Origin: Anaerolineae bacterium
GTDB taxonomy: Bacteria > Chloroflexota > Anaerolineae > Anaerolineales > Villigracilaceae
Length of the DNA: 38,768 bases
NCBI GenBank assembly: GCA_022616105.1
Contig: JAKEFL010000202.1
Coordinates: forward strand, 1 to 38,768
Direction: 5' to 3'
Positions 1 to 38,768 of the stretch are shown here, one piece after another (the stretch's first letter is position 1; each line of letters opens with the position of its first letter). The position numbers were made by a program, and so were the translations under genes. Below the pieces are notes generated by a model. It was given only the letters and a program-made list of their open reading frames with translations. It was not told where the DNA came from and ran no database searches.

Positions 1-1469
1 GCGGCTTTTTCCTGACGGTCATAGGTCTCAATTTGCTCAGCAGCGATCTGACGCGAACGCAACTGCGTGAGGATGGTTTCAATTTGAACATCATCAGCAG
101 GTGAGGAAGGCGTGCCGATCAGCACTTCCTCCAGTTCAAGGTTGTAATGCTTGAATTTCTCTTGCATCTCCTGGCTGGCGATCTTCTGGATATCACTGCG
201 TTCCTGTAACAATTGAATCAACGTGCGCGTTTGACCGATGTTCTTGAAGTATGCCGCCACCATTGGGTCGAGGGTCTGCTCGACGAGACGTTTGATGTCG
301 CCGAAGCGTTGGATCACCAATGGGGCTTTCTGGTAGTCAATGTGAACGACTACAGAAAGCGGCAGGGACGGTTCGAAGGCATCCTTCGTGATGAGTGAGA
401 CTTCGCTGAGATTCTCATCGAACTTGTGCGCGCCCGTCTGGTTGCTGATCCACTTGAGGATGAAGTTGGTGGTGGGCACTGCAACGACTTTGCCCGCATA
501 CGTATTGAAGGCATATTTGCCGGGCAGGAGCGCCTCTTCCCATACACCGCGTTGGCCGCGTGCCACCAGTTCGCCGTGACGATATTCCTTGCCTGAAAGG
601 TCTTCGCCTGTAGCGCCCGTGTAGGAAACAACTACACCGACATTGCCCACTTCGATGATCGTCTTCTGGATCATCTCAACAGTGGCGAAAAGACGGTTAA
701 CATAATACGTGCCTTCCACCAGCACCTGTAGCTGACGTCCGCGGAAACCGCCTGCCTTGAGGAATTTATCCGGGTCCTGGAATTTGTTGTGATAAGTCTC
801 ATCGTTCTTCGGGTCATCACCGACCACAGGGGCGATGATCTCACCCTGCCCCAGCGACGGTCCATCATGGACAGTGGCAATCCCGATCTTGTCATCCGTA
901 TCCTTGATGATAACCGGCACAAAACCGTGACGTTCAGCAATCACGTGCGCCATGCTTTGAATGACCTGCATCTCTTCACGACTCAGGGGCAGAGAGTACA
1001 CGCGTTCATCTGTCAGCACGATAAATTGCATCAGATTGATGGCATATGTTCCTTCACGCAGAACGCGGCGTTGTGGTCCGCGTTGACCGCCGCTCTTGAG
1101 AAAACCCTCCACATCCTGAAAATCAAAGGCAATGTCGTTCTCGGCAAGCGCCTGGGTTGGGTCAAGCAGTTTGCCATCACGCGCGAATATGTAGCCGATC
1201 TTGCCCTGCGGAATGGTCACCAGCGGAGCCATCCTGACCACATATTGAATCGGCGGCAGATAATGCAAACCGCCGCGCAAAACCTTGGGCTGAAAACCCG
1301 CTTCGCCATTCAGGGCAATGAAGCCGCTCTTGATCGAACCTTTGGGGCTAAAGCGTCTCTCGACGATGCCGATGCGAGTATTGGGGATGAAGCGAATACC
1401 TGAGAGCAGAATCAATATCAGGATGCCTGCCAATATCAAACCCGCCAGTATAAGAATACCACCAGACAT
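1..1469 (-). CDS. SPFH/band-7 (flotillin-like) domain protein, C-terminus truncated by window edge
   Basis: Open minus-strand frame from ATG at 1469 (AAAGGAGGTC RBS just upstream) to the window edge; translation MSGGILILAGLILAGILILILLSGIRFIPNTRIGIVEKRF...FLKAGGFRGRQLQVLVEGTYYVNRLFATVE...RSRQIAAEQIETYDRQEKAA. Absent from the supplied ORF track because it has no stop in the window. Confidence 0.85.
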   Translation of the reverse strand, partial: MSGGILILAGLILAGILILILLSGIRFIPNTRIGIVERRFSPKGSIKSGFIALNGEAGFQPKVLRGGLHYLPPIQYVVRMAPLVTIPQGKIGYIFARDGKLLDPTQALAENDIAFDFQDVEGFLKSGGQRGPQRRVLREGTYAINLMQFIVLTDERVYSLPLSREEMQVIQSMAHVIAERHGFVPVIIKDTDDKIGIATVHDGPSLGQGEIIAPVVGDDPKNDETYHNKFQDPDKFLKAGGFRGRQLQVLVEGTYYVNRLFATVEMIQKTIIEVGNVGVVVSYTGATGEDLSGKEYRHGELVARGQRGVWEEALLPGKYAFNTYAGKVVAVPTTNFILKWISNQTGAHKFDENLSEVSLITKDAFEPSLPLSVVVHIDYQKAPLVIQRFGDIKRLVEQTLDPMVAAYFKNIGQTRTLIQLLQERSDIQKIASQEMQEKFKHYNLELEEVLIGTPSSPADDVQIETILTQLRSRQIAAEQIETYDRQEKA

Positions 1470-1814
1470 TTTGACCTCCTTTGGTCAGTTGCAATGTGCT
1501 ACATTCATCTACGAGGATCGCCGGATAAGGGTTGCGGGAAGCTGGATGAATGATTCAAACAGGAAAGACTTTCAAGCCTTTCAATATCTATTAATCACGC
1601 CGCATTATATATCAAAAGACCTATTGCCATACCCGAAGCAACAGATTAGGATTTCATTTTCGGTATCTCACAAAAGAGCGTAGCAGGCGTGCCAAAGGCG
1701 TCTAACGCCTGATTTGCGCTACACCTGCCCTGGTACGGCTTAAGCCGCACGGTGCCAGGGGAGAGCGCAATTTACGCGTGGTTTCGTGATCTACTGATTT
1801 TACGAGGAGGAGTA

Positions 1815-2579
1815 ATGAAAAACCGAATTTGGATTGCTATTGCTATATTTTCTTTAGGGATGTCATCCTGCAATTTGCCTGGGAATCAGCCAACAGAAAC
1901 GCCTCTCCCTTCGCTAACACCGACGCTTGTTATCCCTATAACGAGCGCATCCACACCCACGCTTGTTCCCATTGAAACTCTCCTGGCACTTGATACTCCC
2001 ACTATTATACCTACCTCTACACCCAGTCAATTGCTCGCATCACCAAAAGACCAGCCGGTAAATTGTCGCTTTGGTCCTGGCACTCAATATGCCATAGCTG
2101 GCGCCTTGAACCCGGGCAGGAGGGCGGAAATGATCGGCAAAAACGAGGACTCATCATGGTGGTATGTGAAGAATCCGAGTGACCCTTCCACGCTCTGCTG
2201 GCTGGCTGCCAGCGTGACAGATACCCAGGGAAATGTGGAGGCGCTCCCAGTGGTGGAACCGCCTGAGATAGTGGTAACCAGCGTCAATGTCAGTGTTGAT
2301 CCACCGGGGATGAACGTTGCATGTGACGCGTTTCCGCAAAGTGTCATTATCAGCGCGTTCATTACCACCAACGGTCCGTCCATCGTAGTTTGGCGTTGGG
2401 AGTCAAGCACGGGCAAAACGTCGCCCGAAAACAACCTCTTGTTTGAAGAGGGGGGAACCAAGATGGTTCAGGATTTCTACCAGGTGGATAGCGCCAATGA
2501 TTATTCAATACAAGTACGTACGATAGTTCCGAATGTTGTCATTGGCCAAGCCAACTTTAAGGTGATTTGTACGCCGTAA
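1815..2579 (+). CDS. Lipoprotein with bacterial SH3-like domain
   Basis: GAGGAGGAG RBS before ATG 1815; lipobox MSSCN; Pro/Thr-rich linker; VNCRFGPGTQYAIAGALNPGRRAEMIGKNEDSSWWYVKNP...CWLAAS is SH3_3-like. Confidence 0.75.
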   Translation: MKNRIWIAIAIFSLGMSSCNLPGNQPTETPLPSLTPTLVIPITSASTPTLVPIETLLALDTPTIIPTSTPSQLLASPKDQPVNCRFGPGTQYAIAGALNPGRRAEMIGKNEDSSWWYVKNPSDPSTLCWLAASVTDTQGNVEALPVVEPPEIVVTSVNVSVDPPGMNVACDAFPQSVIISAFITTNGPSIVVWRWESSTGKTSPENNLLFEEGGTKMVQDFYQVDSANDYSIQVRTIVPNVVIGQANFKVICTP

Positions 2580-2717
2580 ATTTGTGAAATTCCACAATAC
2601 TATCTTTTCCCATCGATTATCCTGGTATGAACGAAATGTTGAAAGGTTTCAAGCCTTCAAACTTTGTTAGTTTTTATCGAATGGACATGTTATATAATTC
2701 CAACTGTATTTGTTGCC

Positions 2718-5700
2718 ATGTTCAAGCAAATTATGTATTTCCTTGCTTCCCCAGTTTTCGCAGAAAATGAAGATAAGACGCGTAACGCATATCTTCTCAA
2801 TGTGATCACAATCAGTTCATTTTTGGCTGCGCTTTCATACGGACTGATTGTGCCTGCAGAACGTCTTATATACGCTGCGCTTGCCATGGCAGTGACTTTG
2901 ATCGTGTGGCTGGTGATGAAGGGTGGTTATATTCAGGTGGCTTCCATTTTGTTGGTGACTGGCATTTTCCTCGTTATTGCTATTGCTGTCATTACTGCAG
3001 GCGGGGTAAGAGCACCTGAATACGGTGCTTTTATTGTGCCAATTCTGTTTTCAGGCTTGTTGTTGGGTTGGAGATTTACATTTGCCCTGGCGATAGCCAG
3101 CGTTCTTTTTGGGGCGGCATTGCTTCAAGCCGCCTCGCTCGCCCTGCTTCCCGAACCTGCCCCGTATGAGCCTGTGGCAACATGGATCATTAACAGCATC
3201 TATTTTATCCTCTCCGGCATATTTCTGACCCTTGCGCTTCGATTGATCAACCAGGCATTGCGCCAGGCTCGCCGTGAACTCGCCGAACGACAACAGGCTG
3301 AAGATGATCTCATCCAATTCAGAAAAGTGATGGATGAAACCAATGACGCCATTTTCATGATTGATCCGCAAACCAGTCATTATATCGGATTCAACCGGAG
3401 CGCTTATAACCTCCTTGGTTACAGCCGCGATGAGCTGAGTCGCTTAGACGTAATACATATTGCCCAGCATATTCCAAGCATGGAAGTGTGGCGTGAGCGG
3501 GTGGAACTCGTGCGTAAGAAAGGCGGGTTGATTTTCGAATCCTACTATCGGCGAAAAGATGGGACGATATTTCCAGTTGAAGTCAGCGCGCGCATGTTGG
3601 AGTATGGGGGAAAGACCATTATGGTGGCAGTCGCGCGCGATATCACAGAACGCAAGCTGGCTGAAGAGAAACTGAGTCAATCAGAGAACAAATACCGGAT
3701 GCTTACCGAGCAAATTCCGGCTGTGGTGTATACAGATGAATATGGTTCGGGCGAGACGCTGTATATCAGTCCTTATGTGAAAACCATGCTGGGGTATTCA
3801 CCGGAAGAATGGATTGCAAATCCTTCATTATGTTACGATATTATCCACTCTGAGGATCGTGAGCGGGTGTTGAATGAGACCGAAAATGCTCAAGGGAATG
3901 AGCGATTTATCCTGGATTATCGTTATATTGCCAGAGATGGACATGTAGTCTGGGTGCGAGATGAGGCGTTTCTTCTGAAAGACCAATCCGGGGAACCAAA
4001 ATACTGGCAGGGCATCTTGCTGGATATTACTGCGCAGAAAATGGCGGAAGAGGCGCTGCGCGAAAGCGAGGGACGTTTTCGCAAAATATTTCATTCCAGC
4101 CCGCTTGCCATTTGCATCACTACTCTGGAGGATGGCCGTCTGCTTGACGGAAATTATGCCTATTGGCAGATGTCGGGGTATGATCCAATGACTGACATAG
4201 GGCGGGACTACATCGAGCTCAAAATGTGGGATGACCCGTTGGATCGCGTTCAATTTGTAGAAAAAATAAAACAGAAGCGCTCCATCAATAATCCCAATTA
4301 TGAATTCCTGGATACCAAGGGAAATCAAAAATCCGCTATCGCTTTTTATGAGATTATCCAGCTCGGCGAAGAAGAATGTGTCCTCTCCATGTTTTACGAT
4401 ATGAGCGCTCAGAAAGCAACTATGCAGGCGCTGAGTGAAAGCGAGGAACGCTTCCGCAAAATATTTCATTCCAGCCCGGTTGCCATTTGCATTACGACGC
4501 TCGATGAAGGGCGTCTTCTCGATGCAAATTACGCTTACTGGGATATAACTGGTTATGACCCGAATAATTCCATTGGGCGCAATGCAGAAGAACTGAAAAT
4601 GTGGGATATTCCTCAGGAACGCGTCGAGTTTGTCAATAATTTACGGCAGAAAGGCTCCCTCTTCAACCCCGACGATCATTTCTATCATACTGATGGAAGT
4701 TTAAAACAAGTAATGACCTTCTATGAATTGATTCGCATTGGTAATGACGATTGTATCCTCGCCATGTTTCACGATATGAGCGCGCAGAAAGCGACAGTGC
4801 AGGCTCTGCAACAAAGTGAGACGCGCATCCGGGCCCTGCTCGAAGCCATGCCCGATGTGATCTTTGAATTTTCAAGTGATGGTGTCTTTCTGGATTCTAT
4901 TCATGCGCAGGATGTAAATACGTTGCTGCCTTCGGAGGCGTTTCTAGGTAAAAACATACGGGATGTTATGCCCTCTGAAATATCCTCACAAACGATGTTT
5001 GCCATTAAGCGCGCCATTGAAACAGGACAATTACATGCTTTTGAATATCTGCTGCCAGTGAGAGGTGAGCCGCGCAGTTACGAGGCGCGCGTCATGGCAA
5101 TATCAGGCAGTAAAGCCATTGCCATTGTCCGTGAGATCACCACGCGCAAACAAATTGAAGAGGAACGGGAAAAATTTATCAACGAATTGGAGCTCAAGAA
5201 CGAAGAGTCTGAAACCTTGCGCGAAAGCCTTGCCAGCATTGTTGGCACATTGGAATTTGCCGAGATCATTGATCGAATCCTTGCCCAGATCAAGAGAGTT
5301 GTGCCATATGATACAGCCTCAGTGTGGAGGGTGGATGGTAATCAACAGATCGTTATCGCGGGGGTGGATCTACCGCCTGAGATACATATTCCAGGAACGA
5401 TACTTACCGTTAATGAAACTAACTCGGCATATCCTTTGATTATGGGCTCCCTTCCTTATATATTGAATAACAATGTACAGGAGGAACTGGCGGATTTTAA
5501 GAACCCGCGAGATAACTACGTCAATTCCTGGCTGGCTGTACCGCTAAAGACCAAAGGAAAGATTATCGGGATGATTAATCTCGATGGTAAAAAGAAGAAT
5601 CAATTTACTGAACATCATGCTGAGCTGGCTGTGACATTCGCAAACCAGGTAGCAATTGCACTGGAGAATGCAAGCCTCTTTTATGAACTGCACATCGAAC

Positions 5701-7538
5701 TGGAAGCAAGGAAAGACCTCATCGCTGAATTGGAAGCGAAAAACGCCGAAGCAGAAACCCTGCGCGAAAGTACAGCGATCGTCGCTGCGACGCTTGAGAA
5801 AACCGAAGCGATTGACCGCATTCTCGAGCAACTCGAACGCGTTGTTCCATACAACAGCGCATCTGTTCAATTATTACATGGAAACTCACTTGAAATCGTT
5901 GGAGGTCGTGGCCTCCCGGATGTAAGCCATATGGGCCTGAGATTTGCGGTTGACGATAATGAACCTTCTTATCCTGTCCTTCAGGGGGATAAGCCTTTCG
6001 TATTATACGATGATGTTCAACTCTATCTGCCTAAATTCCACGAACCCACCCATGATCAAATTCATGCCTGGCTGGCAGTTCCTTTGAAAGTGAAAGGAAA
6101 CATACTTGGTATCATCGCCTTGGACGGATATAGTGCCGGTCAATTCTCTGAAAGACACGCTCAATTAGCAGCAACTTATGCCAACCAGGTTGCCATCGCG
6201 CTGGAGAACGCGCGTCTGTTCTCTAACCTTCAATCGGAGCTGGAGGAACGCAAACAAGTTGAGATCAACCTGCGCCAGCGCGAATCCATACTGGAAATGG
6301 TCGCGGATGCGGCGAACCAGTTCCTAAAGACCTCAGACTGGCGGACAGAAATTGACGCCATTCTTGAGAATCTTGGGAAAACCATTAATGCCAGCCATGC
6401 CTATTTATTTGAGAATCATCGGGTTGAAGATGGAGCGATGGTTACATCCATGAGCTTTGAGTGGACTGCTACCGGTTATCCCAGTGACCTGAATAATCCT
6501 TTATACAATAACACGCGCTTGAAAGAAAACGATCTTGAAACCTGGTATGCCAATATGATAAAAGGACTCCCTTATATCGGCGATAAAAAACATCTTGATC
6601 AATCCGACTTTGATTACCTTCTCGAACGCGACATGCAGGCCTTGCTTGACGTGCCGATATATGTTGATGGTGAATGGTGGGGGACCATTGGCTTTGATGA
6701 TATGGTCAACGCTCGGGAATGGACCAATGCTGAAATTGATGCTCTGATTATCGCGGCTAATGTACTCGGCGCAGCCATCCAGCGCCAAAAAGCGGATGTC
6801 CTGTTGCAGGAGGAACTGGGTCATAGAAAGCAATTGATCGCTGAATTGGAATCCAAGAATGCCGAACTCGAGCGTTTCACATATACTGTCTCCCACGATC
6901 TTAAGTCACCCTTGTTTACAATACGCGGCTTCCTTGGCTATTTGGAGAAGGATGCACTCTCCGGCAACCAGGAACGGTTGAAGTCTGACATTCAACGTAT
7001 TACCGACGCGACAGAAAAGATGCAGAGACTTTTGAATGAATTGCTCGAACTTTCGCGTATCGGACGGCTGATGAACGAATCGCAGCCAGTTTCATTTGGC
7101 GATCTGGCGCGCGAAGTCCTGGAACTTGTACAGGGACATATTATGGAACGCGGGATCACAGTGCACATTCAAAGTGGCCTGCCAATGGTGTTTGGTGACA
7201 GGCAAAGGCTGGCAGAGATTTTGCAGAATCTAATAGTTAATGCAGCAAAGTTTATGGGAAATCAAAAGGAACCGCGCATCGAGATCGGTCAACGGGGCGA
7301 GGAAGATGGTAAGCCTATATTCTATGTTAAGGATAATGGCATTGGGATTCAACCGGAACATCACGAACGTATTTTTGGGCTCTTCAACAAATTGGATGTA
7401 AAGAGCGATGGGACCGGGATTGGGCTCTCCATTGTGAAGAGAATCATCGAAGTGCACGGAGGCAGAATCTGGGTCGAGAGTGAAGTGGGGAAGGGCGCCG
7501 CGTTTTTCTTCACCCTGCCCAAAGCGCCCGTGGTTTAA
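2718..7538 (+). CDS. Membrane-bound multi-PAS, multi-GAF sensor histidine kinase
   Basis: ORF 2664-7538; ATG at 2718 preferred over TTG 2664. N-terminal TM segments, about 5 PAS-like units, 3 GAF-like units, HisKA (FTYTVSHDLKSPLFTIRGFLGYLEKD), HATPase_c (VKDNGIGIQPEHHERIFGLFNKL...GTGIGLSIVKRIIEVHGG). Confidence 0.92.
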   Translation: MFKQIMYFLASPVFAENEDKTRNAYLLNVITISSFLAALSYGLIVPAERLIYAALAMAVTLIVWLVMKGGYIQVASILLVTGIFLVIAIAVITAGGVRAPEYGAFIVPILFSGLLLGWRFTFALAIASVLFGAALLQAASLALLPEPAPYEPVATWIINSIYFILSGIFLTLALRLINQALRQARRELAERQQAEDDLIQFRKVMDETNDAIFMIDPQTSHYIGFNRSAYNLLGYSRDELSRLDVIHIAQHIPSMEVWRERVELVRKKGGLIFESYYRRKDGTIFPVEVSARMLEYGGKTIMVAVARDITERKLAEEKLSQSENKYRMLTEQIPAVVYTDEYGSGETLYISPYVKTMLGYSPEEWIANPSLCYDIIHSEDRERVLNETENAQGNERFILDYRYIARDGHVVWVRDEAFLLKDQSGEPKYWQGILLDITAQKMAEEALRESEGRFRKIFHSSPLAICITTLEDGRLLDGNYAYWQMSGYDPMTDIGRDYIELKMWDDPLDRVQFVEKIKQKRSINNPNYEFLDTKGNQKSAIAFYEIIQLGEEECVLSMFYDMSAQKATMQALSESEERFRKIFHSSPVAICITTLDEGRLLDANYAYWDITGYDPNNSIGRNAEELKMWDIPQERVEFVNNLRQKGSLFNPDDHFYHTDGSLKQVMTFYELIRIGNDDCILAMFHDMSAQKATVQALQQSETRIRALLEAMPDVIFEFSSDGVFLDSIHAQDVNTLLPSEAFLGKNIRDVMPSEISSQTMFAIKRAIETGQLHAFEYLLPVRGEPRSYEARVMAISGSKAIAIVREITTRKQIEEEREKFINELELKNEESETLRESLASIVGTLEFAEIIDRILAQIKRVVPYDTASVWRVDGNQQIVIAGVDLPPEIHIPGTILTVNETNSAYPLIMGSLPYILNNNVQEELADFKNPRDNYVNSWLAVPLKTKGKIIGMINLDGKKKNQFTEHHAELAVTFANQVAIALENASLFYELHIELEARKDLIAELEAKNAEAETLRESTAIVAATLEKTEAIDRILEQLERVVPYNSASVQLLHGNSLEIVGGRGLPDVSHMGLRFAVDDNEPSYPVLQGDKPFVLYDDVQLYLPKFHEPTHDQIHAWLAVPLKVKGNILGIIALDGYSAGQFSERHAQLAATYANQVAIALENARLFSNLQSELEERKQVEINLRQRESILEMVADAANQFLKTSDWRTEIDAILENLGKTINASHAYLFENHRVEDGAMVTSMSFEWTATGYPSDLNNPLYNNTRLKENDLETWYANMIKGLPYIGDKKHLDQSDFDYLLERDMQALLDVPIYVDGEWWGTIGFDDMVNAREWTNAEIDALIIAANVLGAAIQRQKADVLLQEELGHRKQLIAELESKNAELERFTYTVSHDLKSPLFTIRGFLGYLEKDALSGNQERLKSDIQRITDATEKMQRLLNELLELSRIGRLMNESQPVSFGDLAREVLELVQGHIMERGITVHIQSGLPMVFGDRQRLAEILQNLIVNAAKFMGNQKEPRIEIGQRGEEDGKPIFYVKDNGIGIQPEHHERIFGLFNKLDVKSDGTGIGLSIVKRIIEVHGGRIWVESEVGKGAAFFFTLPKAPVV

Positions 7539-7634
7539 TCTACAACATAAAATCACCCACCGTTCCGCAGGGTCCCTGGCGCAGGCATATTTTGCGGGAC
7601 GTTATAACATCACAATGGAGTGATGGAGGACGTT

Positions 7635-10313
7635 ATGATCCTGACTCCTACCAGCCAGCCTAAAATAATATTGAAAGCGGCTCTCGTCAGCCTAATCATC
7701 GTAGCCATTCCAATTGGATTAACCGCGGCGGATTTTCTGGGACGCGCCGCGCTCTGGGAAAACGTACATTGGACGCTTGCCACATGGGGAATGACGTTTC
7801 TCGGTTATCTCGGCTGGCGCGCGGCAAGCGGGGAGATACGCCGCGTACGCGGCATGATGACGCTGGGCTTGCTCAGTTACGCGGTTGGGCAAATCCTCTG
7901 GGACGTTCAATGGGCGATTGGCTATACCGCCTTCCCTGCTCCGTCTGATATTTTTTATCTGGGCATCGCGCCCTTCCTTACTGTGGGACTCATCTCAACA
8001 TTTCGAAACCGCATCTCACGCGCAGACGAACTGGTGTTGAATCTTGATAGCACGATCATCTTCATTGGGCTTGCCACAGCAATCTTTGCATTATATGGTC
8101 CACGCGCATCTTCTCTCTCGGTTCCCGCGACGGTTGTGCTGGTTGCATATCCTGTAGTTTTCCTTGCTGCGGGGGCGGCGGGCTTGGTCGGCGCACTGGC
8201 GGCGCGCGCCCAATTCCGGACTCTCAACGCGCCATATATCCTCCTGCTGGGACTCGGCGTTTCGGGCGCGTGCTGGGTGATCTGGAATTCACTTGCGCTC
8301 GATCGGATCATCCCACCGGGAACCCTGGTCGCGTATGGTTTCTCCTTCGCCCATCTGGTTGTGGGCCTGGGCGTTGGAGTATGGGACAGCGTTCCCTCCA
8401 CAAGTCCGCGCTTCGATCGTTGGGCAAAACTTTCCCTATGGATCCTGCCCGTCATCATCATTCCGATGACGGTGATATTCATGGAATCACCCGCTGTAGA
8501 ATCTTCACCTCTCAGGATCCCGATCATAATTGGCGGGGCGATTGTTATCCTGCTGGCCGTGATTCGCCAGAGCCTTCTGCTTTGGGAACGCGATGGTTTG
8601 TTAACGCGCGAACGCCATCTGCTTCAACGCGCGGAAGGTGAACTCGCAGAACGCAAGCGGGCGGAGGATGCGCGCAAAAAATCCGAAGATCTTTTCTCAA
8701 AGGCATTTCATGGCAGTCCGGCGCCCATGACGATCGCGCGCCAGGCGGATCGCACTTACATTGAAGCGAACGAAGCCTTCCTGCGCATGGTTGAATGCAG
8801 TCTGGACGAAGTGCTTGGGCGCACGAGCCTTGAATTGAACCTGATTGACGCCGAGGCGCGCGCTGAAATCATCCGTCATTTGCAGGAGAAGGGCGAAGTG
8901 CGTAATGTGGAAGTGCAGGCGAGATCAAAATCAGGCCGGCGCCTTGATGTGTTGACCTCCATCGAGAACGCGGAACTTGCCGGGCAAGCCTGCACCATCA
9001 CCACCATGCTGGACATCACCGAACGCAAACAGGCGGAAGAAAAAATTCAGCGGCAGAACCAGCGGTTGAAAGTCCTGCGCGAAATTGATACGGCGATCCT
9101 CTCGGCTGATTCAGTTGAAAACATTGTCCGCGCCGCATTGGACCATATCCGTGACTTGACTGACTGCCGCCGCGCTTCCCTGACATTATTTGATTGGGAA
9201 AACAACGAAGCGTTAATGTTTGATGTGAGGACAATCAATGACACCTTAATCCCAAAGGGAACCCGGATGCCGCTCGCGCTCTTTCCGGATATGCTCCAAA
9301 CCCTTCTAAAGAATCAACCGGCGTTGATCAACGACCTAAATGCGTTGCCTTCCCCGCCGCCCCAAATTCAACCCGGCATCAAGGAGGGCTTGCGTTCCCT
9401 GTGCGTCCTGCCGCTTTTCTCACAAAGTAACCTGATCGGCGCGTTCAGCATGTCCTCTGAAATCCCCGGCTTCTTCGACGAGGAGAAGATCAATCTCGGA
9501 CGCGAAGTCGCCAACCAGGTAGCAATTGCGATCACCCAAAGCCGCATGGTCGAGGCATTACAACACCTCAACACCGACCTGGAACAGCGCGCCCGCGAAC
9601 GCGAAAGTCTCATCACAGAACTGACAGCCAAGAACGCCGAACTGGAGCGTTTCACCTACACCGTTTCGCACGACCTGAAATCTCCCCTGGTGACCATGAA
9701 GGGCTTTCTGGGTTATCTCGAACAGGATGCTGTAACGGGCAATGTGGAACGCCTGAAGAGTGACACAAAGCGCATCGCCAACGCGGTAGATAAAATGAGC
9801 CAACTTCTGGATGATCTCCTGGAACTCTCGCGCATCGGCCGCTTTGTCAACCCGCCTGAAATAATTTCCTTGGAAGAACTGGCGTATCAGGCGCTTGAAT
9901 TGACGCAGGGACGGATTCAGGAGCGCGGCGTCGCGGTCGAACTGCAACCGAACCTGCCCGCCGTATACGGCGACCGCCAGCGCCTGACCGAGGTCCTGCA
10001 AAACCTGCTGGATAACGCCGCCAAATATATGGGCGATCAACCCGAGCCGCGCATTGAGATTGGGCATTCTGGCGAGGAGAATGGTAATCTTCTCTTTTAC
10101 ATTAAAGATAACGGCATTGGCATCGCGCTCGAATATCATGAACGCGTCTTTGGCTTGTTCAATAAATTGGATGCTCGCAGCGAAGGCACGGGCATTGGTC
10201 TCGCGTTAGTGAGGAGGATTATCGAATTTCATGGAGGCAGGATTTGGGTCGAGAGCGAACCGGGAAAAGGGTCCACATTCTTTTTCACGCTTCCCACAAA
10301 GCCCGAAGCCTGA
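7635..10313 (+). CDS. Membrane sensor histidine kinase (multi-TM N-terminus, PAS, GAF, HisKA, HATPase_c)
   Basis: ORF 7620-10313, start chosen at ATG 7635 with GGAGG upstream; FTYTVSHDLKSPLVTMKGFLGYLEQD and IKDNGIGIALEYHERVFGLFNKLDARSEGTGIGLALVRRIIEFHGG. Confidence 0.92.
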   Translation: MILTPTSQPKIILKAALVSLIIVAIPIGLTAADFLGRAALWENVHWTLATWGMTFLGYLGWRAASGEIRRVRGMMTLGLLSYAVGQILWDVQWAIGYTAFPAPSDIFYLGIAPFLTVGLISTFRNRISRADELVLNLDSTIIFIGLATAIFALYGPRASSLSVPATVVLVAYPVVFLAAGAAGLVGALAARAQFRTLNAPYILLLGLGVSGACWVIWNSLALDRIIPPGTLVAYGFSFAHLVVGLGVGVWDSVPSTSPRFDRWAKLSLWILPVIIIPMTVIFMESPAVESSPLRIPIIIGGAIVILLAVIRQSLLLWERDGLLTRERHLLQRAEGELAERKRAEDARKKSEDLFSKAFHGSPAPMTIARQADRTYIEANEAFLRMVECSLDEVLGRTSLELNLIDAEARAEIIRHLQEKGEVRNVEVQARSKSGRRLDVLTSIENAELAGQACTITTMLDITERKQAEEKIQRQNQRLKVLREIDTAILSADSVENIVRAALDHIRDLTDCRRASLTLFDWENNEALMFDVRTINDTLIPKGTRMPLALFPDMLQTLLKNQPALINDLNALPSPPPQIQPGIKEGLRSLCVLPLFSQSNLIGAFSMSSEIPGFFDEEKINLGREVANQVAIAITQSRMVEALQHLNTDLEQRARERESLITELTAKNAELERFTYTVSHDLKSPLVTMKGFLGYLEQDAVTGNVERLKSDTKRIANAVDKMSQLLDDLLELSRIGRFVNPPEIISLEELAYQALELTQGRIQERGVAVELQPNLPAVYGDRQRLTEVLQNLLDNAAKYMGDQPEPRIEIGHSGEENGNLLFYIKDNGIGIALEYHERVFGLFNKLDARSEGTGIGLALVRRIIEFHGGRIWVESEPGKGSTFFFTLPTKPEA

Positions 10314-10356
10314 TTCCGTTATATAATCAGCTATCTCAACCGAGGAGCAATTGCAC

Positions 10357-11262
10357 ATGAAGCGGGCAGTCAGTATCAGCATTGGTTCGTCGAAAAGGAA
10401 CAAAGCAGTGGAAGTGACTCTGCTCGGTGAAAAAGTCAGCATGGAACGCATCGGCACGGATGGAGATATGGAAGCCGCTGCATTGAAGTTCCAGGAACTG
10501 GATGGAAAGGTGGATGCCTTTGGCGTGGGCGGCGCGGACCTGGGCGCCATCGTCGATGGAAAATGGTATACCTTACATTCAGTGACACCCATGGTGCGGT
10601 TTGTAAAAAAGACCCCGCTGGTGGATGGCGGCGGGTTGAAAAATACACTCGAAAACAGGGCGCCTGCATTTTTAGATGCGAAAATTGGTGATTACATTAA
10701 TTCGCGCGGACGAAAAGTCCTTGTGGCTCTCGGCGTGGACCGCTGGGGACTCTCCCAGGCTTTTGCGGATGCTGGCTATGAAACCATCTTTGGCGATCTG
10801 ATGTTCGGGTTGGATATTCCGATCGCTCTTCATAAGACCAGTCAGCTTAAAATGGTGGCCGCACTACTCATGCCAATTGCAAGCCGCTTGCCCTTTGTGT
10901 GGATTTACCCCACCGGTGAAAAACAGGAAAAGCGCACACCCAAATGGGGAAAATATTATGCATGGGCGACTGTCATCGCGGGCGATTGTCATTACATCAA
11001 ACGCTTTATGCCTGATGATTTGCAAGGTAAGGTTATCGTCACAAACACCACTACACCTGAAGATGTGGAGTTGTTCAGGAGATGTGGCGTTAAATACCTT
11101 GTAACAACAACACCGGTCCTGGAAGGCCGTTCATTTGGCACGAATATGATGGAAGCTGCTCTGGTTGCTGCCTCCGGCAAGGGACGCCCGTTGAGTTGGC
11201 CTGAATTAAATGAAATGCTGGATAAACTTGGATTTGAGCCGCAGTTGCAGGAGTTGAATTAA
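10357..11262 (+). CDS. Conserved protein of the family often annotated as quinate 5-dehydrogenase-like
   Basis: ORF 10351-11262; MKRAVSISIGSSKRNKAVEVTLLGEKVSMERIGTDGDMEAA...GKVDAFGVGGADL...TPLVDGGGLKNTLE. Family assignment from memory; function uncertain. Confidence 0.5.
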   Translation: MKRAVSISIGSSKRNKAVEVTLLGEKVSMERIGTDGDMEAAALKFQELDGKVDAFGVGGADLGAIVDGKWYTLHSVTPMVRFVKKTPLVDGGGLKNTLENRAPAFLDAKIGDYINSRGRKVLVALGVDRWGLSQAFADAGYETIFGDLMFGLDIPIALHKTSQLKMVAALLMPIASRLPFVWIYPTGEKQEKRTPKWGKYYAWATVIAGDCHYIKRFMPDDLQGKVIVTNTTTPEDVELFRRCGVKYLVTTTPVLEGRSFGTNMMEAALVAASGKGRPLSWPELNEMLDKLGFEPQLQELN

Positions 11263-11263
11263 C

Positions 11264-11350
11264 ATGTCATTGCGAGGAGCGTTCGCAGCGACGAAGCAAT
11301 CTCCCCACAAATGAGGGGATTGCTTCGGGCTAGCGCCCTCGCAATGACAT
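11264..11350. repeat. Interspersed palindromic repeat (TCATTGCGAGGAGC...GAAGCAATC...GATTGCTTC...CTCGCAATGA type)
   Basis: Exact 14-bp terminal inverted repeats ATGTCATTGCGAGG (11264-11277) and CCTCGCAATGACAT (11337-11350) plus inner stem GAAGCAATCTCCCC/GGGGATTGCTTC. Confidence 0.9.
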
Positions 11351-11369
11351 AGTGATATAAGGAGAATGT

Positions 11370-12299
11370 ATGGATGCAATCGTAATCGCTGGTGGAATAC
11401 CACGCCCTGAAGATCCACTTTACACATATTCACATGGCGACTCCAAAGCTCTTATCGATATAGCAGGTAAGCCTATGGTCCAATGGGTGCTGGATGCGCT
11501 TGGAAACGCGAAACAAGTAGATAATGTAATTGTCGTTGGCCTTTCCCCTAAAAACAATTTGACTTGTAACAGGCCGCTTCACTATCTTTCCAATCAGGGG
11601 CGCATGCTTACGAATATTGTCACTGGCGTGCATAAGTCTCTTGAACTGAACAAAAAGAGTAAATATGTGCTCATCGTTTCTTCTGATATTCCATCACTCA
11701 AGCCTGAAATGGTCGACTGGCTGGTGGATACCTGTATGCAAACCCGGGATGACCTTTACTATGGAGTATGTACACGTGAGGTAATGGAAAAAAGATTCCC
11801 CGACTCAAAACGTACCTATACTCATCTCAAAGGTATGGATGTCTGTGGTGCTGATATGAATATCAGTCATGTACGCATGGCTGTCGAACACCTTGAGATG
11901 TGGGAACAGTTGATTGGTAATCGTAAGAGTCCGCTCAAACAGGCAAGCATCATCGGCTTTGGAACACTCTTTTCCCTCTTCGCAAGGCAATTGACTCTCG
12001 AAGATGCTGTTGCGCGGGTATCCAACCGTATTGGCATTAAAGCGCGCGCGATTATATGGCCCTATGCCGAACCGTGCATGGACGTGGATAAGCCGCATCA
12101 ACTTGAACTGTTACGGGCAGACCTGGCGAAAGAGCAGCGCAGGTCTGTTACCCGGGCAAAAGCAGGGTTGAAAAAGACGACCAAAACAAAAGCGGCAATA
12201 AACTCCAAAAAGAAACCAAAGGTGGTTGAAAAGGTTATTGTATCGAAAGCAGCCAGGAGCAAGGTCAAACCAAAAGCAAAACCCAGGCTGCAAAAATGA
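11370..12299 (+). CDS. MobA-like NTP transferase domain protein with Lys/Ala-rich C-terminal tail
   Basis: MDAIVIAGGIPRPEDPLYTYSHGDSKALIDIAGKPMVQWVLDAL is the NTP_transferase signature; AAGGAG RBS; about 60-aa K-rich tail. Confidence 0.8.
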   Translation: MDAIVIAGGIPRPEDPLYTYSHGDSKALIDIAGKPMVQWVLDALGNAKQVDNVIVVGLSPKNNLTCNRPLHYLSNQGRMLTNIVTGVHKSLELNKKSKYVLIVSSDIPSLKPEMVDWLVDTCMQTRDDLYYGVCTREVMEKRFPDSKRTYTHLKGMDVCGADMNISHVRMAVEHLEMWEQLIGNRKSPLKQASIIGFGTLFSLFARQLTLEDAVARVSNRIGIKARAIIWPYAEPCMDVDKPHQLELLRADLAKEQRRSVTRAKAGLKKTTKTKAAINSKKKPKVVEKVIVSKAARSKVKPKAKPRLQK

Positions 12300-12856
12300 A
12301 CCTGGACTCCGTTCTTAGATTGGATGCACGTTTATCAGATCAGATGCGCGTGGCTGAAAAGCCAGGCGCATTGCGCTCTGTTTCCGTCTTCTTCGCGCAT
12401 TCAGGTGATTCATGGTTTTGGGCGATCGGTTTGTTCACGCTTTGGCTGAGTGGAAATTCGTTTTGGAAAGAGTGGGCTGTCGTGCAGTTGGCGGGCATCA
12501 GCCTGCTGGCGGCTTTGGTGATGAGTATCAAGTTCCTCGTTCGAAGGAGACGACCCGAAGGTGAGTGGGGAGGCATCTATCGGAATACCGATCCGCATTC
12601 GTTTCCATCCGGTCACGCGGCGCGCTCATTTCTTATTGCTGTGGCTGCAACCGGGCTTGGTCCGAACTGGCTGGCAGCCCTGCTATGGATCTGGGCGCCA
12701 CTGGTTGCACTCGCACGCGTCGCGATGGGTGTGCATTATGTTTCAGATATCCTGGCTGGCGGGGTATTGGGAATACTATTTGCCCTGATTGGCTTGCAAA
12801 TCTATGAACCTCTGCTCATGTGGGTTTCGAGTTTAATAGGTTTCCCGCTTTGGTAA
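12296..12856 (+). CDS. PAP2 superfamily phosphatase
   Basis: ATGA overlap with upstream gene; KFLVRRRRPEGEW...SFPSGHAARSF...ALARVAMGVHYVSDILAGGVLG is the PAP2 tripartite motif. Confidence 0.9.
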   Translation: MNLDSVLRLDARLSDQMRVAEKPGALRSVSVFFAHSGDSWFWAIGLFTLWLSGNSFWKEWAVVQLAGISLLAALVMSIKFLVRRRRPEGEWGGIYRNTDPHSFPSGHAARSFLIAVAATGLGPNWLAALLWIWAPLVALARVAMGVHYVSDILAGGVLGILFALIGLQIYEPLLMWVSSLIGFPLW

Positions 12857-12982
12857 TTTAACCACGCTCTCGGCGGTGTCCTTTGCGAAGCACGCGAAGC
12901 GTGTGGACGCCGCCGCCTTGCCGGAGGTGCCGAAGGTGGACGGCGGCTTGAGCAATATAGTAGTGCAAGATGCCATCTTGCG

Positions 12983-13447
12983 CTACAAGTTCTTCACAGA
13001 TTCCAAATGTTCTTCCATATGGGCAAGACTACGTTCAACCCATGTTTGCAATGTGAAGCCGCTCCCCAGGGTGGCATGACGCGACTCGCGCGACCATGCT
13101 TCATCTGGCGAAGCTCGTAACATCTCCGCCAAAGACTCAATGTTTTCAACAAATCCGTTCAACATTTCGCTTAGTGATTCACCAGCGTTGTAATGCTCTG
13201 CCATATAAGTATCGCCGTCGAAGTTTTGGAATTCCGGGTTGTCTTCCTCAGCCGTTCTTCGGGCGCGCAGACCATATACAAGCTTATCCACATCACGCGT
13301 ATGTACAGCCACCTGATGGACATTCCACCCTCCCTCTTCCAAAGGCATAAATGGATCTTTTACGGCAAGGCTCACAGCGCGGAAATCTCTGGCGGTATTC
13401 ACCAGTTTTTCGACCAGGCTTTCGCGATAGTCCTTCAACTCTTTCAT
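12983..13447 (-). CDS. DinB-like domain protein
   Basis: WNVHQVAVHTRDVDKLVYGL...TLQTWVERSLAHMEEHLESVK; fold and His spacing typical of DinB_2. Confidence 0.6.
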   Translation of the reverse strand: MKELKDYRESLVEKLVNTARDFRAVSLAVKDPFMPLEEGGWNVHQVAVHTRDVDKLVYGLRARRTAEEDNPEFQNFDGDTYMAEHYNAGESLSEMLNGFVENIESLAEMLRASPDEAWSRESRHATLGSGFTLQTWVERSLAHMEEHLESVKNL

Positions 13448-13486
13448 CGCTCCTCCATTTGCAAATCGCAGAGTGTAAAAATGCTC

Positions 13487-13621
13487 TTAATGACCCATCT
13501 TACGCACCTTTATGCTCTCGCAGTGTCTCCCCATTCGGGGATGGTATGTGACCCTGCGATTTCCTGGTGAAATGCGGCGGTCGCAGACCGCCTTTGAGCG
13601 TAGCTGCGTAAGGTCACTTAA
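13487..13621. repeat. MITE-like palindromic element with imperfect terminal inverted repeats
   Basis: TTAATGACCcatCTTACGCA at left; right end reverse complement reads TTAAGTGACCTTACGCA; internal hairpins CTCCCCATTCGGGGA and GGCGGTCGCAGACCGCC. Confidence 0.55.
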
Positions 13622-13656
13622 TGATTTTATCCCTGGCATTCTCAACTGCATAGACA

Positions 13657-14367
13657 TTACCCGTCCACAGATTGACACAAAGGCACATTGTCTCGGTTTT
13701 CATATCCATTGAGGGGAAGCCCCAAATAGGGCGAAGGGTCAAGCGTGTTTTGGATATCCAGTTCATTCTTGAATTGACCGGTGCCATCATCTTCAACAAT
13801 GGAAAAATGCAAGTGAACGCCTACCGGGTTGTTAAGGTCCCCTGAATAATTTCCCTGATAACCCAGGAATGTGCCTGCCTCAATGAATTTTTCAAACGTA
13901 CCAGCAGGGAATTCAGAAGAGATGAATGAATTACCAGATTGATCTGCCATATGTGTGTAGTAAAGCCAGATCTGTCTTCCTGATTGAAGCGGGTCGTTCG
14001 GCACGCGCACAATGACAGCGGATTTCCAGTCGTGTGAACGGGTGAGGTAACCCGGATAAGCAGCAATTACGCGTGTGATGCCAACTTCTGTGCCTGCGAA
14101 GACATCGATGCCCTGATGTGTATGACGCAAACCGAAAGAATCTCCCCACAGAAAACCGGCAAAGCCATCCGTTGGGAAAAGAAAGGGGGCAGATCCGCAG
14201 CGTGTACCGGCGACCAACTTCCAGTCTTGATGAGCATCGGGATTCCGCCTCCACTGATAGAACTTGTCAATGCGCGCGGCGTTGGGCCTATAAGTGTAAT
14301 AAGCAGTTGCCACAGCCGCGATCGCTGTTACGAATAGGATCGAAAGCATGAGAAAACGTTTAGGCAT
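13657..14367 (-). CDS. M23-family peptidase-like protein (LytM domain)
   Basis: Signal-anchor N-terminus; HTHQGIDVFAGTEVGITRVIAAYPGYLTR...LGYQGNYSGDLNNPVGVHLHFSI. Confidence 0.75.
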   Translation of the reverse strand: MPKRFLMLSILFVTAIAAVATAYYTYRPNAARIDKFYQWRRNPDAHQDWKLVAGTRCGSAPFLFPTDGFAGFLWGDSFGLRHTHQGIDVFAGTEVGITRVIAAYPGYLTRSHDWKSAVIVRVPNDPLQSGRQIWLYYTHMADQSGNSFISSEFPAGTFEKFIEAGTFLGYQGNYSGDLNNPVGVHLHFSIVEDDGTGQFKNELDIQNTLDPSPYLGLPLNGYENRDNVPLCQSVDG

Positions 14368-14605
14368 AAGGCAGGATTATACCGCCTGGGATGTATTTAA
14401 ATCTTTGCACAAGCCCACAACATTAACCACTCCCCCAGACAACAATCAGTCCAGAATCGTTCCGTGAAATTCCTTTTTACAACCCCATCGTTGTTGTCAT
14501 TTGTAATATGTTACTCGATAACAATGGCCTCCTGGTCATTTCAAAACTTGTAACCTTTACTAATCTTGGTCATTTGAAAAATTATTGCTTTTTTCATAAA
14601 GTTAA

Positions 14606-14611
14606 TATAAT
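14606..14611 (+). promoter_or_regulatory. Putative -10 element (TATAAT) of riboswitch-protease transcript 1
   Basis: TATAAT 25 nt before the GGCAAACC aptamer start, in the same arrangement as locus 2 (18591). Confidence 0.6.
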
Positions 14612-14616
14612 ATTAA

Positions 14617-14715
14617 TTTGGTATCGAAACGGCAAACCCGCCGCGAGGCGGGGACGCAAAGTCATGGATCTGCCAAACTGATGCGTACAGGCTGACAGAC
14701 CGCCAGACCGCCGAA
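14617..14715 (+). ncRNA. Cyclic di-GMP-I (GEMM) riboswitch aptamer
   Basis: GGCAAACCCGCCGCGAGGCGGGGACGCAAAGTC...GACCGCCAGACCGCCGAA matches the GEMM-I core (GGCAAACC, GNRA loop, GGGACGCAAAG). Possible P1: TTTGGT 14617-14622 with GCCGAA 14710-14715. Confidence 0.92.
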
Positions 14716-14741
14716 ATTTTTTTATTCGGTGGTTGTTTTTT
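14707..14741 (+). terminator. Intrinsic terminator / riboswitch expression platform
   Basis: ACCGCCGAA (14707-14715) pairs with TTCGGTGGT (14725-14733), followed by TGTTTTTT. Confidence 0.85.
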
Positions 14742-14833
14742 AAGGAGGTGTCCTCTCATCAATTTGAAAACATTCGTTATCCATCAATAATGAGTACAGT
14801 CTCATAAATATTCTTTCTCTGAGGAGATGAAAG

Positions 14834-17746
14834 ATGCAAAGAAAAATTTTTTACACAATGCTGGTCCTTGTGTTGACGTTGTCGCTATCTACTCCAGCGC
14901 TCGCTCAAGATAGTGCTGCACAGGGAGAGGCTAAATCATATATCGTTGTATTAAAAGGGGATCCAGTTGCAACATATGATGGAAGTATTGCTGGTTTTGG
15001 GGCCACCCGGGCTGGCGAGGGCGCCAAGATTGCGCCCAACAGTGCAAATGTGGTGGAGTATAGAAACTTCCTCGCATCTGAACACAACAAGTCGCTTGAA
15101 GCAGCAGGTGTAAGCACAAGCGCCAAGGTGCATGACTATACGGTTGCCTTGAATGGCTACTCTGCCATTTTGACTCAGGAGCAGGTCGATGCTCTCAAGT
15201 CGCAGAAGGGTGTCCTATTGGTACTTGAAGATCAGATGCGCTTCCCGGATACGGATAGCAGTCCCACCTTCCTGGGCCTGAATGTTACTGGCGGTGCCTA
15301 TGCCAGCGGTATTACTGGTGAAGGCGTGGTGGTGGGTATCATCGATACAGGCATCTGGCCCGAGCACCCCTCGTTTGCGGATGATGGCAGTTATTCATCG
15401 CCACCTACGGGTCCCCTTCCATGCGAATTTGGCAACACGGCCTGGAATCCGGATGATGTGGCTTTCACCTGCAACAACAAACTCATTGGCGCTTACCAAT
15501 TCCTGGCCACCTATCGCGCCCTCATTGGCGCTGACCCGGATGAGTTCGATTCAGCCCGTGACGACAATGGACATGGCACCCATACGGCTTCTACAGCGGC
15601 CGGCAATGCTGGTGTTGATGCCACCATGTATGGTTTACCCGTGGGCACTATTTCTGGCATCGCTCCGCGCGCCCATGTGATTGCTTATAAAGGCCTTGGC
15701 AACTTGGGCGGGTTCACTTCTGACCTAGCTGCAGCCATTGATCAGGCAGTTGCAGACGGTGTAGACGTGATCAACTACTCCATTGGCAGCGGCCCAGGAA
15801 CGCCCGGCGGGGACGAGATCGCTTTCCTTTTTGCCGCTGATGCAGGTGTCTTTGTAGCCGCATCGGCTGGCAATGCAGGTCCTGGGCCGGGCACCATTGG
15901 CAACCCGGCCACCATGCCCTGGCTCACTTCAGTGGGTGCGAGTACTCAGAGCCGTTTCTTCAGAGGCAAAGTGAAGCTTGGTAATGGTGTGAACTACATC
16001 GGCGCCTCGATCACTCCCGGTATCGAGGATTGGACGCCATTGGTTGATGCTGCTTCGGCTGGCGGTGATCTGTGCGTTCCAGGTTCTCTGAACCCTGCTG
16101 TCGTTGCTGGCAAGATCGTGCTTTGCCGCCGCGGCGCGGTCGGCCGCGCCGCAAAGAGCCTGGCTGTTTTGCAGGCTGGTGGTGTGGGTATGATCATGTA
16201 TGAAAACACCAACGATAATAACCTGTTCAGTGATTCACACTGGGTGCCTTCGGTACACATTGATAATACTCCTGGCCTGGCTGTCAAAGCCTATATCGCC
16301 TCCACTGCCAACCCCACAGCGAGGCTCGAGGCCAATGATGAGGATGGCCCCGAAACTAGCAACTGGAACCCCGCGCCATCCATTACTCTGTTTTCATCGC
16401 GCGGTCCCAACGCTTTTGCCGCGGACATTATCAAACCTGATGTCACAGCACCCGGTATTCAAATACTGGCTGGTAACTCACCATTCCCCGATCCGGGTAC
16501 TACCCCTCCAGGTGAGTTATTCCAGGCGATTGCTGGAACATCCATGTCCAGCCCGCATGTAGCTGGCATCTTTGCCCTGCTCAAGCAGGCTCACCCTGAT
16601 TGGAGCGCGGCAATGGCCAAGTCGGCTCTTATGACCACAGCCCATCAGAAAGTCAAAGACAACGACCGCGTGAGCAATGCCGATCCCTTCGACATGGGCG
16701 CTGGTCACGTCCGGCCCGGTGGCAAGTGGATCAAGGGCTCCATTACTCAGCCTGGCCTGGTTTACGATGCCGGTCTATTTGAGTATTTTGGATTCCTGTG
16801 CGATGCGTTCCCTGCGATCTTTGTTGATCCAGCAGGTACTTGCGCATTCCTAGAGTCTCTTGGAATCCCCACCCAAGCCGAAAACCTTAACTATCCCTCC
16901 ATCGGTATTGCTCAGGTCCCGGGCTCTGCCACAGTAACACGCACAGTGACAAGCGTTGCCGTCAGTGGAGGCAAGGTTACATATAGGGCAAAGGTGCAGG
17001 CGCCTCCTGGCTACACTGTATCTGTTTCACCTTCAACCCTCAAGCTGGCGCCAGGCGAATCTGCCACTTTCTCTGTTACGATCACGAATGTCAGTGCACC
17101 TCTTGATGTCTGGCGCTTTGGCTCGTTAACCTGGAAGAGTGACCCATATACTGTGTACAGCCCAATTGCTGTCAAAGGTGTTCTGTTCCAGGGTCCCGCC
17201 GAAGTTTCGGGCAGTTACAATGTATCCTTTGGGTACACTGGTCCATTTTCAGCTGCCGCACGCGGGCTCGTACCGGCAACCACCTTCAACCATGCGGTCA
17301 ACACCGGTGACTTTATATGTGATTCTGTTAGCATCCCTGCGGGCACAACCTATGCACGCTTCGCGTTGTTTGATGCAAATACCAGCCCGGCTGGTGACAT
17401 CGACTTGTTAGTTTTCAGAGGCGCTACGCTGGTTGGTCAAAGCCTTGGTGGGACGTCACAAGAAGTAGTCAACCTGCTAAATCCGGTCGCTGGAACTTAT
17501 GACGCATGTTTGGATGGCTTTGCTACCTCAAATCCGTCCAATACAACTCTGTTCACCTGGGTGCTTGGCTCAACAGCCGCAGGGAACATGACTGTAAGCG
17601 CTCCAGCCTCTGCTACGATTGGAACCTCAGGCACAATCAATCTGACGTTTAGTGGCTTGGTCTCAGGCACAAAGTATCTGGGCAGTGTTGCCTATAGCGG
17701 CGTTGCCGGGTTACCCAATCCCACAATTGTCCGTGTAGATCCGTAA
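14834..17746 (+). CDS. Secreted S8 subtilisin-like serine protease with I9 prodomain and PA domain
   Basis: Signal peptide; I9 region; catalytic motifs GIIDTGIWPEHP (Asp), GHGTHTAS (His), GTSMSSPHVAG (Ser); PA-like insert GKIVLCRRGAVGRAAKSLAVLQAGGVGMIMYENTND; GAGGAGATGAAAG RBS. Confidence 0.95.
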   Translation: MQRKIFYTMLVLVLTLSLSTPALAQDSAAQGEAKSYIVVLKGDPVATYDGSIAGFGATRAGEGAKIAPNSANVVEYRNFLASEHNKSLEAAGVSTSAKVHDYTVALNGYSAILTQEQVDALKSQKGVLLVLEDQMRFPDTDSSPTFLGLNVTGGAYASGITGEGVVVGIIDTGIWPEHPSFADDGSYSSPPTGPLPCEFGNTAWNPDDVAFTCNNKLIGAYQFLATYRALIGADPDEFDSARDDNGHGTHTASTAAGNAGVDATMYGLPVGTISGIAPRAHVIAYKGLGNLGGFTSDLAAAIDQAVADGVDVINYSIGSGPGTPGGDEIAFLFAADAGVFVAASAGNAGPGPGTIGNPATMPWLTSVGASTQSRFFRGKVKLGNGVNYIGASITPGIEDWTPLVDAASAGGDLCVPGSLNPAVVAGKIVLCRRGAVGRAAKSLAVLQAGGVGMIMYENTNDNNLFSDSHWVPSVHIDNTPGLAVKAYIASTANPTARLEANDEDGPETSNWNPAPSITLFSSRGPNAFAADIIKPDVTAPGIQILAGNSPFPDPGTTPPGELFQAIAGTSMSSPHVAGIFALLKQAHPDWSAAMAKSALMTTAHQKVKDNDRVSNADPFDMGAGHVRPGGKWIKGSITQPGLVYDAGLFEYFGFLCDAFPAIFVDPAGTCAFLESLGIPTQAENLNYPSIGIAQVPGSATVTRTVTSVAVSGGKVTYRAKVQAPPGYTVSVSPSTLKLAPGESATFSVTITNVSAPLDVWRFGSLTWKSDPYTVYSPIAVKGVLFQGPAEVSGSYNVSFGYTGPFSAAARGLVPATTFNHAVNTGDFICDSVSIPAGTTYARFALFDANTSPAGDIDLLVFRGATLVGQSLGGTSQEVVNLLNPVAGTYDACLDGFATSNPSNTTLFTWVLGSTAAGNMTVSAPASATIGTSGTINLTFSGLVSGTKYLGSVAYSGVAGLPNPTIVRVDP

Positions 17747-17798
17747 CATAGTCCAAGGGCTAATTTCTTCACACAGATAGAAACGCCCCTGAAAAAAC

Positions 17799-17828
17799 AA
17801 CCGCCCACAGGGACACCTGTGGGCGGTT
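17799..17828. terminator. Bidirectional terminator between convergent genes
   Basis: AACCGCCCACAGG (17799-17811), loop GACA, CCTGTGGGCGGTT (17816-17828); A-rich left and short T-rich right flanks. Confidence 0.75.
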
Positions 17829-17853
17829 TGCATCTTACTTGTATAGGAACATT

Positions 17854-18393
17854 CTATTTATCTTCACCAGGGGGAATACTGTTATCAGGCGTGGGAGAAT
17901 CAGGTGCGCGAGGCGTGAGATTAAATATATCGATCAGGGGAGGCTGATCAGGATCCTTATAAACCATTTCGCACAGAAACAATCCACGACTGCCCCCGTA
18001 GTGATACTTATACACCTTCCCATCGGCTTGTAGGATAATGAGCGCGCCATCTTCCGGTACCTGTAAATAAACCATCCCCGGCTGAGGACATCCCATACTG
18101 GAATCTGGCCAGACAACACCAGCAGCCTGTACGAGACTGATTTGCGTTACTGAGATGGACAATCTTTGAGCCAAATCCTCTTTGGCTTTCTCGATCAGGC
18201 TTTCCAGGCCGGAAGATGTAGATGTTGAGAGAGATGGGGTCATTTGTTCGGTATCTCCTTGAGATTGCGAGAGAGGCACAGGGATCGGGCTTGAGGCCAC
18301 TTCCTCACGCGCCTCAGCTTCAACGGGATTCGTCTGGCATCCTGTACTGAAAACAAATACCCACAGGGTCATCAAACTAACGAGAATTCGCAT
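17854..18393 (-). CDS. Putative lipoprotein
   Basis: CAGGAGGTACCCC RBS before ATG 18393; MRILVSLMTLWVFVFSTGCQTNPVEA with lipobox. Confidence 0.75.
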   Translation of the reverse strand: MRILVSLMTLWVFVFSTGCQTNPVEAEAREEVASSPIPVPLSQSQGDTEQMTPSLSTSTSSGLESLIEKAKEDLAQRLSISVTQISLVQAAGVVWPDSSMGCPQPGMVYLQVPEDGALIILQADGKVYKYHYGGSRGLFLCEMVYKDPDQPPLIDIFNLTPRAPDSPTPDNSIPPGEDK

Positions 18394-18590
18394 GGGGTAC
18401 CTCCTGAGTGTCTGCTGTTCAGACGATGTGCGTGCTGGAAAGGTTCCCATTAAGTTTATTATAAATAAAGCTTCTAATCTATTTTACAATATTTCAAAAA
18501 TATTGAATTAATCATTTGAATGACCCAGAACCTGTAACTTTCACTAATGATAATGATATGAGTTTTTCTTGCCTTTTCCAAAAAGGTTTA

Positions 18591-18596
18591 TATAAT
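18591..18596 (+). promoter_or_regulatory. Putative -10 element (TATAAT) of riboswitch-protease transcript 2
   Basis: TATAAT 23 nt before the GGCAAAC aptamer start; TTGCCT 16 nt upstream as a possible -35. Confidence 0.6.
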
Positions 18597-18599
18597 ATT

Positions 18600-18699
18600 C
18601 TTAAGCTCGAAAAGGCAAACCCGTCGCGAGGCGGGGACGCAAAGTCATGGGTCTACTAACCTGGTACGTAGAGGTTTGTAGACCGCCAGACTGCTGAAG
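18600..18699 (+). ncRNA. Cyclic di-GMP-I (GEMM) riboswitch aptamer
   Basis: GGCAAACCCGTCGCGAGGCGGGGACGCAAAGTCATGGGTCTAC...GTAGACCGCCAGACTGCTGAAG; possible P1: CTTAAGC 18600-18606 with GCTGAAG 18693-18699 (one mismatch). Confidence 0.92.
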
Positions 18700-18724
18700 T
18701 TCTTTTTTCTTCGGCAGTTTTTAT
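18690..18724 (+). terminator. Intrinsic terminator / riboswitch expression platform
   Basis: ACTGCTGAAG (18690-18699) pairs with CTTCGGCAGT (18709-18718), followed by a T-rich tract. Confidence 0.85.
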
Positions 18725-18827
18725 TTTGCTATTTGTTTTGAAAGGAGGTCGTCTTCGAAATAAACTTCCATATCAATCGATTTGATGGAACTTAAATTCT
18801 ATACAAAGTTAAAAGGAAAAAAATAAC

Positions 18828-19658
18828 ATGCGTAAAAAACTGATCTTTGTAGTTTTCTCGGTGATGGTAATTCTTGCGCTTGCAGTTAGCCCGGTTGGCG
18901 CTGTAACAGATGGTGAGTTGGATGGTGAAGGCCATCCTCATGTAGTCCTCTTACTCATGGAAGTTGATGGCGCACCAGCATTTCGATGCAGCGGAACATT
19001 ACTTTCTGCAACGGTCCTGTTGACCGCCGGACATTGCACGAATGGCTTTCCAGACTTTGAATTTAGCGGCATGCGAGTCTTCACTGAATCAGATGTTCAA
19101 GCTGGCATAGGCACTACCAATAATTATCCATTTGCCGGTCCGAACGCTGTGGAAGCAGTTGCGTGGGCCGCTCATCCGCTCTATGAGACCGGTCCCTTCT
19201 TCCTTCATGATGTTGGAATTGTCATCCTCGAAGAACCCGGTGTCGTTTTGGATGAGTACGGGACCCTTCCTTCTGTAAACCAATTTGATGCCTTCAAAAC
19301 AAAGCGTGGCCTTCAGAAAGTCACCTTTACTTCCGTTGGCTATGGCTTGCAGGAAAGCTTCCCTGACGCGGCCTCCTGGAAGGAGAACAACTCTAGAACA
19401 CGTTATGTGGCCCACCCCAAGCTGAACCAAATTAATGGAGGCATTGTTGGCGATTTCTCCATACTGTTGTCTAACAACCATCATACGGGCGGCACATGCT
19501 TTGGAGATTCTGGTGGCCCCAATTTCCTGGGTGATAGTAATCTCGTTGCGGGTATCACATCCTTCGGTTTGAACGGCAATTGCGCCGGCACTGGTGGTGT
19601 ATTCCGCACCGATAGACAGGATGTTCTGGGTTTCATCAACTCCTACCTGAATCCGTAA
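18828..19658 (+). CDS. Secreted trypsin-like (S1) serine protease
   Basis: Signal peptide; RCSGTLLSATVLLTAGHC, HDVGIVIL, TCFGDSGGPNFL catalytic triad motifs. Confidence 0.93.
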   Translation: MRKKLIFVVFSVMVILALAVSPVGAVTDGELDGEGHPHVVLLLMEVDGAPAFRCSGTLLSATVLLTAGHCTNGFPDFEFSGMRVFTESDVQAGIGTTNNYPFAGPNAVEAVAWAAHPLYETGPFFLHDVGIVILEEPGVVLDEYGTLPSVNQFDAFKTKRGLQKVTFTSVGYGLQESFPDAASWKENNSRTRYVAHPKLNQINGGIVGDFSILLSNNHHTGGTCFGDSGGPNFLGDSNLVAGITSFGLNGNCAGTGGVFRTDRQDVLGFINSYLNP

Positions 19659-19692
19659 AGATTTCTTCCATAGGTTGTTAAAGTAGCTCAAT

Positions 19693-19720
19693 GGGTTGCC
19701 TGTCGGCAACCCTTTTTTTT
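19693..19720 (+). terminator. Intrinsic terminator
   Basis: GGGTTGCC TGTC GGCAACCC TTTTTTTT. Confidence 0.95.
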
Positions 19721-19811
19721 CTAACATAATATCAATTCTTCTTTATTAGATTTCTTACATTCCTTCGCTAAACTACGCTCAATTCAATCAATTCTGATAA
19801 GGAGACCAACC

Positions 19812-20249
19812 ATGACATTCTATTTGCACCCATATCCCTTCGACATCGCTCAGGGCAGGCCATATCGCCGCGTGGCTCGTCGCTGGTCTGCCAGCAATGA
19901 ACGCGCTCTCGGTGTGAACATTCGCGAGGAAGATGATGCTTACGTTCTTTCCGCGCTCGTGCCAGGACTCAAATCCGAAGACTTGAGCATTCAAGTATTG
20001 GAGGATATCGTCCGCATCGAAGGCGAATACAAGCGAAGCACGCCGCAGAGCGGCAGTGTGGACAAGGCAGATGAGACCGCGTATCTCATGCAGGAACTTC
20101 CTCACGGCTCGTTCAAGCGGACCCTGCGCCTGCCGGCCGTTATCGACGCGGATCACGTCGAAGCGAAGATCACCGATGGTGTGTTAACGCTGAGACTGCC
20201 CAAGGCAGAATCCGCCCGACCGAAGAAGATCAAGATCACGTCCAAGTAA
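19812..20249 (+). CDS. Hsp20/alpha-crystallin small heat shock protein
   Basis: LGVNIREEDDAYVLSALVPGLKSEDLSIQVLEDIVRIEGEYK...GSFKRTLRLPAVIDADHVEAKITDGVLTLRLPKAE. Confidence 0.92.
   Translation: MTFYLHPYPFDIAQGRPYRRVARRWSASNERALGVNIREEDDAYVLSALVPGLKSEDLSIQVLEDIVRIEGEYKRSTPQSGSVDKADETAYLMQELPHGSFKRTLRLPAVIDADHVEAKITDGVLTLRLPKAESARPKKIKITSK
19836..19855. repeat. In-frame copy of an interspersed palindromic repeat (CCCTTCGACAnnGCTCAGGG type)
   Basis: CCCTTCGACATCGCTCAGGG within the Hsp20 N-terminus; encodes PFDIAQG on plus and ALSDVEG on minus, peptides typical of this repeat class. Confidence 0.65.
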
Positions 20250-20269
20250 GAAGCGAAAATTTATCACAT

Positions 20270-20306
20270 ACGAAACCCGCGCACGTGCGCGGGTTTCGTA
20301 TTTTTA
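20270..20306 (+). terminator. Intrinsic terminator after hsp20
   Basis: ACGAAACCCGCGCACGTGCGCGGGTTTCGT palindrome followed by ATTTTT. Confidence 0.9.
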
Positions 20307-20350
20307 GCAACGTGTATAATTCGTCCAGATTCTTAATCTGGAGAAAACTT

Positions 20351-21355
20351 GTGCGTGTGAGATCTACCATTCTTTTTATTGCAATTGCTATTACGATGAG
20401 TGCATGTGGAGCTGCGGCGGAACCAGCTTCCACATCCACTCCCATCCCAACAGACACCCAGGTTGTTCCTCCCACTCTTACAGCCACGCCTACAATACCA
20501 CTTGCGGTGTTGGTCATTCCACCAGACCTTGACCCCGATACATCTAATCTATATCAGACAACAGTATATGATCTGGCTCAGGCATCCGGGTTTCGTTTTC
20601 AGGTGCGTAACACGCTGACACCTGCCGATATCGAACCTGGCTTGAAAGTAGTGATTGCACTGCCGCCTGACCCTGGAATTGCCGCGCTTGCTGCTACAGC
20701 ACCAGATGTGCAATTCCTTGCGATCAATATCCCTGACATCACTGCGGGTGGAAATGTCAGCGTGTTGGGAAATAATTCTCAATCGGATATTTCTGCGTTT
20801 CTGGCTGGTTATACTGCCGCACTCATCACAGATGATTACCGCATTGGCATGATGATCCCGAAGGATAATGCGGACGCAATCCGTTCGTTGAATGCCTTCG
20901 TCAATGGCATGAAATTCCATTGCGGGACTTGTCCTCGTCTCTATTTTTATCAGTGGGCTTTCCCACAATATATCGAAATCGGTGCTGATGAAGATCCGGC
21001 TAATTATGACGCGTATGCGGATATCCTTATACTGCAATACAAAGTCAGCACGATCTATCTTCATCCTGATATTTCTACTACAGATCTCATTACCTATATT
21101 GGCACGACAGGTACATCCATGATCGGAACGAAAACCCCGGAGCAGCAGCCTGCTGGCTGGGTGATGACCATTCAACCCGATGTGATCAAAGCGATTCAAA
21201 ATGCGTGGCCGGACCTAATCAATGGACAGGGCGAGCTCACGGTTCAATCTCCCCTTGGCTTGGCTGATATAGATCCAAGCCTTCTCTCCCCTGGAAAACA
21301 ACGACTTGTTGAACAAACGCTTAGCGACTTACAAGCGGGTTTGATTAGTCCATGA
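20351..21355 (+). CDS. BMP-family/periplasmic-binding-like lipoprotein
   Basis: GTG start 20351; RVRSTILFIAIAITMSACG lipobox; LAVLVIPPDLDPDTSNLYQTTVYDLAQASGFRFQV...VQFLAINIPDI...ISAFLAGYTAALITDDYRIGMMIP. TATAAT at 20315-20320. Confidence 0.65.
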   Translation: MRVRSTILFIAIAITMSACGAAAEPASTSTPIPTDTQVVPPTLTATPTIPLAVLVIPPDLDPDTSNLYQTTVYDLAQASGFRFQVRNTLTPADIEPGLKVVIALPPDPGIAALAATAPDVQFLAINIPDITAGGNVSVLGNNSQSDISAFLAGYTAALITDDYRIGMMIPKDNADAIRSLNAFVNGMKFHCGTCPRLYFYQWAFPQYIEIGADEDPANYDAYADILILQYKVSTIYLHPDISTTDLITYIGTTGTSMIGTKTPEQQPAGWVMTIQPDVIKAIQNAWPDLINGQGELTVQSPLGLADIDPSLLSPGKQRLVEQTLSDLQAGLISP

Positions 21356-21368
21356 AGTGTCATTAAAC

Positions 21369-21400
21369 CAAAACCCCCGTGAATATCACGAGAGTTTTGG
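21369..21400. terminator. Putative terminator hairpin
   Basis: CCAAAACccccgtgaatatcacgagaGTTTTGG with nested CGTGA/TCACG. Confidence 0.5.
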
Positions 21401-21441
21401 CATCAAAAAGGAGGAGAAGAAGGAGAATAGCAAGGGGGGAC

Positions 21442-21879
21442 TTATAAAGTCACCCCCATGATCGCAGAAGTTCTTTCGCTTCGTTGACCGTGCCCAAGCC
21501 ATGCCATTGCTTTGATAACCAACACAGCAGAGTTCACGGGTTTCACAAGGCATTCATCTGCACCTGCCTGGTTGGCTTCCATGATTTCATCAACAGTATT
21601 TGCTGAAATGAGCATCAAAATAGGACCACGGCTGGCTGTGCGCAAACCTATTAGCAGGGCAGCGCGTTCAGACTTGGATAATTGCATATCAATCAACATT
21701 AATGAAGGACCGACCAGCCGCGCGCTTTGCAGGGCATCCGATACATTCGATTCAGAAAGAACAATACAATTTCTCTGGTTAAAAAGGGTATCCAAAACTG
21801 CAACGCTCTCAGGCTGATCGGAGACGATCAACACCGTATGAAGGGGGATGGTATCTGCATTAGATTTCCAGGCAACCAT
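21442..21879 (-). CDS. Response-regulator receiver (REC)-like domain protein
   Basis: Start at ATG 21879 (AAGGAA RBS); HTVLIVSDQPESVAVLDTLF...LMLIDMQLSKSERAALL...PILMLISANTVDEIMEANQAGADECLVKPVN. Confidence 0.75.
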   Translation of the reverse strand: MVAWKSNADTIPLHTVLIVSDQPESVAVLDTLFNQRNCIVLSESNVSDALQSARLVGPSLMLIDMQLSKSERAALLIGLRTASRGPILMLISANTVDEIMEANQAGADECLVKPVNSAVLVIKAMAWLGHGQRSERTSAIMGVTL

Positions 21880-21906
21880 GAGTGAGTTCCTTTCTTTCTT
21901 GTTAAC

Positions 21907-21936
21907 TTGACGTGAATCCAGCCAACATGTTACACT
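21907..21936 (+). promoter_or_regulatory. Putative sigma70-type promoter for the leader/GNAT transcript
   Basis: TTGACG (21907-21912), 18-nt spacer, TACACT (21931-21936). Confidence 0.45.
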
Positions 21937-21979
21937 CGAAATGTAGGCAAATTTCGCGAAGCGGAAAGGAGACGTACCC

Positions 21980-22063
21980 ATGTTCAACAGCAAAACCATT
22001 TTTATCACTCGAATCGGCGACAGTGGTTCTGTTGATTCGCGGAGTGCGCCTGCTCATCATTAA
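21980..22063 (+). CDS. Candidate 27-aa leader peptide
   Basis: GGAAAGGAG RBS then ATG; MFNSKTIFITRIGDSGSVDSRSAPAHH*; overlaps a long RNA hairpin and ends in a second hairpin. Confidence 0.4.
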   Translation: MFNSKTIFITRIGDSGSVDSRSAPAHH

Positions 22064-22083
22064 TTTACACGCAATGTAAATTA

Positions 22084-22120
22084 AAGCCGCGGTGCACTCG
22101 CCCGTGGCTTCTTTGTTTCT
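22084..22120 (+). terminator. Putative attenuator/terminator hairpin
   Basis: AAGCCGCGG (22084-22092) pairs with CCGTGGCTT (22102-22110), then CTTTGTTTCT; preceded by TAATTTACA/TGTAAATTA hairpin 22061-22083. Confidence 0.5.
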
Positions 22121-22170
22121 TAAGTAAGCCATGGGCAAATGCCTGTGGCGATTTTTATTCCTCATCTCAA

Positions 22171-22210
22171 CTCCTCTCCCATTTTGGGAGAGGGGCAAGG
22201 GGTGAGGGTG
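22171..22210. repeat. Interspersed palindromic repeat CTCCTCTCCCATTTTGGGAGAGGGGCAAGGGGTGAGGG
   Basis: Perfect stem CCTCTCCCA/TGGGAGAGG with the GGGGTGAGGG tail typical of a widespread bacterial repeat. Confidence 0.7.
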
Positions 22211-22218
22211 GAGGAAAC

Positions 22219-22797
22219 ATGTTCGATATTCAAACTCAATTATTTGAAGCCAGGGATATTCGCTTCGGTCCTATTGATCATGAAAAGGATCCCGAAATCG
22301 AAGCCAAATGGACTCATGATTCTGAGTTCATGCGCATGATGGAGATCAATCCTGCCAGGCCCCTGTCGGCAGCGATCATCAAGAAGCAGTATGAAAAACT
22401 TGAAAAGCAAATTGATGAAAGTAAAAATCTGTATCACTTTGCCATCCGTGCCAAAGAAGATGACAGGCTGATCGGCAAGGCTGGTATCCAGTGGATCGAG
22501 TGGACGAATGGCAATGGCTGGATTAATCTTGGTATTGGCGCTGCAGAAGATAGGCGTAAAGGATATGGTTCTCAGGCATTGAACATGCTGATTCGTTTTG
22601 CATTTGCAGAGCTGAATCTCTTTCGTGTCAGCGCGCGGGTGCCTGAATACAATGAGGCAGCGATTGCCTTGTTCGAGAAATTCGGCTTTATGGAGGAAGT
22701 TCGCCGCCGCCAAGCCCTTGACCGCGACGGCCGCCGATGGGACCTCATCGTTTTCGGGCTGTTGAACTCTGAGTGGCAGAATCAAGCCAAAGCGTAG
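22219..22797 (+). CDS. GNAT family N-acetyltransferase (RimJ/RimL-like)
   Basis: GGAGG RBS; GWINLGIGAAEDRRKGYGSQALNMLIRFAFAELNLFRVSARVPEYNEAAIALFEKFGF. Confidence 0.88.
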   Translation: MFDIQTQLFEARDIRFGPIDHEKDPEIEAKWTHDSEFMRMMEINPARPLSAAIIKKQYEKLEKQIDESKNLYHFAIRAKEDDRLIGKAGIQWIEWTNGNGWINLGIGAAEDRRKGYGSQALNMLIRFAFAELNLFRVSARVPEYNEAAIALFEKFGFMEEVRRRQALDRDGRRWDLIVFGLLNSEWQNQAKA

Positions 22798-22806
22798 GAG
22801 GAAACG

Positions 22807-23376
22807 ATGAGAGATTTATTTCGCGGAAAACTTGTTCGTCTTACATGGGAAGAGCCTGACGCGCGCGCAAAGATTGAAGTCCAGTGGCAACGCGATACAG
22901 AATTCCATCGCCTCGCGGATAGCGATCCCGCCCGAATGGAATCGGAGAAGAAACTCAAGGAGTGGTTTGAGAAACAAAGCGAGAATGGTTTCAAACCCGA
23001 ACGCTATTCCTTTTCTGTTCGCACATTGGAGGAAGATAAGCACATCGGTTTCTTTGTGTTATGGCTTGACTTGATCCACAACGAAGCCTGGGTTGGGATT
23101 GGTATTGGCGACCGCGACTTCTGGGGCAGGGGCTATGGCACAGAGATGATGAAACTGTGCCTGCAATATGCGTTTACTGAATTGAACGTGCATCGCGTCT
23201 CGCTGGGTTTGCACGAATACAACCCGCGCGCGTTGCGGTCATATGAGAAAGCAGGCTTTCGACTCGAAGGGCGAACGCGCAAGGATTTGACGCGCGAAGG
23301 CAGGCGATATGACTCATTGTGGCTGGGAATCCTGCGCGAAGAATGGATGCAAATGCAAAATGGAGATCAACCATGA
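22807..23376 (+). CDS. GNAT family N-acetyltransferase (RimJ/RimL-like)
   Basis: AWVGIGIGDRDFWGRGYGTEMMKLCLQYAFTELNVHRVSLGLHEYNPRALRSYEKAGF. Confidence 0.9.
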   Translation: MRDLFRGKLVRLTWEEPDARAKIEVQWQRDTEFHRLADSDPARMESEKKLKEWFEKQSENGFKPERYSFSVRTLEEDKHIGFFVLWLDLIHNEAWVGIGIGDRDFWGRGYGTEMMKLCLQYAFTELNVHRVSLGLHEYNPRALRSYEKAGFRLEGRTRKDLTREGRRYDSLWLGILREEWMQMQNGDQP

Positions 23377-23948
23377 AGGATATTCTTACAGGCAATCTTG
23401 TGCGCCTGGCTGCATTCGACCCCGAAGAGGTTGGAAAGGCATTTTCAGGGTGGAGTCGCGATTCGGAATATTGGCGTTTAATGGATTCTGGCGCGATTCG
23501 TTTGCAGTCAACAAAAGAAGCCGTTAAAAATTTCGAGAAGGAAGTTGAAGAGCTCGCGCCTGGGGTCTATTTCTTTGGTGTTCGCAGACTTGCCGATGAT
23601 GTATTGATTGGTGAGATGGTTCTGGACGTTGTGAACTGGAGTGGGCGCGATGCATTCGTGGGCCTTAGTATTGGCGCGCGAGAAAACTGGGGCAAAGGCT
23701 ACGGCACGGACATGATGAAGGTGTTATTGCGCTTTGCTTTCACTGAAGTCAATTTAAAGCGCGTGTCGCTGGGTGTGTTCGAGTACAACCCGCGCGCCAT
23801 CCGTTCCTACGAAAAGTCAGGCTTCTGTCATGAGGGACGCCAGCGAGGATTTCTAAACCGGGAAGGGAAGCGATGGGATATGCCCTTCATGGGCATCCTG
23901 CGTGAAGAGTGGATGAATCTGCAAGAGAAAGAAAGGGAAAATATGTGA
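23373..23948 (+). CDS. GNAT family N-acetyltransferase (RimJ/RimL-like)
   Basis: ATGA overlap with upstream gene; AFVGLSIGARENWGKGYGTDMMKVLLRFAFTEVNLKRVSLGVFEYNPRAIRSYEKSGF. Confidence 0.9.
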   Translation: MKDILTGNLVRLAAFDPEEVGKAFSGWSRDSEYWRLMDSGAIRLQSTKEAVKNFEKEVEELAPGVYFFGVRRLADDVLIGEMVLDVVNWSGRDAFVGLSIGARENWGKGYGTDMMKVLLRFAFTEVNLKRVSLGVFEYNPRAIRSYEKSGFCHEGRQRGFLNREGKRWDMPFMGILREEWMNLQEKERENM

Positions 23949-24856
23949 TGAGAGCGCGCGGCTATGAAGGAATACAAGATCTATATGCCATGCTTGATCT
24001 ATTGGCAGAGGGGCGCAAGGCTGATAACGGCACCTATTACGTCCACCGCGGTGATTTGCAATGGTGGCTGTTTTACACCGATGTGCCTCAGGAAGCATGG
24101 CAGCCCAATATCCACCTTTGGATCGACGATGGTGATCGTTTGATTGGCTGGGCTTTGCTTTCACAAGGTGAATATGCCTTCGATGTTTATGTTTCTCCGC
24201 TTTTGCGCGGCGATTCGCGTGAACATGAAATGCTTGCCTGGGCTGTAGAGCAGATGTCCGCGCTTGGCAGCCTGCAAAACGTTTGGGTTGCAGAGGATGA
24301 TGAAGTGCGCATTCGATGGATGAAAGAAAATGGATTCAAACCTGAGCAGGGACATTTCGTTCATTTCAAGCGCTCATTATTTGGACCCTTGGATGGACCC
24401 GCGTTACCTGAAGGATTCAGCCTGCGGACATCGCGCGGCCAAGAAGACGCGCGTCTGCGTTCGGTGATATCTCATGCAGCGTTTGGGTCTAGTAAGCCGT
24501 TTGAGGAATACTGGCCGCGTACACTGCGTTTCATGCAATCAGCAGTCTATGTGCCTGAACATGAAATATTCGTCGTTTCTCCGAACGGAGAGATCGCCGC
24601 GTTTTGCATTATCTGGACAGATGAACTTAGTAAGATCGGGCATTTCGAGCCAGTTGCCACGCACCCAAATTTTCAGCGCATGGGCCTGGGGAAGAGTCTG
24701 CTTTTCGAAGGCATGCGCAGGCTCAAGTCCGAAGGTATGAACGAAGCCGATGTCTGTACGAATGATGATAACGCGCCCGCGATCCGTTTATATGAGTCGG
24801 TTGGTTTTCAAAAAGCCAAACGATTGTTGACGTATAGGAAAAAGAGGACAACATGA
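23948..24856 (+). CDS. Tandem GNAT domain acetyltransferase
   Basis: TGATG overlap; C-terminal THPNFQRMGLGKSLLFEGMRRLKSEGMNEADVCTNDDNAPAIRLYESVGF; degenerate N-terminal GNAT half. Confidence 0.82.
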   Translation: MRARGYEGIQDLYAMLDLLAEGRKADNGTYYVHRGDLQWWLFYTDVPQEAWQPNIHLWIDDGDRLIGWALLSQGEYAFDVYVSPLLRGDSREHEMLAWAVEQMSALGSLQNVWVAEDDEVRIRWMKENGFKPEQGHFVHFKRSLFGPLDGPALPEGFSLRTSRGQEDARLRSVISHAAFGSSKPFEEYWPRTLRFMQSAVYVPEHEIFVVSPNGEIAAFCIIWTDELSKIGHFEPVATHPNFQRMGLGKSLLFEGMRRLKSEGMNEADVCTNDDNAPAIRLYESVGFQKAKRLLTYRKKRTT

Positions 24857-25887
24857 ATACAACACTTGTCAAGCAGCAAATTCTTCCACTGCCTGCCGGC
24901 TATACAGCGCGCGGTGGAAATATTGATGATTACAAAATCGCCTGCGATTTGCTCAATGCTCATTCACAATATCTAAACAAGTGTGATGACTTGAACGATC
25001 CTGAATTGCTTCGTCTCGACTGGCAGAACGATGGTTTCAATCCAGAGACAGACACGCGTATGATATTTGCGCCAGATCAGACTCTCGTCGCGTTTGCGGA
25101 ATGCTGGCTAACTCAGGAACCGCCGGTTCATCCGTGGATCTTTGGCTGTGTGCATCCTGATCATTGGGGCAAGGGCATTGGCAGTCACATTCTCACATGG
25201 GCAGAAGAGCACGCGCGCCTCGCGCTCGAAAAATGTGAACCCGATCTGCGCGTTGCGCCGCGTTCTGGAGCCGAAGCGCACAACCAGGCCGGGCTTGACC
25301 TCTTTGAAGGCCTGAGATGGAAATACATCCGCTCCTTCTATCGCATGGTCACGGATTTGGATTCTGCGCCCGAAGTTCCCTCATTCCCTGATGGAATTAC
25401 CGTGCGCCCGTACAACCCTGAAACAGAGACTGAAGAAGTCTATCGGACGCTCGTTGACACGTTCAAAGATCACTTTGGTTTCATTGCCCCGCCGTTTGAA
25501 AAAGGTCTGGCAGATTTTAAACATAACTTCATTGAGGAACCAGGCTACGATCCGCGCTTTTGGTTTGTTGCCATGGCAGGCGATGAAATGGCTGGAATAT
25601 GTATTTGCCGTCCCGAAGACGCGGAGGATCTGGAATCAGGCTGGGTCAACGAGCTGGGTGTGAAACGCGCCTGGCGCAAACGCGGGCTTGGATATGCCTT
25701 GCTCAAACATGCCTTCGCTGCGTTTTATACAAATGGAAAGAAACGCGCAGGTCTGGGTGTGGATGCAGACAGCCTGACAGGCGCGCTGCGTTTGTATGAA
25801 CGCGCGGGTATGCGAGTCCAGCGTCAATTCAACCAATACGAAAAGGAATTCCGGCCCGGCAGAGAGCTGGCTGTGGAATCTTTATAG
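24853..25887 (+). CDS. Tandem GNAT domain acetyltransferase (MshD-like architecture)
   Basis: ATGA overlap; two acetyl-CoA-binding regions VHPDHWGKGIGSHILTWAEE and VKRAWRKRGLGYALLKHAFAAF...LTGALRLYERAGM. Confidence 0.85.
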   Translation: MNTTLVKQQILPLPAGYTARGGNIDDYKIACDLLNAHSQYLNKCDDLNDPELLRLDWQNDGFNPETDTRMIFAPDQTLVAFAECWLTQEPPVHPWIFGCVHPDHWGKGIGSHILTWAEEHARLALEKCEPDLRVAPRSGAEAHNQAGLDLFEGLRWKYIRSFYRMVTDLDSAPEVPSFPDGITVRPYNPETETEEVYRTLVDTFKDHFGFIAPPFEKGLADFKHNFIEEPGYDPRFWFVAMAGDEMAGICICRPEDAEDLESGWVNELGVKRAWRKRGLGYALLKHAFAAFYTNGKKRAGLGVDADSLTGALRLYERAGMRVQRQFNQYEKEFRPGRELAVESL

Positions 25888-26031
25888 ACGATATCCAATA
25901 TCAGTACTTCACGAAGATTATTCGTAGTGGCGACTTCCCTGGCACCGTGCGGCTTAAGCCGTACGATTTGCCAAGCAAATCAGGCAGATGTAGTCGCTAA
26001 CGAAAAAGTTGAAGTGAATAGGAGAAGGAAC

Positions 26032-27066
26032 ATGAAACCACAATACCAGGAAGAATTGATTTCACCTTTACCGGATGGCTTCACAGTTCGTGGAGCAACG
26101 TTGAATGATCTGGACGCCGCGCTTGAGTTGTATAATCGCCGGTCACAATCGGTCATTCATGAGAATGAAATAACAGATGTAGAAGCTGTTCGAAATGAGT
26201 GGGTCTCACCAGGTTTTGACATGACGGATGATATTCGTCTTGTCTTTGCGCCGAATGGTGAGATGGTTGGTTACATTGAAGTGTGGACGACCTCCAAGCC
26301 GCCCGTTCATCCGTGGATCTGGGGCCGCGTCGATCCTCAATATCAAAAGCTTGGCATTGGCACATATTTGTTGGCATGGGCTGAAGCGCGCGCCAAAAGG
26401 GTATTGGATGAGATTCCAGGCGATTTGCGTTTTGCCCCACGCGTTGGAACATTCCCGCAGGCTGAGACAGCGAAGAAATTGTTTGAAGACATGGGTTATC
26501 AGCGCATCCGCAGTTCATATAACATGAGGATCGATATGGATACACCTCCGCCCGCGCCGGTATGGCCCGAAGGCATCACGCTGCGCGCCTATAATCCTGA
26601 AACTGATCTTGAAGCTGTCTATCGCGCCGATATCGAAGCGTTCCGCGATCATTTTGGTTATGTGGAACCTCCGTTTGAAGAGGGCTTGGAGCGCTTCAAA
26701 CATTTTATGACCGCTCATAAGGATTTTGATCCCAGTTTATGGTTCCTTGCGATGGATGGTGATCAGATTGCAGGTATCTGTCTATGTCGTAAAGAGGCTT
26801 TCGACAACCCTGATGTAGGCTATGTGAATATCCTGGGAGTGCGCGCTCCCTGGCGCAAGCGAGGCATTGGGCTTGCATTGCTTCGTCACGCGTTTGGCGA
26901 ATTGTATCGACGCGGCAAACGCAAAGCCGGACTTGGTGTAGATGCCGAAAACCTGACGGGTGCGTTGCGTCTTTATGAGAACGCGGGCATGCATGTTCAT
27001 CAGGCTTTTGACCTCTTTGAAAAGGAAATGAGACCTGGCAGGGAAATCAGTGTACAATCACTTTGA
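26032..27066 (+). CDS. Tandem GNAT domain acetyltransferase, paralog of the preceding gene
   Basis: GGAGAAGGAAC RBS; VDPQYQKLGIGTYLLAWAEA and VRAPWRKRGIGLALLRHAFGELYRRGKRKAGLGVDAENLTGALRLYENAGM. Confidence 0.87.
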   Translation: MKPQYQEELISPLPDGFTVRGATLNDLDAALELYNRRSQSVIHENEITDVEAVRNEWVSPGFDMTDDIRLVFAPNGEMVGYIEVWTTSKPPVHPWIWGRVDPQYQKLGIGTYLLAWAEARAKRVLDEIPGDLRFAPRVGTFPQAETAKKLFEDMGYQRIRSSYNMRIDMDTPPPAPVWPEGITLRAYNPETDLEAVYRADIEAFRDHFGYVEPPFEEGLERFKHFMTAHKDFDPSLWFLAMDGDQIAGICLCRKEAFDNPDVGYVNILGVRAPWRKRGIGLALLRHAFGELYRRGKRKAGLGVDAENLTGALRLYENAGMHVHQAFDLFEKEMRPGREISVQSL

Positions 27067-27093
27067 TAAAAACCTTGTCACAAAGGAGTTCTC

Positions 27094-27567
27094 ATGAATA
27101 TCCGTTGCTCTTTCTGTAAGATGCCTTATACACTCAGCCGCATTGAAATGATCGATGCATTGCAGGAAATGGATTCTCAAAAATTGAATCACTACGACGC
27201 CCATTGCCCGCGTTGCAAACGCGCCACTCCCATTCAACGCCAGCGGTTGGAAATGTTTATGCCAAAATGGCGCGATGAACTGAGAAAATTGGAAATGGAA
27301 TTGAAAGAGCATCCACAGATAGCGGCCCCCACCTCTGTATCTGCGTCCAACCCCCCTGTTTCCCCCCCAGTGGAGGGGACAGAAGGGGGGTCCAGTCCCG
27401 AGCCTGTTCCCGCGAAAGCAAAAGCCAAAGGTGACACCAAAGCAAAACCTCCGTCAAAGAGACAGGTCAGGCAGAAGCCGGCCGCCAGGGCTGAGCTGGG
27501 CAGGAAAGCGCCTGCCAAAAATACTCCCGCGGCATCGCGATCCAGAGGGAAAAAGAAAAGTACATGA
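27094..27567 (+). CDS. Zinc-ribbon-like protein with basic, low-complexity C-terminal tail
   Basis: IRCSFCKMPYTL...HYDAHCPRCKRATPI (two CxxC) then K/A/P-rich tail; AAAGGAG RBS. Confidence 0.65.
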   Translation: MNIRCSFCKMPYTLSRIEMIDALQEMDSQKLNHYDAHCPRCKRATPIQRQRLEMFMPKWRDELRKLEMELKEHPQIAAPTSVSASNPPVSPPVEGTEGGSSPEPVPAKAKAKGDTKAKPPSKRQVRQKPAARAELGRKAPAKNTPAASRSRGKKKST

Positions 27568-28160
27568 GCATCCGGGCAGTATTATTCGATCTGGGCGGGG
27601 TCATCGTCCGCACGGAATATCAGGCACCGCGTCAGCATCTCGCTGAAAGGCTTGGAATGGAGTACGACGACCTCGTCAAGATCGTCTTCGACAGCGATTC
27701 GGGTTATCAGGCATCCATCGGCGCGATACTACCGGAAGCTCATTGGGACTCGGTGATAAAAAGGCTAAAGCGCCCTGCCTCTGAAATGGAAGCCATTCGC
27801 CATGAATTCTTCGCGGGTGACATCATTGATCACACGCTCATAGATTTTCTGCGTTCACTGCGCGGCAAATATAAAACCGGGCTCATCTCCAACGCATGGG
27901 GTGATCTGCGCGAATACATCGTGAGGGAGAAGTTCGATGATGCGTTTGATCATATGATCATCTCTGCGGAAGTGGGCGCGGTCAAGCCTGAAGCGAAGAT
28001 CTATCAAGTTGCTCTGGAGCAGGTTGGGGTGAAGCCGAAGGAGATGGTGTTTGTGGATGACTTCGCGGTCAATATCGAAGGTTGTGAAAAAGTCGGCATC
28101 AAGGGCATCCTTTTTAAAGATCCCGATTCTGCTCTCAAGCAGTTGAAAGCCTTATTATAG
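27564..28160 (+). CDS. HAD superfamily hydrolase
   Basis: ATGA overlap; IRAVLFDLGGVIVRTEY...TGLISNAWGDLR...HMIISAEVGAVKPEAKIYQVALEQVGVKPKEMVFVDDFAVNIEGCEKVGIKGI. Confidence 0.93.
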   Translation: MSIRAVLFDLGGVIVRTEYQAPRQHLAERLGMEYDDLVKIVFDSDSGYQASIGAILPEAHWDSVIKRLKRPASEMEAIRHEFFAGDIIDHTLIDFLRSLRGKYKTGLISNAWGDLREYIVREKFDDAFDHMIISAEVGAVKPEAKIYQVALEQVGVKPKEMVFVDDFAVNIEGCEKVGIKGILFKDPDSALKQLKALL

Positions 28161-28211
28161 GCAACTGTCCTATCGATAAATGGGCGGTTGTATGATACCT
28201 CAAGGCAACAC

Positions 28212-29540
28212 ATGTTAACACAAACCAAAAAAATCATACATGACCTGGGCGATGGATTGATCCTGCGTCATGCTTCACCTGAGGATGCAGATGCATTATC
28301 CCAATTCAACGGCGAGATTCATGCTGAGGATGAGGCAGATAAAGAACGCCTCGCCGCATGGACCCGCGACTTGCTCACGCGCCCTCATCCGACTCTCAAC
28401 CCAAGCGACTTTACGATCATCGAAGAAGCAGCTACAGGAAGGATCGTTTCATCTTTGAATTTGATCCCGCAAATGTGGTCATACGAAGGGATTGAGTTTG
28501 GTGTCGGACGGCCTGAACTGGTGGGCACGTTACCCGAATATCGCGGCCGCGGACTCGTGCGCATTCAATTCGACGAGATCCATCAATGGTGCGCGGAACG
28601 CGGATACATGGTGCAGGCGATCACCGGTATTCCGTATTTTTACCGCCAGTTTGGTTATGAGATGGCGCTCGACCTGGCAGGCAGGCGTTATGGTTATGAA
28701 GAACATGTTCCAAAATTGAATCAGGGCGAAGAGGAGAAATATACCTTTCGCCTCGCCACAGATGTGGATTTAGCGTTTATTGCTGAAATATATAACCATG
28801 CGATTCAAGGTCAGGCAATCGCCTGCGTACTTACGCCTGCTATCTTCAAATATGAACTGGATGGCCAAAACCAAATCTATCGCAACCTGATGTTTGTGAT
28901 CGAAGACAAATCAGGTGAGAGGCTTGGCTATTTTCAGCACCGCGACCACCTCGGCGCTACGGGCTTGACCGTGAACTGGTATGAACTTAAAAACGATGTC
29001 TCCTGGCTGGATGTAACGCCGAGCGTTGTACGTTACGCGTGGAATAAAGGAAAGGAATATGAAAAACGCGATGGGAAAGCCTGCACTTCCTTTTGTTTCA
29101 TGCTCGGTGCAGAGCATCCTGCCTACGAAGCCTTGGGAAATAACCTTCCTTATTATTCTGAACCCTATGCGTGGTATTTGCGTGTGTCTGACTTACCAGG
29201 TTTTTTGAATCATATCAAACCTGTGCTTGAAAAACGATTGGCTGAGTCCATTGCGCCCGGACACAGCCGCGAGATCAAGATCGGTTTTTATCGCGGCGGA
29301 TTGCGTTTTGTGATTGAGCACGGGCACATCAGAACCATCGAAGCATGGAAGTCAGCACTGAATGATGAAGGCGATATTGCCTTTCCCGGCCTGACCTTCC
29401 TGCAAATACTCTTTGGTTATCGTAGTTACGAAGAGTTGCATTACGCTTTTCCCGATTGCTGGTGTGACCATAGGGATGTACGCGTCTTAATCAATATTCT
29501 GTTTCCGAAAAAGATATCGAACGTGTTTGGGATTGCATAA
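28212..29540 (+). CDS. GNAT family N-acetyltransferase (long, Eis-like two-part protein)
   Basis: LILRHASPEDADALSQFN...ELVGTLPEYRGRGLVRIQFDEIHQWCAERGYMVQAITGIPYFYRQFGYEMALDLAG. Confidence 0.75.
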   Translation: MLTQTKKIIHDLGDGLILRHASPEDADALSQFNGEIHAEDEADKERLAAWTRDLLTRPHPTLNPSDFTIIEEAATGRIVSSLNLIPQMWSYEGIEFGVGRPELVGTLPEYRGRGLVRIQFDEIHQWCAERGYMVQAITGIPYFYRQFGYEMALDLAGRRYGYEEHVPKLNQGEEEKYTFRLATDVDLAFIAEIYNHAIQGQAIACVLTPAIFKYELDGQNQIYRNLMFVIEDKSGERLGYFQHRDHLGATGLTVNWYELKNDVSWLDVTPSVVRYAWNKGKEYEKRDGKACTSFCFMLGAEHPAYEALGNNLPYYSEPYAWYLRVSDLPGFLNHIKPVLEKRLAESIAPGHSREIKIGFYRGGLRFVIEHGHIRTIEAWKSALNDEGDIAFPGLTFLQILFGYRSYEELHYAFPDCWCDHRDVRVLINILFPKKISNVFGIA

Positions 29541-29556
29541 GTCTTCCAGATGAAAT

Positions 29557-30837
29557 ATGTTTCCTAACCTAAAGTTAAGTGCGAGGTTTGTTTATATCTT
29601 CATTGAGTTCACTGCATCCATGTTCTTCTCGATGATGTTTGTTGTCACATCGTTATATGAAGCGACTGTTGCCGGGTTGACACCTGTCCAGCTTATCCTC
29701 GTTGGTACAACGCTTGAGGTATCTGCATTTCTGTTCGAGGTGCCAACCGGCATCGTCGCAGATGTGTACTCACGCAGACTGTCCATCATCATCGGCTATG
29801 TGCTCATGGGTGTTGGCTTCCTCGTGGAAGGCTTCTTCCCATTCTTTGCCACGATCCTGCTCGCGCAAGTCATTTGGGGCTTGGGTTATACCTTCACTTC
29901 AGGTGCAACACAGGCATGGATCACGGACGAGATTGGCGAAAACGATGCAAACAAACTTTTTCTGCGGGCAACACAAGTTGGCTTGTTTGCATCACTCATT
30001 GGAATAGGACTTGCCACGTTGGTTGGTGCGAACAATGTTGCCTTGCCTATTCAAGCCGGTGCATTGGGTGTGATTCTGATCGGCATCATCCTCATAATCA
30101 TCATGCCAGAGACGGGTTTTCATCCCATCCCGCGGCACGCGGGACGCGAAGACCGCAATACCTGGCAGCATATGTGGCATACATTCAGACAGGGCGTAGG
30201 CGCGGTCCGTTCCAAGCCGCGCCTCATCAACATTGTTTTTATTGGTCTGTTTTATGGCATCTATAGCGAAGGCTTTGATCGTCTGTGGGTCAAGCATTTG
30301 CTCGATAATTTTGATCTGCCTGTTCTCTTTGGAAACAATCAGGTAGCTTTCTTCGCGGCATTGCGCGTGGCGGGCACGATCCTCACCATTCTCGCGGTCC
30401 GCTTCGTGGAAAAGCGTGTGGATTCGACAAGTCCACTGGCGATTGGCCGCGCGATGCTTCTTGTAACTGGGATCATCTCTTTTTCACTTTTTGGATTTGC
30501 GCTTTCGCCGCTTCTCATTCTTAGTCTGGCCCTGTATCTCGTTATAAACGTCTTACGCAATGTCCAGATTCCTTTGCAAACTGCATGGATCAATCAGAAA
30601 CTGGATTCGCAGGTACGCGCCACGGTCCATTCCATGTTTGGACAGGTGGATGCCATTGGTCAGGTGATGGGTGGTCCTATTGTCGCGGTGATCGCCTGGT
30701 TTGCGCAAGGCGCGGCTGTCGCCTCGCTCGTGACTTCGAGTCTGCTTCTAACGCCCGCGCTGTTCTTTATCCGACGCGCCAATTCACAGTCGATGGAAGA
30801 AGCGGATCCAAAAATAGAATCGGTTCTCGCTGATTAA
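29557..30837 (+). CDS. MFS transporter
   Basis: About 12 TM segments; FEVPTGIVADVYSRRLSIIIGYVLMGVGFLVEGFFPFF...GLGYTFTSGATQAWITDEIG. Confidence 0.9.
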   Translation: MFPNLKLSARFVYIFIEFTASMFFSMMFVVTSLYEATVAGLTPVQLILVGTTLEVSAFLFEVPTGIVADVYSRRLSIIIGYVLMGVGFLVEGFFPFFATILLAQVIWGLGYTFTSGATQAWITDEIGENDANKLFLRATQVGLFASLIGIGLATLVGANNVALPIQAGALGVILIGIILIIIMPETGFHPIPRHAGREDRNTWQHMWHTFRQGVGAVRSKPRLINIVFIGLFYGIYSEGFDRLWVKHLLDNFDLPVLFGNNQVAFFAALRVAGTILTILAVRFVEKRVDSTSPLAIGRAMLLVTGIISFSLFGFALSPLLILSLALYLVINVLRNVQIPLQTAWINQKLDSQVRATVHSMFGQVDAIGQVMGGPIVAVIAWFAQGAAVASLVTSSLLLTPALFFIRRANSQSMEEADPKIESVLAD

Positions 30838-30936
30838 ACAACCTGTCTTCCAAATTTTAACTTTGAGTTAATACTGCTTAACAGACTCTCAGGATTTAGG
30901 AGGGTATTTCCTGAAATTGGATAGGCACATTCCCCA

Positions 30937-30965
30937 TTGAGTTATACACAGCTCACTTGTATAGT
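30937..30965 (+). promoter_or_regulatory. Putative sigma70-type promoter for the 31001 lipoprotein
   Basis: TTGAGT (30937-30942), 17-nt spacer, TATAGT (30960-30965). Confidence 0.5.
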
Positions 30966-31000
30966 AAACAAAACCTGTTGTGATAGAAAAGGAGTAAGAA

Positions 31001-31507
31001 ATGAAATACAAAACTATACTTGGAGCCATATTCGTATTGGCTCTTATCCTAACAGGCTGTGCACCTGCGCCGACCGAACCCGCTGCTTCTGATACACAAG
31101 CCGCTGCTGAAACGCCGACAGTAGGTGTTCCGGTCACACGTGAAGCGACCGTGAATGTCAGTGAGTCAACTGAGTTTGGTCATATCCTTGTGGATGGCGA
31201 AGATATGTCGCTTTACGTCTTTATGGCTGACACTCAAGACGGCGGTACCAGCGCCTGTACAGGTGATTGTGCTGTGGAATGGCCGCCTTTGATCAGTCAG
31301 GGTTCCCCTGTAGCTGGCGAAGGTGTGGATGCCACCCTTTTAGGAACCATCACGCGTGACGATGGGTCGCTCCAGGTGGCTTACAATGGCTGGCCGCTTT
31401 ATCTATTTGCAGATGATACAGCGCCCGGTGACACCAATGGTCAGGGTGTGGACGATGGTGGTCTCTGGTTCCTCGTTTCACCAACTGGAGAACCTATTCA
31501 ACAATAG
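31001..31507 (+). CDS. COG4315-type secreted-repeat lipoprotein
   Basis: LILTGCAP lipobox; repeats [38 protein letters not shown] and [41 protein letters not shown]. Confidence 0.85.
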
Positions 31508-31540
31508 AAGATAAAAAACTTTGCAACAGTGAATCCGCTT

Positions 31541-31562
31541 GGGCGGGGTGAAATCCCCGCCC
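31541..31562 (+). terminator. Putative terminator hairpin
   Basis: GGGCGGGG TGAAAT CCCCGCCC. Confidence 0.5.
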
Positions 31563-31676
31563 AGGCTATTTAATAAGATAGTTGACGATGAGGAAAATTA
31601 TTTCGGGTGCCACTTCATATTGAAGTGACGAAAACCTAAAATTGGAAAGTGTGGAGTGTGTTATCACTTCTCCGCC

Positions 31677-32519
31677 CTATCCTTGGGTTAACAATCTATG
31701 AGGAGAATTATTCAAAGCTGAAACTTTGCCGAGGAACGCAAGCATTGCGGTGTTGAATTGCTCAGGCCTCTGCAGTGGTGCAAAGTGACTCACGCTAGGA
31801 AGATGGATAAATTCCGTATTGGGAATGTTCCGAGCGAGATATTCGGCGTGTTCGCGCTTGATGAATTCATCATGCTCGCTATGTACGATCGCGACGGGCA
31901 CACTGATCTGAGCCAAATCGTGCGCCGAGTAATTGGGCTGTGTTCTCTGCATGAGACCGACTGCGTCGGAAAACTCGTCGAATTGGTCCGGCGTGGCCGA
32001 TAGCTGTGCATAGTCTTTCATGTGCCGGCCGAAGCAGCGCTTGAGAATGGGACCGAACTCAACTTCCTTTGTGCCGCTCGGGTCCATGTTGCAGGCAAAG
32101 AAAAACACACCTGTAACTTGGCTGGGAGCTTTCGAAGCGAGAATCAATGCTGTGCACGCGCCGTCGCTCCAGCCCACCAGACCTGCCTTCTCAAGGTGCA
32201 ATGTATCCATCACCGCCGAAACGTCGGATGCCATCAGTTCATACGAAAACGGTCTCACGTCGCGAGTACTGCGGCCGTGACCGCGGCTGTCTATCACAAC
32301 GGCACGATAGCCACTCCTGACCAGCGCTGGAACTTGATAGCCCCAATTGCCACCATGACCCAGCCCTCCATGTAGCAGGATCACAGGCGGGCCGGACCCG
32401 TACGTTGCGTACCAGATCCGAGCACCGTCATGTTCGACATAGCCTTGATCCCGTGTGACCGGCAATGGCGCGGCGCCGTCCGCTTCAAACTTGCTGAGGT
32501 CATCGTCGTAAGTTTCCAA
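31677..32519 (-). CDS. Alpha/beta hydrolase
   Basis: PPVILLHGGLGHGGNWGYQVPALVRSGYRAVVIDSRGHGRS...AGLVGWSDGACTALILAS...SVSHFAPLQRPEQF. Confidence 0.92.
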   Translation of the reverse strand: METYDDDLSKFEADGAAPLPVTRDQGYVEHDGARIWYATYGSGPPVILLHGGLGHGGNWGYQVPALVRSGYRAVVIDSRGHGRSTRDVRPFSYELMASDVSAVMDTLHLEKAGLVGWSDGACTALILASKAPSQVTGVFFFACNMDPSGTKEVEFGPILKRCFGRHMKDYAQLSATPDQFDEFSDAVGLMQRTQPNYSAHDLAQISVPVAIVHSEHDEFIKREHAEYLARNIPNTEFIHLPSVSHFAPLQRPEQFNTAMLAFLGKVSALNNSPHRLLTQG

Positions 32520-32631
32520 TTTGATCTCCTTGGACCGTAACGCCTCAATTAACGTCTATTGAAAAGTATATGGCTTTTTCCATAACATATTCGTAGTTGA
32601 TTAAATGTAGCGCGGATAAATTCAGGCATGG

Positions 32632-33000
32632 CTATCTCCTTCCAATCAAAAGCAGGATCAGAGCAATGAGATTCGTAATTGTGCCAATGGGTAAAAACCA
32701 TAATCCCAAAATGCAAACAATCATTAGTGCTGTGCGCGCCCAAGCAATACCAAGCATGAAACAGGCCATAACGGTCAGCGCACTCAAGCCATACCCTACG
32801 AAGATAGATTTCATCAATGTGGACCTTGGCTCAATACCAACTGCCTTGACCAGGTTTGACCACGGTCCCAGTTGCCCCGCGTATTCACCCGCCTTCGGTG
32901 TGACGTAATCGCCTACGATCAGAGCGCGTGAACCGTCAAAGAGCATCCACCCTGCAGTGAATGCGACTAATATTACGATGATCCAGTTCTTCCAGCCCAT
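32632..33000 (-). CDS. Small integral membrane protein, unknown function
   Basis: Three to four hydrophobic segments; ORF adjacent and co-directional with 33002-33463. Confidence 0.6.
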   Translation of the reverse strand: MGWKNWIIVILVAFTAGWMLFDGSRALIVGDYVTPKAGEYAGQLGPWSNLVKAVGIEPRSTLMKSIFVGYGLSALTVMACFMLGIAWARTALMIVCILGLWFLPIGTITNLIALILLLIGRR

Positions 33001-33001
33001 G

Positions 33002-33463
33002 CTATTTCAATGTACAAAGTGCCTGACGAATCTCACCCAGATGATAGGCAGTGTGCACCACGATGGAAAGCGCGCCGCCGATGGTATCTTCATTCCACAG
33101 CTTGTTTTCGTGGAATAGTTTATCCATGCGTTGATAGGCTTCGCGCAATTTACGTTTGTACCCCTCCCATTCCTCAGCTGTGACCTTTTCCACGGTACGC
33201 CAGATATAACTCCAGTCACGCGGGCTATTGTCGCCTTCGAGTGCGTAGCGTTCAAACGACTCGATATAGAACGTCACATGCGCGACCTGGGCAGCGAGCG
33301 ACGCGCACTTGCCTCCAACCGGGATAGAGGCTTCTTCAGCGGAAATAGTTTCGAGCGTCTGAAAGAGAGACGTGTTTGGGTCCAGATAAATGCCGATGGG
33401 ATTCTCAAATGTCTCCCCCATAAATTGATGTAGATTGGTGGCGAAATCCTGTTCAATGGTCAT
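33002..33463 (-). CDS. DinB-like domain protein
   Basis: LAAQVAHVTFYIESFERYAL...IGGALSIVVHTAYHLGEIRQAL; His positions typical of DinB. Confidence 0.75.
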   Translation of the reverse strand: MTIEQDFATNLHQFMGETFENPIGIYLDPNTSLFQTLETISAEEASIPVGGKCASLAAQVAHVTFYIESFERYALEGDNSPRDWSYIWRTVEKVTAEEWEGYKRKLREAYQRMDKLFHENKLWNEDTIGGALSIVVHTAYHLGEIRQALCTLK

Positions 33464-33467
33464 GAAA

Positions 33468-34037
33468 TTAACCTGCTCCTTCATAAGCGGATTTGATCCA
33501 CGCGATCAACTCGTCGTCCACTTCCTTCGCGTCGGTCAGGTTGACGATGTAATTGCACATGCTACCCTTGGGCTGTTTGAGCAGGCGCGCGTTCTTTTTG
33601 AAGTCTTTTGCGTTGATCCCCACCTCGAAGCGTGTGTTGGTCTTGGGTCCGATCATGGCAAACTGCTTCTTGCGTCGCAAACTGACATAGCCCTTCTTCG
33701 GCGCGATCTCGAACTCGCCAAACTTGTTGATATGTTTCATCAACGCCTCATGGATGGGGCGCATGTGTGCTTTCGCTCCTGTATAGATTTCATCCAGCAC
33801 CTGATCTGTGGATTTGCCTTCGGCAGCGCGCGTGCCATCCGATTGAAAGACTACATGCACGAGTGTGTTCGCGTCACCGTGACCGAGACCAAGTTTTTCC
33901 TTAAGCATGTCGCGGATCTCGCTATGTTTGCTCAACCCGCTCTTCTTGATGAATGTGGAAAGCTCGGCAAGGGTCATACCTGTTTTCTTTTGGATGTTAT
34001 CGATTTGGGTTTGAATGGCTTTGTCGAGGGAACTCAT
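33468..34037 (-). CDS. DUF4287/DUF5655-like protein
   Basis: AGGAGATCATCTC RBS before ATG 34037; MSSLDKAIQTQIDNIQKKTGMTLAELSTFIKKSGLSKHSEIRDMLKEKLGLGHGDANTLVH... and C-terminal RFEVGINAKDFKKNARL. Confidence 0.75.
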   Translation of the reverse strand: MSSLDKAIQTQIDNIQKKTGMTLAELSTFIKKSGLSKHSEIRDMLKEKLGLGHGDANTLVHVVFQSDGTRAAEGKSTDQVLDEIYTGAKAHMRPIHEALMKHINKFGEFEIAPKKGYVSLRRKKQFAMIGPKTNTRFEVGINAKDFKKNARLLKQPKGSMCNYIVNLTDAKEVDDELIAWIKSAYEGAG

Positions 34038-34120
34038 GAGATGATCTCCTTTATGGAAGTAGAATGATTTGAACATAATCCTACAGGAGACGGAAAATTC
34101 AGTATTGGAAAAAATTTACC

Positions 34121-34948
34121 TTAACCAACCGGAACATAATTCAACGTGTCCGTTTTTCTATGTATATATTCGCCGGGTGTAAAGCCGGAGAAACTCCTGA
34201 ATTCATTGATGAAATGCGGCTGGTCGTAATATCCGTTTTCTTGGGCAAAATTGCTCCAATGAATAATCTCACTGTTTTCAATTTCCACGACTGCCTTTTG
34301 AAAGCGCATGATCTTTAGATATTGTTTCGGAGATACGCCCACTTGCTGCTTGAACAAATTAATGAGGTGCTTCTGTGAGTACCCGATTTGATCACAGAGA
34401 TGCTGGAAGGATAATACACTTGGTTGGTTCACAATATGGAGCAAGGCATATTCAATGCACCGTGTTCTTATTTCAGATGCGAGCGCGCCATCTGACTGTC
34501 TCAACAGGAATTTTTCGAGGAGCAGGAACATTTCTTCGGCGGATGCGGAAGCAAGCAATTGTTCTCGGAGATTGACAAGGTTCCGCCTAAAAATCAGGTC
34601 AGCACTTACGACCTGGTCTGCTATTTCGCTCATTGGCATTGGATAAAACGGATAAGCCTTTCCCTTTTTGAATGCCACGACCAACATTTTGCTCCCCCTG
34701 CCCGGGGGTATCGTAATGGACCGTGTTCTTACTCCACTTACCCAGGCATGCCGACAAGCCTGGATTTCCCTTAAAGATTCATTGTCATAGATATACTGTG
34801 TGTTTTCGCTGAGATCAATAATGATTTCTGTGTTTCCGTCGGGGAAAAACCTCTCCTTGTTATGCGCCGGGCTCACTCCCTCATAATAGAAAAAGTGCTC
34901 GATAAACTGGTTTAGTGGATAGACAGGCACATAGAATTGAAAGATCAT
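34121..34948 (-). CDS. AraC family transcriptional regulator
   Basis: C-terminal HTH LSFQHLCDQIGYSQKHLINLFKQQVGVSPKQYLKIMRFQKAV...GYYDQPHFINEFRSFSGFTPGEY. Confidence 0.92.
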   Translation of the reverse strand: MIFQFYVPVYPLNQFIEHFFYYEGVSPAHNKERFFPDGNTEIIIDLSENTQYIYDNESLREIQACRHAWVSGVRTRSITIPPGRGSKMLVVAFKKGKAYPFYPMPMSEIADQVVSADLIFRRNLVNLREQLLASASAEEMFLLLEKFLLRQSDGALASEIRTRCIEYALLHIVNQPSVLSFQHLCDQIGYSQKHLINLFKQQVGVSPKQYLKIMRFQKAVVEIENSEIIHWSNFAQENGYYDQPHFINEFRSFSGFTPGEYIHRKTDTLNYVPVG

Positions 34949-34993
34949 GCTGTGGATTATAGAACATAGTTTCTAAAACTGCAACTGCGAACA

Positions 34994-35434
34994 TTATCCA
35001 ACTCGCTCCCATAATAAGACACCCACTGCCTTTTCTCCGTCGAGTTTAATCGGAGGAGTTCTCAACTGCAGGCGATTTTCTGAAAGCTCAAAGAACCGTT
35101 CCTGGTCCCTTCCTTCCATATTTGGGAAGATCGAACCTTCCACGTGATGGATGATAAGACTATTTTCAAGGTCGAATTCATATGTGCCAAAATAGGAAAT
35201 ACAACCCTTGTAATTGGATTCGATCTCATCAGTCGTACCATTCATCTGATCACCCGAAGCAAATTTGGGACGATCGATCCGCATCAGCTGCGCGGAATAA
35301 CGGCCTGATTCCGTGTAAATGATCGATCCCCGCGCCTCTTCGCCGAATGGGTAGATGATGTTTCCATCCGCTTTGCGAAACTCAAACGTGATAAGTCTCC
35401 ATGCGCCAACGATGGACGTGGAATTGTTTTGCAT
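34994..35434 (-). CDS. Lipocalin-like domain protein
   Basis: STSIVGAWRLITFEFRKADGNIIYPFGEEARGSIIYTESGRYSAQLMR...YFGTYEFDLENSLIIHHVEGSIFPN. Confidence 0.75.
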   Translation of the reverse strand: MQNNSTSIVGAWRLITFEFRKADGNIIYPFGEEARGSIIYTESGRYSAQLMRIDRPKFASGDQMNGTTDEIESNYKGCISYFGTYEFDLENSLIIHHVEGSIFPNMEGRDQERFFELSENRLQLRTPPIKLDGEKAVGVLLWERVG

Positions 35435-35541
35435 AAATGACTCTCTCAATAAGCTGTGATCGCGCTTGTAATGAAAATGACTAAGAATGCAGGTCATCAT
35501 TTGCTCCCGTTCTTTTTTTAACGGGAAAGCCCAAAGCCTCC

Positions 35542-35608
35542 GCCACGGATTTCACGAATTCACACGGAATTTAAAAACAATTTGTGAAAATCCGTGGAAT
35601 TCGTGGCA
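35542..35608. repeat. Interspersed repeat with GCCACGGATTTCACGAATTCACACGGA / TCCGTGGAATTCGTGGC arms
   Basis: Imperfect inverted arms read directly in an intergenic region. Confidence 0.6.
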
Positions 35609-35673
35609 AAGAATTTGTTTTGCGTGATACACGCTGCGCAAAGCACGCAGCAGCCGTCTAAAACGGGAAAGTC

Positions 35674-36351
35674 TTATTTGCCTTTGTAAACATTGAGTAA
35701 TTCAACTTGTGCCAATGGAGCAAATATCATCACATTCTCTTTGATATGGTGCAAATGTCCTTCTACTGTCTGCTCATCAATTCCAGGCGGTGCATAGACG
35801 GTGAAGATCACATTGCGCGTATCGAGAGTAATCTGTGTGCGCTGGTCGGGACCATACAGAATGCTCGAAATGACACCATTCTGATCGCGGATCATCATAT
35901 CGCCAGGTTTTAGAACCTGCTCCTCTCCACGCAGTAACATATATTGTTCAGTTCCGGTTGCAACGTCTAGTGTGAGGGGCAGTTGCAGAGCATCCAAATC
36001 GTGCCCCGCTGTCAGTAACATATCCTTCATTTCTGCCATGAACATCGCTTCTACCAATGCAGCCACGCTTGGGATGGATTTCCCTTTCAACACAATCGAC
36101 TCAAGCTGCAATTGAATATGATAGGTCTTCTTGAAGCGGCGATAGTATTCGGCATAAGACTGCAAAATCGGATGGCTCGCGATCATCGCGCGGTCCTGAC
36201 CGGAAAATTGTGCACGCAACTGCTCTTCCAATGCAACTTTTTGACTTTCCAAGACTGAATGATGTTCAGGGTTGGAGACCGCGCGCATCACGAGTACACC
36301 TGCGTGTGCTTCAGGATAGGTAGATTTCCATTCGGGTGTCACTTCGAACAT
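35674..36351 (-). CDS. B3/B4 (PheT-like, tRNA-synthetase beta-subunit) domain protein
   Basis: SYAEYYRRFKKTYHIQLQLESIVLKGKSIPSVAALVEAMFMAEMKDMLLTAGHDLDAL...LDVATGTEQYMLLRGEEQVLKPGDMMIRDQNGVISSILYGPDQRTQIT. Confidence 0.82.
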   Translation of the reverse strand: MFEVTPEWKSTYPEAHAGVLVMRAVSNPEHHSVLESQKVALEEQLRAQFSGQDRAMIASHPILQSYAEYYRRFKKTYHIQLQLESIVLKGKSIPSVAALVEAMFMAEMKDMLLTAGHDLDALQLPLTLDVATGTEQYMLLRGEEQVLKPGDMMIRDQNGVISSILYGPDQRTQITLDTRNVIFTVYAPPGIDEQTVEGHLHHIKENVMIFAPLAQVELLNVYKGK

Positions 36352-36415
36352 TTTTCAATTGTAATCGATGGGTTATCACTCAATTGAGGAGGCGACCCCT
36401 TCGTCCGTGTGGCGC

Positions 36416-36736
36416 TTATTTCACTTTATATCTGGCTTTTTTCTCAGCAATCTGCTTCCCACTCTTTTCAGGGATTAGCTCAATCAAAGACCTCAACGCG
36501 CGATTGACACTCTTCGAATCAGGAAAATAGGCTTTCACATCAGGGTCAAGCACAATTGTATTTTCGCGCGGCACAAACTGTTTGACCGTCACCGTGCCAT
36601 CTTCGTTTGTAACGCGAATCGAATATCCTTGCTTCAAGGCTTTGGCATACTTGCCGCGCACGCCTTTTTTACCCCTGAAATCATATTCAGGGAGCATGTC
36701 ATCGTCTTTTTCACGGAGATTTTTCGTTCTCTTCAT
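36416..36736 (-). CDS. Antitoxin of BrnT-type toxin-antitoxin pair (BrnA-like)
   Basis: LPEYDFRGKKGVRGKYAKALKQGYSIRV...VLDPDVKAYFPDSKSVNRALRSLIELIP; overlaps 3' end of the toxin gene. Confidence 0.7.
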   Translation of the reverse strand: MKRTKNLREKDDDMLPEYDFRGKKGVRGKYAKALKQGYSIRVTNEDGTVTVKQFVPRENTIVLDPDVKAYFPDSKSVNRALRSLIELIPEKSGKQIAEKKARYKVK

Positions 36737-37016
36737 AGATTTTTCTTTCAGATGTCGTTGCTTTTCTGCAACTGATAATACGAATTAAGCTACGTTCACT
36801 GATTTCTTCACGTTCAGTATGCACAACCAGTAAAACTCGTTCTTGCATTGACATTCCAATACTCATCAAGCGTTCTTCCTTCTCCGAATGAAATTCATCA
36901 GGGAATGTGACGAGAAAAGGATCTGTAAAAATAGTCTGCGCTTCTTCAAAACTGATCTTGTGCTTTTCAAGGTTGGCTCTTGCTTTTCTCGCATCCCACT
37001 CGAAGATGATTTCCAT
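36711..37016 (-). CDS. BrnT family toxin
   Basis: MEIIFEWDARKARANLEKHKISFEEAQTIFTDPFLVTFPDEFHSEKEERLMSIGMSMQERVLLVVHTER...RIISCRKATTSERKIYEE. Confidence 0.92.
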   Translation of the reverse strand: MEIIFEWDARKARANLEKHKISFEEAQTIFTDPFLVTFPDEFHSEKEERLMSIGMSMQERVLLVVHTEREEISERSLIRIISCRKATTSERKIYEENEKSP

Positions 37017-37051
37017 AGTGAGATTATAGCATGAGCACACTCACCCCGCGT

Positions 37052-37150
37052 CTATCGGTCGGGTCGGGTGAATGGATTTGAAGCGCAAACTTGGGTGATG
37101 GGGATTTTCGATGAACAGTTGGTATGCCTAGCTGTGATGTGGGAGTTCAT
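37052..37150 (-). pseudogene. Putative truncated remnant of a toxin gene partnered with 37147-37362
   Basis: ATGA-coupled ORF MNSHITARHTNCSSKIPITQVCASNPFTRPDR*; start resembles the N-terminus of the usual partner toxin, rest short and degenerate. Confidence 0.3.
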
Positions 37151-37362
37151 AAAGTATCGGGGTCAAGTTTTTTGGTTTTCTTTGCCTTGTGTTCTTCCAG
37201 GGCTTCATCAGCCAGATGTGACAATAGATCGCTGGTCTCGTCGAATAGTTTTGCCCAGCGTTGCTCGGAATGTAACTCTTCCAGAATCCACGCCGCAAAC
37301 TCGTTTTGTTCGTCGGGAGGAAGTTTTTCGATTTCAGCGAAGGCTAACTCTAATTGGGTCAT
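37147..37362 (-). CDS. Small antitoxin-like protein
   Basis: MTQLELAFAEIEKLPPDEQNEFAAWILEELHSEQRWAKLFDETSDLLSHLADEALEEHKAKKTKKLDPDTL, typical of addiction-module antitoxins. Confidence 0.6.
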   Translation of the reverse strand: MTQLELAFAEIEKLPPDEQNEFAAWILEELHSEQRWAKLFDETSDLLSHLADEALEEHKAKKTKKLDPDTL

Positions 37363-37469
37363 ACTATCTCCTTGCTAGGGCAAAGTATAGCATATTCGAA
37401 TTGCTCGCGTTCATTCCATTCCCCGCCCGTGGATTAATCCACAGGCTACTCCTACTAACCCGCTTTACG

Positions 37470-37541
37470 CGTAGCAGGGAGGCATTATCCCCGTATGAAT
37501 GAGTCTTCGTGGGCTCACCATTTAGGTATGCCCATTTCATC
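37470..37541 (+). repeat. Direct repeat copy A flanking the 37551-38072 gene
   Basis: GCGTAGCAGGGAGGCATTATCCCCGT...TCTTCGTGGGCTCACCATTTAGGTATGCCCATTTCAT aligns with copy B. Confidence 0.7.
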
Positions 37542-37550
37542 TATTGTAGG

Positions 37551-38072
37551 CTAGAAAGTGAGCAGATATTCGCGAACAATCAAAACGATCCATCCAACAG
37601 AGAATATTGCAGTAAGAAAGGTTATTGTTCTACGCAATCCTATGCGCGGAATGTCTCTTTGTTGCTCAGCTAGTTTTAGAAGTCTTTCTTTTTCTTTCTT
37701 TGTCATTTTTTCAAGCATTTTTTCTCGACTTTGTTTCGACTCTCGGAGAAAAAGTGCGTAACGATAATGCCAAAATCCTAATTCGATTTCAATTTCTCTT
37801 AATCGATAGAAAGCAATGAGTTGATAAAAATACCAATTACGTGAAAGCAAAAACCATGCCATTAGCAAAGTTATAGAGCCTATCCCTACAGCTACCACGC
37901 TGATAAATTGGTCAGCTGTATGACTGGAAGATAATCCAAAATAGGCAAACCCAGCCAGTGTTATGGGCAAAATTACCGAAGCTGTTTGCCAAATCAAATT
38001 GTCGAGTCTGCCGATTTTCCCACTACAATCACGATACTCTTCAAGAAGGATTGTTTTTTCGTCTGGTAGCAT
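37551..38072 (-). CDS. Small membrane protein (TM pair, charged helix, C-terminal TM), unknown function
   Basis: TM1 TASVILPITLAGFAYFGL, TM2 FISVVAVGIGSITLLMAWFLL, TM3 TITFLTAIFSVGWIVLIVREYLL. Confidence 0.65.
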   Translation of the reverse strand: MLPDEKTILLEEYRDCSGKIGRLDNLIWQTASVILPITLAGFAYFGLSSSHTADQFISVVAVGIGSITLLMAWFLLSRNWYFYQLIAFYRLREIEIELGFWHYRYALFLRESKQSREKMLEKMTKKEKERLLKLAEQQRDIPRIGLRRTITFLTAIFSVGWIVLIVREYLLTF

Positions 38073-38120
38073 GATAATTTATCTTCTTTCAATTAGTCTG
38101 AGGTGTCGTCGGCTTTGTAT

Positions 38121-38191
38121 GCGTAGCACGGGGGTTTATCCCCGTGCGAACGAGGTCTTCGCGGAGCACACCTTTAAGTACCGCATTTCAT
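38121..38191 (+). repeat. Direct repeat copy B flanking the 37551-38072 gene
   Basis: GCGTAGCACGGGGGTTTATCCCCGTGCGAACGAGGTCTTCGCGGAGCACACCTTTAAGTACCGCATTTCAT, same orientation as copy A. Confidence 0.7.
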
Positions 38192-38199
38192 GGCTGAAT

Positions 38200-38643
38200 T
38201 TATCTCGACCCTAAAAATTTATCTCCGTTGTAATGAATCAGATGTGACGGCATTTCTGCAATCCAGACTTCTGTTTCCCAAGCCATTTCATCCGCATATT
38301 TTTGGTAGGTGCCGAAATCCAAAAATGCCGTCATATAGATTTTTCCAGCCTTGCACTTTTCAAAGAGTCTCTCAAGTTCAAGTAGGCGTTTTGGCGAGAT
38401 TGGGCCGTGTGCAGTAACAGCCTCGATCAGAAAAAGCCACTTCTTCTTTGCATCATACAATATGACGTTGGGAAATTTTCCATGCTCTGAAACAGGGATG
38501 CCAAGCTTGCTGAAAGCGGCTTTGTCAAGAACCAATGTCTCTCTTGACATGTCACCAAGATAAATGAGTTTTGCGCCAGACGCAAAGCGTGGACAAAATT
38601 CCTCCGCAATAGCGTCTTCAAGTTTGTTGTGCTTATTAGGCAA
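38200..38643 (-). CDS. BsuBI/PstI-type restriction endonuclease, C-terminal catalytic domain only
   Basis: GAKLIYLGDMSRETLVLDKAAFSKLGIPVSEHGKFPNVILYDAKKKWLFLIEAVTAHGPISPKRLLELERLFEKCKAGKIYMTAFLDFGTYQKYADEMAWETEVWIAEMPSHLIHYNGDKFLGSR matches the family pattern. Confidence 0.88.
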   Translation of the reverse strand: MPNKHNKLEDAIAEEFCPRFASGAKLIYLGDMSRETLVLDKAAFSKLGIPVSEHGKFPNVILYDAKKKWLFLIEAVTAHGPISPKRLLELERLFEKCKAGKIYMTAFLDFGTYQKYADEMAWETEVWIAEMPSHLIHYNGDKFLGSR

Positions 38644-38708
38644 TTCTGATCTCCTGCATTATTGGGAATTTGTGATTGTTCCAAAGCTGGTAAAGGAGTG
38701 GTTAAATG

Positions 38709-38742
38709 GGTTGTGGGACAGTCTGGCAACTGTCCCACAACC
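38709..38742. repeat. Perfect 14-bp inverted repeat
   Basis: GGTTGTGGGACAGT CTGGCA ACTGTCCCACAACC. Confidence 0.8.
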
Positions 38743-38768
38743 GACCAAAAACAAAGGGAATAGAATTA

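What the first reader, a model, noticed from the sequence alone, without database searches (positions are those of the whole stretch)
22219..30837. Co-directional array of seven GNAT acetyltransferases with zinc-ribbon, HAD and MFS genes
Seen: ten plus-strand genes, several with 4-bp ATGA or TGATG overlaps (23373, 23948, 24853, 27564), six GNATs in a row and a seventh before an MFS transporter. Three are single-domain RimJ/RimL-like; three have tandem GNAT halves. Inference: a dedicated small-molecule or peptide acetylation/export or self-resistance cluster, or a rapidly expanding paralog family. No substrate can be assigned from sequence.
Basis: partly seen in the sequence, partly recalled or inferred. 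Interest (0 to 1): 0.65.

Follow-up and report, generated by a model that had tools for sequence, protein, structure and literature searches.

The report
Acetyltransferase resistance operon with ribosome-sensing leader
A row of seven acetyltransferase genes in an uncultured bacterium turns out to be a conserved operon that appears to be switched on when ribosomes are blocked, through a short RNA leader that the same bacteria also place in front of drug pumps and ribosome-protection genes, suggesting an inducible antibiotic-defence set not described before in this group.

Summary
In detail: ten plus-strand genes, seven of them GNATs, with the stated overlaps. The gene cluster is not chance. It is syntenic across the genus and family, and recurs, reshuffled, across the order Anaerolineales (Chloroflexota). 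The GNATs are under purifying selection, and the G2/G3 overlap is -4 bp in 20 of 20 loci.

The important part lies just outside the reported coordinates (21907-22159). It is a leader with promoter, Shine-Dalgarno, a 27-codon ORF, a small hairpin and two terminators. The end of the leader ORF (B) can pair either with its own Shine-Dalgarno (A) or with the 5' arm of the terminator (C). Both pairings co-vary (permutation z 6.0 and 4.5). This is the anatomy of a ribosome-mediated transcription attenuator.

A model of it finds copies in 95 of 151 Anaerolineales genomes. Outside the order there was 1 partial hit in about 230 genomes. The copies precede GNAT arrays, ABC multidrug-type exporters, ABC-F proteins or MFS pumps. 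The window's genome has four.

Best reading: an antibiotic/translation-stress-inducible detoxification operon in a cis-regulated resistance regulon. The leader type is not in Rfam. Drug induction and acetylation substrates are untested.

The parts
21907..21936 (+). promoter-like TTGACG-N18-TACACT (with TG before -10)
   Evidence: scan (9/12 match, one of 9 such matches in 9 kb so not significant alone); the same -35/-10 present upstream of the leader in 11 other same-genus or family loci
21968..21978 (+). element A: Shine-Dalgarno of leader ORF (GGAGACGTACC), complementary to B
   Evidence: A:B duplex -13.8 kcal/mol here; mean of 35 leaders -18.2 vs -9.8 (sd 3.0) shuffled
21980..22063 (+). leader ORF, 27 aa, MFNSKTIFITRIGDSGSVDSRSAPAHH*
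   Evidence: open and in frame in 35 of 35 array leaders examined, 23-32 aa, variable N-term, conserved RSAP(A/V)xR end in most
22041..22052 (+). element B (GGAGTGCGCCTG), 3' end of leader ORF, near-invariant at nucleotide level incl. wobble positions
22061..22083 (+). small hairpin after leader stop (TTAATTTACACGCAATGTAAATTAA)
   Evidence: fold; comparable hairpins in several array leaders
22084..22121 (+). terminator 1; its 5' arm/loop (22091-22102) is element C, 3' arm D 22101-22110
   Evidence: covariance: 5 of 8 stem pairs with double changes in 35 sequences; B:C vs C:D energies -26.4 vs -23.9
22128..22159 (+). terminator 2 (GCCATGGGCAAATGCCTGTGGC + T-run)
   Evidence: similar second hairpin visible in many other array leaders
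22219..22797 (+). G1, single-domain GNAT (RimJ/RimL/SpeG-like)
   Evidence: PF13302 7.7e-19; orthologues 68-78% in genus
22807..23376 (+). G2, single-domain GNAT
   Evidence: PF13302 3e-19; nearest solved: AAC(6')/SpeG
23373..23948 (+). G3, single-domain GNAT, 50% identical to G2
   Evidence: -4 bp overlap with G2 in 20/20 loci
23948..24856 (+). G4, tandem GNAT with degenerate N half
   Evidence: AlphaFold pLDDT 88.9, Foldseek to 3tt2, MAB_4324, MshD; orthologues inside GNAT arrays of other families
24853..25887 (+). G5, tandem GNAT (type T2)
26032..27066 (+). G6, tandem GNAT (type T2), 48% to G5
   Evidence: PDB 3tt2 3.7e-57
27094..27567 (+). zinc-ribbon protein with Lys/Ala/Pro-rich tail, no Pfam family
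   Evidence: follows the last tandem GNAT in most f1 loci
27564..28160 (+). HAD-IA hydrolase
   Evidence: PF00702 5.9e-17, TIGR01509
28212..29540 (+). G7, Eis-fold acetyltransferase
   Evidence: PF13527; AlphaFold pLDDT 87.4 and full-length Foldseek match to Eis/Eis2
29557..30837 (+). MFS exporter, TetA(P)/Tet(40)-like
   Evidence: NCBIfam 293 bits, below cut-off 750

Best explanation
The ten genes form one inducible detoxification/resistance operon of Anaerolineales, controlled in cis by a ribosome-mediated transcription attenuator. Transcription starts at about 21943 and normally stops at terminators 1/2. With no translation, A (leader SD) pairs with B (end of leader ORF), leaving C free for the terminator. 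With normal translation the ribosome runs to the stop and covers B, so the terminator again forms. When ribosomes are held at the start or early codons of the leader (translation-blocking drug or other translation stress), A is covered, B is free and pairs with C, the terminator is disrupted and the GNAT genes, HAD and exporter are transcribed. The products would then acetylate (RimL/AAC-like, MshD-like tandem and Eis-like enzymes) and expel amine-bearing toxic compounds. The same leader stands before ABC exporter pairs, ABC-F proteins and MFS pumps, so it defines a regulon. Shown by computation: genes, synteny, leader, co-varying alternative pairings, regulon membership, order-restricted distribution. 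Inferred: the direction of the switch, induction by translation inhibitors, drug acetylation.
For: Synteny over genus, family and order. Purifying selection, dN/dS 0.08-0.25 on array genes in pairs with unsaturated dS. Leader ORF with SD in frame in 35/35 array leaders. Leader found in 30 of 34 array loci whatever gene comes first; the four without a full hit (L067, L113, L115, L130) have their first array gene within 0.4 kb of the edge of the stretch. A:B duplex -18.2 vs -9.8 kcal/mol shuffled and -16.1 vs -7.6 in 34 non-array leaders. Own A:B and B:C pairing beats all 5000 permutations across 67 leaders (z 6.0, 4.5). Antiterminator energy at or below terminator in 23 of 42. 95 of 151 order genomes carry it; in a phylum-wide sample 17 of 21 in the order versus 1 partial hit in about 230 outside. 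44 of 103 copies lie within 6 kb upstream of an array-family GNAT. 36 of 39 other copies precede ABC exporters, ABC-F, MFS, ABC-2 or GNAT genes. ABC-F identity passes the NCBIfam 'ribosomal protection-like' cut-off in three of three tested. Known precedent: bmrB-bmrCD, induced by ribosome-targeting drugs (PMC4191407); toiL, where tetracycline stalls ribosomes at the leader start codon (PMC12121999).
Against: No expression or drug data. Equilibrium folding of the whole window leader keeps the terminator even with A blocked, so the switch must be kinetic or need other contacts. The clade with G5 (L031, L033, L035) has weaker B:C pairing. The window's A:B has a mismatch. Leader peptide N-termini show little codon-level constraint (differences 196/197/234 at positions 1/2/3). 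Three of the four ABC-F-associated copies score low (32-36 bits) and no leader ORF was recognised there. No GNAT in the array passes a curated resistance-enzyme cut-off. The simple terminator scan finds no excess of hairpins.
Confidence: 0.6

Rival explanations
1. Translation-stress response rather than drug inactivation: the GNATs modify ribosomal proteins, aminoacyl-tRNA or other translation factors and help ribosomes survive stress; the same attenuator would sense that stress.
For: G1-G3 are RimJ/RimL-like; RtcB RNA ligase sits inside or next to GNAT arrays in at least nine loci (L066, L078, L115, L175, L187, L188, L190, L191, L200); a zinc-ribbon and HAD of unknown role are the steadiest partners.
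Against: MFS, ABC-2, APH-like kinase and metallo-beta-lactamase-fold genes in the same arrays and ABC multidrug-type exporters behind the same leader fit small-molecule handling better.
Confidence: 0.2
2. Self-resistance or tailoring cluster for a compound the bacterium makes itself.
For: GNAT plus exporter is a common self-resistance pair (PamZ and the clavulanate tandem GNAT are structural neighbours of G4).
Against: No NRPS, PKS, RiPP or other biosynthetic genes seen in the 38.8 kb window or in the ~20 kb syntenic loci; order-wide distribution is unlike a product cluster.
Confidence: 0.07
3. Neutral paralogue expansion: tandem duplication made a GNAT cluster with no common function.
For: G2/G3 50%, G5/G6 48% identical; member number varies between genomes.
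Against: Conserved order and overlaps, purifying selection, shared leader, non-homologous GNAT types (RimL, MshD-like, Eis) and non-GNAT partners kept together across families.
Confidence: 0.05
4. The leader senses a metabolite (amino acid or polyamine) through the conserved RSAP(A/V)xR-stop end, like TnaC or SpeFL, and the GNATs acetylate that amine.
For: Peptide end is conserved and abuts the stop codon; G2 resembles spermidine acetyltransferases.
Against: Conservation of B is at nucleotide level and explained by A:B and B:C pairing; the clade with TAPAHR/IAPVTR/IAPAQP ends breaks the peptide motif; partners are drug pumps and ABC-F.
Confidence: 0.08

Closest known systems
bmrB-bmrCD of Bacillus subtilis (PMC4191407)
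   Same: short translated leader ORF, alternative stem-loops, terminator upstream of a multidrug exporter pair; in Anaerolineales the same kind of exporter pair follows the new leader
   Different: bmrB has 53 codons with the terminator inside the ORF; here the ORF is 23-32 codons in array leaders, the terminator lies after the stop, the SD itself is the A strand, and GNAT arrays are the main target
toiL-topAI-yjhQ of E. coli (PMC12121999)
   Same: uORF sensing several classes of ribosome drugs, with stalling at the start codon
   Different: acts on translation initiation and Rho, not on an intrinsic terminator
WhiB7/WblC resistance regulon of Actinobacteria (mainly from memory; PMC7157823 abstract)
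   Same: translation stress switches on a set including Eis-type acetyltransferase and efflux
   Different: one uORF controls a transcription factor in trans; here each operon carries its own copy of the leader
MshD / MAB_4324 / 3tt2 tandem GNATs
   Same: fold and tandem architecture of G4-G6
   Different: NCBIfam MshD cut-off not met (70.7 of 163.1 bits)
Eis of mycobacteria
   Same: full-length predicted fold and PF13527 for G7
   Different: about 15% identity, activity untested

Membership tests
ribosome-mediated transcription attenuator | short leader ORF with ribosome-binding site upstream of the structural genes | tested here: met
   35/35 array leaders, in frame
ribosome-mediated transcription attenuator | intrinsic terminator between leader ORF and first gene | tested here: met
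   8-bp stem, 5 pairs with double changes, T-run
ribosome-mediated transcription attenuator | mutually exclusive alternative pairing linking leader ORF to terminator | tested here: met
   A:B and B:C co-vary, 0 of 5000 permutations reach; energies comparable; relatedness of the sequences not fully controlled, and full-length fold of the window keeps the terminator
ribosome-mediated transcription attenuator | induction by ribosome stalling or translation inhibitor | not testable with these tools
   needs reporter or RNA-seq
any Rfam family | score above gathering threshold | tested here: not met
   no match in window 21000-31600 at E<=1 apart from two spurious ones and none over the leader in five other loci
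Eis acetyltransferase (G7) | GNAT-GNAT-SCP2-like three-domain fold | tested here: met
   full-length Foldseek hits to Eis/Eis2, TM about 0.6-0.65
Eis acetyltransferase (G7) | multi-site aminoglycoside acetylation | not testable with these tools
   enzyme assay needed
MshD mycothiol synthase (G5, G6) | TIGR03448 cut-off | tested here: not met
   40.2 and 70.7 of 163.1 bits
AAC(6')-Ie family (G2, G3) | NF033693 cut-off | tested here: not met
   42.2 and 36.1 of 340 bits
RimJ/RimL (G1) | NF008072 cut-off | tested here: not met
   22.4 of 190 bits
TetA(P)/Tet(40) (MFS) | NCBIfam exception cut-off | tested here: not met
   293 of 750 and 280 of 800 bits
ribosomal protection-like ABC-F (downstream of other leader copies) | NF000355 cut-off 380 | tested here: met
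   424, 455 and 440 bits
biosynthetic gene cluster with self-resistance | biosynthetic core enzymes nearby | tested here: not met
   none seen in window or syntenic loci; no dedicated BGC tool run

The most novel reading that the evidence does not exclude
Anaerolineales carry an order-specific, multi-operon resistance regulon in which each operon has its own copy of one homologous ribosome-sensing attenuator. Multi-GNAT arrays are its combinatorial acetylation arm, exchanged and reshuffled between species.
Probability: 0.5. Interest if true: 0.75.

Novelty: new variant of a known kind. Interest (0 to 1): 0.62.

Why it matters
It would give uncultured Chloroflexota a defined inducible defence against translation inhibitors, and give the large set of unassigned GNATs in these genomes a testable role. 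It would also add an attenuator family in which the leader's own Shine-Dalgarno is the sensing strand. It is directly testable with one reporter construct. Searching for the leader also predicts resistance-type genes that homology alone would not single out.

Tried and rejected
Rfam for the leader: only spurious hits (mir-H2, P10). NCBIfam/PDB for substrate: no GNAT passes a curated cut-off, so no substrate assigned. A specific arrest peptide was considered and set aside, because conservation is of nucleotides in B and the peptide end changes in one clade. Codon-position test of the leader N-terminus gave only a slight third-position excess. Whole-leader equilibrium folding did not show the antiterminator in the window. 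Chance clustering rejected.
Full report
What is there. G1, G2 and G3 are single-domain GNATs related to each other (G2/G3 50%, G1/G3 39%). G5 and G6 are tandem GNATs of one type (48% identity). G4 is another tandem GNAT whose N half Pfam misses but AlphaFold shows. G7 has the full Eis fold. A zinc-ribbon protein, a HAD hydrolase and a TetA(P)/Tet(40)-like MFS complete the row.

The neighbourhood is conserved. In relatives the same order recurs: HSP20, hypothetical protein, response regulator (opposite strand), G1-G2-G3, tandem GNAT T1, tandem GNAT T2 (G5 or G6 type), zinc-ribbon, HAD, optional G7, optional MFS. The window lacks T1, has G4 in its place, and holds both T2 types. In the other loci read here the G5 type (one clade of the genus) and the G6 type did not occur together (tree). 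G4 is also found at that position in L152 (65% identity) and in arrays of other families. G2 and G3 overlap by 4 bp in all 20 distinct loci where both lie side by side. Strong G1-G3-type hits (E<=1e-50) are adjacent clusters in 31 of 32 genomes (counted by eye). Other families of the order add an ABC-2 permease and its ATPase, an APH-like kinase, RtcB, a metallo-beta-lactamase-fold enzyme, amidase and other MFS pumps to the array. Array genes evolve under purifying selection. In one species pair (L035, L036) G1-G3 have dS 0.22-0.28 while HAD and zinc-ribbon next to them have dS 1.7-1.8 and the flanking hypothetical gene is saturated, which points to exchange of the GNAT block between species.

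The leader. Reading upstream of G1 showed a strongly conserved element. It has a promoter-like site (21907-21936), a Shine-Dalgarno (A), a short ORF ending in RSAP(A/V)xR-stop in most (B lies inside it), a small hairpin, terminator 1 (arms C and D) and often terminator 2. The ORF is in frame in all 35 array leaders examined and 23-32 aa long. B is nearly invariant in nucleotides, wobble positions included. B can pair with A or with C. The A:B duplex averages -18.2 kcal/mol against -9.8 (sd 3.0) for shuffled A. In 34 non-array copies the values are -16.1 against -7.6. Examples of compensating change: L188 GTCGCAA/TTGCG, L257 GACGCAC/GTGCGTC, L280 GCGCATT/AATGCGC. Across 67 leaders the own A:B and own B:C pairing scores exceed all of 5000 re-pairings between leaders (z 6.0 and 4.5). 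This control does not remove relatedness fully. Antiterminator (B:C) and terminator (C:D) energies are similar, with the former at or below the latter in 23 of 42 and in the window (-26.4 vs -23.9). In a full-length equilibrium fold of the window the terminator prevails, so the switch, if real, is kinetic.

A regulon. A covariance model of the 3' part of the leader finds it in 30 of 34 array loci regardless of the first gene. The four loci without a full hit (L067, L113, L115, L130) have their first array gene within 0.4 kb of the edge of the stretch, and for L115 the element lies just outside it. It finds four clear copies in the window's own genome: before the array, before an ABC exporter pair, before a second (contig-truncated) ABC exporter, and before an ABC-F gene. 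It finds copies in 95 of 151 genomes of the order. In a phylum-wide sample, 17 of 21 genomes of the order have it. Outside the order there was one hit in about 230 genomes, and that one covers only the terminator hairpin. 44 of 103 good hits lie within 6 kb upstream of an array-family GNAT. Of 39 other copies read in detail, 36 have an ABC exporter, ABC-F, MFS, ABC-2 or GNAT gene as the first recognised gene; the exceptions are one contig end and two unclear cases. Three ABC-F proteins tested pass the NCBIfam 'ribosomal protection-like ABC-F' cut-off. Three of the four ABC-F-linked leader copies are weak and lack a recognised ORF; the one in L258 is strong (71 bits).

How it most likely works. 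Ribosomes held at the start of the leader by a translation inhibitor cover A, free B, let B capture C, and stop the terminator from forming. Untranslated or fully translated leaders terminate. This matches published leaders that respond to ribosome-targeting drugs: bmrB of B. subtilis (PMC4191407) and toiL of E. coli, where tetracycline stalls at the start codon (PMC12121999). The enzymes would acetylate amine-bearing inhibitors and the exporter would remove them. The anatomy, co-variation, distribution and gene company are shown by computation. The direction of the switch, the inducer and the substrates are inferred.

Novelty. A full-text search for Anaerolineae together with leader peptides returned two papers that, by title and abstract, do not concern such leaders. 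Rfam has no matching family. The mechanism type is known; this leader family, its GNAT-array target and its order-wide regulon appear new. The organism is an Anaerolineales MAG, probably near Candidatus Villigracilaceae by the titles of the nearest named records (inference).

Noticed in passing
L066:11289-12779, L078:1320-2495, L115, L175, L187, L188, L190, L191, L200: RtcB RNA ligase genes sit inside or next to GNAT arrays in several lineages (including records titled Thermoflexales); reason unknown.
   Followed up: partly
L035 and L036 (G012, G015): G1-G3 have dS about 0.2-0.3 while neighbouring HAD/zinc-ribbon have dS 1.7-1.8 and the flanking hypothetical gene is saturated: recent exchange of the GNAT block between species.
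   Followed up: partly
window 24853-27066: Window carries both T2-type tandem GNATs (G5 and G6), which did not occur together in the other loci read, and lacks T1.
   Followed up: partly
window 10351-12856: actin-like / nucleotidyltransferase / PAP2 trio is also found near G7 in other families (L113, L121, L126, L127, L130), suggesting an old shared neighbourhood.
   Followed up: no
window 22169-22205 and 27350-27400: GC-rich palindromic 'ctctcccattttgggagaggggcaaggggtgaggg'-type repeats between leader and G1 and inside the zinc-ribbon gene, resembling dispersed repeats also seen in L031, L033, L048.
   Followed up: no
L041, L032 against other f1 loci: Some genomes have lost array members (L041 lacks G1-G3, L032 keeps only G5) while the leader stays in place before the next gene.
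   Followed up: yes
L136:2225-2319: c-di-GMP-I-GGC riboswitch in a related contig, unrelated to the leader.
   Followed up: no
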